A stretch of DNA of 64,000 nt, from NCBI RefSeq assembly GCF_900129295.1, contig NZ_FQUU01000001.1, positions 1-64,000 on the forward strand. Direction: 5' to 3'. The translations under genes were made by a program, and so were the position numbers. Under the pieces are notes generated by a model. That model searched no databases. It saw only the letters and a program-made list of their open reading frames with translations, and was not told the DNA's origin. This DNA is from Flavisolibacter ginsengisoli DSM 18119 (GTDB taxonomy: Bacteria > Bacteroidota > Bacteroidia > Chitinophagales > Chitinophagaceae). Shown in pieces: positions 1-64,000 of the stretch; position 1 is the stretch's first letter; each line of letters opens with the position of its first letter.

Positions 1-1
1 C

Positions 2-1828
2 GCAGGACAGAGCTACACCATACAACCTGCAGACGTTACACCGCCTGTGGTATCCAGCATCAACCGCCAGACACCATCCACACAGGTCACCTCCGCCACT
101 TCAGTGGTGTACAGGGCTACCTTCTCAGAGACAGTCAGTGGCGTGGACGCTACAGACTTCACCCTTACTGTGCTTAGTGGTAATCCATCGGGAACCATCA
201 GCAATGTGGCTGCCGTTGCAGGCACCAGCAATGCAGCCTATGATGTGACAGTGAGCAGTATTAGTGGAGCAGGTGACCTGCGCCTGGATCTAAAAGCCAG
301 TGGCACCGGCATCACCGATGCTTCAGCAAATCCTATCTCAGGTGGCTTCACCTCCGGACAGAGCTATACCATACAACCAGTATCAACACAACCTGGTTTT
401 GCTTCTGTAACACTTCTTGGTTCCATACCAATAGCCGAAAAAACCGCAGATAAACCCCAGGCTAAAGCATGGAAGTATGCAAACAGGTGGTGGTGTGTTT
501 TATCGGCCACAAGCGGTACGCAAATCTTCCGTTTAGATGGTACTTCCTGGACTTCGGTATTAACTCTTACAACAAAAAGTTCAAGGCCAGATTGCTGGAT
601 AGTAGGTAATGTGGTACATATCCTGCTTTATAAAGGTGCTTCAAACAATTCATTCATATATTCGATAGAATATGATCCAGCTACAAATGCTTATAAACTT
701 TGGAGCCAAAGACAGTCAGCAGTTACATTGTCTTTTCCTGCAGGTTCTGAAACAGCAGATCTGACTGTTGATGGACAAGGTAGGATGTGGGCAGCTTCTG
801 CAGGAGTAAGCGAAGTTTATGTATGGTGGAGTGATGCTCCCTACTCTACCTGGAGCGCACCTATCATTATTGCCACAGGAGTAAAGGATGACGATATTTG
901 TGCTATAACAGCAATACCTAATAAAGGAAAGATTGGAATATTCTGGTCTAATCAAAACACTAAACGGTTTGGCTTCAAAACACATAATGATGGCGCTAGT
1001 CCTTCTAACTGGTCTGCAGATGAAGTCCCTGCTTCCCAATCAGCCATTGATAATACTACAGCAGGCATGGCCGATGATCACATGAATTTAAAAGTTGCCA
1101 GCGATGGAACCTTGTATTGTGCCGCAAAAACAAGTTATAATACAAACGGTTTTTCAAAGCTTATATTACTTATAAGACGTCCAAATGGTACCTGGGATAA
1201 CGCATATCCAGTTACTATGAACCCCGAGGGAACTCAGCCCATAGTTATTCTAAATGAAACATTAGGTAAGTTGAAAGTGGTCTATGCAACAGTAGAAAAT
1301 GGTGGCGATATAGTCTATCGCGAGAGTTCGACTTCAAACATATCTTTTGGTTCACCAAAGCTTTTATTCGGCAACAATGGCAAACTTTATGATTATGTTA
1401 CAAGCACACATCAGAATTATAATCCGGATATTGTTTTGATAGCTACTAATTTAAGCACCAATCCATTACAGGCTGTAAGTGTTTTGGCAACGGATGGAAA
1501 TAATGCCCTTTCAAGTATTTCACCTTCCAGAACACCGAAAGATCAAAACCTTGAGGTGCAACAATCAAAGGCTATACTAAAGGCATATCCAAATCCTTCT
1601 ACAGGAAATACAAGAATTGATTTTTCACTTACAGAGTCCAATGCTTACGCAATTACGTTGTATGATGCAAAAGGCACAAAACTTTTTGTACTCAGTCAGG
1701 GATGGGCGGAAGCTAAAGTGCAAAATACAATATGGCTTAATACTTCCTCGTTAGCCAACGGTTTATATTTAATAAACATTAAAACCAATAATGTTAGTCA
1801 AACGCTTAAGCTATTAGTGAAACAATGA
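2..1828 (+). CDS. T9SS-exported adhesin/propeller protein, 5' end outside window
   Basis: The frame is open to the window edge, so this is the C-terminal part of a larger secreted protein. The first codons encode GQSYTIQP, which recurs about 110 residues later, so the window begins at the end of one copy of a bacterial Ig-like repeat and then holds a full copy (to about residue 120). Residues about 130-500 are rich in W, G and D with repeated Asp-box-like strands and look like a sialidase-type beta-propeller. The last 80 residues (KAYPNPSTGNTRIDF ... GLYLINI ... LKLLVKQ) match a type IX secretion sorting domain, so the protein should be exported and anchored or released at the cell surface. 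The ligand is unknown. The Ig repeat is visibly GC-richer than the propeller. A GTG at 47 is not a real start. Confidence 0.85.
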   Translation, partial: AGQSYTIQPADVTPPVVSSINRQTPSTQVTSATSVVYRATFSETVSGVDATDFTLTVLSGNPSGTISNVAAVAGTSNAAYDVTVSSISGAGDLRLDLKASGTGITDASANPISGGFTSGQSYTIQPVSTQPGFASVTLLGSIPIAEKTADKPQAKAWKYANRWWCVLSATSGTQIFRLDGTSWTSVLTLTTKSSRPDCWIVGNVVHILLYKGASNNSFIYSIEYDPATNAYKLWSQRQSAVTLSFPAGSETADLTVDGQGRMWAASAGVSEVYVWWSDAPYSTWSAPIIIATGVKDDDICAITAIPNKGKIGIFWSNQNTKRFGFKTHNDGASPSNWSADEVPASQSAIDNTTAGMADDHMNLKVASDGTLYCAAKTSYNTNGFSKLILLIRRPNGTWDNAYPVTMNPEGTQPIVILNETLGKLKVVYATVENGGDIVYRESSTSNISFGSPKLLFGNNGKLYDYVTSTHQNYNPDIVLIATNLSTNPLQAVSVLATDGNNALSSISPSRTPKDQNLEVQQSKAILKAYPNPSTGNTRIDFSLTESNAYAITLYDAKGTKLFVLSQGWAEAKVQNTIWLNTSSLANGLYLINIKTNNVSQTLKLLVKQ

Positions 1829-1990
1829 ACTAAAATTATCTTTTGTAGAAAGTTGGAATTAGGCAATACTATACTATATCCAGCTATATAAGTGTACTTA
1901 CACATTACCCAATTACAATTAAATAATAATGAAGGTTTAAGCTTCTGATTGCAATTCTTTTTTTCAATAGTTCTCAAATGAGAAACACCA

Positions 1991-2024
1991 GCCTTCTCCA
2001 TGTAATGGAGGAGGCTTTTTTTTT
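1991..2024 (+). terminator. Rho-independent terminator after the T9SS gene
   Basis: Two 10-nt arms (1991-2000 and 2006-2015, one G-U pair) enclose a 5-nt loop and are followed by nine T residues. It lies 160 nt after the stop of the T9SS protein gene. Confidence 0.85.
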
Positions 2025-2252
2025 GAAAGTGGTGAATGAACAATTAGACCTGGCCAGGCTAAAGAATTTCTTAGCATGCTACAACTTCCCTGTTTTCATT
2101 TGAATGCGCAATCCTTTATTGTTTTGCCATAAGTGCCCTATTGGAATTCATTACTAATATTTATTAGGATTTCAATGATTTCGGCAGTAATATTTATCCA
2201 CAGTCCACTCTAAACTCTTTTAAGGAAAAACAAGACACCAACCCAAAACAGG

Positions 2253-2338
2253 GATGTCCCGAAGATATCCCGAGGATATCCCGAGGATAAGCCGACGATA
2301 AGCCGACTCTTATAGAGTCGGGATATCCTCGGCTTATC
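2253..2338. repeat. array of five tandem 11-bp units plus two inverted units
   Basis: Five adjacent 11-mers run from 2253 to 2307: GATGTCCCGAA, GATATCCCGAG (twice), GATAAGCCGAC (twice). A 9-nt linker (2308-2316, TCTTATAGA, arms complementary) follows. Then come two inverted units, GTCGGGATATC (2317-2327) and CTCGGCTTATC (2328-2338). The period is exactly 11 bp throughout and the whole can fold into a long hairpin. An array of the same design lies at 52912-52985. Confidence 0.9.
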
Positions 2339-2554
2339 TATGGCTGATGTATGACATATGGTTGGGACTTGGTAAGAGGAATTTCCGGTGTTGGGAGTTG
2401 GAAAGTTGGAGCAATGCAGGTTTGCATTAAAATTACTGGGAGAAAAGTTTATATTAAGCATTATTGGAAGCTTAACTTTAGATAGCAGGTAAACATATTT
2501 ATGCTCCGGAAATTCATTGGCAGGAACTTTAATATATTATTCTATAAAGGTTTG

Positions 2555-4546
2555 ATGGAAACACTACAAATGAGATTTATGTCATTGCTTTTATTTGCAA
2601 TGCTACTTTTCACGTGTTACCAGGGATATTCTCAAAAACTTACCAGGCTTACTTCACCGGATGGGAGTATAGAATATGTTTTCCAACTTAAGAATCATCT
2701 TCCGGAATACAGTGTTTTTTACAAGCGGATAGCGCTCATAAAGAATTCAGGCCTGGGTTGGGCATTTAAGGAAAAAGGAAGCTTAAGGTATAACCTCAAA
2801 GTTCTTACTGTTAGTATTAGTGAGGGAACAGAAAGTTATAAGTTGCCATTAGGAAAAACCAGTTCTGTCAATGCTCATTATAAACAGTTGATCATTCCCC
2901 TGGAAGAAAGAAAAGTAAACGGAAGAAAATTAAACTTAATAGTCAGGGCATTTAATGATGGGCTAGCATTTCGTTATGAAGTGCCAGTACAAAAAAACTG
3001 GCAGGCATTTACATTGACAGACGAAGACACCCAGTTTAAATTAGAAGGAGATCCCAAGGTACGGGCCTTGTTCCTTCCAAATTATACTACTTCACATGAG
3101 GGCGAATACAGCTACCTGGCCTTGAGTAAAGTAAAGGAAGACACATTAATGGATATGCCAGCATTATTTGAATTTCCGGGCAATACTTATATGGCCATTA
3201 CTGAAGCAGCCTTACTTGATTTTGCGGGTATGTACCTATGCAAGCAAAACGGCGTTCTTAGAAGCATGCTTTCTCCCCTGCCCGGCCAGCAGGATCTTAA
3301 AGTAAAAGCAAGGCTACCTCATCAAAGTCCCTGGCGGGTGTTGATGATCAGCGACAGGATCGGTTCACTGATTGAGACAAATATTTTAACCACCTTAAGC
3401 CCTCCCTGCAAATTAAAAGATGTATCATGGATCTGGCCAGGTAAAACCACATTCCCCTGGTGGAACGGTAGTATTATACCAGATACAACATTTGCTCCGG
3501 GCAACAATTTTGAAAACAACCAGTATTATATAGATTTCTGTGCCCGCAATGGATTGGAATATCACACAGTAGTGGAAAGTTGTGGTCATGAATGGTATAC
3601 CAATGACGGAGAAGGTTACCAGCCGGGAGCACATGCAGATGTTACAAAACCAGTAAGTGGGATTGATATGAAGCAGATCTGCGATTATGCCAAAAGCAAA
3701 GGTGTAGGTGTCAGGGTTTGGGTTCACTGGAAAGCCTTATATCCTCAACTCGATACTGCCTTTGTGGTGTTTGAAAAATGGGGACTTTCGGGAATGATGG
3801 TTGATTTCATGGACAGGGATGACCAGGAAATGGTGAACATACAAGAAGAGATTTTACAAAAAGCAGCTGCCCACAAACTTCATATTCAATACCATGGAGC
3901 CTATAAACCTACCGGCTTATCGCGTACCTACCCAAACGAAATTACACGGGAAGGCACATTGAATTATGAAGTGAATAAATGGGAAAAGCGTATCACGCCT
4001 GATCATGATCTGAATATTATTTTTACCCGGATGCTTGCCGGGCCTACAGATTATCACCTGGGCGGATTCAGGGCTGTTCCTGATTCCCTGTTCAAAGTTC
4101 AATACACGAGGCCTTTACAATTAGGCACACGATGCCATATGCTTGCTATGTATGTTGTTTTGGAAAATTACTTAGGCATGGTCTGCGATTATCCGGCTGC
4201 CTATGAAGGACAACCCGGATTTGAATTTCTTAAAATGGTGCCTACCGTATGGGATGAAACAAAAGTACTGGAGGCTAAGGTTGGTGAATATATTGTCATT
4301 GCCAGGAGAAAGGGAAACGACTGGTTTATTGGTGCCCTCACAGGTCATAAAGGCCGGGTTATAAAATTCGATTGTAATTTTCTTGGAAAAGGAACCTGGG
4401 AAACCACTACCTTTTCAGACACCGAAGATGCCGGCATTAATCCCAACAAGGTTGATAAACAAATCAAAATGATTGCACCTAATGCACACATTGAATTCAA
4501 ACTGGCTTCGGGTGGCGGAGCTGTCATGCACATTGTAAAGAAATAA
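2555..4546 (+). CDS. GH97 family alpha-galactosidase/alpha-glucosidase
   Basis: A secreted or periplasmic glycoside hydrolase of about 663 residues. The start at 2555 follows AAAGG by 4 nt; an ATG at 2570 would give a tighter signal peptide ending GYSQ, and an in-frame ATG at 2501 seems too early. The N-terminal beta-sandwich is followed by a TIM barrel (about 290-560) with the GH97 blocks WGLSGMMVDFMDRDDQ, HGAYKPTGLSRTYPN and TREG, then a C-terminal beta domain. The Asp in VDF (about D417) sits where retaining GH97 alpha-galactosidases carry their nucleophile, and E466 or E472 could be the acid/base. An alpha-galactosidase is therefore more likely than an inverting SusB-type alpha-glucosidase, but substrate choice is inference. 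It forms a two-gene unit with the kinase 22 nt downstream. Confidence 0.9.
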   Translation: METLQMRFMSLLLFAMLLFTCYQGYSQKLTRLTSPDGSIEYVFQLKNHLPEYSVFYKRIALIKNSGLGWAFKEKGSLRYNLKVLTVSISEGTESYKLPLGKTSSVNAHYKQLIIPLEERKVNGRKLNLIVRAFNDGLAFRYEVPVQKNWQAFTLTDEDTQFKLEGDPKVRALFLPNYTTSHEGEYSYLALSKVKEDTLMDMPALFEFPGNTYMAITEAALLDFAGMYLCKQNGVLRSMLSPLPGQQDLKVKARLPHQSPWRVLMISDRIGSLIETNILTTLSPPCKLKDVSWIWPGKTTFPWWNGSIIPDTTFAPGNNFENNQYYIDFCARNGLEYHTVVESCGHEWYTNDGEGYQPGAHADVTKPVSGIDMKQICDYAKSKGVGVRVWVHWKALYPQLDTAFVVFEKWGLSGMMVDFMDRDDQEMVNIQEEILQKAAAHKLHIQYHGAYKPTGLSRTYPNEITREGTLNYEVNKWEKRITPDHDLNIIFTRMLAGPTDYHLGGFRAVPDSLFKVQYTRPLQLGTRCHMLAMYVVLENYLGMVCDYPAAYEGQPGFEFLKMVPTVWDETKVLEAKVGEYIVIARRKGNDWFIGALTGHKGRVIKFDCNFLGKGTWETTTFSDTEDAGINPNKVDKQIKMIAPNAHIEFKLASGGGAVMHIVKK

Positions 4547-4568
4547 TTTATTCAAATATTATATTATC

Positions 4569-5273
4569 ATGGAGAATGTACCTGCTCATAAAATATTAAC
4601 TATAGATATTGGCGGCTCACATGTAAAAGCTGTGATATTAGATGCCCAGGGTGCACTTATAAGTGACTACAAAAGAGTGCCTACTCCTGTTCCTGCAACC
4701 CCTGAAGCAATACTCACTGCAATAAAACGTATAGTTACCGAATTTAGTTTTGATAAAGTATCTGTGGGTTTCCCGGGATATGTAAAAAACGGGATTGTTG
4801 AAACTGCACCTAATTTAGGAACTGAATCATGGATTCATTATAACCTGGCCGAGGCTATTTCACAAATCTTACAAAAGCCTGTAAAACTGGTGAATGATGC
4901 TGACCTGCAAGGATTGGGTCTTGCCAAAGGCAAAGGGCTGGAATTAGTGATCACATTAGGGACAGGTTTTGGAACAGCGCTGATCAATAACGGCATTCTT
5001 ATGCCGCATTTAGAACTGGCACATCACCCTGTAACAAAAAAGAAAACCTATGATGAATACATAGGGCAAAAGGCGCTGGATAAAATAGGTAAAAAACGAT
5101 GGAACAAAAGAATGGAAAAAGTTATAAGGATATTAAAAGTTGTCTTTCACTATGATTCTTTATTTATAAGTGGAGGCAACGCTGATAAATTAGATTTCAA
5201 ACTTGATTCAAACATTACTATCGATTCCAACAGGGATGGCATAAAAGGCGGAGCTAAACTTTGGACATCGTAA
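4569..5273 (+). CDS. ppgK: polyphosphate glucokinase (ROK family)
   Basis: A cytoplasmic sugar kinase of 234 residues that phosphorylates glucose using polyphosphate and/or ATP. The N-terminal phosphate-binding segment is LTIDIGGSHVKAV. The central ROK core has VNDADLQGLG and LGTGFGTALINNG, followed by the HLELAHHP and YDEYIG motifs typical of bacterial polyphosphate glucokinases rather than ROK repressors. There is no helix-turn-helix, and the length fits the family. It follows the GH97 gene by 22 nt and so probably phosphorylates the hexose released by that enzyme. Its stop lies only 15 bp from the end of the convergent GH63-like gene. Confidence 0.85.
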   Translation: MENVPAHKILTIDIGGSHVKAVILDAQGALISDYKRVPTPVPATPEAILTAIKRIVTEFSFDKVSVGFPGYVKNGIVETAPNLGTESWIHYNLAEAISQILQKPVKLVNDADLQGLGLAKGKGLELVITLGTGFGTALINNGILMPHLELAHHPVTKKKTYDEYIGQKALDKIGKKRWNKRMEKVIRILKVVFHYDSLFISGGNADKLDFKLDSNITIDSNRDGIKGGAKLWTS

Positions 5274-5288
5274 AGCTTACAATTGATT

Positions 5289-7910
5289 TTAGATACTGTC
5301 CCGGATAAGGCATGTCAACAAAGCTGTCCACCCGGTCTGGTGGCTGGCACCCAACCCTCTTGAAGTGTCACCATGAAAATATTCATGAAATAACACAAGC
5401 TCTTTGTTTTCTGCTCTATTATAGAAATTGTTATACATTCCATATAAAGGCCTCATACCCTCATCATTTTGCAAAAAAATACTTATTAATCTATCAGTAA
5501 GGAAGTTGGCTACCTCTTTTAAATTCATTTGGTTGCCAGAGCCCCTTGGACAATCAATAAGAAGACTTTCACCGTAAAAAGCATAATACTTATGAATAGC
5601 TTTAATTATTAAATAATTGATTGGCATCCATACTGGTCCACGCCAATTAGAATTACCCCCAAAAAGGCCGGAAGTTGAGTCACCCGGATCATATTGCACA
5701 TGAAATTGTGCCCCTTCTATATTGGCATTGTAAGGATGATCACCGTAGTACCTGGACAAGGCTCTTATTCCCCCCGGAGAAAGAAATTCTGATTCATCAA
5801 GTAATCGTTCCAATAGTTTTACCAGCTTATCCTTGTGAACAAGAGATAAAAGGATCAGATCCTGGTGAGCATTTTCTTCGTTAGGCAAATACATATTGTT
5901 ATGCATCCTGTATTCCTTCAACCAGCCCATTCTTTTTTTCAGATCATTCAACTGTTGCAGTTTTTCCTTGCTTAAAACTGATACTGCCAACAAAGGTGTG
6001 ATACCCACTATGGAACGAACTTTAAGAGGCATGGTAGTTGATCCATTTATCAAAAGCATATCGTAAAAGAACTGGTCTTCCTGGTTCCAGAGGCCTAATC
6101 CATTCAAAGCTTCTGCAATCAACACGAAATGTTCATAAAACTTGGTGCAGCTATCCTCGAATGACGGATCGTGAACAGCTATTTCAAGTGCCATATCCAT
6201 CATGTTCAATGCATACATGCCCATCCAGCTGGTACCATCCGCCTGTTCCAAAATAACACCAGCAGGTGTATTACTCCGGTTAAAAACTCCAATATTATCA
6301 AGTCCTAAAAACCCACCTTCAAAAATATTGTTGCCATTGATATCTGCCCTGTTTGTCCACCAGGTAAAATTCAAAATGAGCTTTTGGAATATCTTTTTCA
6401 AAAAAGAAATATCCCCGGTTCCCTTGTTCTCCTTTTCAATGCGATAGACCTCCATGGCACAAAAAGCATGGACCGGTGGGTTGACATCACTAAAATTCCA
6501 TTCATAGGCAGGTAATTGTCCCTGGGGATTCATATACCATTCCCGCATAATCAAGATCATTTGATGCTTGGCATAAACGGGATCAATCATGGCCATTGGG
6601 ATACAATGAAATGCCGTATCCCATGCTGCATACCAGGGATACTCCCATTTATCAGGCATCACAATAATATCCTGGTTTTTTAAATATTTCCAGTTATGGT
6701 TTCGCCCATTTAACCTTTCATCACTTACAGGGGTAATCCCATCAGAATTGTTTATCCAACGCTCCAAATCATAATGATAATATTGCTTGTTCCACAGCAG
6801 CCCTGCGTATGCCTGCCGCTGAATATTTTTCAACTCAGGTTTAAGGTTTTCAGTAATTACAGAAGCATAAAATTCATCGGCTTCCCTTCTTCTCAGGTTA
6901 AACAGGTCTTTAAAATTTTCTTCAAAGGGGGTTTGAACAAATTGGTCTGAAAGGCGCAAGTATATGTCTTTTGATGTACCGGGTTCAATAGTCAATTGAT
7001 AGAGCGGTGAAAATTTAGTTCCTTCATTTTGGGAGGCAACCAACTTCAGGTCATTGTTAATAACTGCCTCGTGAAAGGCATCCTTTACACGGCTGTATGC
7101 ATTTGGCGTTCCAAATAACTTTTCTGAGTTGGTTTCATTTTCTGTAAATAAAAGTGCTGATGCTTCTTCAAAATAAAAAAAGTAGGACCCAAGCCGTTCA
7201 TGTTCTGCTTTAACGGTTTGGTTGTCTACAAGGCTTAATAAGGGTCTTTCTTTTAATCCACCATACTGCCAGCGGTTATAAAACCATAAAGTGGGCAACA
7301 AAGAAATAGGGGCGGATTCATTTCCCCTATTACTGATCCTGATCTTTATAAATATGTCAGTGTCGGTCTTTTTTGCATATTCTACTTCAACATCAAAATA
7401 TTTATTATCGTCAAATATGCCAGTATCCAGTATTTCGTATTCAGGTTCCTGCCTGGATCTTTGTTTATTTTTTTCAATTAATTCTAAATAAGGAAAAGCG
7501 GGCTGGGGGTATTTATAGAGATACCGCATATAATAGTGAGACGGTACATTGTCGAGGTAATAATAAAGCTCCTTTACATCTTCGCCATGATTACCTTCCG
7601 GGTTGGTAAGGCCAAACAAACGCTCCTTTAAAATGGGATCTTTATGATTCCAGACTGCTATGGCAAAACAAAGGTTTTGATAAAAATCACTGATACCGGC
7701 CAATCCATCCTCTCCCCAACGATAGGACCTGCTACGGGAGTGGTCATGAGGAAAGTAATTCCAGGCATCCCCGTTCTGGCTATAATCTTCTCTTATTGTC
7801 CCCCATTGACGTTCACTGAGATAAGGCCCCCACTTTGCAAGAGGGACATCTTTAACAGCATTTTGCTGTAAGCGCCGGGCTTCTGCATTAGGTGTATCGT
7901 CCATTTCCAT
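5289..7910 (-). CDS. GH63-like (MGH1-type) glucosidase
   Basis: An 873-residue protein of the large bacterial GH63-like glucosidase group with an (alpha/alpha)6 catalytic barrel. Visible landmarks are the N-terminal ERQWGTIREDYS and HDHSRSRSYRWGEDG, the WYAAWDTAFHCIPMAM block carrying the likely general acid Asp, YEWNFSDVNPP, and NSNWRGPVWMPINYL near the C-terminus, which is diagnostic for GH63/GH37-type enzymes. There is no signal peptide, so it probably acts in the cytoplasm on imported oligosaccharides or on compounds such as glucosylglycerate. Substrate is not predictable. It is convergent with ppgK and transcribed alone or after the GH5 gene, 132 bp upstream. Confidence 0.8.
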   Translation of the reverse strand: MEMDDTPNAEARRLQQNAVKDVPLAKWGPYLSERQWGTIREDYSQNGDAWNYFPHDHSRSRSYRWGEDGLAGISDFYQNLCFAIAVWNHKDPILKERLFGLTNPEGNHGEDVKELYYYLDNVPSHYYMRYLYKYPQPAFPYLELIEKNKQRSRQEPEYEILDTGIFDDNKYFDVEVEYAKKTDTDIFIKIRISNRGNESAPISLLPTLWFYNRWQYGGLKERPLLSLVDNQTVKAEHERLGSYFFYFEEASALLFTENETNSEKLFGTPNAYSRVKDAFHEAVINNDLKLVASQNEGTKFSPLYQLTIEPGTSKDIYLRLSDQFVQTPFEENFKDLFNLRRREADEFYASVITENLKPELKNIQRQAYAGLLWNKQYYHYDLERWINNSDGITPVSDERLNGRNHNWKYLKNQDIIVMPDKWEYPWYAAWDTAFHCIPMAMIDPVYAKHQMILIMREWYMNPQGQLPAYEWNFSDVNPPVHAFCAMEVYRIEKENKGTGDISFLKKIFQKLILNFTWWTNRADINGNNIFEGGFLGLDNIGVFNRSNTPAGVILEQADGTSWMGMYALNMMDMALEIAVHDPSFEDSCTKFYEHFVLIAEALNGLGLWNQEDQFFYDMLLINGSTTMPLKVRSIVGITPLLAVSVLSKEKLQQLNDLKKRMGWLKEYRMHNNMYLPNEENAHQDLILLSLVHKDKLVKLLERLLDESEFLSPGGIRALSRYYGDHPYNANIEGAQFHVQYDPGDSTSGLFGGNSNWRGPVWMPINYLIIKAIHKYYAFYGESLLIDCPRGSGNQMNLKEVANFLTDRLISIFLQNDEGMRPLYGMYNNFYNRAENKELVLFHEYFHGDTSRGLGASHQTGWTALLTCLIRDSI

Positions 7911-8042
7911 GAACTATAAAAATACTTATAAGGAATTGCCTTTATGATTAAATGTCAGGTAATAGCACTTGATTAAACTATCAAAGGCAAAGAAGGATCA
8001 ATTCCCAGAACTTTTTATATAGATTAGACGAAGTGTAAATCT

Positions 8043-8996
8043 CTATTTGTATTGTTTCAACAAAGCCCTGGCTTTTTTCCCTGATTCTTTAAGGTCCTTT
8101 TTGCTCCAGTTTCCATTGGATTTAGCACTGGGATAGAGTACAGAGCAGGTTTCATCCTTATCAGACACTGACCAGGTGATCCAACTAATCTTATTTTGTT
8201 CTGCCCAGTCTATCCATTTGAGCCATTCGGTTTCATTCAATGTACCATTACCAGTTGCCTCCATTCCTGCAGATTCTGATATAAATATGGGTATTCCTTT
8301 ATTGAGAGCATAGTTACAACGATCCCTGAGATCCTGTTTGTGAGTGGTCGCATAAAAATGAACTGTATACATGAGATTGTCAAAGCCAGCCAAAGGAGCA
8401 TCAGCCACAAGGTGAATATCCTGGTCCCAATGTGGATTGCCTACCAAAATAATATTATCCGGATCGTGTTTCCTGATCACCTGGATCACTTCCGTTGCAT
8501 AGTTTTTTACATCTTGCCAGCTTTCCTGGTCAGGCTCATTAAAAATTTCATAGATGATGTTAGGGTATTTCCCATACTCACACGCCATTTGCGCAAAGAA
8601 GGTTTTTGCTTCCGCCAGGTTGATATTATGACTATGCCAGTCGATGATCACGTAGATACCCGATTTGATGGCTCCATCCACAACCGCCTTAATTTTCTTT
8701 GCAGCACCCTCAGGGTCTTCCTTATAACCTCCTTTTGGTTCCACTCCCATGGCTGCCCGGACAACGGAACAATTCCAATCGCTGGCAAGCCAGGCAACCG
8801 CACCGGGATTGTAAAAACGTGGCCAGAAGTTATGCCATCCAAAACTCATTCCACGCAATACCAGCGGCGAGCCTTTTTCATCGCATAATTGAGAGCCTTT
8901 TACCTGGAGTTGGCCATGAACTTTTACTGGTTGTGCATATACAAACCGCAATACGAAAACAAAAAAGGTTAACAGGAAGAGGTATTTAAATTTCAT
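8043..8996 (-). CDS. secreted GH5 family endoglucanase-type hydrolase
   Basis: 317 residues with a signal peptide (MKFKYLFLLTFFVF...VYAQ). The catalytic module fills the rest and resembles GH5 subfamily 2 cellulases. The N-terminal block is LVLRGMSFGWHNF, the acid/base is E154 in EIFNEPDQ, and the probable nucleophile is E241 in PIFISESAG. W120-H121 in IIDWHSHN and the H-F-Y around 213-215 are further active-site residues. It should cut beta-1,4-linked glucan or mannan outside the cytoplasm. No carbohydrate-binding module or T9SS tail is present. The neighbouring GH63-like gene may share its transcript. Confidence 0.88.
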   Translation of the reverse strand: MKFKYLFLLTFFVFVLRFVYAQPVKVHGQLQVKGSQLCDEKGSPLVLRGMSFGWHNFWPRFYNPGAVAWLASDWNCSVVRAAMGVEPKGGYKEDPEGAAKKIKAVVDGAIKSGIYVIIDWHSHNINLAEAKTFFAQMACEYGKYPNIIYEIFNEPDQESWQDVKNYATEVIQVIRKHDPDNIILVGNPHWDQDIHLVADAPLAGFDNLMYTVHFYATTHKQDLRDRCNYALNKGIPIFISESAGMEATGNGTLNETEWLKWIDWAEQNKISWITWSVSDKDETCSVLYPSAKSNGNWSKKDLKESGKKARALLKQYK

Positions 8997-9175
8997 GATT
9001 TTTTATTAAAAACCAACAGGAATATAAATGAGAAATCTTAATGAATCATGTATCGTTAAAATAATTGAAATCATTGTTGGAATAGTACCGGAAAATACAC
9101 GTAAAATAACATGAATACGTCCGATAGCATTTTAATTCAATTTTTAATATTATTGCAGTATTCAACCAAACCCAA

Positions 9176-9310
9176 ATGAAAATATTGTTTACCCTTACTG
9201 CTTTTTTTATAACCCTTGTGAGCTGCCTGTCACAGAAAACTGCCGATTTTATAAAAGGTAGCCTGGTAAATGTTAGTTTTTTACTATCAAAAATAATGAG
9301 GCTATCATAA
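9176..9310 (+). CDS. possible 44-residue lipoprotein
   Basis: A short frame encodes MKILFTLTAFFITLVSCLSQ and 24 further residues. Lys2, a hydrophobic stretch and the lipobox LVSC at residue 17 look like a lipoprotein signal. The remainder is too short for a domain, so it may be a real micro-lipoprotein or the 5' remnant of a decayed gene. It ends 73 nt before the start of the next gene on the same strand. I do not recognise it. Confidence 0.35.
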   Translation: MKILFTLTAFFITLVSCLSQKTADFIKGSLVNVSFLLSKIMRLS

Positions 9311-9383
9311 TAGCTTGTATGTAAACTTCCACAGGATACAATACATTACAACCACTGCTTTTATTAACCAAAACATAAAGAAA

Positions 9384-10151
9384 ATGAAATTAAAGTCTTG
9401 CGCTTTTTTATTGATGTTAGCTTCTTTTTTAACTCAAACAAGCAAAGCTCAAAATTGCGATCCCTGGATTGTACAGATATATAAAGAATTATACAATGCT
9501 ACACCTACTGCAAAGGAATGTGATATCAAAAATTATAACAACGGTAGCTGGAATAGTTATAATGAGCTCAAGGGATATATTAAACAATACAAAACTTTTG
9601 GAACGGGGCAAAAGATCAACCTGACCTGGCAATACACTCCTTCAGAAGTTACAGGCGACCAATGGATCACCCAAATTTATAAGGAGGAATATGGCCGGAA
9701 GCCTAATGCATGGGAATATAATATTCAAAACTATAATGAAGGCCATTGGCGTACATATGATGAACTAAAAAACCTGATCAGGCAATACCAATCCAGTGTG
9801 GCCAGCGCAGGAATGTTTTTAGATCTGTATGACCTGGGCAATGGACGTTTTGTAGTAGATCTGAAGATCAATGGAAAATCGGTAGCTGTAAGTATGATTG
9901 AGGGACGAGGTGGCAATGTTGTAGCATCCGGAGGTGCCAATGTGGTTGCTGCAGGTGGTGGCAATGTTGTAGCCTCAGGTGGTGCTAATGTGGTAGCTTC
10001 GGGCGGAGGAAATGTAATAGCACCAGGTGGTGGAAACCTGGTAATTAACCCCAATGTCCAGGGTTTCAGACCAGGATCTATTTATCGTATTCAATCCGGA
10101 GCCAACAGAACTATTAAAACCACAGGAAGAGGTGGTATTATAATCAGATAA
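9384..10151 (+). CDS. secreted protein with two WxxQIYKE repeats and GGGNVVAS octapeptide repeats
   Basis: The ATG at 9384 starts a clean signal peptide (MKLKSCAFLLMLASF...SKAQ); an earlier in-frame start would add an uncharacteristic leader. Two copies of a 40-residue module follow: DPWIVQIYKELYNATP...YNELKGYIKQY and DQWITQIYKEEYGRKP...YDELKNLIRQY, loosely like DUF4214-type repeats. After a short beta segment comes a run of six 8-residue units of the type GGGNVVAS/GGANVVAA, predicted to stack as a beta-solenoid or act as a flexible linker, then a short basic tail. There are no catalytic motifs. Function unknown; a surface or matrix protein is a guess. A hairpin terminator follows. Confidence 0.7.
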   Translation: MKLKSCAFLLMLASFLTQTSKAQNCDPWIVQIYKELYNATPTAKECDIKNYNNGSWNSYNELKGYIKQYKTFGTGQKINLTWQYTPSEVTGDQWITQIYKEEYGRKPNAWEYNIQNYNEGHWRTYDELKNLIRQYQSSVASAGMFLDLYDLGNGRFVVDLKINGKSVAVSMIEGRGGNVVASGGANVVAAGGGNVVASGGANVVASGGGNVIAPGGGNLVINPNVQGFRPGSIYRIQSGANRTIKTTGRGGIIIR

Positions 10152-10160
10152 TTATTTAAA

Positions 10161-10191
10161 AGAAAAACCATCGTTGGTCGATGGTTTTTCT
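10161..10191. terminator. bidirectional terminator between convergent genes
   Basis: Complementary arms 10161-10173 and 10179-10191 surround a 5-nt loop. A-rich on one flank and T-rich on the other, it can stop both the octapeptide-repeat gene and the minus-strand operon that ends with the cupin gene. Confidence 0.85.
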
Positions 10192-10227
10192 TTACTTCTT
10201 TGCAGTTACGTGCTGCTGTTAAACCTT

Positions 10228-10524
10228 TCAGGATTTCTCCTTGATCACCAAAAAAATACTTTCAGTACTGCCGGTAACTTCATGCAGTACGTTCACTGGT
10301 ATTTCAAACGTAGAGAACTCTTTCAATTCCGTTCTGCTTCCTTCCATTTCGAAAATTATTGAACCCTTTAATACTACCAGTAAAGCTGGAATAGGCGATA
10401 GATGTTTTTTTAATACCTGGTCTTTCTTCAGGCCTATTGCAATCACATTGCTTTTCTCTGTGTTTTTGATCTGCAATACCGCAGGTTTTTCATCTGACAA
10501 TTGTAATGCTTCCGTAATGACCAT
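10228..10524 (-). CDS. small cupin-domain protein
   Basis: 98 residues forming a single cupin barrel: conserved strands around KKDQVLKKHLSP, ALLVVLKGSIIFEM and FEIPVNVLHEV, with one His in each half of the motif (H in KKHLSP and H in VLHEV). There is no signal peptide. Small cupins bind metals or sugars, or act as isomerases or sensors; the substrate cannot be read here. It is the last gene of the minus-strand glycan operon, 39 bp after the aldose epimerase gene, so a role in sugar handling or its control is plausible. The long frame on the opposite strand is its shadow. Confidence 0.75.
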   Translation of the reverse strand: MVITEALQLSDEKPAVLQIKNTEKSNVIAIGLKKDQVLKKHLSPIPALLVVLKGSIIFEMEGSRTELKEFSTFEIPVNVLHEVTGSTESIFLVIKEKS

Positions 10525-10563
10525 ATATTAATTTTAAATTTTCGCTCAATAATTTATGGGAAA

Positions 10564-11745
10564 CTATTTATCTACTGAAAATTTATAAACAGAATTAGAG
10601 TGATATTCCTTGCCTGGTTGCAAAACAGTACTGGGAAAAGAAGGCTGATTAGGTGAATCAGGGAAATGCTGTGTTTCAAGGCAGAAAGCAGTTCGGAACT
10701 CATCTTTTGCACCAGTTTTAAAACTGTTCTGACCCTGCATAAAATTACCTCCATAGAACTGCAAACCCGGTTCTGTAGTAAAGATGTCCATAACAATCCC
10801 GGATTTTTCTCCCTTAATAGTAGCTGCATGTATCAATCCTGTTTTTCCATTGGCATCAAGGACAAAATTGTGATCATAACCTTTACCAAATTTCAGTTGC
10901 TCATTCTTATCGTTAACCCTTTTGCCAATAGCAGAAGGCTGGCGAAAATCAAATGGTGTTCCTGACACTGGTTCTATTTTACCCGTAGGAATCAGGGTTG
11001 AATCAACAGGCGAATAATTACCGGCATTTACCTGCAACAGGTGATCATTGATAGTACCACTACCCTCTCCATTTAAATTAAAGAAAGCATGATTGGTAAG
11101 ATTGACAACGGTCTTTTTATCCGTCGTGGCCTTATAATCCATATTCAATCCATTATCTGCACTCAATGAATAGGTCACTGTAACATTCAAATTTCCAGGG
11201 AAACCTTCTTCACCATCTTTTGACAAATAATTCAGTATAAGTGTTGAATCATTTGGCTGGCTGGCATCCCATACTACTTCCTGGAATCCATTTTTACCCC
11301 CATGCAATGTATTGCGCCCATTATTTGCAGACAATGTATATTCTTTTCCGTCAAGGCTAAACCTGGCATTGGCGATTCGGTTTCCATACCGGCCGATAGT
11401 TCCGCCAAAGTATCTTTCTGTTGCTTTCTGGTATCCTTCCTGGCTATCAAAACCTACGACAACATCCACTGGCTTTCCATCTTTTCCGGGTACCAGCAAA
11501 CTTACCAGCCGACCTCCATAATTAGTAAAGGCAGCTGCCATCCCGTTATGATTCTTTAAAACATATAAACGCGTAGACTTGCCATTTAAAGTATCAGAAA
11601 ATTTTCCCGGATCTGGCAAGGCATATCCTTTGGCTTGAGATTTTTCCTGTGGCTCCTTTGTATTACTGTTCCCATCATTACAGGCCGAAAAAAAAGTAAA
11701 TAAAACCAGGGAACTGGAAATAAGCAGTGTGTTGTGACGCTTCAT
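10564..11745 (-). CDS. galM: aldose 1-epimerase (galactose mutarotase), lipoprotein
   Basis: 393 residues. The signal ends in a lipobox (FFSAC), so the enzyme is lipid-anchored, probably periplasmic. The aldose epimerase fold is complete: GGRLVSLLVPGKDGKPVDVVVGFDS, YFGGTIGRYGNRIANARF, NTLHGGKNGFQEVVWDA, the TNHAFFNLNGEGSG block carrying the catalytic His, and FCLETQHFPDSPNQP with the catalytic Glu. It converts beta- to alpha-anomers of aldohexoses, and some homologues act on arabinose. The gene sits 13 bp downstream of GH127 in the same operon, fitting equilibration of freed galactose or arabinose. Confidence 0.9.
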   Translation of the reverse strand: MKRHNTLLISSSLVLFTFFSACNDGNSNTKEPQEKSQAKGYALPDPGKFSDTLNGKSTRLYVLKNHNGMAAAFTNYGGRLVSLLVPGKDGKPVDVVVGFDSQEGYQKATERYFGGTIGRYGNRIANARFSLDGKEYTLSANNGRNTLHGGKNGFQEVVWDASQPNDSTLILNYLSKDGEEGFPGNLNVTVTYSLSADNGLNMDYKATTDKKTVVNLTNHAFFNLNGEGSGTINDHLLQVNAGNYSPVDSTLIPTGKIEPVSGTPFDFRQPSAIGKRVNDKNEQLKFGKGYDHNFVLDANGKTGLIHAATIKGEKSGIVMDIFTTEPGLQFYGGNFMQGQNSFKTGAKDEFRTAFCLETQHFPDSPNQPSFPSTVLQPGKEYHSNSVYKFSVDK

Positions 11746-11758
11746 ATTGAGTCGGAGT

Positions 11759-13723
11759 TTAATAATTGAGCTTAATATTGGTGACAGTAGTAGGTAACCA
11801 AACCTGCATGGAACTTGCTCCCCTGTTATTCCATGAATAGTATGGAATAGCGGTTACTTTTTGAGTAGTGGTGGAAACAGATTTTCCATCTGCACTTACC
11901 TGTACAACATTAGCATCAAAGTTAATGGTACTGACACCCCCTAATAAGCCAGGTTGAAATGTTGATTCGAACTTTGGTTGTGCAGGCATAATGATATTCC
12001 AGGCATTGTCATTATTATCCTTTCCTTCCACGCAATAAACCAATGGACCATACTGTAATGCTATCCTGTCCTTATCCTGCTTTACCTCGGGGTTGCTGAT
12101 CACCTGCCTTACTTCCATTGGAAATTGTATGGTTATGACATCTCCTTTTCTCCAAGTCCTGTTTATCACAGCATAACCATCATTAATAGAATAGTCAGCT
12201 GCCTTACCATTTACACTGAACACTGGTTTAATTTCTTTGGTTTCTGCATATTGGTATAACTTGCCCGGAACGGGTTGATTCAACCATCCGGGAATACGCA
12301 GGTGCATACCAAATGTTTTCTTTTTTGCAGGATCCACCGTAATGCTCACATCGCCTTTCCAGGGATAGCCTGATTGCATATTTAAACCAATCGTGTTGCC
12401 ATCTACTTTTACTTTGGTACTGCTTCCGATGAACAGGTTGACCCAGACACCTTTATCTCCTGTGCTATAAATGTAATTGCCCAGGGAGGCTACCAAACGT
12501 GCAATATTAGATGGGCAACATGCGGTTCCGAACCATTCACGACGATTTTGTGTTCCGGCTGAAGCCAATGGATTACCATAGAAGAACCGATCTCCACTTA
12601 AAGAGAGACCATCAAGGGCTCCATTGTATAAGCTCCTTTCCAATACATCTATATATTTTGCATTTCCTGTAAGCATATTCATACGCTGGTTCCAGAAGAC
12701 CATTCCAACAGAAGCGCAGGTTTCACAATAAGCCTGGTCATTTGGCAGGTCATAATCATCACCAAAGCCCTCATTCTTTGCCAATGCTCCTATGCCACCT
12801 GTCAGGTACATATTTCTATATACCACATCTTCCCAAACGGCATTCATGGCATTCATGTAACCTGCATCACCGGTAACCGCTGCTACATCAGCTGTTCCGG
12901 TATATAAGTACATAGCCCGGACAGCATGCCCTGTTATATCTCTCTGATCCTTTACAGGTAATTCATCCTGGCAATATTTTGGATCTTTCCACTGGTCCCA
13001 GATAACTCCTTTTCCATAACCATGACCACGTTGGTCCAGAAACCATTTGGCTTCCTGGAGGTATTTGTCCTTGTTGGTAAGATGATACAATTTCATCAAG
13101 GCAAGTTCTATTTCCTGGTGACCTGAAACCCAATGACGATCTTTCAAGCGGAACACTGAATCTATATGGTCTGCCAGCTTAATGGCCACATCCAATATCT
13201 TTCTTTTACCGGTTGTATTATAGTAAGCGATGGCAGCCTCAATGAGATGACCAGCACAATAATCTTCATGCTTCTCCATATCGGTCCACCGATTTTCCAG
13301 ACCAGTTAGTGTATAATAGGTATTGAGATACCCATCTGGTAACTGTGCGGCAGCAATTTTATCTATCCATTCATCTGCTTTTCGTTCAATTGCTGAATCG
13401 GGATGGTTACGTAAAGAATAGGCCATCGCTTCCAACGCTTTGTATACATCAGAATCATCATAGTAAACACCTTCATGTTTGCCTTTGGTGTGCAGGGCTG
13501 CTCTTTCAAAATTGCGAATGCGCCCCGTTTTATTTTCTGTATAATCAATGCAGGCACGAAGTGTGACATCTGCAACTTTATTCATTTTTGGCGTCCAGAA
13601 GTTATCATTGATATATACTTCTGAAAAGTTTACGGGATATAATTTTTGAAGAGAGCCGGTCTGTGCCTGTGCTCCATTGCAAATAAGAATGAACGAAAAT
13701 GTCTTCAGCCAGTTTTTGATCAT
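11759..13723 (-). CDS. GH127 beta-L-arabinofuranosidase
   Basis: 654 residues with a signal peptide (to about residue 20). The (alpha/alpha)6 barrel has every catalytic landmark of GH127: E318 as candidate acid/base, E334-x-C336 (AYCETCAS) and the pair C402-C403 (TACCPSN). In the characterised Bifidobacterium enzyme the matching Glu and three Cys bind zinc, and the first of the paired Cys is the nucleophile. Spacing here matches that arrangement. The C-terminal half holds the beta-sandwich domains. It should release beta-L-arabinofuranose from plant glycoproteins or pectin side chains. It is third in the operon, 15 bp after the upstream gene and 13 bp before galM. Confidence 0.9.
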   Translation of the reverse strand: MIKNWLKTFSFILICNGAQAQTGSLQKLYPVNFSEVYINDNFWTPKMNKVADVTLRACIDYTENKTGRIRNFERAALHTKGKHEGVYYDDSDVYKALEAMAYSLRNHPDSAIERKADEWIDKIAAAQLPDGYLNTYYTLTGLENRWTDMEKHEDYCAGHLIEAAIAYYNTTGKRKILDVAIKLADHIDSVFRLKDRHWVSGHQEIELALMKLYHLTNKDKYLQEAKWFLDQRGHGYGKGVIWDQWKDPKYCQDELPVKDQRDITGHAVRAMYLYTGTADVAAVTGDAGYMNAMNAVWEDVVYRNMYLTGGIGALAKNEGFGDDYDLPNDQAYCETCASVGMVFWNQRMNMLTGNAKYIDVLERSLYNGALDGLSLSGDRFFYGNPLASAGTQNRREWFGTACCPSNIARLVASLGNYIYSTGDKGVWVNLFIGSSTKVKVDGNTIGLNMQSGYPWKGDVSITVDPAKKKTFGMHLRIPGWLNQPVPGKLYQYAETKEIKPVFSVNGKAADYSINDGYAVINRTWRKGDVITIQFPMEVRQVISNPEVKQDKDRIALQYGPLVYCVEGKDNNDNAWNIIMPAQPKFESTFQPGLLGGVSTINFDANVVQVSADGKSVSTTTQKVTAIPYYSWNNRGASSMQVWLPTTVTNIKLNY

Positions 13724-13738
13724 AATGAATGGATTAAC

Positions 13739-16700
13739 TCATTTATTAAATGTTATGCGAATTTCTTTGCTTATATATTTTTCGCCGGAGGAAGGAAAAT
13801 CAACCTGAAAGGTATAAACGTTTTCTTTTCCTGCTTTCAAAACTGCTCCTTCAACTTTTCCAGGTGGAGTATATGCTACCATGTTAAAGGTATGCATTGT
13901 ACCAGGTCGACCTTCAATAATGGCTTTATATTGATTTACCTCCAGGACCTCTGATAATATTCTTGCTCCATGAGATATGTCACTCGGCTGCGGCAAAACC
14001 ACTATTGGTAAGGCCCCTATACCTGCTTCATGATCTATTGAAATGACAGTTTTGCCTTTCCCTATGTTTGTTTTGAATTGAAGCGTAATCCCTTCGGCAT
14101 TATTCACAATGGTATAATTCGTGGCCATACCATTCACCAATACCTTTTTAATCTTTGTTCCCAATGGAAGTTTTGGATTGAAATTCAAATTCAGCGGTCC
14201 ATTGCTACTTAATGAATAGCTGGTATTGTTGAGGGCCCTTTGCAAATGCATATCAAGGACCCGGTTCCCCATCTTAATATTTCTTACTGTAGCGAACTTC
14301 CAATCCCATGGAAAATAGGGGGAAAGTGAAATGGTATTGGTCATGGCATCCGGATATAGACCGAGCATGCCCTCGATAGCTGGTTGTAATACCATGGTTT
14401 CACTCCAGCATTGCTGGCTGCATACCCCATTTGGCTTATATTGGTCACCATTCAGTGTTTCTTCAACGCTGCCCAGGCCCCAGTTTCGGTAAACCAGCAA
14501 ATTATTCATGATATGCTGAAAACCGGCCTTGTTATTACCAGTTTTAAACTCTGATAGCGCAGCCCAGCCGCCATAGAGTGGCCAAACCATGCCTGCATGG
14601 TAACTGCCTGACCTGTATTTTGATGAACTATCTTCTATCATGCGTATGCCCCAATCGGTTGAAAAATGATTACCGGCCAGCCGGTCATTTACTTTCCTGA
14701 CTTTGGAACTGTCAATAACGGAATTGAGATAAATAGGAACTGTTGCCAATACAGTAGCATCGGGCATAAATGATCCATCTATCATTTTTCCATTATTGTA
14801 GAACTGTTGGTTTTGGTTCCAGAAATCTTTATCAATAATGAGTTTCACTTTTTCAGCATCCGTGCTGTATTGTTTGGCAAGTTTATTAATCTTCAGATGG
14901 CTGGCCATATAATTAGCGGCATCCAATGCTGCGGCCCAACAGCCAGCCAGGTAAAATTCTGTATGTGTACCAAACAAGCTTCCTCCCTCGATCCAACCAT
15001 GGCCAACGTTGGTATTTTCAATTAACCCTTCTCCGTCTGTATCTGTAGCATAACAAAAATCAATTGCTTTCTTAATGGCTACCCAATTCCTGCTGATGAA
15101 ATCAATATCGCCACTGTAGCGCATGTAATGCGCAGCCAGGATCACAAATAGCGGGGTAGCGTCCGAGGCATCATAATGGGCAACACCACTGGAGGTTAGT
15201 TCATGGTAGATTTTACCATTGATATCCTGGTAACGGATAAGAGTTTCCAGCATGCCTTTGACATTTTTATAATCACCATAAGCGTCAATGGCCATAGAAC
15301 TCCATTCACCATCCCTTCCAAAATACCAGGCATAGCCCGGGCGCCCACTTATTGCATGCCGGCCGTTCCATCCACGGGCAGTGGTGCCAAAACCAGCCAT
15401 CAGGGCAGTACCAATACCTGGTGTTGTTTGCCAGAATTGATCGGTGCGGGCCAGTGCCCATTTGTAACCTATATTGAATTGTGAATCCGGGGTTTCAAAG
15501 CTTAAATGTTCATTGATAAGGGATTGGTAATAGCCATTGGTCTTTTCAAACAAACGTGACATTTGAGCCTGTTTAGCAGATAGAAGGCTTAATGCTTCCT
15601 TGTAGGAATTCGTACTACCAGCAATGTAAACATTCAGCACTCTATTATCCTTCACAGAAAACCTGTTTTGAATATTTACCTGGTTCTTTTCAATACTGGC
15701 GGTTGCTGTTTCCGACAATGGCGCCTGACTATACATCACCACGGTACTTAACTCACCATTCTGACCAGTAATGATATGGCTGTTAGAAGCTTTATTAAAC
15801 CCATACTGAATACTTCCAGTAGCAGTATAGTTGTAAGGCCACATAAAACGAAGGCTTGAGGCATAGTCTATCACCAGTTCCTTAATATCATCACCTTCTA
15901 TTTCAAAATGCGCCACACCTGCAGGGTCTTCAAAAGAAACTGTGTAAATTTCTTTTAGTATCGAATTTCTGATCTTATAATTTCTGATTAAATATTCCGG
16001 AGCAATGGTGGCAGATACCGGCAAATTCTTAACCCATGTAATAGAATCCGTCCCTTTTAATCTTACACCTACTGAAAAATCCCGCAAGGCCATGAAGGGA
16101 TGCATCCATATTTCATCAACACCACTGTTCATTTTACCCATCCATAATATCTTGCGGCCTACAAGGTCATAAAAATCTTTTGAAGCACTGTCCTGGTGCT
16201 GTGCAATGGTTGGTTTGGGAAGGTTCCATTTTCCAGGTTGAATACTTTTTACCGGTGTTGCAATGAAAGCAAAAGGACTAATGTTCGTTTCCTTAAAATC
16301 CCAAACATAGTTTTTACTCTTTTTGAGTTTGCCTGCAGCATATAAAAAAACGTAATTCGTAAATTTTTGCAAATGCTGCCTGTTATAATTATCTGCAGCG
16401 TAGTAAAGGTAGCTGCCGGCAGCAATGATCTTTCCCTTACCCAAATTATATTCCAGGAGGAGTTTGCTTGATTCCGTAAAAGTGATATAGGTCCATTGAA
16501 TACCTATAACATTTGCTTTCGCAGGAATGCTGTTGCCAAAGAAACCATGCTTTCGCACAATATGATCCTTTTTTTGCTTGCTGGTATATACTCCACCTAA
16601 CAAACCATCAAAAATAGGATGGGATTTAAAAGAGTGAAAACCAAGAGGTCTTCCAAAACCTTCATCTATTACGGTATCTCTTTGCAACTGAAATGCATTG

Positions 16701-17074
16701 GGTTCGATTCCCCAATCATTTAATAAAGGAACTGCTTCCATAGACAGGAATACACTACCGCCTCCTTTCACAAATGCTTTGATGGAAGCACCCAATGCCT
16801 TTTCGAAAACGGTAAGATCTGCCGTATCTGTACGATGGTACCAGACCTGGTTGAAATGATGTAAGGCAGCTCTCTTTTTTAAATCGCTTAATGAAACCTG
16901 CTGAATGCTAAACTGTTTATTTTTTTCCAGCATTTGGATCATAGCTGAGAGTTCTGCCGGAGCACAATGATCTTTTACAATAGCAATACGAATTGGCTGT
17001 GCCTGAAGTACATTCAGACTAACAATAAAAAAACAAATGGTCAATATGGATTTTAAAAACGGGGTAAGCTTCAT
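13739..17074 (-). CDS. secreted fusion: glutamine-amidotransferase-like domain plus debranching-type (alpha/alpha)6 glycosidase
   Basis: About 1,111 residues starting at the ATG at 17074, which gives a proper signal peptide (MKLTPFLKSILTICFF...LQAQ); the upstream extension is unlikely. Residues 25-260 resemble a ThuA/DUF4960-like glutamine-amidotransferase fold (RIAIVKDH..., GGGSVFLSMEAVPLLNDWGIEPN, GKGKIIAAGSYLYYA). A beta-sandwich follows to about 520. The C-terminal part is a glycogen-debranching-type six-hairpin barrel (YAWYFGRDGEWSSMAIDAYGDY, NVGHGWIEGG, GSVEETLNGDQ), where the Asp after FGR and the Glu residues in IEGG and EET are plausible catalytic groups. Exact substrate unknown. It is the second gene of the operon. 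Confidence 0.7.
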   Translation of the reverse strand: MKLTPFLKSILTICFFIVSLNVLQAQPIRIAIVKDHCAPAELSAMIQMLEKNKQFSIQQVSLSDLKKRAALHHFNQVWYHRTDTADLTVFEKALGASIKAFVKGGGSVFLSMEAVPLLNDWGIEPNAFQLQRDTVIDEGFGRPLGFHSFKSHPIFDGLLGGVYTSKQKKDHIVRKHGFFGNSIPAKANVIGIQWTYITFTESSKLLLEYNLGKGKIIAAGSYLYYAADNYNRQHLQKFTNYVFLYAAGKLKKSKNYVWDFKETNISPFAFIATPVKSIQPGKWNLPKPTIAQHQDSASKDFYDLVGRKILWMGKMNSGVDEIWMHPFMALRDFSVGVRLKGTDSITWVKNLPVSATIAPEYLIRNYKIRNSILKEIYTVSFEDPAGVAHFEIEGDDIKELVIDYASSLRFMWPYNYTATGSIQYGFNKASNSHIITGQNGELSTVVMYSQAPLSETATASIEKNQVNIQNRFSVKDNRVLNVYIAGSTNSYKEALSLLSAKQAQMSRLFEKTNGYYQSLINEHLSFETPDSQFNIGYKWALARTDQFWQTTPGIGTALMAGFGTTARGWNGRHAISGRPGYAWYFGRDGEWSSMAIDAYGDYKNVKGMLETLIRYQDINGKIYHELTSSGVAHYDASDATPLFVILAAHYMRYSGDIDFISRNWVAIKKAIDFCYATDTDGEGLIENTNVGHGWIEGGSLFGTHTEFYLAGCWAAALDAANYMASHLKINKLAKQYSTDAEKVKLIIDKDFWNQNQQFYNNGKMIDGSFMPDATVLATVPIYLNSVIDSSKVRKVNDRLAGNHFSTDWGIRMIEDSSSKYRSGSYHAGMVWPLYGGWAALSEFKTGNNKAGFQHIMNNLLVYRNWGLGSVEETLNGDQYKPNGVCSQQCWSETMVLQPAIEGMLGLYPDAMTNTISLSPYFPWDWKFATVRNIKMGNRVLDMHLQRALNNTSYSLSSNGPLNLNFNPKLPLGTKIKKVLVNGMATNYTIVNNAEGITLQFKTNIGKGKTVISIDHEAGIGALPIVVLPQPSDISHGARILSEVLEVNQYKAIIEGRPGTMHTFNMVAYTPPGKVEGAVLKAGKENVYTFQVDFPSSGEKYISKEIRITFNK

Positions 17075-17105
17075 GATCTGAATGAAATAATAATAGAAAT
17101 AGAAT

Positions 17106-17138
17106 AAGGTTGTTGTAATCAAATATCACAACAACCTT
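17106..17138 (-). other. intercistronic hairpin without U-tract
   Basis: Perfect 11-bp inverted repeat (17106-17116 and 17128-17138, loop 11 nt) just after the stop codon of the upstream operon gene. On the transcribed strand there is no T-run, so it is more likely an mRNA processing or 3'-end stabilising element than a terminator. Confidence 0.7.
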
Positions 17139-17143
17139 TCAAT

Positions 17144-19939
17144 TTATTGAGCATCTTTCACGCAACGAAAACCAACTGTTGCATTACGTTCAAATCCCTG
17201 CGATACTCGTAATAATTGTTGCCTGTAGTGCAGTTCACGCGGACCACCCTGCACATACCACCAGCTGCTTGAAGGCTTAAAATAGCTGCCACCCTTCATA
17301 ATGATGTATCGAAAACTTCCATTCATATAAAGGTCATTGGTCAATTGCCATACAGACCCTACCAGGTCCTGCAAGCCATATGGATTAGCGCCTTTACTGT
17401 AAGAACCCACCGGGTGCAGCCTGCCATCTCCAAGGTTGCACATGGAAGAATCTATTCCTTCAATAGCTGATGTAGATAATGTATTTGTTACATATTCAAC
17501 TTTACGTTTGACGGGCGTGGCCTGTACCCAGGGCCATTCATTCAACGAAGGCGTTTGCGCAGCATATTGCCATTCTAATTCTGTTGGTAATCTTTTGCCT
17601 GCCCATTTCGCATAAGCCCTGGCATCTTCGTAGCTGACATAGATAACAGGATATTGCTCCTCTCCTTTTTTGATCTTTCCTTTTACCCAATGTTTCAGGT
17701 AATTAGCGGTATCTGACGGCCTGTACCCGGTAGCATCAATAAACTTTTTATACTGTGCATTGGTAACAGGAAACTTATCCATAAAAAATGATTTCATTTC
17801 AAAGCTGCTATCTACGTCCTGTTTTGGATAAGGAATGAATTCATCTCCATTGCTGGCCTTGAAAGTAAATTTGCCTGCCGGAATATTTACCATACCCTGG
17901 GGAAAACTATTAGCGGGAGAAGTTGTTTCAAGTTTGGAAATGCGTCTTGCTTCACCTCTTTGAACAGTAACTATTGTCTCATCCAGCAATATTCCATTAT
18001 CCATTAACTGAATAACAAAATCTCCTTCAAATCGCCCAAATTGATCACTTAATAAAATTTCATTTTTCCCCGGCTTTAACATCAATGGTTTTTTCGCATA
18101 CGATGGCGCTCCAGCCCAAATGCGTAATTCAGTTCCTTTTTGTGCTGTCTGAATAACCAGCTTATCTCCATTTCGATGAGCATTGATCAGTAAAGGCAAC
18201 TGCGCTATACAGTCCACTTCACCTTCGTTATTGGTTCCTAAATATGCCTGATTGAATGCATTGGTTTCGGCATTTATCCACCACTCACCATTTTGCTCAT
18301 TCGGCTGAACAAGGCGATGGTGCCAGAGATCAACAAAATGCTGGCTGGCAGCAGGCTGTACGCTAAATAATTGTCCTTTATAGCCTGCAGGGCGGATACT
18401 ATAAATGGTATAAATAATTTTACCATCCTGGGGCCATTTATTTACCCAAATACTATCGGTAGAAGTTGGGATCAAAGGCTCCCAGTTACGGGAAGTAAAA
18501 TTGTTAGTGTTCTCTCGTAGGATTCTTGTTGTACGTCCAAGGTATTTATATTGTTCTTCAGCCCAGTCAGGCTGGCCTGGTGCCATGATATTGATCTCTG
18601 TACCATAGCCATTAAAGAATGAGGTTGCAAATTCCCGCTGAATTGGCTCTTTAAAAAGCTCCGCTACTCTATAAATAGCAAATTCCGGTTTGATCAGCTT
18701 ATTCAAATTGAGCATTGGCGCATAATACAATGCATTATGTACACGGCCTGATGGAATTCCTGCCATATCTTTTGGTACGGCCATGCCTTCACTGTACATT
18801 ATCACTCCTTTTCTCACCTTGTCAGCAGATTGCTGAAGCTCTTTACTTGCTTCTGCCTTTGTATCCAGCACAACACCATCGGCCGCAGTTGCTGCGATCA
18901 GATCAGAAATGCCTCCAAAATGATTCTCGCTTCGAGTGCTTTCATCCCAGGGATTATAACATACAAAGAATTTGATATTCTGCTTATGGAGTTCGTCTGA
19001 CAATTGATGAATCTTTTTAGTGCCACCAGGCAGATCCTGGAAAAGATCGAATTGGTTTCGTTGATCAAGGCCCAGTGTTGGCCAGGTTGGCCAAATGCTG
19101 ATCACATCATCACCGCCATAAAGCTTTTTACCTCTTTCAACAAATTCATTCAGGTGAAACTTGCCATCTTTATAATCATAGTAAAACTTATCCCATGTCA
19201 TCATAATATGCATAACATAAGAATGACGTATCCATTTCAAATCTTCTCTTTCAAAAAGACTGTTATCAAATTTCTCCACATCATACAACATTCTTCCCTG
19301 GAAAATTTGAGCCAATGCATCCTGCCATTTTGATGGTGCTGATTCTGCATAGAAATTATAAGTAACAGAACCTCCGGGGTATAAAATAGTTTCAAACCGT
19401 GTTCGTGTACCCTTTTTTATGCTTGCCCTGTTGCGACGCACAAGTCCTGTAACTGAAAGATCATTCTTTAAATTAAATGAACAATACCCCAAATCCCAGG
19501 CATTGTCCGGCACTATAACATTTACCGGCAATTTACCAGGAACAAACAAGTGGGTACGGGATAATTCATGATCTCCTTTACCCGTGATATAGATATGGTC
19601 TGAAGAAACACCAAAAGGAACTACATTTTCCAGGGTAATTGTATCTGCTGTAACATTGGTAAAAAGCAAGACTCCACGCAAGCCATTAGTGTTCTCTGAC
19701 ATTTCCTGCCAATGCAGGTTGACCTTGCTTTCGTTTCGGGATGATGTGTATTGTTTTTTATTTACAATAAAACTGGCCACAGGCAAATCTTTGGACAAAC
19801 TAATTTTATCGGATCCCAAAATAACTTTCTCGACTTCCATTGAGTCCTTATCAAAACCAAGAGCTGAAAGTTTTTGCTGGGCAAATGGCTTTACATTGAA
19901 CGCAACTGAACAGATCAATAAACAAAATAATTTTCTCAT
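17144..19939 (-). CDS. secreted fusion: TIM-barrel glycosidase-like domain plus C-terminal FGE/SUMF1-fold domain
   Basis: About 931 residues from the ATG at 19939 (a TTG 9 nt earlier is less likely), with a signal peptide ending PFAQ. After an N-terminal beta-sandwich (to about 240), a barrel-like region carries DDVISIWPTWPTLGLDQ, KFFVCYNPWDES, ADGVVLDTKAEAS and GVIMYSEGMAVP. The Asp and Glu ending two predicted strands would suit a retaining glycosidase of the GH13/GH31/GH36 superfamily; the exact family is not recognised. From about residue 680 a formylglycine-generating-enzyme fold begins (GMVNIPAGKFTF, FPVTNAQYKKFIDATGYRP, WAGKRLPTELEWQYAA, GSVWQLTNDLY, MKGGSY, GFRCVKDAQ). The Cys of the usual RGGSW...CR block is missing, so sulfatase-maturation chemistry is unlikely. 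First gene of the operon. Confidence 0.7.
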   Translation of the reverse strand: MRKLFCLLICSVAFNVKPFAQQKLSALGFDKDSMEVEKVILGSDKISLSKDLPVASFIVNKKQYTSSRNESKVNLHWQEMSENTNGLRGVLLFTNVTADTITLENVVPFGVSSDHIYITGKGDHELSRTHLFVPGKLPVNVIVPDNAWDLGYCSFNLKNDLSVTGLVRRNRASIKKGTRTRFETILYPGGSVTYNFYAESAPSKWQDALAQIFQGRMLYDVEKFDNSLFEREDLKWIRHSYVMHIMMTWDKFYYDYKDGKFHLNEFVERGKKLYGGDDVISIWPTWPTLGLDQRNQFDLFQDLPGGTKKIHQLSDELHKQNIKFFVCYNPWDESTRSENHFGGISDLIAATAADGVVLDTKAEASKELQQSADKVRKGVIMYSEGMAVPKDMAGIPSGRVHNALYYAPMLNLNKLIKPEFAIYRVAELFKEPIQREFATSFFNGYGTEINIMAPGQPDWAEEQYKYLGRTTRILRENTNNFTSRNWEPLIPTSTDSIWVNKWPQDGKIIYTIYSIRPAGYKGQLFSVQPAASQHFVDLWHHRLVQPNEQNGEWWINAETNAFNQAYLGTNNEGEVDCIAQLPLLINAHRNGDKLVIQTAQKGTELRIWAGAPSYAKKPLMLKPGKNEILLSDQFGRFEGDFVIQLMDNGILLDETIVTVQRGEARRISKLETTSPANSFPQGMVNIPAGKFTFKASNGDEFIPYPKQDVDSSFEMKSFFMDKFPVTNAQYKKFIDATGYRPSDTANYLKHWVKGKIKKGEEQYPVIYVSYEDARAYAKWAGKRLPTELEWQYAAQTPSLNEWPWVQATPVKRKVEYVTNTLSTSAIEGIDSSMCNLGDGRLHPVGSYSKGANPYGLQDLVGSVWQLTNDLYMNGSFRYIIMKGGSYFKPSSSWWYVQGGPRELHYRQQLLRVSQGFERNATVGFRCVKDAQ

Positions 19940-20216
19940 GTTGAACAAATAATACAGGATGGTATAAAAAGTACACTAAACAAAGGAAATTGAATATTAA
20001 AGCTTTCTTTTAAAAAGGATATTATAATATTATATCAATGAATCAATCTATGGTTTCCCATCATGTTATATTAGCATGGAATTTAGAGTTTGACTTTAAG
20101 CTCACCCGGTGGTAATGAAGCACCCCGGAGCAAGAAGATGACATTTCCAGGAAGATTATAGCTACCAGTCTTCTATGAGTATAGATTACTCTCATATTTT
20201 TTAATTGGTTTAGGAA

Positions 20217-20399
20217 TCAAATAAAAATCTGCATCTCGTAAGGCTTAAAGTTACCCGCGCCTGCGATCAAAGAAGGTTTTGCAGTAAGATTTTTAATCAA
20301 TTTAGCCGATAACGTTGCCGGTAACGTTATCGCAGAGGAATGAGTAATATTAGTATGCGGGAATGTCTGCCTACTGCTTGAATAGACCCAAAGTCTATT
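20217..20399 (-). pseudogene. possible decayed glycosidase C-terminus
   Basis: A 60-codon frame without a start codon, opened by a stop at 20400-20402, ends in AGAGNFKPYEMQIFI. This resembles the closing beta-strand of glycoside hydrolase C-terminal domains (pattern xLxPYExxVF), and the stretch before it (ITLPATLSAKLIKNLTAKP) is protein-like. No ATG and no upstream domain exist, so it would be a 3' remnant of a deleted gene. A stop-free run of this length can arise by chance, and the 26-bp operator lies within it. Confidence 0.3.
20307..20332. promoter_or_regulatory. LacI-family operator upstream of the fusion operon
   Basis: A 26-bp near-perfect palindrome: arms CGATAACGTT and AACGTTATCG around GCCGGT. 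The core matches the palindromes at 21516-21539 and 34243-34274. It is 367 bp upstream of the first operon gene. Confidence 0.8.
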
Positions 20400-20483
20400 T
20401 TAAAGTAAAAACTATGTGGTTATTACAACACTTTGGTTACTAAAGCTAAACGGATAGTTGGCTGCCGGGTGGCCGGATACTTA

Positions 20484-21494
20484 TTATTTGCTTGAATTCC
20501 GGATAACCAATTTTGTCCGAAGGCGGAATGTCTGGCAAGGAAAATTTTTATTTTGAATTTCATCGATCAATATTCCCATGGCCAGTTTACCCACTTCATA
20601 TCCGGGTTGCATAACTGTTGTTAATGAAGGCTCAACATAACCGCTCACGGGATCATCATTAAAACCTACCACCCTGACATCTTCGGGCACTTTAATGCCT
20701 TTACTTTTTAAATACTTTAATACGATAACTGCCGAAAGATCATTGATACAAAAAATAGCATCTACTGCAGGCTTTACCGACATAATTTTCTTTACGGCCA
20801 TTAAGGCATTTTCTTCAAAGGCCTTTGCAATTACAATTAAATCGGGATCTATTGGCAAATTATGATCTTTTAATGCACCCAGGTAGCCATTCATTCTGTT
20901 TACCGAAACAGATAAATCCGTTGGCCCGGTAATGTGAGCAATTCTTTTACATCCTTTCCTGATCAAATGTTTTACAGCATTATATGCGCCCTCATATTCA
21001 TCAACGATTACTTTACTGCAGGAAAAACCGTTCAATATGCGATCATACATTACAATTGGAATACCTTTTTGTCTTATTTTTTCAAATTCACAAATATCAC
21101 TGGATTCCTTTGATACTGAAACCAGTAAACCCTCGACATTACTGGCTACCAGCTTTTTAATACTGCTGATCTCCTGTGCTAGTGTTTCGTTGCTTTGGCA
21201 AAACATTACATGGTAATTAAATTCACTTGCTACATCTGTCATACCAGCCAAGGCCTGAGAAAAATAATTGGAATGAATTGCAGGAACAATCACTCCTATC
21301 ATTTTTGTTTGCTTTTTCACCAGGCTTTGAGCAATAAAATTGGGCTCATAATTCAATTCTTCAGCCAATTTCAGAACTGCCTCTTTTGTTTCCCGATTGA
21401 TATCCGAAGCGTTCCTCAATGCCCGTGATACAGTAGAAATAGAAATATTCAAGAGGCGGGCCAGATCCTTTATGGTCACTTGATCACTTCGCAT
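20484..21494 (-). CDS. LacI-family transcriptional regulator
   Basis: 336 residues from the ATG at 21494 (a TTG two codons earlier is less likely). The N-terminal helix-turn-helix VTIKDLARLLNISISTVSRAL and hinge helix (NYEPNFIAQSL) are typical of LacI/GalR proteins. The rest is a periplasmic-binding-protein-like effector domain (MIGVIVPAIHSNYF, DAIFCINDLSAV, VRVVGFNDDPVSGYVEPSLTTV). Effector unknown; a sugar from the local glycan is likely. The gene is divergent from a GH127-type gene, with an operator-like palindrome 22 bp from its start, so autoregulation is probable. Matching palindromes upstream of susC and of the fusion operon make this protein the likely local regulator. Confidence 0.93.
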   Translation of the reverse strand: MRSDQVTIKDLARLLNISISTVSRALRNASDINRETKEAVLKLAEELNYEPNFIAQSLVKKQTKMIGVIVPAIHSNYFSQALAGMTDVASEFNYHVMFCQSNETLAQEISSIKKLVASNVEGLLVSVSKESSDICEFEKIRQKGIPIVMYDRILNGFSCSKVIVDEYEGAYNAVKHLIRKGCKRIAHITGPTDLSVSVNRMNGYLGALKDHNLPIDPDLIVIAKAFEENALMAVKKIMSVKPAVDAIFCINDLSAVIVLKYLKSKGIKVPEDVRVVGFNDDPVSGYVEPSLTTVMQPGYEVGKLAMGILIDEIQNKNFPCQTFRLRTKLVIRNSSK

Positions 21495-21515
21495 TTTCAA
21501 ATATCGCTTTATTTC

Positions 21516-21539
21516 GAGAACGTTACCGGTAACGTTCTC
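21516..21539. promoter_or_regulatory. LacI-family operator in the lacI/GH127 divergent region
   Basis: A perfect 24-bp palindrome with the core AACGTTACCGGTAACGTT flanked by GAG and CTC. It sits 22 bp from the regulator start and 141 bp from the GH127-type start, suited to controlling both directions. Confidence 0.9.
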
Positions 21540-21680
21540 TTAAAAAACAATGCTGGTAAGGCATTGCCTACTCTTCAATTGTTATAGTTTAGAGCTTTTG
21601 TTAATATACTTTAAGTGTATTTTCCTTAGAAGAATTGAACCCTTCTATTTACACCATCAAATAAAATCAACAAGATTTAC

Positions 21681-23693
21681 ATGAAGAAACTTTTTTTTCT
21701 GTTACCTGCGCTGATGCTGGCAGTCATTACAGGCTATTCAAAGCCACCAGCTGATTCAATTAAAAACCTCTATTTACAAAACAGATATCCGCTCAGTTCA
21801 AAACCTTATATGGAACTACCCTTAGGAGCCATTAAACCCAGGGGTTGGTTACTCAATCAACTAAAAACAATGAAAACCGGGATGGCCGGCCAGTTAGATA
21901 AGCTTTACCCGGCCGTGTTGGGCAAACGTAATGGCTGGTTAGGAGGAGATGGAGATGTATGGGAAAGAGGACCTTACTGGCTAGATGGATTAGTTCCTTT
22001 GGCCTATATCCTCGATGATCATGAATTAAAGGAAAAAGCGCAAACCTGGATTGAATGGTCTTTGACTCACCAAATGAATGATGGTTATTTTGGACCGATT
22101 CCCCCCGAAAAAGAACCAGCTCCTGAGCCTGGACTACAAAGAAACAGGGCCCGTGACTGGTGGCCTAAAATGGTAATGTTAAAAGTCTTACAGCAATATT
22201 ATAATGCTACGCATGACAAAAGGGTAATCGATCTTATGCTGAAATATGCACATTACCAGTTAAAAACCCTTCCTGTTACACCACTTGGCTATTATTCCTG
22301 GTGGGGGGCCCAACGAGCCGGAGATAATTTATTGGTTGTGCATTGGCTATACAACCTGACAGGCGAGAAGTTTTTGCTGGACCTGGCTAATATTATTCAT
22401 AAGCAATCCTACGACTGGACAGCAAGTTTTTTATATTCAGACCTGTTACAATCAGAGTATAAATTTCATGGGGTAAACCTGGCACAGGGCATTAAAGAGC
22501 CTGTAATTTATTATCAGCAGGATCATGACCAAAAATATGTGGATGCCGTAAAAAAGGCTTTTCAAAACATACGCGACTTCCAGGGCCAGGCCCAGGGCAT
22601 GTATGGTGCGGATGAATTAACCCGCGGCAACGATCCGGTGCAGGGGTCAGAACTTTGTTCTGCTACAGAATTAATGTATTCTCTTGAGAATATGATGGCT
22701 ATCACTGCTGATGTAAGCATGATGGATCATCTTGAGAAGATCGCTTATAATGCTTTGCCCACCCAGATCGACGACGAATATATGAATCGCCAGTACTATC
22801 AACAGGCCAACCAGGTAATGATCACAAGGCACAACAGGAACTTTGTAACAGCCTATGATGGAACGGACCAGTGTTTTGGCCTGCTGACCGGTTATCCATG
22901 TTGCACAACCAACATGCACCAGGGATGGCCAAAGTTTGTGCAAAGCCTGTGGTTTGCTACTGAAGATAATGGACTTGCTGCATTGGTATTTGGAGCATCT
23001 GAAGTAAATGCAAAAGTGGGAGATGGAACAGAAATAAAGTTTATAGAAGAAACATCTTATCCATTCAATGATGAAATCAACTTCATATATAAAGCGAAAA
23101 AACAGGTTTTGTTCCCACTTCATCTTCGCATTCCTTCATGGTGTAACCAGGCAATCATAACGATCAATGGAGAAAAATGGACAGAATCCAAAGGCGGCCA
23201 GATCATAAAGATCAACCGAAAATGGAAAGATGGTGACAAAGTATCCCTGACGCTGCCAATGCAAGTTACCACCAGCCGATGGTTCAATAATTCAGTAGCT
23301 GTTGACAGGGGCCCATTGGTATATGCTTTAAAAGTTGAAGAAGACTGGAAAAATGTCAATGGAACAGACAGGTACGGAAGCTATAAAGAAGTCAGACCCC
23401 TTTCGCCATGGAATTTTGGGCTGGCCCAATCTTCTTTAAAAAATATTGAATCGGGATTCCAGGTTTCAATGAAAAAGAACATTGGTGATCAACCCTGGAA
23501 CTTAAGCAATGCACCCATTGAAATTAAAACCAAGGGTAAACTGATACCTGAATGGAAACTATATAACGAAACCGCTGGACCTTTACCTTATAGCAATATA
23601 GAGTATCTGAAAAATGAACCGGAAATAGAAATTACCCTGATTCCATATGGGTGCACTACCTTAAGGATTAGCCAGTTCCCTGTAGTTGAATAA
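21681..23693 (+). CDS. GH127-type (DUF1680) secreted glycoside hydrolase
   Basis: 670 residues with a signal peptide (MKKLFFLLPALMLAVITGYS). It belongs to the beta-L-arabinofuranosidase superfamily but to a different branch from the gene at 11759. Landmarks are LGAIKPRGWLLNQL, GDVWERGPYWLDGLVPLAY, E324-L-C326 (QGSELCSATE) and C407-C408 (GYPCCTTNMHQGWPK), so the metal-binding Glu/Cys set is kept. The C-terminal beta domains include LRIPSWCNQ and DRGPLVYALKVEE. It probably removes an L-arabinofuranosyl or related residue. It is divergent from the LacI-type regulator, with an operator between them, and ends at a strong terminator. Confidence 0.85.
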   Translation: MKKLFFLLPALMLAVITGYSKPPADSIKNLYLQNRYPLSSKPYMELPLGAIKPRGWLLNQLKTMKTGMAGQLDKLYPAVLGKRNGWLGGDGDVWERGPYWLDGLVPLAYILDDHELKEKAQTWIEWSLTHQMNDGYFGPIPPEKEPAPEPGLQRNRARDWWPKMVMLKVLQQYYNATHDKRVIDLMLKYAHYQLKTLPVTPLGYYSWWGAQRAGDNLLVVHWLYNLTGEKFLLDLANIIHKQSYDWTASFLYSDLLQSEYKFHGVNLAQGIKEPVIYYQQDHDQKYVDAVKKAFQNIRDFQGQAQGMYGADELTRGNDPVQGSELCSATELMYSLENMMAITADVSMMDHLEKIAYNALPTQIDDEYMNRQYYQQANQVMITRHNRNFVTAYDGTDQCFGLLTGYPCCTTNMHQGWPKFVQSLWFATEDNGLAALVFGASEVNAKVGDGTEIKFIEETSYPFNDEINFIYKAKKQVLFPLHLRIPSWCNQAIITINGEKWTESKGGQIIKINRKWKDGDKVSLTLPMQVTTSRWFNNSVAVDRGPLVYALKVEEDWKNVNGTDRYGSYKEVRPLSPWNFGLAQSSLKNIESGFQVSMKKNIGDQPWNLSNAPIEIKTKGKLIPEWKLYNETAGPLPYSNIEYLKNEPEIEITLIPYGCTTLRISQFPVVE

Positions 23694-23756
23694 ACTGATA
23701 TCTCCATAAACAAATTAAAAGTTACCGGCAGTTTACACTGCTTCTTTTGCAAAGCA

Positions 23757-23793
23757 GAAGGCCTTAAGAAATTAAGGCCTTCATTTTTTATTT
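23757..23793 (+). terminator. Rho-independent terminator after the GH127-type gene
   Basis: Perfect 11-bp stem (23757-23767 and 23772-23782), GAAA tetraloop and a T-rich tail. It lies in the convergent space and may also limit read-through from the minus-strand PUL. Confidence 0.92.
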
Positions 23794-23866
23794 ACAATAA
23801 GAAGCAGGTAAATTATACGCTAGAACTATAAAACGTCATATGCTTTACCCCACGTTCAAAGAAACA

Positions 23867-26068
23867 TTATTTCTTTTCCACAGGTTGTAATGAAAAGAAA
23901 AGCATTCCATAGCCTCCATATTGAGCCTGAACCACACGAATGGAATGTTTTCCATTTAAGGAAATAAATGCGTCATTATGATAATCAGCGTCATAAATGA
24001 TCTTAGTTGGATCCCAACTATTAATGACCAGCTTCCCATCTATAAATACCTTTACCATCTCCGATGCGCTGATTCCTAATCTGTATAACCCGGCCGGAAC
24101 ATTGATATCCGTGGTGGACTCTGTAACTATTTTTTCAGTTGGGATGTTCTTTCCAAATCCTTTTTCAAATACTGAACTCAGATCATGTCCTTCCGTAGTT
24201 TTTACAGGCATTGATTGCTGCAAACTATTGTAATAATTTTCATTTTTTACCGGGTCGTGGGTAGAATCTATTACAAACCATTTCATCTTCCAATTATATG
24301 ATGGATTAAATTCTCTGTAATGAAAAAGATAGGCTTTCCCAGCAGGGTATAGTTTCCCAAAAGGAGAAACAATACTTTCCCCATTATATTCCAATTCAAT
24401 ATCAATATCCTTCATAGCAGAAGTATCTTTAACAAAACTAAGTATACCGGGTATAAAACCCGAAGCAGCAGAAGGTTGAGTGACTCCTTTGATATGCTTG
24501 ATTTTCCATTTACCAGGTTTGCCAATAATATCAAAGTATAGTCTGCCGCTATCTGCTTTAGTTAACCAAAGCATAGGATAGTCAAAATTATAGGGCCCCC
24601 AAGGCGTCATCATTATATATTTCTTACCTTTTGGCTTTCCTGCAGGAATCATTGCATTTTGACCATTGGGTATTCCTGCCAAAACAGGATAAAAACTACT
24701 GTCATTAACCAGTGCTACACCGTCCCCGGTTTTTTCAATAACAATATCTTTTACTGTGGAATCAAATTTTTGCTGAAAGGAACTTTCAGTAACCTTATTA
24801 TTGGTAAAAACTACATGGGCAGTATTATTTATTGAAATAACATTCCGCAAACCATTAAAGCTATTATTGGCAATAGTATAGCTCATGCTACGGGTATCTC
24901 TTTGTTTTAAAAATCCATTGTCCTTCGGACGATTGGGAGATGACCATAATTCAAGGCCAACTTTGTCGCCATTAAATTGGTTTTGGGCAATAATATTGTT
25001 ATTACCATGTTCAATAGCTATAGCTGATAAATTATCAGCAAAATCATTATTAGCAATAATTGTGTTGTAGCTAAAACCGGCCCATATTCCATGCCAGCAG
25101 TCATGCATTTTATTGTTTATAACCTTATTCCTACTGAAGGTGATCTCAACTGCATTAGTTGGTGCATAGGAAAAATCGTTGCCATATATAAGGTTATCAT
25201 TGCAACCACCTTCACCAGTGTCCATTGTTGATTGCCCTGCCCATAAAAACAAACCATCGCCGGAATGCGTAACTGAATTGTAAGCAAAAACATTGTTGCT
25301 GCTATTTTCAAAGACCAGTATTCCGGCAGAATCCTGGCCCCGGTAATAAACGCCAAAACTAAACCCACGTACGTTCCAATCCACCTTATTATACATGATC
25401 CTGTTTCCGCTGCTGCGATACATCCCTATTCCCAGGCCTGAATTGAAAGAAAAATTATTATTGTAAATCAATCCACCATTACAATTCGTCATCATTAAAC
25501 CACACTGGCCATTCGTAACTGTTGTGTTGTGAATATCCATACTATCGCAATCACGTAAATAGATACCTGCTCCAAAACGAAGCCATTCGTCCCCTTCGTT
25601 GTGATGATAGCTTTGCCAATCAGCCAGGTCTTCCCGCTGCCTGTTACTATTTAAATGCTGCCTGAAATTATAGCTAAAATCAGCATTGTTTATATGCAGT
25701 CCATTGATCCCGCGAGCCATCAGTCCTACTTTATAGCCTTTTACAGTTAGGTTCTTCAGGGTTATATTGCGTCCGTTTTTAATAATTATACATGTCCCTT
25801 GAAACCGATCAGGATTTTCTTCATCGCGATTCCCTGAAATAACTGCTCCATTAAAATCAACCGTAATATTATTTCCTTCAATGATTATTGCTCCCTGGGA
25901 TAAGGAATCTGCACCATCTAAATGATAAGTCCCCTTTTTTATGGTCACAGAATGCGTAATATGCATGTTACTATGTAATGGGACACTCTTTTGTCCTAAT
26001 GATGCCAGGGGGATCAAAACAAATGATCCAAAAAGTAAAAACAAGAATAAGTGTAAGGTGAATTTCAT
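23867..26068 (-). CDS. secreted right-handed beta-helix protein with C-terminal PA14-like domain
   Basis: 733 residues with a signal peptide ending ASLGQ. Residues about 40-440 are a NosD-like right-handed parallel beta-helix, seen as recurrent N-x-I-x-x-N-x-F/S-x-N turns (GNNITVDFNGAVI, SGNRIMYNKV, YNTIIANNDFADN, GNNNIIAQNQF). After a linker domain, the last 100 residues (GLYRLGISASEMVKVFIDGKLVINSW ... SIRVVQAQYGG) resemble a PA14 carbohydrate-binding fold. It may bind or cleave a polyuronide or arabinan, but no lyase triad is identifiable. It is the last gene of the six-gene PUL transcript. Confidence 0.75.
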   Translation of the reverse strand: MKFTLHLFLFLLFGSFVLIPLASLGQKSVPLHSNMHITHSVTIKKGTYHLDGADSLSQGAIIIEGNNITVDFNGAVISGNRDEENPDRFQGTCIIIKNGRNITLKNLTVKGYKVGLMARGINGLHINNADFSYNFRQHLNSNRQREDLADWQSYHHNEGDEWLRFGAGIYLRDCDSMDIHNTTVTNGQCGLMMTNCNGGLIYNNNFSFNSGLGIGMYRSSGNRIMYNKVDWNVRGFSFGVYYRGQDSAGILVFENSSNNVFAYNSVTHSGDGLFLWAGQSTMDTGEGGCNDNLIYGNDFSYAPTNAVEITFSRNKVINNKMHDCWHGIWAGFSYNTIIANNDFADNLSAIAIEHGNNNIIAQNQFNGDKVGLELWSSPNRPKDNGFLKQRDTRSMSYTIANNSFNGLRNVISINNTAHVVFTNNKVTESSFQQKFDSTVKDIVIEKTGDGVALVNDSSFYPVLAGIPNGQNAMIPAGKPKGKKYIMMTPWGPYNFDYPMLWLTKADSGRLYFDIIGKPGKWKIKHIKGVTQPSAASGFIPGILSFVKDTSAMKDIDIELEYNGESIVSPFGKLYPAGKAYLFHYREFNPSYNWKMKWFVIDSTHDPVKNENYYNSLQQSMPVKTTEGHDLSSVFEKGFGKNIPTEKIVTESTTDINVPAGLYRLGISASEMVKVFIDGKLVINSWDPTKIIYDADYHNDAFISLNGKHSIRVVQAQYGGYGMLFFSLQPVEKK

Positions 26069-26091
26069 TTCTGCAAATAGAATTAAATGAG

Positions 26092-26115
26092 CAGGACACC
26101 TTGTGAGGTGTCCTG
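26092..26115 (-). other. intercistronic hairpin within the PUL
   Basis: Perfect 9-bp inverted repeat (CAGGACACC and its complement, 6-nt loop) between the stop of the gene at 26129-27292 and the start of the beta-helix gene. No U-tract on the transcribed strand. Confidence 0.75.
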
Positions 26116-26128
26116 TAGATGTAATGAA

Positions 26129-27292
26129 TTATTTAAGATGTTTACTATGTTTATTTTTTAACTGCTGTTCCTTTTTCATGGCTGCATTATAATCAACCAC
26201 GTATTCCCACCAGTTATTCAGATGTCCATCTTTGACATTGATCCCCTTATAATGAGGCAAATGCCTGAACCACCATGACATATAGCCTGAGTGACTGCAT
26301 TGCCATTCATTACAATCAACTTCCCTGGCTTTTTTACCTTCTCTTTTTATATTGGGATAACTATACCATAGGTCGGCGTAAGTGGAAACGGTCCTTTTGT
26401 TTATCCAATCATAATCTGAATTTCCATTGGGTGGATAATGGATATTACCAACCTGTGCATTTCCGGGGGATACCTTGTCAATAGTTGTATAAATCTCCCA
26501 GTTATTAGGATCGGCAGCCTTATTATCCCAGCGGCCATATACTTTGCGCATGATTGACTCAACTCTATGACCATAACTTTCAAGCGCCATTGACATTTCT
26601 CTTTCGTAATTCAATCCCATAACAACCAGCAAATCCTTACAGCTTGTATTGGTTACGGGGTCTGAATTCAACCAGAAAGCATTTTCGCCTGCAAATGTAG
26701 ATTCATACCCACCGGCATAAGGAAAAGACCACAACCAAACCTCGTTGATCTCATTTCGGTCTCTCATCTCGCAAAATCCATAATGTTGAATGAAAGCATT
26801 ATAGTCAAACTGGGTACCATCTTTCTTTAATGTTGCCCATCCTGGTTCGGAAAGCAATGAAACAAGCTTATCCAATGACAGTAGCTCAGTTGAATTTTTC
26901 AGCTTTGTAAAAAAAATATTCTCGTCATAAATTTTTACAAATTCATATTTTACTACGCCATGACTGATAGCATTTAAGCTATCCCTGTATTGTTCAGCTA
27001 ATTTCCAGGGATCGTTCCATTGAAATGTATAACCTGGTGTTTTGAATAATTCATGCATTCTCTTATTACCCATTGATGGTATCCTGGGATCTTGCATTAC
27101 CACTGCCACTTTTACAATTTGGGGAGAAGCCAGCTTTTGCTTTTGGGCAAATGATGTTAGCAAGCATAAGATAAAGGTTGCTGTACACATTACTTTGAAA
27201 GCTACCTGCCGATTTGCTATTAGCAGAAGCGTATTACTATAAATAAATTTGCCTGGAAACTCAGTTTTCTTTTTTGTTGGTGTATATATCAT
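26129..27292 (-). CDS. conserved secreted protein of unknown function
   Basis: About 387 residues from the ATG at 27292. The membrane-like stretch CTATFILCLLTSFAQ lies only after about 36 residues; the N-R-Q-x-x-F-K before it gives the positive charge of a signal peptide, so the leader is long or the true start is unusual. The body has conserved-looking blocks: KVAVVMQDPRIP, EINEVWLWSFPYAGGYESTFAG, DLLVVMGLNYEREMSMALESYGHRVESIM and CNEWQCSHSGYMSWWFRHLPH. I recall similar blocks (EVWLxGxPYxGxYES, GFNYERG) in uncharacterised secreted proteins of other phyla, so it is a real family without assigned function. Fifth gene of the PUL. Confidence 0.65.
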   Translation of the reverse strand: MIYTPTKKKTEFPGKFIYSNTLLLIANRQVAFKVMCTATFILCLLTSFAQKQKLASPQIVKVAVVMQDPRIPSMGNKRMHELFKTPGYTFQWNDPWKLAEQYRDSLNAISHGVVKYEFVKIYDENIFFTKLKNSTELLSLDKLVSLLSEPGWATLKKDGTQFDYNAFIQHYGFCEMRDRNEINEVWLWSFPYAGGYESTFAGENAFWLNSDPVTNTSCKDLLVVMGLNYEREMSMALESYGHRVESIMRKVYGRWDNKAADPNNWEIYTTIDKVSPGNAQVGNIHYPPNGNSDYDWINKRTVSTYADLWYSYPNIKREGKKAREVDCNEWQCSHSGYMSWWFRHLPHYKGINVKDGHLNNWWEYVVDYNAAMKKEQQLKNKHSKHLK

Positions 27293-27342
27293 TTTACCCA
27301 AATTGGTACGTAAATATGTTCAAAAGGTTCTTCAAGAATATT

Positions 27343-27380
27343 ACACATATTTAATAAGCAAAAGATTATTAAATATGTGT
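27343..27380 (-). other. AT-rich intercistronic hairpin overlapping a stop codon
   Basis: Perfect 15-bp inverted repeat (27343-27357 and 27366-27380) with an 8-nt loop. One arm encodes the end of the DUF5007-like protein and contains its stop codon (27369-27371). Confidence 0.85.
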
Positions 27381-28448
27381 ATATGGAAACTTACACGAGA
27401 TGACCCAGGTGCCGCTTTCCTTAAATAAAATTTTAGAGCGTAAACGGATAAACCATTTGGAAGCACCCCAGGAGTCAGCTGGCCATGGATTTAAAAATGG
27501 ATACTTTTTATCATAATAAACACCCTGGTGAAGGGCCGCTGTATCAAGTTTGTCAAAACCCATTGTACCTCCCTTTAAGTAGGAAAGCAGATCCTGGCGT
27601 GTTGGCCATGGGGTCATTGGAAATTCAATCATGGCTCCTTCAGCTGTATTCTGCCGGTTTACTGCATAATCAAAATAACTCTCTGTGCCTGTGGAATACG
27701 TTCTATAATCCTGGGCGGGGAAAACCTTCCCGTCAGCATCCTTATACTGGATCAGTAATTTAATACCTGTTGATGGTTCATCACTGAGCTTATAAACATC
27801 CAGCAATTCTTTGCCATTTCTTTCATAAATATTCTGGTGTCTCTGCAGGTCATTATCAGTTATGTTATCATACAAGGTAAATGTAGTTGCACCTCCACCA
27901 TTTACAAGTATTATTGCGACTACAGCATTATAAAATATGAATGGTTGAGATTCAGACGTTAATTTCAACTTGGCATAATCCTTATAGATCTTTTCACCAT
28001 AGGAATTTTTCACTTTCACATCCACATGATATACATCTCCAGGCTGCTTCAGGTTACTGGTAGTTTCCAGGAATTGCAGCATTCCATTCACTGGGTTGAT
28101 ACTAACCGGAGGCAGTTCCGTGGTACTGATTTTTGCCTTAACCAATGCCATGGTGGTGTCCGTCTTATTGTCATATGGCTTGATCCATGTGTTATATGGA
28201 TACTTTGTAAAAAATTGTTCTGACCTGTTTCCATTTTTATCCCGGATATTTTCCAGCGTAAAAAGGCATGGTTCGGAAGAACCATCCAGCCAGGCAACAT
28301 TACTATTCCCTTTGGATCCTAATGCAAGGTTTATAGTATCTGTACCTTTTAAATATAGGTCGTTACTTAAAAATCCTTTTTGTTCCGGTACCTTATAACA
28401 TCCCGCCAGGGCCAGCATTAATACTGAATAAACTATATTTTTTTTCAT
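27369..28448 (-). CDS. DUF5007-like PUL lipoprotein
   Basis: 359 residues from the ATG at 28448, which opens a lipoprotein signal with the lipobox LALAGC. The body is beta-rich: an N-terminal domain with DTINLALGSKGN and ELPPVSINPVNGMLQF (cadherin/Ig-like strands), then a C-terminal portion with WGASKWFIRLRSKILFKESGTW. The layout matches the DUF5007 surface lipoproteins of Bacteroidota PULs; the family call is from memory of its pattern. It probably binds glycan at the outer face, taking the position usually held by SusE/SusF. It lies directly downstream of the fasciclin lipoprotein. Confidence 0.65.
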   Translation of the reverse strand: MKKNIVYSVLMLALAGCYKVPEQKGFLSNDLYLKGTDTINLALGSKGNSNVAWLDGSSEPCLFTLENIRDKNGNRSEQFFTKYPYNTWIKPYDNKTDTTMALVKAKISTTELPPVSINPVNGMLQFLETTSNLKQPGDVYHVDVKVKNSYGEKIYKDYAKLKLTSESQPFIFYNAVVAIILVNGGGATTFTLYDNITDNDLQRHQNIYERNGKELLDVYKLSDEPSTGIKLLIQYKDADGKVFPAQDYRTYSTGTESYFDYAVNRQNTAEGAMIEFPMTPWPTRQDLLSYLKGGTMGFDKLDTAALHQGVYYDKKYPFLNPWPADSWGASKWFIRLRSKILFKESGTWVISCKFPYTHI

Positions 28449-28500
28449 TTTTTTACTGATTTTAAAGTTGCACACCATTGTAAGAATAATTAGTTCTTCC

Positions 28501-29277
28501 CTACAACAGATCGTCTGCTCTTGTTCCAAAGAAAAATAAGGAATGATAATAATAGTGGTCGGTAAAATTATAATCTCCACTATAAATTACATGTACTACG
28601 CCGGTTGTAGTAATTACATCCGAGATGTACATTTTATAAACCTGGTCACATTCAGGCTTATCATATCCCAACATTACTCTTTGCTGAGGATCCATTTCCC
28701 AATTAGCACCTCTTTTGAAATGAACAGTTACCCTAACCGGTTTGGTCTGCATGAAATTGGCATACTGGTATCCTTCTCCGGGTTGGCCTCCCCCATCCCA
28801 TGCCGTTCCCGGATCTGCCACGCTTTCATCAAGGCTTAAACGTAGGGAATCCCCTGCATGATGGGTAGCTAATATTATCCCTGATGCAGGAATACTGTCG
28901 CTTGCAAACTTATTATCAACAATATACATTCCCAGTTGGTCCAGTTCATCTACCGGAATGTCTTCTATAGTAAGAGGCCTGGCGTTAGGATCTAAACGTA
29001 ACGCACGGTTATTTTTTCTCCTCAAATACCTGTTTACCGCATAATTGCTGGGAGCAATTATCGTTACATTGCCATTCACTTCATTGATTTTGCCGGCTCT
29101 TTCAATCAACCTTGCAGTTTCTGAAGTAGCCTCAAAGGACTTCAGAAAGTCGTAAGTGGTTTGATTTACTTTATTTGTTTCATTCTTTTCTCCACCAATT
29201 ACATACTTGTCTTTGGAGCAAGAGTTGGCAGTGACAAGGCATATTGGTAGTAAGAAGAATATAATTGCTTTTCTCAT
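28501..29277 (-). CDS. fasciclin (FAS1) domain lipoprotein
   Basis: 258 residues from the ATG at 29277, which gives a lipoprotein signal (VTANSC) and leaves 19 bp to the upstream susD gene. One FAS1-like domain is visible: TYDFLKSFEATSETARLIERAG, then VTIIAPSNYAVNRYL, and the closing ITTTGVVHVIYSG. FAS1 domains mediate adhesion and appear as accessory lipoproteins in SusCD loci. It is the third gene of the PUL and is probably surface-exposed. Confidence 0.8.
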   Translation of the reverse strand: MRKAIIFFLLPICLVTANSCSKDKYVIGGEKNETNKVNQTTYDFLKSFEATSETARLIERAGKINEVNGNVTIIAPSNYAVNRYLRRKNNRALRLDPNARPLTIEDIPVDELDQLGMYIVDNKFASDSIPASGIILATHHAGDSLRLSLDESVADPGTAWDGGGQPGEGYQYANFMQTKPVRVTVHFKRGANWEMDPQQRVMLGYDKPECDQVYKMYISDVITTTGVVHVIYSGDYNFTDHYYYHSLFFFGTRADDLL

Positions 29278-29296
29278 TTGTAAGTCTTTAAGTTTT

Positions 29297-30901
29297 TTAC
29301 CAAACTGTTTTTCCATTCCAAAAAGGTGTTTGCGTAAGCATTTTATTGGTAGTTAAAATATTACTACTTACAGGCCAGTAATATCCTTTTTGAGCATACC
29401 TGTCAGGGGTCATTACGGAGGAAACAGGGAAGTAATTATTCCGGACATAATCAAAGAACAATTTTCCCTCACCTATTAGCTCACTGGTGCGTTGTTGTAA
29501 TACTTCAGTCATAGGATCAGAACCTGAATAAGTTTCCAATCCTGCTCTTGTCCGAATTTCATTAATTATTGACAAGGCATTTCCTGGCTGATTATTTTTA
29601 ATAAAAGCTTCTGCAAATAGCAATTTAACGTCCGTGTAACGAAATACAGGAATGTTACAATCTGCGAAATAGGCAACATATTCATTCCATTGCCGGGAAG
29701 GGTCAGGAGAAAAATTAGCAAATTTTGTCATCCAGGTTACCATGTTCCTGTCTGTTGCAGTCGGGCTGACATCTGAGAATGGCTCATCATAATTAGATTC
29801 CCATGCAGTCCAGAACAAATCAGCTCTTGCATCATCAGGATATTCCGGATAAATCAAAGCTTTTTTAGAAGCCGGGACAAAGTTGATGCTGCTTGCACGA
29901 TCCTTTGATACATCACCATCTATAGGAAGCAATTTGCATGTGAGGTATTGAATTCCGCCCTGGTCAACCCGGTAAGATTCATTTTGTTCAGTTGAAATGT
30001 TTAATTCAAATACTGCTTCAGATGATCTGCCCTTATACATTTGCCGAACCAAATCAGCACTTGCATAACTAGCCAGGCTATAGTTTCCATGTTCAACAAC
30101 GTCCTGCAGTGCAGTTACAGCATTAGTAATATAAGAAGCATTGGTTTGACCGTCTCTTTGCTTTAAAAAGGCCATCCATAAATTAGCGTACCCAGATAAT
30201 GCCAGTGCACTACCCTTATTGGCACGGATACCCCATTTGGAACTTCCGGGGATACCGAAGGCAAGCCCGTTCACAGCTTTTGTAACGTCAGCCAAAACAT
30301 TGTCCATGATCTGTATATCCGTTGATCGTGGGGTATTTACCAGTTCATTATTTGCTGTTATGACCTGGCTTGAACTTTCAATGGATTCAATCATCAAAGG
30401 TGCATTCCCCCATATGGTGGCTATATTATAATATGTCAAGGCACGGAGAAAATATGCTTCTCCCAATAATTCCTCTTTTTGACCTTTCGCAAAAAGTTTA
30501 TCATCCATGCTCTGGATATGCGTAATAACCAGGTTGGCCTGGGCAATTACTTTATAAAAACCACTCCAGTCAGCATACGATTCTATAGCGCCCCATGATT
30601 TGCGGGTACCATTAATATTAGAGTAATCACCTGGCAGGTAAAAATTAGGATCAGAACCACCGTTCCATCCCCTGTTGATCAACCCAGTAGTGACATCACC
30701 CCTGTTATACATTTGAGCATTTACCATTAAACCCCGGTATAAAGAATAGGTGCCGATCAGTGCTCTTTCTGCATCCTGGGATGTTTTCCAATAAACCTCA
30801 TTATAAACCAGGTCAACCTGGGAAGGTGATAAAAAACTTTTTTTACAACTGCTTACTATCATTGCAACCAGAAGCAGTATCACTATATTTTTCTTCATCA
30901 T
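29297..30901 (-). CDS. SusD/RagB family outer-membrane glycan-binding lipoprotein
   Basis: 534 residues, with a lipoprotein signal ending VSSC. The family pattern is complete: FLSPSQVDLVYNEVYWKTSQDAERALIGTY, tetratricopeptide-like helices (LLGEAYFLRALTYYNIATIWGNAPL), and the C-terminal PVFRYTDVKLLFAEAFIKN...ALSIINEIRTRAGL plus an ELIGEGKLFFDYVR block. It forms the lid of the SusC transporter and binds the target oligosaccharide. It starts 13 bp after the susC frame, in the same transcript. Since susC is frameshifted, the lid may lack a functional partner in this assembly. Confidence 0.93.
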   Translation of the reverse strand: MMKKNIVILLLVAMIVSSCKKSFLSPSQVDLVYNEVYWKTSQDAERALIGTYSLYRGLMVNAQMYNRGDVTTGLINRGWNGGSDPNFYLPGDYSNINGTRKSWGAIESYADWSGFYKVIAQANLVITHIQSMDDKLFAKGQKEELLGEAYFLRALTYYNIATIWGNAPLMIESIESSSQVITANNELVNTPRSTDIQIMDNVLADVTKAVNGLAFGIPGSSKWGIRANKGSALALSGYANLWMAFLKQRDGQTNASYITNAVTALQDVVEHGNYSLASYASADLVRQMYKGRSSEAVFELNISTEQNESYRVDQGGIQYLTCKLLPIDGDVSKDRASSINFVPASKKALIYPEYPDDARADLFWTAWESNYDEPFSDVSPTATDRNMVTWMTKFANFSPDPSRQWNEYVAYFADCNIPVFRYTDVKLLFAEAFIKNNQPGNALSIINEIRTRAGLETYSGSDPMTEVLQQRTSELIGEGKLFFDYVRNNYFPVSSVMTPDRYAQKGYYWPVSSNILTTNKMLTQTPFWNGKTVW

Positions 30902-30914
30902 GATTTTAAGAATA

Positions 30915-32243
30915 TTAAAGTTGAACGTTTAAGCCAACAACAAGACTCCTGTTTATTGGGTAACCTTGTCCATTATAATAACCCGTTTTTGTGACCATTC
31001 TTGGATCAGGAACATTAGAGGCTTTCCACATATAAGCATTCCTAACTGTAGAAAAAACATTCACTCTTGTAAATCCAATATGCTCTGACCATTTTTGTGG
31101 GATGTTATAGGAGAGTGTGATGTCATCAACGCTCCAATAATCTCCTTTTTCAAGGAACATTGAAGATGCTCTAAAAGAACGGGCGCTTCCCCCATCACTA
31201 TAACTGATATACCGCATAGGATAATAAGCATTATCTCCTGGCTTTTCCCAAAAGTTAATTGACCCGCTTAAATCGTATAATGCTTTAGTAAAAAATGCAG
31301 TATTATCATCATACTGAGACAATACCTGCTGTAATGATGTATTAAAAATATAATTGCCGAATGCAAAGGAACTCTGAACCCTCAGGTTAAGATTTTTATA
31401 CTTAATATTTGTTTGAAATCCACCTTGGATCTTAGGTTCCGGCGATTTACCCTGGATTATTTTTTTATCATTGCCATAGTCAGCACCATCTATCAGGTAA
31501 TCACCATTTACATCAGTAAACATGGGCATTCCAGGAAATATTTTTCCCTGTTGATTGATAGCCAGGCCTGCATCGGCGCCATAATATTTCATACGTTCAC
31601 CAGTCATAGGATTTACAGGCAGATCATCTATGCTCTGCAACGGTCCCAGGTACTCATAGGTATAATATTGAAATGCAGGTTGACCTACAACAAATGCATA
31701 ATTACTTGTAATATAATCACGTCCACCATTGCCTAGTTTGGCTATTGAAGTACTGTTCTTGGAAAAATTCAATGTCATATCCCATTGAAAAGGACTGGTA
31801 CGCGGAAATAAATATCCGGTAACTCCAAACTCCCATCCATTGCTGATCATATCAACAAGATTGGAACGGATGGAATTATAGCCTACCTGGGAAGGCAATT
31901 CTGAAACAAAGACAGAACCCGAAGTATACCTTGAATAAATATCGCCGGTTACATATATCCTGTGATTAAAAAATTCCAGGTCAATACCATAGTCGACTTC
32001 CTTGGACTTACTCCATGACAAGGATTTATTGGCTATTTTATTGAAGTCAGCCAGCAATGCACCAACGCCTCCATATGTCTTAACGTCTATTTTGTTAGCG
32101 TAAATATTATTTATACCCGCTCCAATATTTGTATTTGAAATAAAGGAATTGTACTGTAATAATGGATCAGCGGCTATACTTCCTGAAGCGCCATATGATA
32201 CACGAAATTTACCAAAAGAAAGTACATTCTTTAAAGGTTTCAA
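30915..32243 (-). pseudogene. susC, C-terminal part of beta-barrel (frameshifted)
   Basis: 442 codons continuing the TonB-dependent receptor in a different frame from the N-terminal part. The upstream frame reads VIWVFSEEPFLKPLKNVLSFGKFRVSYG, the expected continuation of a SusC barrel after WATFPSV. The only nominal start is a TTG inside that motif, and there is no signal peptide, so it cannot work alone. It ends with the usual RVNVFSTVRNAYMWK...YPINRSLVVGLNVQL barrel terminus. Net change is -1 (or +2) nt near 32269-32275. It could be a true mutation or a base-calling error. Confidence 0.9.
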
Positions 32244-34135
32244 AAATGGTTCTTCAGAAAATACCCATATGACTTAACTGATGGGAATGTAGCCCATTTG
32301 TTATTTTCTCCAAAACGGGACGAAGCATCGCGCCTTAAAACAGCTTCGATTTTGTACCGGTCTTTATAACCATATGAAACATTTCCGAAATAGGAAAGCA
32401 AATTTGATTGTACGATATCACTATACCCATTAACGTTTTCTTTCTTAAACCCTTGTACAACGCGGATATAATCGCTTGGTCCACCTTCACCGTATAAAAG
32501 AGACATAGACTCCTGGTCCATATTTACCTCTGATCCAAGTAAAGCTGTGATATCATGCTGATTAAACCTTTTATTATAGCTTAAAAACGAATGGGCGTTT
32601 AAGGTAAAGTTTCCGCTGTTGGATGATTCCGCATAAGACAAGCCATTATCAGTGGCAGAAGATGGAACAAAGTATTCTTTCTTACCAAAAGTTCCTGACA
32701 CAGAGCCCTGGTTGTCTAAAGTCAGACCTGGGGCCAGGTCAATCCGTAAAACTTCACTTAAAGACCCCTGGTAGGTTTTATTATTATTATAGGTATTTCC
32801 AAGTTTACCAGATAACAAAGACAACTCTTCCGGAGTTTTATAAAACAAAGAAGACGGAAGATCAGTAGGACTGGTAGGGAAAGAACGCAAATTATCTGAC
32901 TGACCTCCCTGGCGTGTTAAATAACTTAATCTTAGAGACAGATCATTATGCAGTTTTTTGCTGATCTCTGTAGTAAGGCTCGAATTCATTGTAACCCTGT
33001 TGAATCCAAAACCAACCAATACACCTTTTTCCTTGTAATAGCCAAGGCTGGTACGGAAGGCATTCTTTTCATTGCCTCCGTCCATACTTAAATTATATTG
33101 TTGTGTAACGCCTGGTTGGTAAAACATTTTCTGGTAGTCATAGGCATTATTAAAAGCAGGATTGTACTTATCTGTTAATACTGCAGGCAACATATATCCT
33201 TTGACCTCAAGTCCATTTCTAACATCAACCCAGGCCTGCTCTCCGAAAAGACTTTTAAAACTTTCATTGTACAATCGCAGCTTTTCATCCCTTTCTGCCT
33301 GGCCAATGAATACCTTAAGTTTAGTTGGTTCAAAGTTGATTCCTGTAGAAGAACCTATATTGAAACGTGTCTTCCTGTTGCCACCTCTTTTGGTTTTAAT
33401 GATAACAACACCATTAGCTCCACGGGATCCATAAATAGCAGTAGCTGCCGCATCTTTTAAGATATCCAGCGATTGAATATCATCCGGATTGAGTGTTGCA
33501 AAAAAATCATTCTGGGTAACATCAAAACCTGCAAGATCTTCCAGTGATACAGGTACTCCATCAACTATATATAATGGATTACTCAGACCAGTGACATCAC
33601 TCGCGTCTGAGAGGTTTGTATTACCCCGAACCACCAGGCCACCACCCGCTCCACCTGGCAAGCCGGTGCGAACAATTGCCTGCACTCCAGGGGCTTTACC
33701 TGCTAACACATTAAGCAATGATGAAGTGGGAATGTTTTCCAGGTCTTTTGTTTTGATGGAAGCTATGGACCCGGTAACGGCCTTTTTAATAACACTGCTG
33801 TAACCTACCACTACAACCTCATTCAGGTTTTTATCTTCTGCTTTTAGCTTAACATTAATTACAGTTCTGTTATTAACCGGGATTTCCTGTGTAAGATATC
33901 CGATCCTGGAAAAAATCAATATGTCATTTCCATTGGCCAATATATTAAAATGGCCGTTCGAATCTACAGTTTGACCCCGTTTGGAGTTTTTAATAAGTAT
34001 TGACCCTCCGCTAATGGCTGAACCATTTTCAGCATCACTTACAGTTCCTCTTACAGCATGTGTTTGTGCATTTAATTCTGGTGTCGCAAAAAACAAAAGA
34101 GGAATCCAGAAAATCAACCTGGAGAATTTTCTCAT
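32240..34135 (-). pseudogene. susC, N-terminal part: TonB-dependent oligosaccharide transporter (frameshifted)
   Basis: 631 codons. Signal peptide (MRKFSRLIFWIPLLFF...LNAQ), carboxypeptidase-D-like regulatory domain (AVRGTVSDAENGSAISGG), the NEVVVVGY junction, and a plug domain (VTGSIASIKTKDLENIPTSS, GVQAIVRT, PLYIVDGVPV, ILKDAAATAIYGSRGANGVV). The barrel then breaks off after NKWATFPSVKSYGYFLKNHF, where homologues continue in the other frame. SusC imports glycans through the outer membrane using TonB energy. First gene of the six-gene PUL; an operator palindrome is 108 bp upstream. Confidence 0.9.
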
Positions 34136-34609
34136 AATTAGACAAGTGTGTTAGTTAATAAAATTGATGGATGAAATCGAGCAATTACCGGAGTCAAATT
34201 AGATAATTATGTAGTACACCATTGGTTTCACAAGCCTATTGCAGCCGGTAACGTTTCCGGTAACGTTACCGGCTACAATTTGTATTGATAAAACGGAATT
34301 TTAATAAGACAGGAAACTGAATGAACTGCAAAATCCAAATTCAGAAATAAGACAATAGCGAATTGACTTATGCTTATTTAGATCCAATGCCAGATTTTTA
34401 GAAAAAAATGACAATAAAGAGATAGAAATTGAACGACACACTGGCGAAGCTCTGAAAACTGTTTACTAAAACATTGGAAGGGATAATGCCCGGGTCTGTG
34501 AAATAATAACCTTTAAAATATAATGGCCACTATCCCGTAGTCTTCAGCTTAGCGATTTATAAGAAGTTAAATACTTCCATGATAAATTAGAGAAGGAATA
34601 TATAGCAGA
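34136..34609. other. intergenic regulatory stretch upstream of susC
   Basis: 474 bp between the divergent susC start and the end of the oxidoreductase operon. Apart from the operator at 34243-34274 there is AT-rich sequence with no gene. The segment TCTAATTTG near 34190-34200 (minus strand) is only a weak promoter candidate. Confidence 0.5.
34243..34274. promoter_or_regulatory. LacI-family operator upstream of susC
   Basis: A 32-bp palindrome with one mismatched pair: AGCCGGTAACGTT, TCCGGT-type centre, and AACGTTACCGGCT. It shares the core of the sites at 20307 and 21516 and lies 108 bp before the susC start. Confidence 0.85.
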
Positions 34610-35176
34610 TCAACAAACCAACATCACAGGTTCTTCCAATTCATGGATCAATTGTTCTCCTTTTTCCAATGCCATTTCATTGATAGGAAGCAGGTGATGG
34701 TATTTTTCAGGCAATACTTTTTTCAAAGCCTCCAATATGGAATCAAGGCTTACTACTGGTTTTAAATGCAGGTAGGCACCAAGGATGATCATATTCATGA
34801 TCCTGGCATTCTTCATCTTCAGCGCCTCTGCAGTGGCAGGTATACCAACAATAGCGATGTCTTTTCGATCACTGGGGCGTAAAATTGTCCCCGATTCATA
34901 CAGTAACAATCCTCCAGGCTTAACCCTTGTCGCAAATTTGTCCATAGAGGGCTGGTTCAACACTATAGCTGTGTCAAAACAGGAAAGTATTGGAGAACTG
35001 ATCTTATTATCCGAAATAATAGTTATGCAATTTGCAGTTCCTCCCCTCATTTCCGGCCCATAAGAAGGCATCCATGAGATCTCTTTTCCTTCTACCATTC
35101 CTGCATAAGCCAGGGTCATTCCCATTGATAATACCCCTTGTCCTCCAAAACCTGCTACGATAAGTTCTTCTAACAT
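34610..35176 (-). CDS. 2-oxoacid:ferredoxin oxidoreductase, gamma subunit
   Basis: 188 residues, the gamma-type domain of pyruvate/ketoisovalerate/2-oxoglutarate ferredoxin oxidoreductases: LEELIVAGFGGQGVLSMGMTLAYAG, SWMPSYGPEMRGGTANCITIIS, VVLNQPSMDKF and NMIILGAYL. With the other three subunits it oxidatively decarboxylates a 2-oxoacid to acyl-CoA, reducing ferredoxin. It starts 1 bp after the beta-subunit gene, so translation is probably coupled. The exact 2-oxoacid is not decided by sequence. Confidence 0.9.
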   Translation of the reverse strand: MLEELIVAGFGGQGVLSMGMTLAYAGMVEGKEISWMPSYGPEMRGGTANCITIISDNKISSPILSCFDTAIVLNQPSMDKFATRVKPGGLLLYESGTILRPSDRKDIAIVGIPATAEALKMKNARIMNMIILGAYLHLKPVVSLDSILEALKKVLPEKYHHLLPINEMALEKGEQLIHELEEPVMLVC

Positions 35177-35177
35177 G

Positions 35178-36014
35178 TTATGCCTCCTTTAGATTTTTAA
35201 GATCTTCCGCTTTTGGCAGCTTAATATCCCCGACAGGAAAAGTCTTCATCATCTGTTCTTCTACAAAACCTGTACACTCAATAGGTGTCATTTTCCAGTT
35301 AGATGGACAATTGCCAACTATCTCTACCAGGCAAGTGCCTTTTTTTAACCTTTGATAATTAAAAGCATTTTGAAGCGCTTTTTTAGTCCTTCTAACACCA
35401 TTGGCATTATTCACAGCCTGCCTCGTTACATAAAATGCACCGGGCAATGGTGCAACCAGTTCTGATATTTTAATAGGGTGTCCATGAATATTTGTATCCC
35501 TGCCTGCAGGACTTGTAGTGGTTTGCATGCCAGTCAAAGTGGTCGGTGCCATCTGACCACTGGTCATTCCATAAACCGCATTATTAATAAAAACAATCAG
35601 AATATTTTCTCCACGATTAATTGCATGAATCGTTTCAGCTATTCCTATGGCTGCAAGGTCCCCATCACCCTGGTAAGTAAATACATATTTATCTGGCAAT
35701 AATCGTTTGATTCCAGTGGCTACAGCAGCTGCCCTTCCATGCGCTGCCTGTTGCATATCAATGTCCATATAATCATAAGCAAATACAGAACAACCAACTG
35801 GTGCCACTCCAATGGTTTGTTCCTGTATATCCATTTCTTCTATTATCTCCATTAAGAGTTTATGAACAAGGCTGTGGTAACATCCAGGACAATAATGCAT
35901 ATCAACATCGATAAGGGTTCCTGGTTTTTGATATACAGTTTCATAGGGCTCACCAATTATATTATTATCCTTTTCCTGGATAATATCAATGTTTGATCTT
36001 TCTTCAATTGTCAT
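35178..36014 (-). CDS. 2-oxoacid:ferredoxin oxidoreductase, beta (thiamine pyrophosphate) subunit
   Basis: 278 residues with the thiamine-pyrophosphate fold: HYCPGCYHSLVHKLL, GVAPVGCSVFAYDYMD, HGRAAAVATGIKRLLPD, and the TPP-motif FTYQGDGDLAAIGIAETIHAINRGENILIVFINNAVYGMTSGQMAPTT (GDGD...NN). It overlaps the alpha-subunit gene by 11 bp. The GQMAPTT segment and the separate gamma subunit are typical of the KOR/VOR branch. Confidence 0.92.
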   Translation of the reverse strand: MTIEERSNIDIIQEKDNNIIGEPYETVYQKPGTLIDVDMHYCPGCYHSLVHKLLMEIIEEMDIQEQTIGVAPVGCSVFAYDYMDIDMQQAAHGRAAAVATGIKRLLPDKYVFTYQGDGDLAAIGIAETIHAINRGENILIVFINNAVYGMTSGQMAPTTLTGMQTTTSPAGRDTNIHGHPIKISELVAPLPGAFYVTRQAVNNANGVRRTKKALQNAFNYQRLKKGTCLVEIVGNCPSNWKMTPIECTGFVEEQMMKTFPVGDIKLPKAEDLKNLKEA

Positions 36015-37074
36015 GGTGATACTTTATTAAAGTTTCTAAATGTTCAGCAATGCTTTCCGGTGTAGGCATCATGCCACCCATTCTTCCATAGAATTCAACC
36101 GGAACCTTTCCATTAACGGCAAGTCTTACATCCTCTACCATTTGTCCACTGTTTAATTCCACACTTAAGACCAGCTTTAATTGCGGCGCCAATTCCGCCA
36201 GGCGTTTTGAGGGATAAGGAAACAAGGTTATGGGTCGCAACAATCCCACCTTAATACCTTTTGCTCTTGAGATATCCATAGCTTTTTGACAGATCCTTGC
36301 ACTTAATCCATAGGCTACAAATAAATATTCAGCATCAGTAGTATTCATTTCCTCAAAACGGACTTCATTTTCCCGCATTAACCTGAACTTAGCTTCCAGT
36401 TTCTGGTTGTGCTGTTCCATTTGTTCAGGCTGAATGAAAAGAGAGGTTATATAATTGCGGCTCCTGGTTTTTGGTTTGCCTATAGTAGCCCAGCTTGATT
36501 TATCCACCCTTGGAGGCTGATAGGCATGGAACTGCACTTTTTCCATCATCTGGCCAATTGCTCCATCAGATAATAGCAATACCGGGTTTCGGTATTTATC
36601 TGCAAGGTCAAATCCAAGGAACACATGATCGGCCATTTCCTGCACTGAAGATGGTGCCAACACAATTAATTTATAATCTCCATGACCACCTCCCTTCACA
36701 GATTGGAAATAATCACCCTGCCCGGGCTGAATGGTTCCCAAACCAGGACCCGCACGATTTACATTTACTACCAGGCAAGGCAATTCAGCACCAGCCATAT
36801 AAGATATACATTCCTGCATCAGGCTTATGCCCGGGGATGATGAGGATGTCATGGCACGAAATCCAGCTCCGGCAGCACCATATACCATATTAATTGATGC
36901 TACTTCACTTTCCGCCTGCAAAACCACACCCCCTCTAACGGGCATTTCACGGGCTAAATATTCCAACACTTCTGATTGAGGTGTGATAGGGTAACCGAAA
37001 TATGCATCACAACCGGCTAGTATAGCCGCTTCAGCCAAGGCTTCGTTACCCTTCATCAATTTAGTTTCTGTCAT
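36004..37074 (-). CDS. vorB: 2-oxoacid:ferredoxin oxidoreductase, alpha subunit (VorB-type)
   Basis: 356 residues covering the pyrimidine-binding domain (MKGNEALAEAAILAGCDAYFGYPITPQSEVLEYL, QAESEVASINMVYGAAGAGFRAMTSSSSPGISLM) and the transketolase C-like domain (DAEYLFVAYGLSARICQKAMD, GIKVGLLRPITLFPYPSKRL). Length and the ITPQSE motif match the subunit usually named VorB, so a branched-chain 2-oxoacid is a good guess, with 2-oxoglutarate the alternative. The ferredoxin subunit gene lies 32 bp upstream. Confidence 0.9.
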   Translation of the reverse strand: MTETKLMKGNEALAEAAILAGCDAYFGYPITPQSEVLEYLAREMPVRGGVVLQAESEVASINMVYGAAGAGFRAMTSSSSPGISLMQECISYMAGAELPCLVVNVNRAGPGLGTIQPGQGDYFQSVKGGGHGDYKLIVLAPSSVQEMADHVFLGFDLADKYRNPVLLLSDGAIGQMMEKVQFHAYQPPRVDKSSWATIGKPKTRSRNYITSLFIQPEQMEQHNQKLEAKFRLMRENEVRFEEMNTTDAEYLFVAYGLSARICQKAMDISRAKGIKVGLLRPITLFPYPSKRLAELAPQLKLVLSVELNSGQMVEDVRLAVNGKVPVEFYGRMGGMMPTPESIAEHLETLIKYHHDN

Positions 37075-37106
37075 AATGCAAATTATTTTTAAGAACTGAT
37101 AGCATA

Positions 37107-37400
37107 CTATTCCTCCTTACCTATAGATTTATCTGCCGATTTTTTCTTAAGTGGCGTTCTATATACTGAGATCACTGCATCAGGGCAAACAAGGGCGCAG
37201 TTGACACAGCCGGTACATAGATCATTATTGGCTACGATGTAGCGATAACCCTTAAGATTAATATGATTGGAAACAGAAAGAACACCCTCCTTACATGCCA
37301 GGGTACATAATTCGCATCCTTTGCATTTTTGAATATTGATCTCAACCTTACCCTTAACCTTTCTTTCTTTTACAGAAGCAGCAATCGTTTGTTGTTCCAT
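37107..37400 (-). CDS. 2-oxoacid:ferredoxin oxidoreductase, 2[4Fe-4S] ferredoxin-like subunit
   Basis: 97 residues with two Cys motifs, CKGCELCTLAC and CTGCVNCALVCP, each binding a [4Fe-4S] cluster. It is the first gene of the four-gene operon (delta, alpha, beta, gamma) and carries electrons from the TPP subunit to the acceptor ferredoxin. A 216-bp gap separates it from the acyl-CoA synthetase gene upstream, so it likely has its own promoter. Confidence 0.9.
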   Translation of the reverse strand: MEQQTIAASVKERKVKGKVEINIQKCKGCELCTLACKEGVLSVSNHINLKGYRYIVANNDLCTGCVNCALVCPDAVISVYRTPLKKKSADKSIGKEE

Positions 37401-37616
37401 GGTAATGGAATTTGGTGAAGTGATAACCTATCCAAATGTCGGCAGAAGCTTTATTGAAATGTAATGGAATTGTCATATGACTGTATGATTATTATCAACT
37501 TTGCAGGTAAATCAATGCTCGAAAAAAATGCAGGTATTAATATCTTATTCAAAATCCGGCAATTAAGAAAAACTTTCATAAAAAGTAAGCAGGGTTATTC
37601 TGTGAAGATTGCCTAA

Positions 37617-39668
37617 TCAAGAAATGCATATACGTGCATCTACAGCGATTAATGATGTAGAGTTGCCAATAAAAGGATTAATATCCATTTCCGTTATTTC
37701 AGGAACCATCTGTAAGAGAGCGCTGATTTTTAAAATAGCATCTACAATAAGTTCTTCATTTACTCCTTCCTTTCCACGTATGCCTTTTATCAAAGGATAT
37801 GATCTTAAATGCCTGATCATTGAAATAGCTTCATCTCTTCCCACCGGCGCAAGTCCTGAAGAAATGTCTTTGAATACTTCTATAAATATGCCTCCCAGGC
37901 CACATAATACCTGGTGGCCAAATTTATCTTCCGCTTTTGCACCAACATAGATTTCAGAACCGGTCAGCTGTTGTTGCATAATAACTCCATTAGCACCCGG
38001 CATGGCTATTAACTTTTCAAAGACCGTTTCTAATAATTGAAAACTGGTAATACCGGGTACAACTCCACCACTATCTGATTTATGCAATATGCCAGAAACC
38101 TTTAAAACAAGTGGAAAGCCTAGTTCATTAGCACTTAACAAAGCTTCCTCTTTTGAAGTTACTACAGCCTGCGCAACTGTGGCTATGCCTGCTGATTGCA
38201 ACAATTCAAACACTTGCCCAGGTTGTAAATATCCTTTTGGAGACTGGTCTATAATTTCTATCGCTTTAGCTTGTTGTATTTTAGGTAGGACCGCCTCAGG
38301 AAAAGGTGGTTTCATTTTGTTAACCCTGCTTAACACATATCCAAAACTTACTTCATCAGTAAAATTCACATGACCCATGGATTGAAAATGACTTACTTCT
38401 TCTGCTGCCTGGATGGCTGATGGGAGAATTGGGAATATGGGTTTACGGGAAGTACGCATTTTTTCATGCAACAACATATAAACATCATCCACACTCCACA
38501 TACCCGTTGTTCCAAATACAACAACTGCCGCATCAATTTCTTCAAAATCATTTTCTACCGCATCCAATATTTCTCCCAGTTGTTCGGCAGTTCCGGTTGC
38601 CAGAAAATCAATTGGATTAGATACTGTTGATCCGGGATACAGCTTCGACAATAACATGGCTGCTTTATCCCCCTGGAGTTGCGGCACTTTCATTCCATTT
38701 TTTACCAGGATATCTGTCAACATCACCCCTGGACCTCCTGCATGTGTGATCACTGCAATACGATCGCCCTTCAGTGGTGGAATAGTGAAAATAGCAGCAA
38801 CATAAACCAGTTCTACACGGCTATAGCACCTGATAATGCCTGCCTTTCTAAACAAGGCACTGACTGCAGAATTAGAACCGGCGAGAGCCCCGGTATGTGA
38901 AGAAACCGCTCTTGATCCAGCCTCAGTGTTTCCTGATTTAATAGCCGCAATCCTGCACCCCTTATTTACCAGTGACCGCGCATGCTTTAAAAAACGTTTT
39001 GGATCAGTAATTTGCTCCATGTAAAGGAGCTTTATTTTTGAACTTCTCTTTTCATCAAAGGTTTCATCCCAATACTGTAGTACATCCTCTACTCCCACTT
39101 GTGCACTGTTTCCAACAGAGAAAATATCCCGGAACTTTAATCCCCTGGGAATAGCCATCTCAAGAATATAAACCATTGTTGCACCAGAAGCAGACACACA
39201 ATCACATCCCTTTGGATCGTAGGCAGGAATAGGGCCTGCAAAGACTCCCTTGTATGTTCCTGTGATCACACCAATACAATTAGGCCCTACCAATGTACCA
39301 CCAACATCATTCACAATTTTAACACAGCGCTTTTCCAGGCATTTGCCCTCTGCACCTGTTTCACTAAATCCTGCCGAAAACAAAATAAAGGCCTTACATT
39401 TTTTTTCGTATGCCAGTATTCTCATCACAGCCTCCACCTGGTTAGCAGGGATGGCTATAATAGCAAGGCTAACCTCTGGTATTAAATTGCAGTTTGCAAA
39501 ACAGGGAACGCCCTGCACTTCCCTTTCTTTTGGATTAACCCCAAATATTTTCCCTGCAAAATTATTTTTTAGAATATTATATAAGACCTTTCCCCCTGGT
39601 TTCGAAGTGTCATTAGAGGCACCTACAATCACTATGCTTTCAGGATCTAATAATTCTTTTGTGATCAT
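37617..39668 (-). CDS. ADP-forming acyl-CoA (acetyl-CoA) synthetase, fused alpha-beta
   Basis: 683 residues. CoA-binding domain first (SIVIVGASNDTSKPGGKVLYNIL), two succinyl-CoA-ligase-like domains (GPNCIGVI, FSVGNSAQVGVEDVL, then SHTGALAGSNSAV where the phosphorylated His is expected), and an ATP-grasp domain at the end (GFPLVLKVSGILHKSDSGGVVPGI, MQQQLTGSEIYVGAKAEDKFG, DINPF). It turns acyl-CoA plus ADP and phosphate into free acid, CoA and ATP. Beside the oxidoreductase it could complete substrate-level phosphorylation from 2-oxoacids. Confidence 0.88.
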   Translation of the reverse strand: MITKELLDPESIVIVGASNDTSKPGGKVLYNILKNNFAGKIFGVNPKEREVQGVPCFANCNLIPEVSLAIIAIPANQVEAVMRILAYEKKCKAFILFSAGFSETGAEGKCLEKRCVKIVNDVGGTLVGPNCIGVITGTYKGVFAGPIPAYDPKGCDCVSASGATMVYILEMAIPRGLKFRDIFSVGNSAQVGVEDVLQYWDETFDEKRSSKIKLLYMEQITDPKRFLKHARSLVNKGCRIAAIKSGNTEAGSRAVSSHTGALAGSNSAVSALFRKAGIIRCYSRVELVYVAAIFTIPPLKGDRIAVITHAGGPGVMLTDILVKNGMKVPQLQGDKAAMLLSKLYPGSTVSNPIDFLATGTAEQLGEILDAVENDFEEIDAAVVVFGTTGMWSVDDVYMLLHEKMRTSRKPIFPILPSAIQAAEEVSHFQSMGHVNFTDEVSFGYVLSRVNKMKPPFPEAVLPKIQQAKAIEIIDQSPKGYLQPGQVFELLQSAGIATVAQAVVTSKEEALLSANELGFPLVLKVSGILHKSDSGGVVPGITSFQLLETVFEKLIAMPGANGVIMQQQLTGSEIYVGAKAEDKFGHQVLCGLGGIFIEVFKDISSGLAPVGRDEAISMIRHLRSYPLIKGIRGKEGVNEELIVDAILKISALLQMVPEITEMDINPFIGNSTSLIAVDARICIS

Positions 39669-39771
39669 ACTTAAAATCAGCCTGGGCCGACTGGCCTAAA
39701 GTAAACTTTAGCTGGTTTACAAAACCTGATAAGCATCAGTTGGTGAAGCAGCATAGATCAGGGCGGAAATT

Positions 39772-40893
39772 CTATTTATAAATATTTCCCAGGTCTTTTT
39801 CAAAAAGCGTATAGGGATCATTATAGAATTTTATGAAATCAGGCACGCTGTTGTGCCCGGGGAATGGAGCATAATAATGCGTAGGACTTTGTGCATCATT
39901 GCGCCATACCAACACATAACAAAGTTGCTTATTCCCTGAATGCATAACTTTGAGCAACACTTCCATCCACCAATTAGGGTTAGGCAAAGACTCAAGCCCC
40001 GTTTCTGTAAATGCTGCTAATTTCCCATTCTTACGTGCATAATCACTTATAATCTGGAGCTTTTTTGATGCCTGGTCCAAATTGTAACCATCCCTGCCCA
40101 TATCTCCATAATTATCCATTCCTAACAGGTCAACCCAACCATCACCCGGGTATCTTTCAAGGTATTCAGCAGTGGTTGTAAATTTATTATCAGGAGAAAA
40201 AGCATAGATGAAATTGTGCACACCCATAGAATCTCTTAAATAGGAGACGGTAAATTGCCATAAACTTATAAATTCCTCTCTTGTGCAATGAGGCTTTCCC
40301 CACCAGAACCATTCGCCATCAAACTCATGGAATGGCCGGAAAATCATAGGAACAAGCTTTCCATCCGCACCTCTTGTATTATTTGCCCAGTTGGCAATAC
40401 TCCTTAGAATTTCCTTGTAAGTATCATGCGCTTTACCACCTGGTATTATGTATTTAACTGCAGGAAGAGAAACCGAATCTTTCCAATAAAATCCTCCTGT
40501 CGATACAGGGTTAGGAAAATGCCAGGCAACAGTAATAATACCACCCCTGTTATAAGTATCAATTACTGTTTTCCTTACCTCTGTTTTTGTTTTTTCAACA
40601 TCCGCGGCAGGTCGTCCGCTAAATCCACTAAGATCCACCCCTATTACTCCCGGATGGCTACCCGTCACAGACTTCACATCTGACCTGTTCTCATCCCCTA
40701 CCCAACCATGTCCATATTCAGTAGCATGCTGATGTCCAAACACCGTATGGTGCTTTGCTAATTTCTTCAAATTCTTATATAAAGCTTTCGTTTCCTTTGT
40801 AGCCTTTGCATCAACAGGTCCTTGGGACTGCGCCATGACGAAATGGCTAGCTGAAATGCTTAATACCAGGATCAGCAAACGGGTATGGATCAT
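39772..40893 (-). CDS. secreted GH26 beta-mannanase
   Basis: 373 residues from the ATG at 40893, giving a signal peptide ending VMAQ. The GH26 barrel has its catalytic pair: acid/base E190 in RPFHEFDGEWFWWG and nucleophile E297 in AAFTETGLE. The early GHQHATEYGHGW block and IITVAWHFPNP are further family marks. It hydrolyses beta-1,4-mannan, exported by Sec. It is divergent from the phosphotransferase-type gene (starts about 106 bp apart) and not visibly linked to the LacI regulon. Confidence 0.92.
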   Translation of the reverse strand: MIHTRLLILVLSISASHFVMAQSQGPVDAKATKETKALYKNLKKLAKHHTVFGHQHATEYGHGWVGDENRSDVKSVTGSHPGVIGVDLSGFSGRPAADVEKTKTEVRKTVIDTYNRGGIITVAWHFPNPVSTGGFYWKDSVSLPAVKYIIPGGKAHDTYKEILRSIANWANNTRGADGKLVPMIFRPFHEFDGEWFWWGKPHCTREEFISLWQFTVSYLRDSMGVHNFIYAFSPDNKFTTTAEYLERYPGDGWVDLLGMDNYGDMGRDGYNLDQASKKLQIISDYARKNGKLAAFTETGLESLPNPNWWMEVLLKVMHSGNKQLCYVLVWRNDAQSPTHYYAPFPGHNSVPDFIKFYNDPYTLFEKDLGNIYK

Positions 40894-40999
40894 ACATGAA
40901 ATGTTTTTATACCGTAATTTAATAAACACATTGTATTCCTGCGAGATATATTATCTTGAATCTCCAAAGGTGGATAGCGTTGTATTCACAAGCTTACAT

Positions 41000-43372
41000 A
41001 TGAAATTCAGGCAACTCTTTTTATTCCTTCTTGCATTTTCTTTCCAGGTTGGGTTACTTGCCCAAACCAGACCTTCCTGCCTTGCTAGCAAAAAAATCAT
41101 ATACCATAGTTCTAAGGCTGCAGAAGTATACCTGGTATGGGGCATCAATTATTGGCAAACTCCCTCTTCCCTTTTGCTTCCGAAAAACAGCATCATTAAA
41201 AATAAATTCGCTTACACCCCTCTGGTAAGATCCGGTAACAATTATACCGTTTCTATTACCATTCCCTGTGATACAAGGCTTGATTATTATTTCTGGATAT
41301 CAAAAGATAACAAAGGAAATACAGTGGATGGTTGGGATACCAATAATAACAACAATTACTATACGGTCAATGGCAATAATGAAAATATAGATATAAGCGA
41401 TACCAATTTAAAATTTTATAATAAACCTTTTTCAATCATTGAAAAGGGAAAACTATTTCTCTTTTTTTCATTCTTTGCATTCCTTATTGCCGCAGCCTGG
41501 TACCGTAAAACCAGGAATGTAAAAGCATATAATTTTTTACCGGGCTTATTCCTCACAGCACTGGTCTTTATTGTACTTTCCAGGTTTGAAATTTCAGGCT
41601 ATTCGAAGTTATCCTTTCCTATTTCTATTGGCACTTTGTTTCCAGACCTGGTTTGGCTGGCTCTGGTATTAATTTTCACCGCGTTACTGCAATACATTTT
41701 CAGAAATAGAAAAAGCTTTTCTATAAGTATAGTGATTGGTTACGGCATTATACTTTTGATTTCCATCGGCATTTCTTTACTAAATATTGAAGTTGTCAGG
41801 CAATTAGGCACACCTTTTAGCTATAAATGGCTTTATTATTCCGATTTTCTTAAAGGCAATGATGCGCAGGTTGGTGCTGCTAAAACATTAACCCCATGGT
41901 ATATCAAAAACTTATTAGCGCTCCTTTCCAGCTTTGTGTTGCTTGGTTTTGCAGTATCTATCCTATTCTCCCAGTTCCGCCAATTTAAGTCAGGCAGGAT
42001 TGCTTTTTATTGCATCCTGTTTCTTACTGTCATTGCAAGCTATGGGCTATACCTTAACTTGCATTTTCCATCTTCAAAAATTCAGAACCCGGTATTTGCT
42101 TTTGTTTCTTCAATGGTTGACCCTCCCGGCAAAAACAAATTGTCGAAAATGCCAATTCCTGATTCCGTTAAAAGTTATTTCACACCTGCACAAGCGCCAA
42201 TTAGTAATACCATCTATGACAGTCTACATCCAATAGAAAATGTCATTGTTTTCGTTTCTGAATCGACACCTTCCCGGTATATCAGTTTGTATGATTCCTT
42301 ATATAATTGCACACCTGGCTTAAAGAAATGGCAATCTATATCCAGGATGTATAGTAATATGTATGCCCACATTCCCAGTACACCCAACTCAATGCTTTCC
42401 ATATTATCCGGTATATATCCCATGATCGATTACAGGTCGGCATTGCTTGAAAAGGTTCAATTACCCTCACCTTCGCTACCACAATTATTAAGATCAAAGG
42501 ATTGGAAAACATCATTATTCTTTTCATCAGATCTTGATTATGCTGGTATGCGTAAATATGCCACAGCTCAAAATTTTACTACCGTTGAAGACAACCGCTC
42601 TATACCATGCAAACAAACATATACAGTAACGCATTCAAATATCGACGGCCTGGATGATTCCTGTATTGTTACCAGGTATTTGGATTGGCTGCGAAATAGC
42701 CAGGGGCAAAAGACATTTAGCCTGCTATGGACAAATCAAACACACAACCCGTACTATACTGTTACAAATGTTCACTATAGCAGCGATGAAACATTAAACA
42801 GGTATCTTAACGCCCTGCATCATACTGATAAAGTTTTTGACCAGCTATTGACCTCCTTAAGCAAGGCAGGCACCTTAAACAAAACTCTTGTCATATTTAT
42901 TGCAGATCACGGTGAAGCATTTAATACGCACGACCAGAAATTACATGCCTCAAAGGTTTACGAAGAAAATGTTCACATTCCATGCATATTGTACAATCCT
43001 CTATTATTTAATGGTAAAAGCAATAATGATATATACGGCCTGGTAGATATAGCACCCACGGTTGCCCAGGTTTTAGGCATGAATATACCATCTCACTGGC
43101 AGGGCAATAGTTTGCTTACAAATAAAAATAAATCCTCCCGGACATTTTTCATCAGTCCCTATACTGACCTTTTAATGGGTACGCGTCATGGCAAGTGGAA
43201 ATATATTTATAATGTTGATACAGAAGAGGAAGAGTTATTTGACCTTGATACGGACCCCGCGGAATTAAATAACAGAAAGAATGAATTCAGTCAAATAGCC
43301 TTGCAGGAAAAACAAATGCTGGGCGGATGGTTACAATATGTAGATGGTAATTATAAAGCCTGGTCTAAGTAA
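41000..43372 (+). CDS. membrane alkaline-phosphatase-superfamily protein (LTA-synthase/sulfatase type) with N-terminal beta domain
   Basis: 790 residues from the ATG at 41000 (signal peptide MKFRQLFLFLLAFSFQVGLLAQ); longer starts would run into the divergent GH26 gene. Residues 25-130 form a beta domain like a starch-binding/CBM48 fold (AEVYLVWGINYW, DYYFWISKDNKGNTVDGWDTN). About six membrane spans follow (150-390), then the catalytic domain from about 420: VFVSESTPSRY (metal-binding Glu, candidate nucleophile Thr), HIPSTPNSMLSILSGIYP, IADHGEAFNTHDQKLHASKVYEENVHIPCILY. It resembles LtaS/EptA-type transferases that move phospho-headgroups to lipid or glycan. Acceptor unknown. Confidence 0.75.
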   Translation: MKFRQLFLFLLAFSFQVGLLAQTRPSCLASKKIIYHSSKAAEVYLVWGINYWQTPSSLLLPKNSIIKNKFAYTPLVRSGNNYTVSITIPCDTRLDYYFWISKDNKGNTVDGWDTNNNNNYYTVNGNNENIDISDTNLKFYNKPFSIIEKGKLFLFFSFFAFLIAAAWYRKTRNVKAYNFLPGLFLTALVFIVLSRFEISGYSKLSFPISIGTLFPDLVWLALVLIFTALLQYIFRNRKSFSISIVIGYGIILLISIGISLLNIEVVRQLGTPFSYKWLYYSDFLKGNDAQVGAAKTLTPWYIKNLLALLSSFVLLGFAVSILFSQFRQFKSGRIAFYCILFLTVIASYGLYLNLHFPSSKIQNPVFAFVSSMVDPPGKNKLSKMPIPDSVKSYFTPAQAPISNTIYDSLHPIENVIVFVSESTPSRYISLYDSLYNCTPGLKKWQSISRMYSNMYAHIPSTPNSMLSILSGIYPMIDYRSALLEKVQLPSPSLPQLLRSKDWKTSLFFSSDLDYAGMRKYATAQNFTTVEDNRSIPCKQTYTVTHSNIDGLDDSCIVTRYLDWLRNSQGQKTFSLLWTNQTHNPYYTVTNVHYSSDETLNRYLNALHHTDKVFDQLLTSLSKAGTLNKTLVIFIADHGEAFNTHDQKLHASKVYEENVHIPCILYNPLLFNGKSNNDIYGLVDIAPTVAQVLGMNIPSHWQGNSLLTNKNKSSRTFFISPYTDLLMGTRHGKWKYIYNVDTEEEELFDLDTDPAELNNRKNEFSQIALQEKQMLGGWLQYVDGNYKAWSK

Positions 43373-43509
43373 AAAAAATGATACTGTATTCCTGCCTCTG
43401 TTTATAAGGTTTTATTCCTGGCCTTATTCGGTAAAAGATGGCTTTTGAATGTTTAAAACGTGGTTAACAGGCTTAAGAATCCTATACCTTTGCCGCTTAT
43501 TTACGTTTA

Positions 43510-45483
43510 ATGTCAAGATCACATAACAGGGTTACAGTTGCCGGATTACTTATCGCATTAGGGATTATTTACGGCGATATAGGCACTTCTCCTCTTTACG
43601 TACTCAATGCCATTACAAGTGGAAAGGTCATTTCGGAAGAATTGATCATAGGAGCATTATCCTGTATCATATGGACACTGACCCTTCAAACCACAATAAA
43701 GTACGTTATTCTTACACTGCAGGCTGATAACCGTGGTGAGGGGGGCGTCTTCTCATTATATGCACTTGTGCGGAGACGAAAAAAATGGCTTGTCATTCCA
43801 GCTATGATTGGAGGTGCTGCCTTGCTGGCTGATGGAATGATCACTCCACCCATTTCTGTTACTTCTGCTATTGAAGGTTTAAAACAGGTGCCTTCTCTTT
43901 CGCACATAAGCCAGGGCACTATTGTATATATAGTAATAGGAATACTTTCATTCTTATTCTTTATACAGCAGTTTGGAACCGCTTTTATAGGCAGGTTCTT
44001 TGGCCCGCTCATGAGCATTTGGTTTATTATGTTGGCACTATTGGGCGTAATACATTTTGCAGATGATATGCATGTATTTCGTGCCTTAAACCCCTACTAC
44101 GGAATAAAGTTGTTGGCTACTTATCCCGGCGGGTTTTATATTTTGGGGGGCGTCTTTCTTTGCACGACGGGTGCTGAAGCATTGTATTCAGATCTTGGAC
44201 ATTGCGGCAAATGGAATATCCGTTATTCCTGGGTGTTTGTAAAGACCTGCCTGATTTTAAATTATTTTGGGCAAGGGGCCTGGCTTTTAAGCAACTATAA
44301 TGGCAAACGTATTACTGCATCATTGATAGAATCTGGTTTTAATCCTTTCTATGGATTGATGCCGCACTGGTTTCTTTATTTCGGCATTGCTATAGCAACA
44401 GCTGCAGCCATTATTGCCAGCCAGGCATTAATATCAGGGTCTTTCACCCTGATCAGTGAATCTATAAGGCTCAACCTGTGGCCTAAATTAAGGATCGTTT
44501 ACCCAACTGAAGCAAGAGGCCAACTCTTTATCCCTGCTATCAATTTTATTCTTTTTTTAGGTTGCATCGGAATTGTTTTGCATTTTAAAAAGGCATCCAA
44601 TATGGAGGCTGCGTATGGACTTGCCATCACCTTATGCATGATCGCTACTTCTATTCTTTTTGCCAACTACCTGGTTCTTCATCGTGCTAAAAGGCCCATT
44701 GTTTACTTGTACCTGGCTGTTTATTTCACTTTAGAATTCAGCTTTTTATTTGCCAACATGGAAAAGTTTCCCCATGGAGGTTACGTAACAGTGATCATTG
44801 GAGGTTTATTATTCCTGGTAATGTTTAATTGGTTCAAAGCCCGGAAGATCAAAAACAGGTACATAGAATTCGTCAAGCTGGAGAATTATATTCCAAAGAT
44901 CCAGGAGTTGAGCAATGATCGTAGCGTACCCAAGTATTCCACTCACCTTGTTTACCTAACCAGTGCAGATAATCCAAATGAAATTGAACATAAGATCATT
45001 TATTCCATTCTAAATAAGAAGCCAAAAAGAGCTGATATATATTGGCTTGTTCATGTGGATACCCTTGATGATCCCTATACTTCTGAATATTCTGTAGAGC
45101 ATATCATTCCTAATGATATTATCAGGGTTGAGTTCAGGCTGGGTTTCAGGGTTCAACCCAGGATCAACCTGCTGTTTAAAAAAGTGGTAGAGGACCTTGT
45201 AAAAAACAGGGAAGTGAATGTAATCAGCAGGTATGAAAGCCTGGAAAAAACAAATACCATAGGCGACTTTCAGTTCATAGTTATGGAAAAATACTTAAGC
45301 CAGGATAATGATCTTCCAATTTTTGAACGATTGGTAATGAAAGTACATTTCTGGCTAAAAGCTATTAGCCTTTCAGAAGAAAAAGGTTTTGGACTTGACC
45401 TCAGTAATGTAACAGTAGAAAAATTCCCTCTTATTGTAGCACCAGTAACCAATGTAAGGCTAAAGCGAATTGAAAAGGGCTGA
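43510..45483 (+). CDS. kup: Kup-type potassium transporter
   Basis: 657 residues. The N-terminal GIIYGDIGTSPLYVL is the family signature, followed by about twelve membrane helices (GAALLADGMITPPISV, GGVFLCTTGAEALYSDLGHCGK, GQGAWLL) and a C-terminal cytosolic domain (YSTHLVYLTSADNPNEIEHKIIYSI). It takes up K+ with protons. Length fits the family and no motif is missing. It appears monocistronic; a GGGGC-stem hairpin 250 nt downstream may be its terminator. Confidence 0.95.
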   Translation: MSRSHNRVTVAGLLIALGIIYGDIGTSPLYVLNAITSGKVISEELIIGALSCIIWTLTLQTTIKYVILTLQADNRGEGGVFSLYALVRRRKKWLVIPAMIGGAALLADGMITPPISVTSAIEGLKQVPSLSHISQGTIVYIVIGILSFLFFIQQFGTAFIGRFFGPLMSIWFIMLALLGVIHFADDMHVFRALNPYYGIKLLATYPGGFYILGGVFLCTTGAEALYSDLGHCGKWNIRYSWVFVKTCLILNYFGQGAWLLSNYNGKRITASLIESGFNPFYGLMPHWFLYFGIAIATAAAIIASQALISGSFTLISESIRLNLWPKLRIVYPTEARGQLFIPAINFILFLGCIGIVLHFKKASNMEAAYGLAITLCMIATSILFANYLVLHRAKRPIVYLYLAVYFTLEFSFLFANMEKFPHGGYVTVIIGGLLFLVMFNWFKARKIKNRYIEFVKLENYIPKIQELSNDRSVPKYSTHLVYLTSADNPNEIEHKIIYSILNKKPKRADIYWLVHVDTLDDPYTSEYSVEHIIPNDIIRVEFRLGFRVQPRINLLFKKVVEDLVKNREVNVISRYESLEKTNTIGDFQFIVMEKYLSQDNDLPIFERLVMKVHFWLKAISLSEEKGFGLDLSNVTVEKFPLIVAPVTNVRLKRIEKG

Positions 45484-45949
45484 TCCAAGCAGTTGACAAC
45501 CTATCTTTTTCAAATTCATGCAATTAGCGGGACATGAAATAGATAATAAGGAAAAACAATAAAAAGTTCACCAGGCAAATAAGCATGGATGAATATTCTT
45601 TGAAAAATGAAGTTGGTCTCATAATAAAATGCTTTTCATGAATGGTTAACTATCAGACGATCTGTTGAAAATGATTGTTACACCATTTTTGAAGTTTTTC
45701 TGTAAGGATGAAAGGAGCTGTTTAAAATTAAGGGGCCGGAATAAAAATTCAGCCCCGTTTTAATCCAATATCCTATGAAAAACCAGTGCTAAAGTATATT
45801 TATAGCGATTACTGGCCTAAGGTGAAAACACCTAACTTATTACGTACATTTTCTTCGTTTGCAGTGAGATCATAACCCCTTATAAGTCAACCGGAAAAAG
45901 AATATTTATCCGAATAAATTCAAGATATTCTATCGCCATGAACCGTCGG
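45484..45949. other. intergenic stretch
   Basis: 466 bp between convergent kup and the propeller lipoprotein gene. It holds the terminator-like hairpin at 45732-45762. Only frames of 30 codons or fewer occur, and none is convincing. Confidence 0.55.
45732..45762 (+). terminator. probable terminator downstream of kup
   Basis: GGGGC/GCCCC stem with an inner GAAT/ATTC extension, AAAA loop and GTTTTAAT tail. It is distant (250 nt) from the kup stop, so assignment to kup is tentative. Confidence 0.6.
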
Positions 45950-47104
45950 TTATTGTTTGGTTATGTATCCAAACAAACCATCTTGCTCATCATTAGGACC
46001 CGCAGCGAAATACAGGCGATTAGGATCAATAGTAGAGGTAGCTGGAGGAAAACTGATACCCCATAACTTTTCAATTACTATTGGAGCTCCATGTGACCGT
46101 AATTGACCTAAAAACCTGCCTTCTGTTGAATATGCATTGATTCGCCCATCTCCTAGGTTACCCACTAATACAGCAGCTTGTGCCGCCCCGCTTTCATCCG
46201 TAAAAAAACCTGCAGGTGCCCAGGCCACACCCCATGGTGCATTTAATTGACCTTGGGAAACAAACCGGTTTATTAATGTTCCCATGGCATCATAGATATC
46301 TACATAGCCATTGCCAGGCTTGGCTACCTCATCTCCATCAGCACCGAGTTTTGCATACATTACGTATAGCATACCACCCACATTTTGAATATTAAAGGGT
46401 GAATAATCAGATGGTAAAGCAGGATCTGTAAAGGACATCTGAACTGAATTAAAATCCTTGTCCCAAACATCTATTTTTCCTTGGCTGAAATTGGCAGCAT
46501 ACAAATAATAGGCTCCTGAAGATGCCCTGGCCATTGCTAATCCTGTATAAGAAGCGGCAGAGGCATTATTTGCTATAACAAGGGCATTATTACCCGCTGC
46601 ACCATTCCATCCGGAAATGACACCGTCTGCCCCTGCAAACATAAATCTAGCGGAAGTGTTGTCCGGTAGTTTAAAATCTGTGGTATTAGGGTCAATATTC
46701 AATACAGTTCCTGTGGGATTTCCACCCATGCTGCTTCCTGGAGATGGTATGGCTACTTCTGGACGTGCTGGAATTAAATTACCGTCCATGTCATACACAG
46801 AAGATACATGCCCTTCCTGCGAACTTACCCAGGCAATTCCGTTTGCACTGAATGCTATTCCCCACGCATTCATTAAATGTGGATCAATATGAGCTGCCCC
46901 ATAATTTCCATTGTTTGCAACAAGATTTACCTGTACAAAATCTTTTAATGTCCGGGGATCTTTATAGGGTTGCTGTTTTGATAAGCTTGTAGCATTATCA
47001 GCTACAGCTGTTGTTTCTTTTTGACATCCTGGTAAAAAGATTAAAGACCCTAACAATGAAATAGCAGATAAGGTTTGAAATACCTGGTTGTACAACCTGT
47101 TCAT
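45950..47104 (-). CDS. TIGR03118-type beta-propeller lipoprotein
   Basis: 384 residues from the ATG at 47104, with lipobox LPGC. Repeats such as FVQVNLVANNGNYGAAHIDPHLMNAWGIAFSANGIAWVSS, PWGVAWAPAGFF and LGDGRINAYSTEGRFLGQL fit the NHL-like propeller of the TIGR03118 family. The DPHLMNAWGI motif is the most telling. Function is undefined; the protein is exported and lipid-anchored. It appears to be a single-gene unit. Confidence 0.85.
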   Translation of the reverse strand: MNRLYNQVFQTLSAISLLGSLIFLPGCQKETTAVADNATSLSKQQPYKDPRTLKDFVQVNLVANNGNYGAAHIDPHLMNAWGIAFSANGIAWVSSQEGHVSSVYDMDGNLIPARPEVAIPSPGSSMGGNPTGTVLNIDPNTTDFKLPDNTSARFMFAGADGVISGWNGAAGNNALVIANNASAASYTGLAMARASSGAYYLYAANFSQGKIDVWDKDFNSVQMSFTDPALPSDYSPFNIQNVGGMLYVMYAKLGADGDEVAKPGNGYVDIYDAMGTLINRFVSQGQLNAPWGVAWAPAGFFTDESGAAQAAVLVGNLGDGRINAYSTEGRFLGQLRSHGAPIVIEKLWGISFPPATSTIDPNRLYFAAGPNDEQDGLFGYITKQ

Positions 47105-47265
47105 ATAGTTAAGTTTTAATGACAACTTTACTTCAAACAATAGTTATCCAGGTCGGATAAGCCATATCAGTAAACGGCCTGCATTAAAAACGTTGGTATG
47201 AAACGAAAGGTTGCCTTTCCTAAAATCAGAGAGGGATCATTAAAGGCACTATAAGGATTATTATA

Positions 47266-47520
47266 TCAGCAAAAAGGAAGTAATGGAGAGATATCTATTT
47301 TGTTTAAGTAAGGTTTCAACTCTTCAGTGGAATGAAAGGTTTTGATGTAACCTATCTGCTCCTCCTGGTAATCGTAATAAACCTCCGCATAAAAAGAGTC
47401 TATTTGGTATAAAAGTAAAATATATTGATCCTTCAACCGGTTAGCAACATAAACACCATAGTCAAGGATCATTTTCTTTTTGGCCTGTTTTGTTTCGTAT
47501 TTAAATTCCTGTAGCAGCAT
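47266..47520 (-). CDS. 84-residue orphan protein, paralogue of the gene at 58798
   Basis: A short acidic/aromatic protein with no signal or membrane segment. It aligns end to end with the protein at 58798-59049: both share L-x-YGVxVAxR, LLYQIDSFYAEVYY (LYQINIFYAEVFY there), a central IxxF and the tail ELKPYLNKIDISPLLPFC (ALEPYLEEIDITSLQDC there). The conserved Tyr/Phe ladder suggests one small alpha/beta domain. I do not recognise a family; function unknown. Confidence 0.7.
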   Translation of the reverse strand: MLLQEFKYETKQAKKKMILDYGVYVANRLKDQYILLLYQIDSFYAEVYYDYQEEQIGYIKTFHSTEELKPYLNKIDISPLLPFC

Positions 47521-47765
47521 CTTAAAGTGGTTGATATAGGTTTGAAATAGGATTTTAAATTAAAACAGATTAAGTCCATAAAATATAAAATAAGACCAAA
47601 TGGGTAAAAACGTAGTTAAGTTCCTGGTACTTAGTAAGCAAGCCCTGCTGTTGTTATTTAATAAAGTTTTGCCACCAGTTGTTAATTTGCACCCGTTGTT
47701 TAAATACTTCTTGTTGTATTTTTACAAACTAGCAATTAGTTACCCTAACAGGCAAATCCTTAACC

Positions 47766-48236
47766 ATGACCAATGTTGATGCATTTAATCAACTTCCTAT
47801 CAATTCTATAATCCTTGCTGATGATGATCGGGATGATCATGACTTTTTCAAAGATGCACTTGGAGAAATAGCTCCAATGGTACGGTTAAGTATTGTAGAG
47901 GATGGAGAAGCACTTCTTAAACTTTTAAAGCACTATGTTCCTGACTTCATATTTCTTGACCTTGACATGCCCTGCAAAAATGGATTGGAATGTTTAACCG
48001 AGATCAGGAACAATCCTATATTGAATTCCATTCCCATCGTTATTTTTTCCAGTACCTCCAGGCCGGCAAATATTGATACTGCTTATGAAATGGGGGCAGA
48101 CCTGTTTTTTATAAAGCCTTCTAACTATAATGACCTTGTAAGTTCTATAAAAGCCATACTGTCTTTAGACTGGAAAAATCCTTCGGTTGTAAAAGAACAA
48201 TATTTCATCAATGGCAGGTATGCCGCCTTTTTGTAA
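47766..48236 (+). CDS. stand-alone response regulator receiver protein
   Basis: 156 residues consisting of one receiver domain. An acidic cluster (ADDDRDDHDF) and the phosphoacceptor D65 in FIFLDLDMP are present, plus the switch S/T in VIFSSTSRP and K in FFIKPSNY. With no output domain, it acts by phosphotransfer or protein contact, resembling Rcp1-type regulators. No kinase gene is adjacent. Confidence 0.88.
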   Translation: MTNVDAFNQLPINSIILADDDRDDHDFFKDALGEIAPMVRLSIVEDGEALLKLLKHYVPDFIFLDLDMPCKNGLECLTEIRNNPILNSIPIVIFSSTSRPANIDTAYEMGADLFFIKPSNYNDLVSSIKAILSLDWKNPSVVKEQYFINGRYAAFL

Positions 48237-48270
48237 TCATCCATCCAACGCAAAAAGTTTTTGATATAAT

Positions 48271-48693
48271 TCAATCCATAACTTCTACGTTCCATTTATT
48301 GCGTATAAGATAGGTCGCAAGGATCATTTTCATCCTTTCCATAGTGATCTTTAAATGAAGTGCTAACAGCGCAAAGATCTTAGTCTTCTTATCATTTATC
48401 TGTCCATCCAGCAAAACCACTTCGCTGACCATTGCAAATAAGGTTTCACGAAATTCTTCTGTTATCAATGCTGAACAATATTCTATGATCTCTGCTGGTT
48501 CATGGCTTGCCTGGAGAGCAATTGCTTTTTTGGTCATTTCATTAAGATCACTCCCCCGAAACCGTGAACAAAGAACTACAGCCCTGGAAAGATGTTCTAT
48601 CTGTTGCTGCGAGATATTGCCTGATTGTTGCATGGCAGCCGAGAATAATATCGTTACTGCGGCTTCCTGTTCATTTTCTATAGGTAGTTCCAT
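48271..48693 (-). CDS. TerB-like helical protein
   Basis: About 140 residues from the ATG at 48693 (MELPIENEQEAAV); an upstream start at 48780 adds an unconvincing basic leader. The all-helical region with ITEEFRETLFAMVSEVVLLDGQINDKKTKIFALLALHLKI resembles the TerB/DjlA-type acidic helix bundle, where VxxDGxIxxxE is the core motif. Those proteins are linked to stress and metal responses, but tellurite resistance itself cannot be inferred. Confidence 0.55.
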   Translation of the reverse strand: MELPIENEQEAAVTILFSAAMQQSGNISQQQIEHLSRAVVLCSRFRGSDLNEMTKKAIALQASHEPAEIIEYCSALITEEFRETLFAMVSEVVLLDGQINDKKTKIFALLALHLKITMERMKMILATYLIRNKWNVEVMD

Positions 48694-48811
48694 AATTTTT
48701 GTCCTTACCAGCGTTTTCCAGCTGCTTTCATTCAGTAGTGTAAAAATAACGCTCCGGAAATAAACCAGGTAATAGCGCACTTATTACATAGCTCTTATTG
48801 CAATACGTAAA

Positions 48812-48831
48812 AGGGGACTATAGAGTCCCCT
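48812..48831 (-). terminator. terminator of the 90-residue hypothetical gene
   Basis: 8-bp perfect stem AGGGGACT/AGTCCCCT with a 4-nt loop, followed on the minus strand by TTTTA. It is 27 bp past the stop at 48858. Confidence 0.75.
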
Positions 48832-48857
48832 GCAAATTTTTTACAAATATGATAGCC

Positions 48858-49130
48858 TTATTTCTTCTTGGATAATTGTTCTTCCTGTATTTGTTCAGTA
48901 ATGGCATCATTTAATACATCTTCTGCACTGTGTATCCAAAGGGGTAATACCGAAGCTGATGTCTTCCATTTGCCTTCCACATCTTTATACATCTGGAATA
49001 TGATGCGGTTGCCCTTATCATCTGGTACATCTACATGGTATTTAATTTCCGCCCCTGCCGACAATTGGCGAAAATTAAATTCTCTTTGCCTTTCACCCGC
49101 TTTGATCACTTTTGAAAAATAACTGCTCAT
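48858..49130 (-). CDS. conserved hypothetical 90-residue protein
   Basis: Cytoplasmic, acidic at the C-terminus (NDAITEQIQEEQLSKKK). The middle is a beta-rich segment: FNFRQLSAGAEIKYHVDVPDDKGNRIIFQMYKDVEGKWKTS, with a W in the last strand. No motif is known to me. It lies between a desaturase gene and a TerB-like gene on the same strand and has its own terminator. Confidence 0.65.
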   Translation of the reverse strand: MSSYFSKVIKAGERQREFNFRQLSAGAEIKYHVDVPDDKGNRIIFQMYKDVEGKWKTSASVLPLWIHSAEDVLNDAITEQIQEEQLSKKK

Positions 49131-49174
49131 AATGCTCTTTGCTTAAAATTTCTTTTCACTTACCAATAAACCTG

Positions 49175-49927
49175 CTATGGCTCGATTAACACATCCTTTT
49201 GATTGTTCATCCTGATAATCTTTAATTTTTCAAATAACAGGACAACAGGGTAGATAGGGTCAAACTCTCCCTTTTTCATAGCAAAATTGCTACGCGAAGG
49301 AAATTTGTGATGGTTATTATGATAACCCTCCCCCAACATTAGCAAATCTACCTTAAATAAATTACGGGAAGTGTTATCTGTTTCAAAATTTATATTTCCA
49401 TATTTATGAGCAAACCAGTTAATGATCACCCCATGAATTGGCCCCATGGCAATATGAAAGGGAATAAGAAGAAACCACCAGGCTGATGGGGCAAAAATGA
49501 TATACAAAGATATGTATATACAGCTCCACAATATTCTCGACCACCATGTATTGCCCCAAAGATCAAAACTGGTCCACTCAGGCACATTCCTGGTGAATTT
49601 GGGGTCAACAGTTGCCCTGTTTCGTAATATGCCAACATAGGTAACGCTGGTACGCCACATCATTGCCAGCACAGTTTTATCGAAGGAAGGCGAATGCGGA
49701 TCCTTTTCTGTATCTGTATAAGCATGGTGCACCCTGTGCATTATGCCATAGACCCTGGGGCTCATGTATGAAGAACCTTGCGTGATGTAAGAAAAAATAA
49801 AAAAGAACCTTTCCCACCCCCTATTCATCTTAAAGGCGCCATGGGCTGCATAACGATGGTGGAAAAAGGATTGAGCAAATAATGATAAATACCAATGTGC
49901 AATGAAAAATACCAATATAAAAATCAC
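49175..49927 (-). CDS. acyl-CoA/fatty acid delta-9-type desaturase
   Basis: 250 residues with the three histidine boxes that bind the di-iron centre: HHRYAAH (early), HRVHHAYTD and HNNHH (GEGYHNNHHKFPSR). Hydrophobic helices flank them (IFILVFFIAHWYLSLFA, IYISLYIIFAPSAWWFLLIPF). It introduces a cis double bond into acyl chains, probably for membrane fluidity control. The N-terminus is short compared with longer homologues but contains the first box, so the enzyme looks complete. Confidence 0.9.
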   Translation of the reverse strand: MIFILVFFIAHWYLSLFAQSFFHHRYAAHGAFKMNRGWERFFFIFSYITQGSSYMSPRVYGIMHRVHHAYTDTEKDPHSPSFDKTVLAMMWRTSVTYVGILRNRATVDPKFTRNVPEWTSFDLWGNTWWSRILWSCIYISLYIIFAPSAWWFLLIPFHIAMGPIHGVIINWFAHKYGNINFETDNTSRNLFKVDLLMLGEGYHNNHHKFPSRSNFAMKKGEFDPIYPVVLLFEKLKIIRMNNQKDVLIEP

Positions 49928-50014
49928 AGACTGTAGAACATTTGGGGTGAAGTACTAATCTGGCAAAAATCGTTCAAATTTTAAATCAACGGCAGCTTTT
50001 TTTTAGTTTCCCGC

Positions 50015-50443
50015 TTATTCATATCCTTTCATATTCATCAGGTCTATTACCAGGTTGAAAGAATCAAGGGAGGAAGTGTTATTGATCTTAAAAGGTTTGA
50101 GAATATACCCGGAAACTCCCAATTTCTTCGCAGCTTCCTTATCCACCTTTTCATCAGATGTAGTGATCATAAAACATTTAATTTTCTTCCATTCCGGCGT
50201 ATCCCTGATCACCTGTAAAAATTCAAGCCCGTTCATGCGTGGCATATTTATATCGATCAGAATAATATCAGGCAAATTTTCCAAAGTCACCTCGTGGTTA
50301 CCTTTCATCATGTCTATGGCTTCCTCTCCGTTTTTAGCAACTACCAGTTTATACAAAACATTTAGTTTATCCAGCGATCGCTTGATATCCATAGCATCAA
50401 GCTGATCATCCTCAACCAATAAAATTGTTGTTATTCTACTCAT
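50015..50443 (-). CDS. response regulator receiver protein
   Basis: 142 residues, receiver domain only. ILLVEDDQLDAMDIKR holds the acidic pocket, D64 in ILIDINMPRMNG is the phosphoacceptor, and GYILKPFKINN has the switch Lys. It begins 4 bp after the stop of the histidine kinase gene and so is co-transcribed and almost certainly its partner. Confidence 0.92.
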   Translation of the reverse strand: MSRITTILLVEDDQLDAMDIKRSLDKLNVLYKLVVAKNGEEAIDMMKGNHEVTLENLPDIILIDINMPRMNGLEFLQVIRDTPEWKKIKCFMITTSDEKVDKEAAKKLGVSGYILKPFKINNTSSLDSFNLVIDLMNMKGYE

Positions 50444-50447
50444 ACTA

Positions 50448-51920
50448 TTATTTTTTCCATGTAAAAGAAAAGATAGATCCTGTGCCTGCTTCTGATTCCA
50501 GTTTTATTTCTTCCCCTCTTGAATCCAGAATTTTTTTAACTATAGCTAATCCCACACCTGTACTTTCAAAACTATCGCGTTCCTTCAGTGTCTGGAAGAT
50601 CATGAATATTTTTTCGTGGTAATTTTTGCTAATACCAGGCCCATTATCTGAAACAAAGAATTCCCAATGGCCGGGATATTCCTTATGGTACACTTTCACG
50701 AGACCATTTGTCTTATCATTATATTTTAAAGCATTATCAATAAGATTGGAAAAAACCTGGAGCAAGGGCAGCTTTACCGAATAGATTACGGGCATTGCTT
50801 CCGAAATGTTTATGGTAGTCCCTTCCTTCATTGAGAAATTTTCCAACACTTCTTTAAGCAATGCTTTTGTATCAATTTTTTCTTCTCCTTCTTCCTCCTT
50901 TCCCACCCTTGCATAGGAAAGCAATCCCTGTATCAGGCTTTCACCTCTTATCACCCTTCCTTTTATCAAACGAATGTATTCTGCCACTTTAGGAGTTAAT
51001 TCGTCCTTATGGTCTTCTTCAATCCAACTCACCACATTATCTATACCCCTTAAAGGTGCCTTCATATCATGCGAAACTATATGTGCAAACTGGTCCAGCT
51101 CCCTGTTCTTTTTGGTTAACTCATTAATATTAGAGGAAAGTGTTTTTGCCATATAATTCAATGAGCGCGCAAGTCCGCTTAATTCATCCTTACCAGTTTC
51201 TTCGGTAGATACATTGTAGTTACCTGCGGCAATGCTGTCTGCCATACGCACCATCTTAAGTATTCTTTTTGAAATCCTTATGGTTAGAAAGGCCACGATA
51301 AAAAGAGCCATGAGTACACTAAAAGTGATCATGAAAAAAGAAATGGTTTTTGTCATCTGCAAAGAATCATTCAACAATTTCTCACGCTCAGATCTTTTTT
51401 CATACTCAATATTCACAAATTCCCTTATTTCTTCCTGCAGCCTGGTATTTAATTTACGTTCATCACTAGACTGCATTTTTTCTCTATACAGTTTATTGAA
51501 ATATGGAAGGTTGACATCCGAGGCTTCCGCACCAATTTTTGCCTGGCGCAGGGGCTGTCCAAATTCTGATAACCACCTGTTATTCAAGCTGGCTATATCA
51601 ACAAGCAGCTTATATTGCCTGGAAGTGGTGTCAAGCTGATTGAATAAATCAGTAAGTATAAGTTTGTTTTCTGTGGCGGCGGAATCATATGCCTGCAGAA
51701 ATGAATCTTCTCCAGTCAGCAAAAACCCCCGTAACCCACTTCCCATATTGATAGTATTTCTCTGGAAGCGGTTGCTACTCCTTACAATATTTCCTGACTG
51801 GTTAACGAAATCAGTATTTTCCTTTACTCTTTCTGAAAGGCGGAAATTAATAAAGGTGGTAAATGCAAAAAGCAAGAGTATGGACAAAAAACTAAGAAAA
51901 ATAAGGTAGGAAATGCGCAT
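50448..51920 (-). CDS. membrane histidine kinase with CHASE3-like sensor and HAMP domain
   Basis: 490 residues. Transmembrane 1 (about 5-27), an extracytoplasmic helical domain of CHASE3 type (TGEDSFLQAYDSA), transmembrane 2 (about 193-215), a HAMP segment, then the kinase core: H284 in HIVSHDMKAPLRGID, N-box NLIDNALKYND, G1 DNGPGISKNYHEKIF, and G2 TGVGLAIVKKIL. The motif set is complete. It signals to the receiver encoded immediately downstream. The stimulus is unknown. Confidence 0.9.
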   Translation of the reverse strand: MRISYLIFLSFLSILLLFAFTTFINFRLSERVKENTDFVNQSGNIVRSSNRFQRNTINMGSGLRGFLLTGEDSFLQAYDSAATENKLILTDLFNQLDTTSRQYKLLVDIASLNNRWLSEFGQPLRQAKIGAEASDVNLPYFNKLYREKMQSSDERKLNTRLQEEIREFVNIEYEKRSEREKLLNDSLQMTKTISFFMITFSVLMALFIVAFLTIRISKRILKMVRMADSIAAGNYNVSTEETGKDELSGLARSLNYMAKTLSSNINELTKKNRELDQFAHIVSHDMKAPLRGIDNVVSWIEEDHKDELTPKVAEYIRLIKGRVIRGESLIQGLLSYARVGKEEEGEEKIDTKALLKEVLENFSMKEGTTINISEAMPVIYSVKLPLLQVFSNLIDNALKYNDKTNGLVKVYHKEYPGHWEFFVSDNGPGISKNYHEKIFMIFQTLKERDSFESTGVGLAIVKKILDSRGEEIKLESEAGTGSIFSFTWKK

Positions 51921-52302
51921 GCAAGGGTGGTTAAGGGCCGCAATGTAAAAAAATATAAATTTTAATTCCAGTTACCAGCTCCCAATAGTGCATTTATAAG
52001 GGAATTCTAATACCAGGCAACTAAGCACATTCTTGTGCACATTCAAAAAATAAATAAAAAAACAGGACAATAAATATTGGTGTGCATTACTGTTGTGCTA
52101 GATTATTTCGTAACTTGATGTAGAGGTGCATACTCAAAATATCAGAAATTGTCGGAAATCCTTAAGAAATATAGAAGTTATAAGGGGTTTTCAATATAGA
52201 AAGGGCAAATAAACTCAGGCATTATTTTTTAATAACCATACTTGCATCCATTCCCTTCTAAACTACTCTAATACATTTCTAAACATTATAAACTTTATTG
52301 TT
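51921..52302. other. intergenic stretch
   Basis: 382 AT-rich bp between the divergent kinase and KGG genes. The promoters of both should lie here. I recognise no gene, hairpin or repeat. Confidence 0.5.
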
Positions 52303-52545
52303 ATGGTAGAAAATCGTAACCAGGAGGAGTCCAGGGATATGAATCAAAAAAGCCGTAGAGGATTTGCGGCTATGGACCCGGAAAGACAAAGACAAATTGC
52401 CAGTGAAGGTGGACGTGCTGCCCACAAACAGGGTGTAGCCCACGAATGGAGTGCTGAAGAAGCCAGGCAAGCAGGCCGCAAAGGCGGCCAAAACTCTAAA
52501 GGCACAAGGACAAGGGATACGTCAGTCAGGGGAGAAATGGATTAA
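52303..52545 (+). CDS. KGG-motif general stress protein
   Basis: 80 residues, highly polar, with repeated short helices ending in GG: RRGFAAMDPERQRQIASEGGRAAHKQG and WSAEEARQAGRKGGQNSKG. This is the KGG/YciG-Con-10 family of small stress-induced hydrophilic proteins. It is monocistronic with its own terminator. Homologues respond to starvation or general stress. Confidence 0.88.
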   Translation: MVENRNQEESRDMNQKSRRGFAAMDPERQRQIASEGGRAAHKQGVAHEWSAEEARQAGRKGGQNSKGTRTRDTSVRGEMD

Positions 52546-52573
52546 AACAATTTGGCTCCGAAAACAAAATCTT

Positions 52574-52606
52574 AAAAGCCTTCTTAAACTGGAAGGCTTT
52601 TTTATT
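52574..52606 (+). terminator. terminator of the KGG stress gene
   Basis: 10-bp stem (52574-52583 and 52592-52601), 8-nt loop and T-rich 3' side, 29 bp past the stop. Confidence 0.9.
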
Positions 52607-52706
52607 TCCTGTTTGCATAGGCTATCCTTATCCCTACTTCACAGCATGCCTATTATTTAAAAAATCTAAATACTGGCTGCCTGGCTGGACAATACATTTA
52701 CACAGT

Positions 52707-52913
52707 TCAACCTTCCGCCCTTACCTGGCTGATTATATATTTCAGGGCAATGCACAGTGTATCAATCATCAGTTCTACCGATGCGTAAATATAATTCCCA
52801 AAAGAAACCCCGAATCAAGGTTTAAACATTGCATAGCCGTTTTCATTAAGATTATAATTCAGGATATTGTAAGAGGCCAGCCAATAAATTTCCAGGTAAG
52901 TTCCTTCAATTAT
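52707..52913 (-). pseudogene. possible gene remnant next to the 11-bp array
   Basis: One frame reads EGTYLEIYWLASYNILNY...AMFKP, a single TGA, then FGVSFGNYIYASVELMI...ISQVRAEG and a stop. Codons such as CTG, ATC and GCC resemble those of nearby genes. There is no start codon and I know no matching family, so chance openness cannot be excluded. Confidence 0.2.
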
Positions 52914-52985
52914 GCAACGGCTATGTAACGGCTATGTAACGGCTCTGTGCCGCCTATGTAACGGCTCTTTAAAGAGGCGTTACAT
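52912..52985. repeat. array of five tandem 11-bp units plus one inverted unit
   Basis: Adjacent units from 52912 to 52966: ATGCAACGGCT, ATGTAACGGCT (twice), CTGTGCCGCCT, ATGTAACGGCT. A palindromic linker CTTTAAAG (52967-52974) and one inverted unit AGGCGTTACAT (52975-52985) follow. Period and layout match the array at 2253-2338, although the sequence differs. Confidence 0.9.
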
Positions 52986-53300
52986 ACCTGTTAGAAAGGT
53001 GCCAGATGACTGGTTAAATAATGGTTGTTAAGACAATTATGGTGGTAGAAAAAATGTTTCAGCACCTTTCAGTCACAAATTGAGGTTAGTGATCTGTGCT
53101 TCCGGAAACTAACTAAAGCCCGGATTTTATATTAAGGGGAAATAATGGTCTTATTTAATAAGCCTCCAATCTGCCTTTATCACTCATAATTTATAAGTAT
53201 ATATATCAACCCTTCTACCTTGTGGAGAAATTAAATAAAGATACATTATTTATATTCTTTATAAGTTTTTTTGGTTTAATTTATAGGGGCATCAGTAAAT

Positions 53301-53333
53301 AAAAAACGTTCTGCGGGTAACAGAACGTTTTTT
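53301..53333. terminator. bidirectional terminator for the small KGG-like gene
   Basis: 13-bp perfect stem with a 7-nt loop: AAAAAACGTTCTG and its complement. The A-run on one side and T-run on the other permit use from either strand. It is 18 bp past the stop of the minus-strand gene at 53351. Confidence 0.93.
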
Positions 53334-53350
53334 ATCTTCAGAAGCGAAGT

Positions 53351-53560
53351 TTATTCACCTCCACGGCCTTTATTTCCTCCGCCACTACTGCTCCTTCCTC
53401 CACTTTGAGAGGCTTCTCCACCTTTCTTGGAAATGTCCTTTTTGGTGCGATCACTTGCAGAGGACATTCCTCTTTCAGACTTTCCGCCTTGATTTCCACT
53501 ATTATTTCCACCTTGGGTACTACGCCCAGATCCCTGGTTTTCACTTGAACTTCTTGGCAT
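53351..53560 (-). CDS. small Gly/Ser-rich KGG-like stress protein
   Basis: 69 residues, almost entirely G, S, N, K, R and Q (NQGSGRSTQGGNNSGNQGG), with a DISKKGGEASQ core like the KGG motif. It is predicted to be disordered. Second member of the hydrophilic stress group here. A longer-looking frame at 53338-53544 is an out-of-frame shadow. Confidence 0.7.
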   Translation of the reverse strand: MPRSSSENQGSGRSTQGGNNSGNQGGKSERGMSSASDRTKKDISKKGGEASQSGGRSSSGGGNKGRGGE

Positions 53561-53622
53561 AATGGTTCAATTTTGAGTTAATAAATAAGAGAACTATTTT
53601 ATATTGAAGTATTAAATAAATA

Positions 53623-53648
53623 TAAAAGCCCCATGGACCATGAGGCTT
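53623..53648 (-). terminator. terminator of the DUF3606 gene
   Basis: Imperfect stem AAGCC...CATGG/CCATG...GGCTT followed on the minus strand by TTTTATA. It sits about 10 bp past the stop at 53657. Confidence 0.75.
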
Positions 53649-53656
53649 ATTTAGGA

Positions 53657-53848
53657 TTATCTTTTATTTCCCCTGTTCTTCAGAAATTCTTCGATTTTTT
53701 CCCTGCTATTTCCAACCTGCTGGATAGCTTTCCGAACTTCTTCCTGGGAAACTCCCATTTTTTCAGCAATATGTTGCAATTCATATGCTTCGTTGCCCGC
53801 CACCCTGGAACGGTCGCGGCCATCTCTTAGATTTTTATCATCTGCCAT
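53657..53848 (-). CDS. DUF3606 family small protein
   Basis: 63 residues from the ATG at 53848 (MADDKNLRDGRDRSRVAGNEAYELQ); a start 15 nt earlier is less likely. The pattern MADDK...R-D-R-S-R-x-x-x-N-E-x-Y-E-x-x...GVSxEEVRKAIQQVGNSxEKIEEFL is the DUF3606 signature. Function unknown; such genes often sit beside stress genes in Bacteroidota and Proteobacteria. Confidence 0.85.
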   Translation of the reverse strand: MADDKNLRDGRDRSRVAGNEAYELQHIAEKMGVSQEEVRKAIQQVGNSREKIEEFLKNRGNKR

Positions 53849-53930
53849 AAGAAATGTTTTCAAAATAATATAAAATATTGTGCCATAGCATGAATCAATG
53901 TAATATTAATTCCTATATACAAACAGCGGA

Positions 53931-56570
53931 TTATACAGCCCTTTTTAAACAGGTTAAACTTTGCAATGCCTGGGATTGATGCTTAAGAACGCATTCTGTT
54001 ACGGCTACATAATTTTCTACCAATACTACTATTAATGAACCTGGCTTCCTGTGAAGGATAGCATGTTCTACCGCATCACATTCGCACCCTATGAATTGAA
54101 TTGGTTTAGCAGGATCTATTTCCCTGATCCCGGTTGTCAACAGCTCATCCATTTCCTCCTTTGACCTTCCTCTCATGTCTTCATCATGGCGGATTATGAT
54201 TTCATCAAATATGCGGGCAGCTTCTTCTGCCAGTGCAATAATATCCTTATCCCGCCTGTCACCTACTCCTGTGATAATACCTACTTTACAACTTTGTTCA
54301 AAGGAATTTATAAATTTACCCAGGGCCTTTAATCCATGTGGATTATGGGCATAATCGATCATGACCGTGCAATCATTCAATTCAATTATATTGGCCCTGC
54401 CTGGGGTGGTTTCACTTGAAGGAACGAAAGTTTGCAATGCTGTGCGTATAACACTAAGCCTTATATTATTTGTATAAGCTGCAAGCATAGCGGCTAAAAC
54501 ATTTGCAATGTTATAATCTGCCTTACCACCAAAAGTTATAGGAATATTCTGCATCTCCTCAATAGGTACGATGTGATCTGCCACCCTTAAAATCAAGTAA
54601 CCCTCCTCCGGGTAAGCAGCAATACCACCCTGACTGCAATGTTGCTCTATTCTATCACTGTTACTAAATAAAGAAAACAACGCCACTTTACATTTCACGT
54701 TTTCTTTCATGGCGTATACGAGGTCATCATCCGCATTAAGAATAGCATAACCATTAATGTTTACACTTTCCGGAACCACTGATTTCACCCTGGCAAGTTT
54801 TTCAATGGTATTGATGCCCTGCAAACCCAGGTGATCTTCAGCTACATTGGTTACTATGGCAGTATTGCACTGATCGAATGCTAATCCTGATCTCAGAATG
54901 CCACCCCTGGCTGTTTCCAAAACAGCGAATTCAACAGAAATATCCTTAAGTATGGTTTCAGCTGATTGAGGACCGGAACAATCACCTTTGTATACCAATT
55001 CATTACCTATATAAATGCCATCTGTAGTTGTATAACCTGTTACAAATCCTGCAGCCTTTGCCATATGCGCCATTAAGCGGGTGGTGGTTGTTTTACCATT
55101 TGTACCCGTAACAGCTACTATTGGAATTCTTGAATCTGTACCCTCGGGAAACAACATATCAATTACAGGTTGCGCCACATTCCTTGGAGTACCTGAATTT
55201 GGTTCAAAATGCATCCTGAATCCCGGGGCAGCATTTACCTCCAGTACCACTCCACCGTTTTCGATTAAAGGATGGGAAAGATCTGGCGCCATCACATCAA
55301 CACCACATATATCCAACCCAATGGCCCTGGCAGCTCTTTCAAATAAAACAATATTGGAAGGGTGCACTTCGTCTGTGACATCGGTAGCAGTACCGCCAGT
55401 GCTTAAGTTAGCAGTAGGCTTAAGGTAACATATGCGACCAGCTGAAAGCACGGAATCCAAATTGAGCCCTTGCTTGTTTAAATATTCAAGGCATACATCA
55501 TTGATCTCTATACATGTCAGTACATTGTCATGCCCTTTGCCCCTTCGAGGATCACAGTTAACAATTTCAATCAATTCCCTGATAGTATGATGCCCGTCGC
55601 CTGAAACAGATGCCGGTGTGCGAAGAGAAGCTGCTACGAATTTATTATTGATAACAAGAACCCTAAAATCTTTACCCTTAACGTATTTTTCAACTATAAT
55701 TTTTTCTGAATAAAGTTTTGCACGTTCAAAACCCTTCACGGCCTCTTCCCAGGATTCAACATTTATTGTAGCACCTTTTCCATGATTTCCGTCAACAGGC
55801 TTCAACACAATGGGGTAACCAATAACATCTATTACTTCTTTCAGTTTTTCCACAGAAGAAACAATTTCTCCCTGTGGGACAGGAATATATGCCCCTGTTA
55901 ATATCTTCTTGGTCCTGTGCTTATCACAGGCTATATCGACGGCTATAGAACTGCTACATCCTGTGAGGGTAGCTTCAATTCTTTTTTGCCTGCATCCATA
56001 CCCCAATTGCACGTAGGCTTCTTCGTCAAGCCGAAAAGCAGGTATTCCTCTTTTCTTTGCTTCCTGAACTATAGCATTGGTACTTGGCCCTAATCTTTCC
56101 TGCATCCAGAGTTTCTTTATCTCAAAAATGTCAGTTTCCAGGTCGTAAGATCCACCATCAATTAAGGTTTCAGCTATCCTTACAGCTGCTTGGGCAGCAT
56201 AAAAGCCTTCCTTTTCCTCAGCATATTCAAAAACGACGTGGTAAATACCTGCCTTTCCAGTGCCACGCGTTTGACCAAAACCTAAGTTAATACCTGCAAG
56301 CGATTGAATTTCCAAAGCGATATGCTCAATTACATGGCCCATCCAGGTTCCTCTTTTTACTCTTTCAAAGAAACCGCCGGGCTTGCCTTCACTGCACCTA
56401 TGCTCATATAACGAAGGAAATAAGGACTGCAACCTTTCACTAAAGCCATTAATTTTATTTGTAGGGAAATTTTCAAGGTCTTCAAGATCAAGGGTCATTT
56501 GGATCAAATTCCCGCGCTTGATAGACCAGAAATTGGGGCCTCTAAGCGCCTTCAACTCCAAAACTTTCAT
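53931..56570 (-). CDS. cphA: cyanophycin synthetase
   Basis: 879 residues with the three-domain layout of CphA: N-terminal domain (MKVLELKALRGPNFWSI ... GHVIEHIALEIQ), ATP-grasp region (about 215-480; YPIVLKPVDGNHGKGATI, VVLEVNAAPGFRMH) and Mur-ligase-like domain with the P-loop VTGTNGKTTTT (about residue 487) and YAHNPHGLKAL. It polymerises Asp and Arg (or a variant) into cyanophycin, using ATP. Length and motifs fit the family. It is divergent from the cyanophycinase gene, with 104 bp between starts, so they are probably co-regulated. Confidence 0.95.
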   Translation of the reverse strand: MKVLELKALRGPNFWSIKRGNLIQMTLDLEDLENFPTNKINGFSERLQSLFPSLYEHRCSEGKPGGFFERVKRGTWMGHVIEHIALEIQSLAGINLGFGQTRGTGKAGIYHVVFEYAEEKEGFYAAQAAVRIAETLIDGGSYDLETDIFEIKKLWMQERLGPSTNAIVQEAKKRGIPAFRLDEEAYVQLGYGCRQKRIEATLTGCSSSIAVDIACDKHRTKKILTGAYIPVPQGEIVSSVEKLKEVIDVIGYPIVLKPVDGNHGKGATINVESWEEAVKGFERAKLYSEKIIVEKYVKGKDFRVLVINNKFVAASLRTPASVSGDGHHTIRELIEIVNCDPRRGKGHDNVLTCIEINDVCLEYLNKQGLNLDSVLSAGRICYLKPTANLSTGGTATDVTDEVHPSNIVLFERAARAIGLDICGVDVMAPDLSHPLIENGGVVLEVNAAPGFRMHFEPNSGTPRNVAQPVIDMLFPEGTDSRIPIVAVTGTNGKTTTTRLMAHMAKAAGFVTGYTTTDGIYIGNELVYKGDCSGPQSAETILKDISVEFAVLETARGGILRSGLAFDQCNTAIVTNVAEDHLGLQGINTIEKLARVKSVVPESVNINGYAILNADDDLVYAMKENVKCKVALFSLFSNSDRIEQHCSQGGIAAYPEEGYLILRVADHIVPIEEMQNIPITFGGKADYNIANVLAAMLAAYTNNIRLSVIRTALQTFVPSSETTPGRANIIELNDCTVMIDYAHNPHGLKALGKFINSFEQSCKVGIITGVGDRRDKDIIALAEEAARIFDEIIIRHDEDMRGRSKEEMDELLTTGIREIDPAKPIQFIGCECDAVEHAILHRKPGSLIVVLVENYVAVTECVLKHQSQALQSLTCLKRAV

Positions 56571-56674
56571 ATAACAATACTTGGTTCGATTGTATTTATT
56601 ATAAAATTTATACCAATTATTGCATTGGTAACCATAATGATGTTACTAACGAATGGCATGCATTTTTTTAAAAC

Positions 56675-57550
56675 ATGTATATGCAAAGTCCAAAAGGTTA
56701 TTTAATTGCTATAGGTGGTGCTGAAGACAAGGGATCAGAAGCAGAAAAGGAAAGACAAAACAGTTTAGACTTCTTTAAAGAAGGTATTCTGCAGCAGATA
56801 GTGGACCTGGCAGGAAAAAAGTCAACCCCTAAAATTGAAGTAGTAACTACAGCCTCTTCCATACCGGATGAAGTAGCCCAGATTTACAAAAAAGCTTTCA
56901 AAAAACTTGGCCTGGTAGATATCGGCCATTTAAAGATCACCAATCGAGAAGAAGCTGATAGTAAAAAGACCCTGGAACGCCTGGAAAAATGCAATTGTAT
57001 TCTTTTTTCTGGTGGAGATCAACTGCGCCTTTGTTCCATAGTAGGAGGAACTGAATTTCTGGATATTTTGAGGGAACGATTTGAAAAAGAACATTTTGTT
57101 ATAGCTGGCACAAGCGCTGGAGCAGCTTGCATGGGCAATACCATGATTGCCGGTGGAGAGGAATCCAAGGCATATCTGAAAGGTCGGGTTGAATTAAGTA
57201 TAGGGCTAAGCTTTTTGAGAGATGTGATCATTGATACGCATTTTGATGCAAGGGGAAGATTTGGCAGACTGGCACAAGCCATTGCAGCCCAACCTGGCGC
57301 TATTGGTATAGGACTGGATGAAGACACCGGTATAGTAATAGAAAAAGGGAGGATGCTGAGAGCTATAGGTTCAAGCAGTGTAGTGATAGTAGATGGCAGT
57401 AGCATCAGTCATAATAATATAGCAGATATCAAGTCAGGTATGCCCATATCTATTTCCAGCCTGGAAGTAAGTATTATGACCAACTCCGATGTTTATGATA
57501 TAGATACAAGGGAATTTGTTGGTGTGAAATTTAATCATCATGAAAATTAA
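56675..57550 (+). CDS. cphB: cyanophycinase
   Basis: 291 residues of the peptidase S51 family. The nucleophile S147 sits in IAGTSAGAACMG; the early GYLIAIGGAEDKG and DTHFDARGRFGRL motifs are typical. It degrades cyanophycin to beta-Asp-Arg dipeptides. No signal peptide is seen, so it is intracellular. Facing cphA across 104 bp, it gives a make-and-mobilise pair for nitrogen storage. Confidence 0.94.
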   Translation: MYMQSPKGYLIAIGGAEDKGSEAEKERQNSLDFFKEGILQQIVDLAGKKSTPKIEVVTTASSIPDEVAQIYKKAFKKLGLVDIGHLKITNREEADSKKTLERLEKCNCILFSGGDQLRLCSIVGGTEFLDILRERFEKEHFVIAGTSAGAACMGNTMIAGGEESKAYLKGRVELSIGLSFLRDVIIDTHFDARGRFGRLAQAIAAQPGAIGIGLDEDTGIVIEKGRMLRAIGSSSVVIVDGSSISHNNIADIKSGMPISISSLEVSIMTNSDVYDIDTREFVGVKFNHHEN

Positions 57551-57593
57551 AAGAAGAACTACTCCTCCTGCAACTTATTTTATTGCTCGGGGC

Positions 57594-57627
57594 AAAAAAA
57601 AACTCCATAGTTTTTAAAGCTATGGAG
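57594..57627 (-). terminator. terminator of the DES1-like desaturase gene
   Basis: 8-bp stem CTCCATAG/CTATGGAG with a 9-nt loop, followed on the minus strand by a run of nine T (A-run 57594-57602). It is 28 bp past the desaturase stop. Confidence 0.92.
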
Positions 57628-57654
57628 GGTATCATATAAGTTGGTAGAACTGGC

Positions 57655-58686
57655 TTAATTAGCAGTAAATTCCGGCTCTGTAAATTTCTTTTCCCTGGCC
57701 AGTAATTCAACATCAGGTTTAGATTCATCAACCAAAGGAACTTTGCCCCTGTTCTTTCTTACTATCCTGGAGAATAAAGATATTTCCCTGTCAAAAAGGA
57801 ATCGAAGCCATAATTTAGTCCAGGACCTGTGAGACGCAAGGGAATCGTAGAATACGGGTGCTGTGCTTTTGATTTGTGGCAACTTATTCCAGGGAACTGA
57901 AGGAAAATCATGATGCTCATTGTGAAAGCCTACATTAAAAGCAACTGTATTCAGTACTCCATAATAACTATAGGTTTCCTGTTCTCCATGCGTGAGGTAA
58001 TGTTCCTGTATCCAACGTCCACCCAATGGATGTAAACCCACTGAAAAGAAGAAAGATGCCGTTAGAAAAGCCACTGCTTTTATACCTACAAAATACCAAA
58101 TGGCAGCCATAAAAATGATCTGAACACCCCAGTTCAAAGCGATCCACCCATCAAATGGCTTGATTTCCTTTAAACGGGATACCCTGAAAGCCTGGAAGAA
58201 TGGATAAAAAAGAAACCATATGGATTTGCCAATAAAGTTATTGTTGATAAGACGTGCTTCCCAGCGGTTAGGCAGGTCAGCATCCAGTTCATGAATGCCC
58301 TGGAAAGAATGATGCTTGATATGATAACGTTCAAATGATACAGAACTTGCAAAAACCTGCGGAATATTGGCAAAAATGCCGGCAAGCCTGTTGGCTACCT
58401 GGTTTTTAAAGATCAGGCGATGAGCGCATTCATGGATCATTACAAACAATGCATGATCTATAAAGGCCCCTGCAAAGTAAGCTGCAACCAATAAAAGCCA
58501 CCAGGGTTTATCAGCAAGATAAATGGCTCCACCAACCTGCAGACCCACCAACAAAAGGATAAACCAGAAGGTGTTTGGATTCTTACCTATTAATTTCCTT
58601 ACATCGGGATGTTGCTTTAGTATCTGCTTGGTTCTAATTCTGTGAGGTTCTGACGAATCAGAATAGATAAAATCTCTTTTCCGCAT
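57655..58686 (-). CDS. fatty-acid desaturase of sphingolipid delta-4 (DES1/DEGS) type
   Basis: 343 residues. His boxes HECAH, HIKHH and HNEHH coordinate the di-iron centre. Several stretches resemble eukaryotic dihydroceramide delta-4 desaturases: the N-terminal SSEPHRIRTKQILKQHPDVRKL, then FANIPQVFASSVSFERYHIKHH, GLHPLGGRWIQEHY, QETYSYYGVLNTVAFNVGFH and EHHDFPSVPWNKLP. Membrane helices lie between. It may desaturate the long-chain base of the sphingolipids common in Bacteroidota. Substrate unproven. Confidence 0.85.
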   Translation of the reverse strand: MRKRDFIYSDSSEPHRIRTKQILKQHPDVRKLIGKNPNTFWFILLLVGLQVGGAIYLADKPWWLLLVAAYFAGAFIDHALFVMIHECAHRLIFKNQVANRLAGIFANIPQVFASSVSFERYHIKHHSFQGIHELDADLPNRWEARLINNNFIGKSIWFLFYPFFQAFRVSRLKEIKPFDGWIALNWGVQIIFMAAIWYFVGIKAVAFLTASFFFSVGLHPLGGRWIQEHYLTHGEQETYSYYGVLNTVAFNVGFHNEHHDFPSVPWNKLPQIKSTAPVFYDSLASHRSWTKLWLRFLFDREISLFSRIVRKNRGKVPLVDESKPDVELLAREKKFTEPEFTAN

Positions 58687-58797
58687 TAGTTTTAAAATAA
58701 GGTTTAAAAATAAGGAAGGTATCCGCGAATATTCTAAAATATTAATTAATATCTTTTCAGAAACAGGTAATTGGGAATATATTTTGGTAAAGCGGCC

Positions 58798-59049
58798 TTA
58801 GCAGTCTTGTAAGGACGTGATATCTATTTCCTCCAGGTATGGCTCCAGGGCACTGGTTTCAGCAAATCCTCTAAATCCCTGGATCATGCAAAAGCTGTTG
58901 TTATAAAATACTTCGGCATAAAAAATATTGATCTGGTAAAGGAAGATTGTGAAGTCTTTATAAACCCTTTCAGCGACTAAAACCCCATAATTTAATAGTG
59001 TTTCAGCCTGTTGAATTTCATCCTGTTCATTGAAGTCATCCAGTGTCAT
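58798..59049 (-). CDS. 84-residue orphan protein, paralogue of the gene at 47266
   Basis: 83 residues without signal or membrane segment: LLNYGVLVAERVYKDF, FLYQINIFYAEVFY, SALEPYLEEIDITSLQDC. It matches the protein at 47266-47520 along its whole length, at roughly 40% identity by eye. The N-terminus is acidic (DDFNEQDEIQQAE). No known family; it occurs alone between lipid and trehalose genes. Confidence 0.7.
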   Translation of the reverse strand: MTLDDFNEQDEIQQAETLLNYGVLVAERVYKDFTIFLYQINIFYAEVFYNNSFCMIQGFRGFAETSALEPYLEEIDITSLQDC

Positions 59050-59200
59050 GAACCGGCAAGATAAAAATCCTATTTAAACAAAGCAATTGAACTTCTGAAA
59101 AGAACTCACATATTTTTTAAATGTATAAGAAATAAATCCAACCCATTATATCAGTTATGGCACATTAATTTGTGCAATAAAGGCAAAACAGATAGGTATT

Positions 59201-62200
59201 ATGATTCAACCAGAGACGGCAATTGATGATAAAATACATTGGTATAAGGATGCTATCATTTATGAACTTCATATAAAAGCTTTTAGCGATAGCAATGGAG
59301 ATGGCATTGGCGACTTTGAAGGTTTGCTGACCAAACTGGATTATTTACAAGAGTTGGGGATCACAGCTATCTGGCTACTGCCCTTCTATCCTTCGCCATT
59401 GAAGGATGATGGTTACGATATCTCTGATTATTATACAATAAACAGTAGTTATGGTACTATAGAACAATTTCAGCGATTACTGGAAGAAGCCCATAAGCGC
59501 CAGCTAAAAGTGATTACAGAATTGGTTATCAACCATACCTCTGACCAGCATCCCTGGTTCCAGAGAGCAAGGACAGCCCCTAAAGGTTCAATAGAAAGAG
59601 ATTTTTACGTCTGGAGCGATGATCCGGAACTTTATAAAGAAGTGCGCATCATTTTCCAGGATTTTGAAACTTCAAACTGGAGCTGGGATCCTGTAGCACA
59701 ACAATATTACTGGCATCGGTTTTTCCATCACCAGCCCGACCTGAATTATGACAGCCCGGTGGTACAACACGAGGTATTAAACATTCTTGATTATTGGTGC
59801 CAGATGGGTGTGGATGGATTCAGGCTGGATGCTGTACCCTATCTTTTTGAAAGGGAGGGCACAAATGGGGAGAACCTTCCTGAAACTCATGCTTTTTTAA
59901 AAAAGCTAAGGGCACATATTGATGAAAAGTTTCCTGGAACCGTTTTTCTTGCAGAAGCCAACATGTGGCCAGAAGATTCTGCTTCTTATTTTGGAAACGG
60001 GGATGAGTGCCATATGAATTACCATTTTCCTGTGATGCCACGTATGTTCATGGCATTACAAAGGGAAGACAGGTATCCTATCACTGATATATTTGAGCAG
60101 ACACCTTCCATACCGGAAACCTGCCAATGGGCGATGTTCCTGCGCAACCATGATGAATTGACGCTGGAAATGGTAACTGATGAAGAAAGAGATTATATGT
60201 ATAAGGTCTATGCCAAGGATCCAAAAGCACGGATCAATTTGGGCATCAGGCACAGGCTGGCTCCTTTGATGGATAATGACCGAAGGAAAATTGAACTCAT
60301 GAACTCACTCCTATTCTCCATGCCTGGCACCCCTGTGATCTATTATGGTGATGAAATTGGCATGGGAGATAATTTTTATCTTGGAGACCGCAATGGTGTA
60401 AGAACACCCATGCAATGGTCGCCGGACCGCAATGCTGGATTTTCCGCAGCGAATCCCCATAGTTTATACCTGCCTGTTATAATAGACCCGGAATATAATT
60501 ATGAAGCTGTAAATGTGGAATTACAACGAAGGAATACCTCCTCCCTATTCTGGTATATGAAACGCATTATTACACTCCGGAAAAATTATAAAGCTTTCGG
60601 AAGAGGTGATATGAAATTTCTTCATGTGGATAATCCTAAGATATTGGCTTTTACACGCACGTATCAAAATGAGACCTTACTGGTAGTGGTCAATCTTTCA
60701 AAATATTCCCAATCAAGCGAAATACCCCTTCATTCCTTTGCCGGCTATGTGCCTATAGAAGTTTTCAGCAAAAACCCCTTTCCTACAATCAAAGAAGATG
60801 CGCCCTACTTTTTTACACTAGGACCGCATTCCTTTCTCTGGTTTGAATTACAACCGGCTTTTGAACCTTCAAATGAAGGGGAAAAATTGTATGAATACTC
60901 CCTATCATCAATAGGTGATGTGGAAAGCAAGAGTTTCCTGGCAGAATTGGAGAAAAACATATTACCACATTACTTATACAAAACCAACTGGTTTGTTGGA
61001 AAAGAAAGAAGCATACACGACATTTCAATTATTGAAAATAACAGGATAACCATTGCAACAAACGAGATAAACCTGTTACTGCTTGAAGTTAACTATGAAA
61101 ATGGGTTGCCGGAAAATTATATTCTACCCATAACAGTGGCTAAGGACCCATTAATGAAAACTATAAAAGAAAATTATAGTGAGTCGGTGATAGCTTTATT
61201 AAAATCTGGTAATGAACGCGCTTTGTTATGTGATGCTTTTTATATTCCTGAATTTCAGCAATGGATATTCAGGAACTTACAATCAAATAGTACAATAAAG
61301 TTACCAGGTTCATTACTTCAATTTACGGCTGAAGAAGCAGTGAAAAGCTATACCGCAGGTACAGAGTTAAAGTCCAGGATTCATCCGGGACATCAAAAAA
61401 ACACATCCATTGCTTTTGATAACAGGTTCTTTTTGAAGTTGTACAGGAAGGTTGACAGTGATATCAATCCTGATGTTGAACTTTCGTATTACCTGGCTAA
61501 GAGAACAGCATTTACCTACACCCCTTTATACCTTGGCAAACTGGAATGGCAAATAGCAAAAAGGTCTTTTGTTTTAGGACAAATTCAGGAAATGGTGGAG
61601 AATCATGGTGATGGACGTACCTATATGACGGAACGTCTCAATAATTATATTGAACGGATATTAGCCAAGAATCATTATAACAATAACTTACCGGAATGCT
61701 TTTCAAGTCTAACGGAGCCATTGTCCTATGATCAATTGCCCCAGGAGTTGCAAACATTATTAGGAGGGCCTGCTTCGGAACAAAGCCAGTTGTTAGGTAA
61801 AAGGGTAGCCATGATGCATATTGCATTATCGTCAGGGAAAGACAAAGATTTTGTTCCGGAAGAATTTTCACTTCATTACCAGCGTTCCCTTTTTTCGTCT
61901 ATGCAATCAATGGTAAGGGAAACCTTTCAAAATATTAGTAAAGTTCCGCCAGGTACAAGAAATGAAAACTTTCATCAACTGAAAGAAATTGTAAATAAAA
62001 AAGATATACTGCTGAACATATTAAAAGAGATATATAGCAAGAAAATAGAAGCAAGTAAAATACGAATACATGGTAATCTTCACCTCCAGCAGATCTTATT
62101 TACCGGGAAAGATATTGCAATACATGATTTTGGTGGTAACCCACATCGCAATTACAGTGAAAGAAGACTAAAGCGATCGGCATTCCGTGATGTAGCATCA

Positions 62201-62539
62201 ATGATACGATCATTTTATTATGTTGCCCATAAGACCTTTCTTAATAGCAACCAGTTTGATAAAGATGAAATGAATGCATTACTGCCTTTTGCTACAATAT
62301 GGTCACACTATATGAGCGGGTTCTTTTTAAAGGCATACCTGGAAAAAAGTAAGGGCAATAGCTTTATTCCTGAAAACAGGTCTGAACTTGAAATATTGAT
62401 CAGGACCCAACTTTTAGAAGGAGCAATCAACGACCTTAATTTTGAATTAAACCATAGGCCTGAATATATTTTTATCCCATTAAAAATTATTGATGCGATA
62501 GTTAACCCGGTGGAAACAAAAAAAATCCCCGTGGCTTAA
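59201..62539 (+). CDS. treS: trehalose synthase (maltose alpha-D-glucosyltransferase) fused to a maltokinase domain
   Basis: 1,112 residues. Residues 1-555 are a GH13 enzyme with nucleophile D210 (VDGFRLDAVPYL), acid/base E252 (FLAEANMWP) and D318 (RNHDE), plus LLPFYPSPLKDDGYDI: a complete TreS module that interconverts maltose and trehalose. From about 590 a maltokinase-type domain follows (cap region, then HGNLHLQQIL and IHDFGGNPHR...SERRLKRSAFRDVASMIRSF). The catalytic loop has N959 where maltokinases have Asp (HGD), and GGNP where they have EGEP. The kinase half may therefore be altered in activity. No signal peptide; cytoplasmic. Confidence 0.9.
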   Translation: MIQPETAIDDKIHWYKDAIIYELHIKAFSDSNGDGIGDFEGLLTKLDYLQELGITAIWLLPFYPSPLKDDGYDISDYYTINSSYGTIEQFQRLLEEAHKRQLKVITELVINHTSDQHPWFQRARTAPKGSIERDFYVWSDDPELYKEVRIIFQDFETSNWSWDPVAQQYYWHRFFHHQPDLNYDSPVVQHEVLNILDYWCQMGVDGFRLDAVPYLFEREGTNGENLPETHAFLKKLRAHIDEKFPGTVFLAEANMWPEDSASYFGNGDECHMNYHFPVMPRMFMALQREDRYPITDIFEQTPSIPETCQWAMFLRNHDELTLEMVTDEERDYMYKVYAKDPKARINLGIRHRLAPLMDNDRRKIELMNSLLFSMPGTPVIYYGDEIGMGDNFYLGDRNGVRTPMQWSPDRNAGFSAANPHSLYLPVIIDPEYNYEAVNVELQRRNTSSLFWYMKRIITLRKNYKAFGRGDMKFLHVDNPKILAFTRTYQNETLLVVVNLSKYSQSSEIPLHSFAGYVPIEVFSKNPFPTIKEDAPYFFTLGPHSFLWFELQPAFEPSNEGEKLYEYSLSSIGDVESKSFLAELEKNILPHYLYKTNWFVGKERSIHDISIIENNRITIATNEINLLLLEVNYENGLPENYILPITVAKDPLMKTIKENYSESVIALLKSGNERALLCDAFYIPEFQQWIFRNLQSNSTIKLPGSLLQFTAEEAVKSYTAGTELKSRIHPGHQKNTSIAFDNRFFLKLYRKVDSDINPDVELSYYLAKRTAFTYTPLYLGKLEWQIAKRSFVLGQIQEMVENHGDGRTYMTERLNNYIERILAKNHYNNNLPECFSSLTEPLSYDQLPQELQTLLGGPASEQSQLLGKRVAMMHIALSSGKDKDFVPEEFSLHYQRSLFSSMQSMVRETFQNISKVPPGTRNENFHQLKEIVNKKDILLNILKEIYSKKIEASKIRIHGNLHLQQILFTGKDIAIHDFGGNPHRNYSERRLKRSAFRDVASMIRSFYYVAHKTFLNSNQFDKDEMNALLPFATIWSHYMSGFFLKAYLEKSKGNSFIPENRSELEILIRTQLLEGAINDLNFELNHRPEYIFIPLKIIDAIVNPVETKKIPVA

Positions 62540-62546
62540 CACGGGG
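62518..62546 (-). terminator. terminator for a minus-strand transcript, overlapping the treS stop
   Basis: 7-bp stem CCCCGTG/CACGGGG (62527-62533 and 62540-62546) with the treS stop codon in its loop. On the minus strand it is followed by eight T residues; on the plus strand there is no T-run. It therefore serves a minus-strand RNA. Confidence 0.85.
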
Positions 62547-62962
62547 ACAAATATTGTCAGGCGATCAGTCTTGGCTGTTTGTATGGTTGATCATTATTGG
62601 ACGCCTGGGTTCTCAAAGGTTCGGATAAGGATAGGATTGGATTTAAACGGTCTTCTAAGGATAATCAGAACATTGGTTATTCGAAAGGATAAGGAAAGAA
62701 GTTGACTGATATTGGATTTAGTTTTGGTTTTTCAGGACTTGGATAGTTCGGTTTTCTGGACATTGGATGGATTGATATGTATCAATCAACTTCTGACACA
62801 AAAATAGCTCAGCCTGCTATACAAGGCAATGGCATTTTTGCCCTATTTTTTTATTATGGTTTTTACTTAAAAGCCACATTATTATTAGTGTGATTACGAA
62901 TCAGGGCACGTAGATATACGAAAGTTGTATAGCAGAATAAATAGAATCTAATAGTAATAGAG
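62540..62962 (-). ncRNA. candidate small RNA (or micro-ORF transcript) ending under treS
   Basis: This 423-bp gap contains a TTG (62827-62829), 20 nt and TATTTTTG (62799-62806, minus strand), matching a Bacteroidota -33/-7 promoter. The strong terminator at 62518-62546 would end a transcript of about 275 nt. The RNA is poor in G and repeats AATCCAA/ATCC-type motifs. Short frames (28 codons from 62763) look weak, so a non-coding RNA is more likely. Unproven. Confidence 0.4.
62799..62829 (-). promoter_or_regulatory. Bacteroidota-type promoter for the candidate small RNA
   Basis: On the minus strand TTG, 20 nt, then TATTTTTG. This fits the TTG/TAnnTTTG consensus with the expected spacing; transcription would start near 62792. 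Confidence 0.5.
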
Positions 62963-63766
62963 TTAGAGCGATCCATTGAGCCGACCCCTTTTAGTGCTGT
63001 CATATACAAACCTGACCTTTGCACTTTTCACTTCAGTGGAAGATAGAAACAATTGGTATCGCCGCTCCCCTGCAGTTACTATCAGCAATGCAGTATTAGG
63101 AGGAATAGAGCCGAGATTTTCAGCGATCATTTCAACTTCCTGGAATCTATGTTGCAGGTCGATAGTTACTGTTGCAGTTATAGGCTTAGCTGTTAATCTT
63201 TGGTGTGTTAGAATCATCTGGCCGTTTACAAGCACCGAAATAGAATCTCCATCTATTTCATTATTATCATAGAAATCCAGCCTGAGTGTACCCGTATCTA
63301 CCGCAACTTCAGGTATTTCCTTAAATGCAGATTCTTTGATTCGTGATAACACGATAGTGCCGTCTTCACAACTAATGTTGGTTCCTAAAATCACACCTGT
63401 CCATCCACCAGAAAGTGTTTCTAATTTGCCTTCACGCCTATAAACAAGCTGGTATTTTTTTATGCATACCCTACACTCCGGCCGGATTTTAAAAGTTGTA
63501 ACTTCTTCTTCCTGCATCACTATTTTTTTCTCATCAGGGTTATACGACCCCTTAAAGTTCTTTTTTACATAGTTATCAATATCCATATAATGATACGAAT
63601 CCCCAGTTACTTCTGTTCCTGAATTGGTTATTTGTAATTCGATATTATTTATGGGGAAACAGCCACCGGCCATTGTAAGGGTTCCTTTCCAGAATCCATT
63701 TATATTTTGTGCATTGATACATTGTGATAATAATAAAAGAACCAGTATGACAAGGTTGCGTTTCAC
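62963..63766 (-). CDS. secreted protein of unknown function
   Basis: 267 residues with a signal peptide (MKRNLVILVLLLLSQCINAQ). Two beta-rich halves: first a lipocalin-like or allergen-type barrel (INGFWKGTLTMAGGCFPINNIELQITNSGTEVTGDSYHYMD), with Cys residues in GGCFP and PECRVCIKKY; second a C2-like or Ig-like segment (DTGTLRLDFYDNNEIDGDSISVLVNGQMILTHQRL). No catalytic motif is visible. It is exported, likely to the periplasm. Expression unit unclear. Confidence 0.65.
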   Translation of the reverse strand: MKRNLVILVLLLLSQCINAQNINGFWKGTLTMAGGCFPINNIELQITNSGTEVTGDSYHYMDIDNYVKKNFKGSYNPDEKKIVMQEEEVTTFKIRPECRVCIKKYQLVYRREGKLETLSGGWTGVILGTNISCEDGTIVLSRIKESAFKEIPEVAVDTGTLRLDFYDNNEIDGDSISVLVNGQMILTHQRLTAKPITATVTIDLQHRFQEVEMIAENLGSIPPNTALLIVTAGERRYQLFLSSTEVKSAKVRFVYDSTKRGRLNGSL

Positions 63767-63856
63767 ATAAGGAATTTACTACTATTTCCTGCGGTGGATT
63801 CACAAAGTTATGTGAACCCTATTGACGGAACATTCATAAAGCTCTTATAATAAAAC

Positions 63857-63883
63857 AGTAAAGCCAGGAATCCTGGCTTTACT
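63857..63883 (-). terminator. terminator downstream of the partial gene at the right edge
   Basis: Perfect 13-bp arms around a single A (AGTAAAGCCAGGA and its complement). On the minus strand it is followed by GTTTTATT. It lies 36 bp past the stop at 63919. Confidence 0.75.
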
Positions 63884-63918
63884 CAATCAATGAAAAAGAA
63901 TACTTATGACTTCTTATG

Positions 63919-64000
63919 CTAATTAACAATTTCCTCTTCAACCAACCCTTCTTTTGTAGCTACCAAAAGGGTACCCTGTACATATTTTTCATTATGTTGG
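63919..64000 (-). CDS. 3' end of a gene cut by the window edge
   Basis: The frame is open to the edge and ends QHNEKYVQGTLLVATKEGLVEEEIVN followed by TAG. Only 26 residues are visible, too few to identify the product. The terminator hairpin directly downstream supports a real gene end. Confidence 0.6.
   Translation of the reverse strand, partial: QHNEKYVQGTLLVATKEGLVEEEIVN

Follow-up and report, generated by a model that had tools for sequence, protein, structure and literature searches.

The array at positions 52912-52985 of the DNA under study (the window below: 64,000 nt of Flavisolibacter ginsengisoli DSM 18119, to which all plain position numbers refer) is one member of a repeat family, B, that is dispersed through the genome of this organism. 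Copies of B occur at many places, their 11-bp units are conserved in a phase-specific manner, the two arms of the array do not covary, and the end of an IS-type element, ISX, is associated with B arrays. The reading that we favor, if only slightly, is that B is a dispersed intergenic non-coding element of phased 11-bp half-sites, which would be bound by a protein and serve as a landing place for a targeted transposon. The array looks like a DNA landmark recognized by proteins.

Anatomy of the two arrays in the window

The window holds one array of family B and one of a second family, A, with the following features.

52912..52966, plus strand: direct part of array B, five 11-bp units with the consensus nTGyrmCGsCT (direct reading, Tandem Repeats Finder, alignment of copies)
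52967..52974, no strand: array B, central 8-bp palindrome CTTTAAAG (aligned copies)
52975..52985, minus strand: array B, first inverted unit AGGCGTTACAT (direct reading, alignment)
52986..52996, minus strand: array B, second inverted unit, degenerate (alignment; the right arm varies more than the left array)
52303..52545, plus strand: small KGG-motif protein encoded upstream of array B (PF10685; Pfam; context only)
53338..53544, minus strand: context only, a reading frame that lies downstream of array B and has no Pfam family at E 0.001
2253..2307, plus strand: array A, five direct 11-bp units, GATnnnCCGAn (alignment, skeleton search)
2308..2316, no strand: array A, central 9-bp spacer TCTTATAGA, within CCGACTCTTATAGAGTCGG (alignment)
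2317..2360, minus strand: array A, right arm, four inverted 11-bp units decaying outward (alignment)

The initial annotation had described five 11-mers, an 8-nt palindrome and one inverted unit at 52912-52985, and direct reading confirmed these coordinates to the base, with the direct units (52912-52966) in the order ATGCAACGGCT, ATGTAACGGCT, ATGTAACGGCT, CTGTGCCGCCT, ATGTAACGGCT. Tandem Repeats Finder reported 52911-52966 as a repeat of period 11 (5.1 copies, 80% matches). Within the intergenic region 52546-53340, the top lag-11 score was 35/44, a value reached by none of 2000 dinucleotide-preserving shuffles (maximum 27). For array A, the same program returned 2252-2300, with period 11 and 4.5 copies. 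It also found a 24/48-bp tandem repeat, perhaps coding, at 9909-10036.

A and B follow a common plan, in which five direct 11-mers are followed by a short central spacer and then by inverted 11-mers. The earlier claim that they share this architecture without primary sequence identity held for the architecture and was partly wrong for the sequence: read on the opposite strand, GATAAGCCGAC of the A units has CGGCT in common with B, and GAT-N3-C-N2-A is common to A and to arrays of two congeners, G005 and G008.

Dispersed copies and their genomic context

A search of the genome (4.68 Mb, 55 contigs) placed family B at no fewer than 31 sites, window included, a count that rests on 40 of 50 candidates being scored, so that more may exist; family A was found at 22 places. 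BLAST over 1.15 Mb of this genome gave 32 B places (the 31 plus a divergent copy, L091) and 22 for A. Thirty of the 31 B copies have five units, and one (L059) has three. The divergent copy keeps five units and, by eye, has a different palindrome, TTTATAAA, and one inverted unit. None of the 54 loci (32 B including the divergent copy, 22 A) was flagged as lying inside a called gene; genes were called as crude open reading frames by a simple codon-usage script, and nine loci at contig edges had a neighbor on one side. Period-11 sites at a threshold of 30 in 1.2 Mb of the genome were all A or B, apart from a masked run of N, a count biased by the fact that most of these windows were picked around copies. 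The outcome that was to refute the initial annotation, a periodicity scan with only the two loci of the window, did not occur.

It had also been suggested that units homogenize within each locus, which did not hold. The five units of A differ by position and yet are largely constant from copy to copy, and B has few unit types, reshuffled among copies as blocks; homogeneity is therefore found across the dispersed copies of one family. In addition, two A copies (L074 and L081) are identical at 326 of 387 aligned bases of flank and at 74 of 75 in the array core. By eye, the B arrays of L039 and L091 occupy the same place before paralogous genes. These genes (L039:10049-10840 and L091:16880-17671) encode 264-aa proteins without a Pfam family, each preceded by a B array.

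No Pfam family occurred in more than two of 48 or more than two of 42 flanking proteins, among the 25 of 80 and 25 of 82 families listed. These scans (48 + 42 = 90 proteins) drew on 99 listed proteins; the nine left out were the five of 237 aa, a pair next to L091 and both neighbors of array B in the window, and a separate Pfam scan covered one protein of the L091 pair and the two window neighbors. The five 237-aa neighbors were considered as a single IS gene and rejected, being unrelated (10-19% identity to the first). A plasmid search with the B region gave no match.

Copies of A have uniform orientation in each of the six contigs with at least two copies (17/17 pairs, p 0.0009); the strand with negative GC skew carries 17 of the 22 (p 0.017). 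B has no strand bias (18/32; same-strand pairs 14/21, p 0.10). The pattern of A hints at single-strand-dependent spread of this family, or at selection on orientation.

These observations bear on a rival explanation, which we consider somewhat unlikely: that the arrays are MITE/REP-like repeats, selfish or dead, to which no host protein binds. An unknown transposase would have spread the copies, their similarity would be maintained by recency and gene conversion, and ISX would merely prefer the palindrome or local DNA structure. Intergenic dispersal, flanking proteins that share no listed Pfam family beyond pairs and block-wise reshuffling of B unit types are all in its favor, and the strand uniformity of A is what insertion into single-stranded DNA could give. 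However, B lacks such a bias, the array core is kept far better than the adjoining shared flank in the L074/L081 pair, and no period-11 array was present within 3 kb of the five Y1_Tnp matches in the genome (one of them at a contig start), as far as sequence was fetched; the latter result led us to reject an origin from RAYT. By eye, neither terminal inverted repeats nor a target-site duplication stood out in the aligned copies.

An IS91 origin of A is likewise disfavored. A unit of tyrosine recombinase and IS91-type transposase (L081:10644-12700, contig C38), which holds the only PF04986 match in this genome, lies ~0.5 kb from an A array. L074 has the ~410 bp of L081 up to the array without the recombinase and IS91 genes; the apparent IS91 5′ end (by eye; common to the IS91 of G005) is located between the IS91 unit and the array and outside this ~410-bp stretch; and the congener G015 holds arrays and has no PF04986 match. 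The scan of other IS91 loci reached just ~1.5 kb and would have missed the case in the present genome.

The arrangement of neighboring genes was assessed at 45 loci with two neighbors: five arrays lay between convergent genes (10 expected) and 19 between divergent genes (12 expected; p 0.033), and the gap between array and nearest gene covered a wide range. The mild excess in divergent spacers would suit operator arrays of one regulator, i.e., a CarH/MerR-like regulon, and CarH itself binds tandem 11-bp direct repeats (PMC9304148). Such a regulon is nevertheless improbable, given that the 90 flanking proteins share no family beyond pairs (among the families listed), that distance to the nearest gene varies widely and that the published CarH unit, nnnnTnnACAn, differs from the B and A cores.

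Phase-wise conservation and transposon ends at the arrays

Conservation in B follows the 11-bp register. Among ~153 B units, positions 2, 3, 7, 8, 10 and 11 are occupied by one base in 96.7-100%, and positions 1, 4, 5, 6 and 9 in just 53-77%, with two main states at most of these variable positions. The unit cores are bipartite: TG-N3-CG-N-CT in B and GAT-N3-C-N2-A in A and its relatives. When column variability was autocorrelated, lag 11 gave the highest value in three of the four arms (0.51 in B left, 0.53 in B right, 0.48 in A right) and just 0.20 in A left. In a phase permutation test, only B left was significant (p 0.0014), the values for B right, A left and A right being 0.26, 0.19 and 0.31; periods 13 and 15 outscored 11 in the A right arm. 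The phase conservation could partly reflect reshuffled ancestral unit types or gene conversion instead of selection. In the central palindrome CTTTAAAG, the first six bases are invariant in all 31 aligned B copies and the last two are kept in 29 and 28.

The inverted arms raise the question of an RNA element, whose transcript would form a long imperfect hairpin that ends or stabilizes mRNA. Folding z-scores of -6.5 (A), -2.5 (B) and -2.6 (an array of G015) and pairing of the arms in register (B 74.7% vs at most 49.5% when slid; A 71.1% vs at most 41.5%) agree with this idea. The B covariation score likewise exceeds that of slid registers; inverted repeats must pair in any case. However, covariation of paired arms was below shuffles in B (0.098 vs 0.111) and level with them in A (0.034 vs 0.033), and mismatches between the arms are fixed (B columns 67-80 unpaired in 28/31 copies, A columns 46-124 in 22/22). 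In A, conservation covers the dyad-related columns GAT/ATC and CCG/CGG, and the mismatches between them are fixed. Moreover, few copies lie between convergent genes, an array of G005 and the divergent L091 had z-scores of 0.1 and -0.7, and an Rfam scan of 51900-53950 yielded nothing above gathering score and nothing at array B itself (its sole match was Phe_leader at 52540-52606, 26.4 bits vs a cut-off of 55). An RNA element is therefore very improbable. Arms that do not covary argue for phased sites of DNA binding over a hairpin in RNA; the arrays look like inverted protein half-sites and not like a helix kept by pairing.

A link to mobile elements came from contig ends. A B array is found within ~380 bp of the end of seven contigs, and an A array near the end of two; all seven contig-end B arrays have an ISX end alongside. 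When a 206-bp query of this end was searched against the genome, all 12 places found were within 40 bp of a B array; since the query was taken from one of the 12, 11 places are independent of the choice. By arithmetic, the arrays with 60 bp on each side amount to ~0.14% of the genome. ISX ends occur at 11 of the 31 B copies; 11 of the ends lie on the unit-1 side and the twelfth on the opposite side. Five of the 12 are diverged and located inside contigs, so the association is no assembly effect. Because a single ISX end was searched, its always facing the array is no proof of a fixed orientation of the whole element. No second ISX end was recognized among 42 of 110 contig ends, and the ISX body and other end were absent from the parts of the assembly examined.

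The ISX end contains several copies of a short motif, reminiscent of ends of the IS21 or Tn7 type. A 40-residue C-terminus beside it had no Pfam family and no plasmid match, and three of 97 relatives gave weak matches (best E 0.015). Of four matches in a search for IstB, one exceeded the cut-off, in a 486-aa frame that we take to be DnaA. A second IS end, ISY (L262, L071, L043 and L077), is beside A at two of its four places. Of the other two, one lies within ISX at B and one is on C15, where the bases shown contain no array. The reading frame next to ISY is presumably IS256-like.

Returning to the favored reading of B as a protein-bound landing place, the array consists of five direct units, a short palindromic spacer and two or more inverted units. 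Since a bipartite core is kept in each unit, we infer an oligomeric protein that would bind unit by unit; this putative protein would line a single face of the helix along successive units, in the manner of CarH, ParR and RepB on their 11-bp repeats. The ISX machinery may read the array or the putative protein on it. Given that the ISX end was found only beside B arrays, these would act at least as landing places or transposition beacons, much as REP sequences do.

Related arrays in congeners and known repeat systems

A search with B at E 1e-3 gave no match in 57 relatives. With A as the query, G015 showed weak matches (best E 1.4e-5; four A-like loci, too few to judge orientation) and G005 showed 29-base matches. 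Period-11 arrays were further sought by a lag scan, in which a site was counted if at least 30 of 44 positions matched at lag 11, with other lags as the control. In G005, 18 windows of 20 kb from two contigs known to hold copies, otherwise unchosen, contained 11 lag-11 sites vs 0, 0, 1 and 0 at lags 9, 10, 12 and 13, with six at lag 7. Twenty evenly spaced windows of G015 contained eight vs 0, 0, 3 and 0. Twenty windows of nine other congeners yielded two lag-11 sites, both in G002 with ~165 bp between them, a number that some other lags matched or exceeded in these windows. In 1.46 Mb from other Bacteroidota records (80 loci, every one surrounding the same gene; two records titled Flavisolibacter), no lag-11 site was detected even at a threshold of 29; lags 7 and 14 gave 18 and 15 sites in the same loci. 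G015 (L134-L153) also has arrays of period 7 and period 14, with 16 and 4 sites in 400 kb.

Period-11 arrays with other unit sequences occur in the congeners G002, G005, G008 and G015, and in G005 and G015 these sequences vary both within and between the two genomes. The G005 element (L120-L128, L268 and L280) is a longer dispersed repeat, most pairwise matches being 230-410 bp. Its upstream part, ahead of the array, contains a palindrome, GAGCATTTGCTC.

A skeleton, GAT-N3-C-N2-A-N, was derived from A and the G005 left arrays; G008 was not used. Three skeleton units in a row had 60 overlapping matches in F. ginsengisoli (G000), 55 in G005 and 14 in G008, the last coming from an unrelated sequence and eight array sites. 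A single match that does not look like an array was present in each of two further genomes. Of the 98 genomes searched, a total that includes F. ginsengisoli, 93 had none; G015, with its arrays of other units, is one of the 93. The reversed pattern, used as a control, gave no match in F. ginsengisoli or G005, four in G008 and one in G015. At one G008 locus, a left array of skeleton units is followed by other 11-mers, which by eye are G005-like. From these comparisons, unit sequence is species-specific, and the register and part of the core persist. The proposal of a class of elements is supported on these grounds: two families share an architecture, copies are dispersed in this genome and period-11 arrays are present in congeners.

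Among known systems, REPs offer a close comparison. They are described as dispersed intergenic dyad repeats, with particular IS elements found only at or next to them, the 'type 2' association being next to and not inside the REP (Tobes and Pareja, PMC1525189), as palindromes of 20-40 bp (PMC3733652) and as usually numbering >100 per genome (PMC2817692). Arrays A and B are likewise dispersed and intergenic, with dyad symmetry, and B resembles REPs and REPINs in being an IS insertion target (12/12 ISX ends beside B). They differ in being 75-110 bp of phased 11-bp units with 22 to at least 31 copies per family and in array ends without a terminal GTAG or CGTC tag (CGTC is inside A units, on the other strand); in addition, unlike in REP/REPIN systems with RAYT, no Y1 transposase match has an array within 3 kb, as far as sequence was fetched.

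Other systems share the 11-bp unit. CarH operators consist of tandem 11-bp units bound by the oligomer on one DNA face (PMC9304148), parC of plasmid R1 has 11-bp direct repeats bound by oligomerizing ParR (PMC9426499), and the replication initiator RepB reads the pMV158 origin, which combines three tandem 11-bp repeats with an inverted-repeat hairpin (PMC4753449). The arrays described here resemble CarH operators in their tandem 11-bp units, and by analogy may be bound by protein. However, the CarH operator lies at a promoter, has three to five units with another core and is not dispersed in dozens of copies; parC is a plasmid centromere upstream of parM, whereas our arrays are at dozens of chromosomal sites; and in pMV158 the nick hairpin is ~80 bp away from the 11-bp repeats. 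Unlike CRISPR, with its repeats of 24-48 bp and unique spacers, these arrays are contiguous 11-mers with no spacers. They fit none of the repeat families tested. Searches of the open-licence literature, judged by titles and the openings of abstracts, gave no account of such arrays in this group, and the one Bacteroidota passage of the RepRanger paper names three species without mentioning a comparable array.

A broader view, which we hold to be fairly unlikely, is that of a phase code: fast-changing 11-bp array families, particular to each species of this genus, would all be read in one helical register by a co-evolving DNA-binding protein, and transposons would have evolved to insert safely and exclusively at arrays occupied by it. 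The arrays add to bacterial repeats a dispersed kind that is defined by helical phase and not by one sequence. If the array, or a protein on it, steers insertion, transposition here would be site-directed and the system could be tested directly; the array itself may be used as bait for finding an unknown DNA-binding protein. Should the phase code be true, the role of that protein would be in chromosome organization or in the control of genome parasites.
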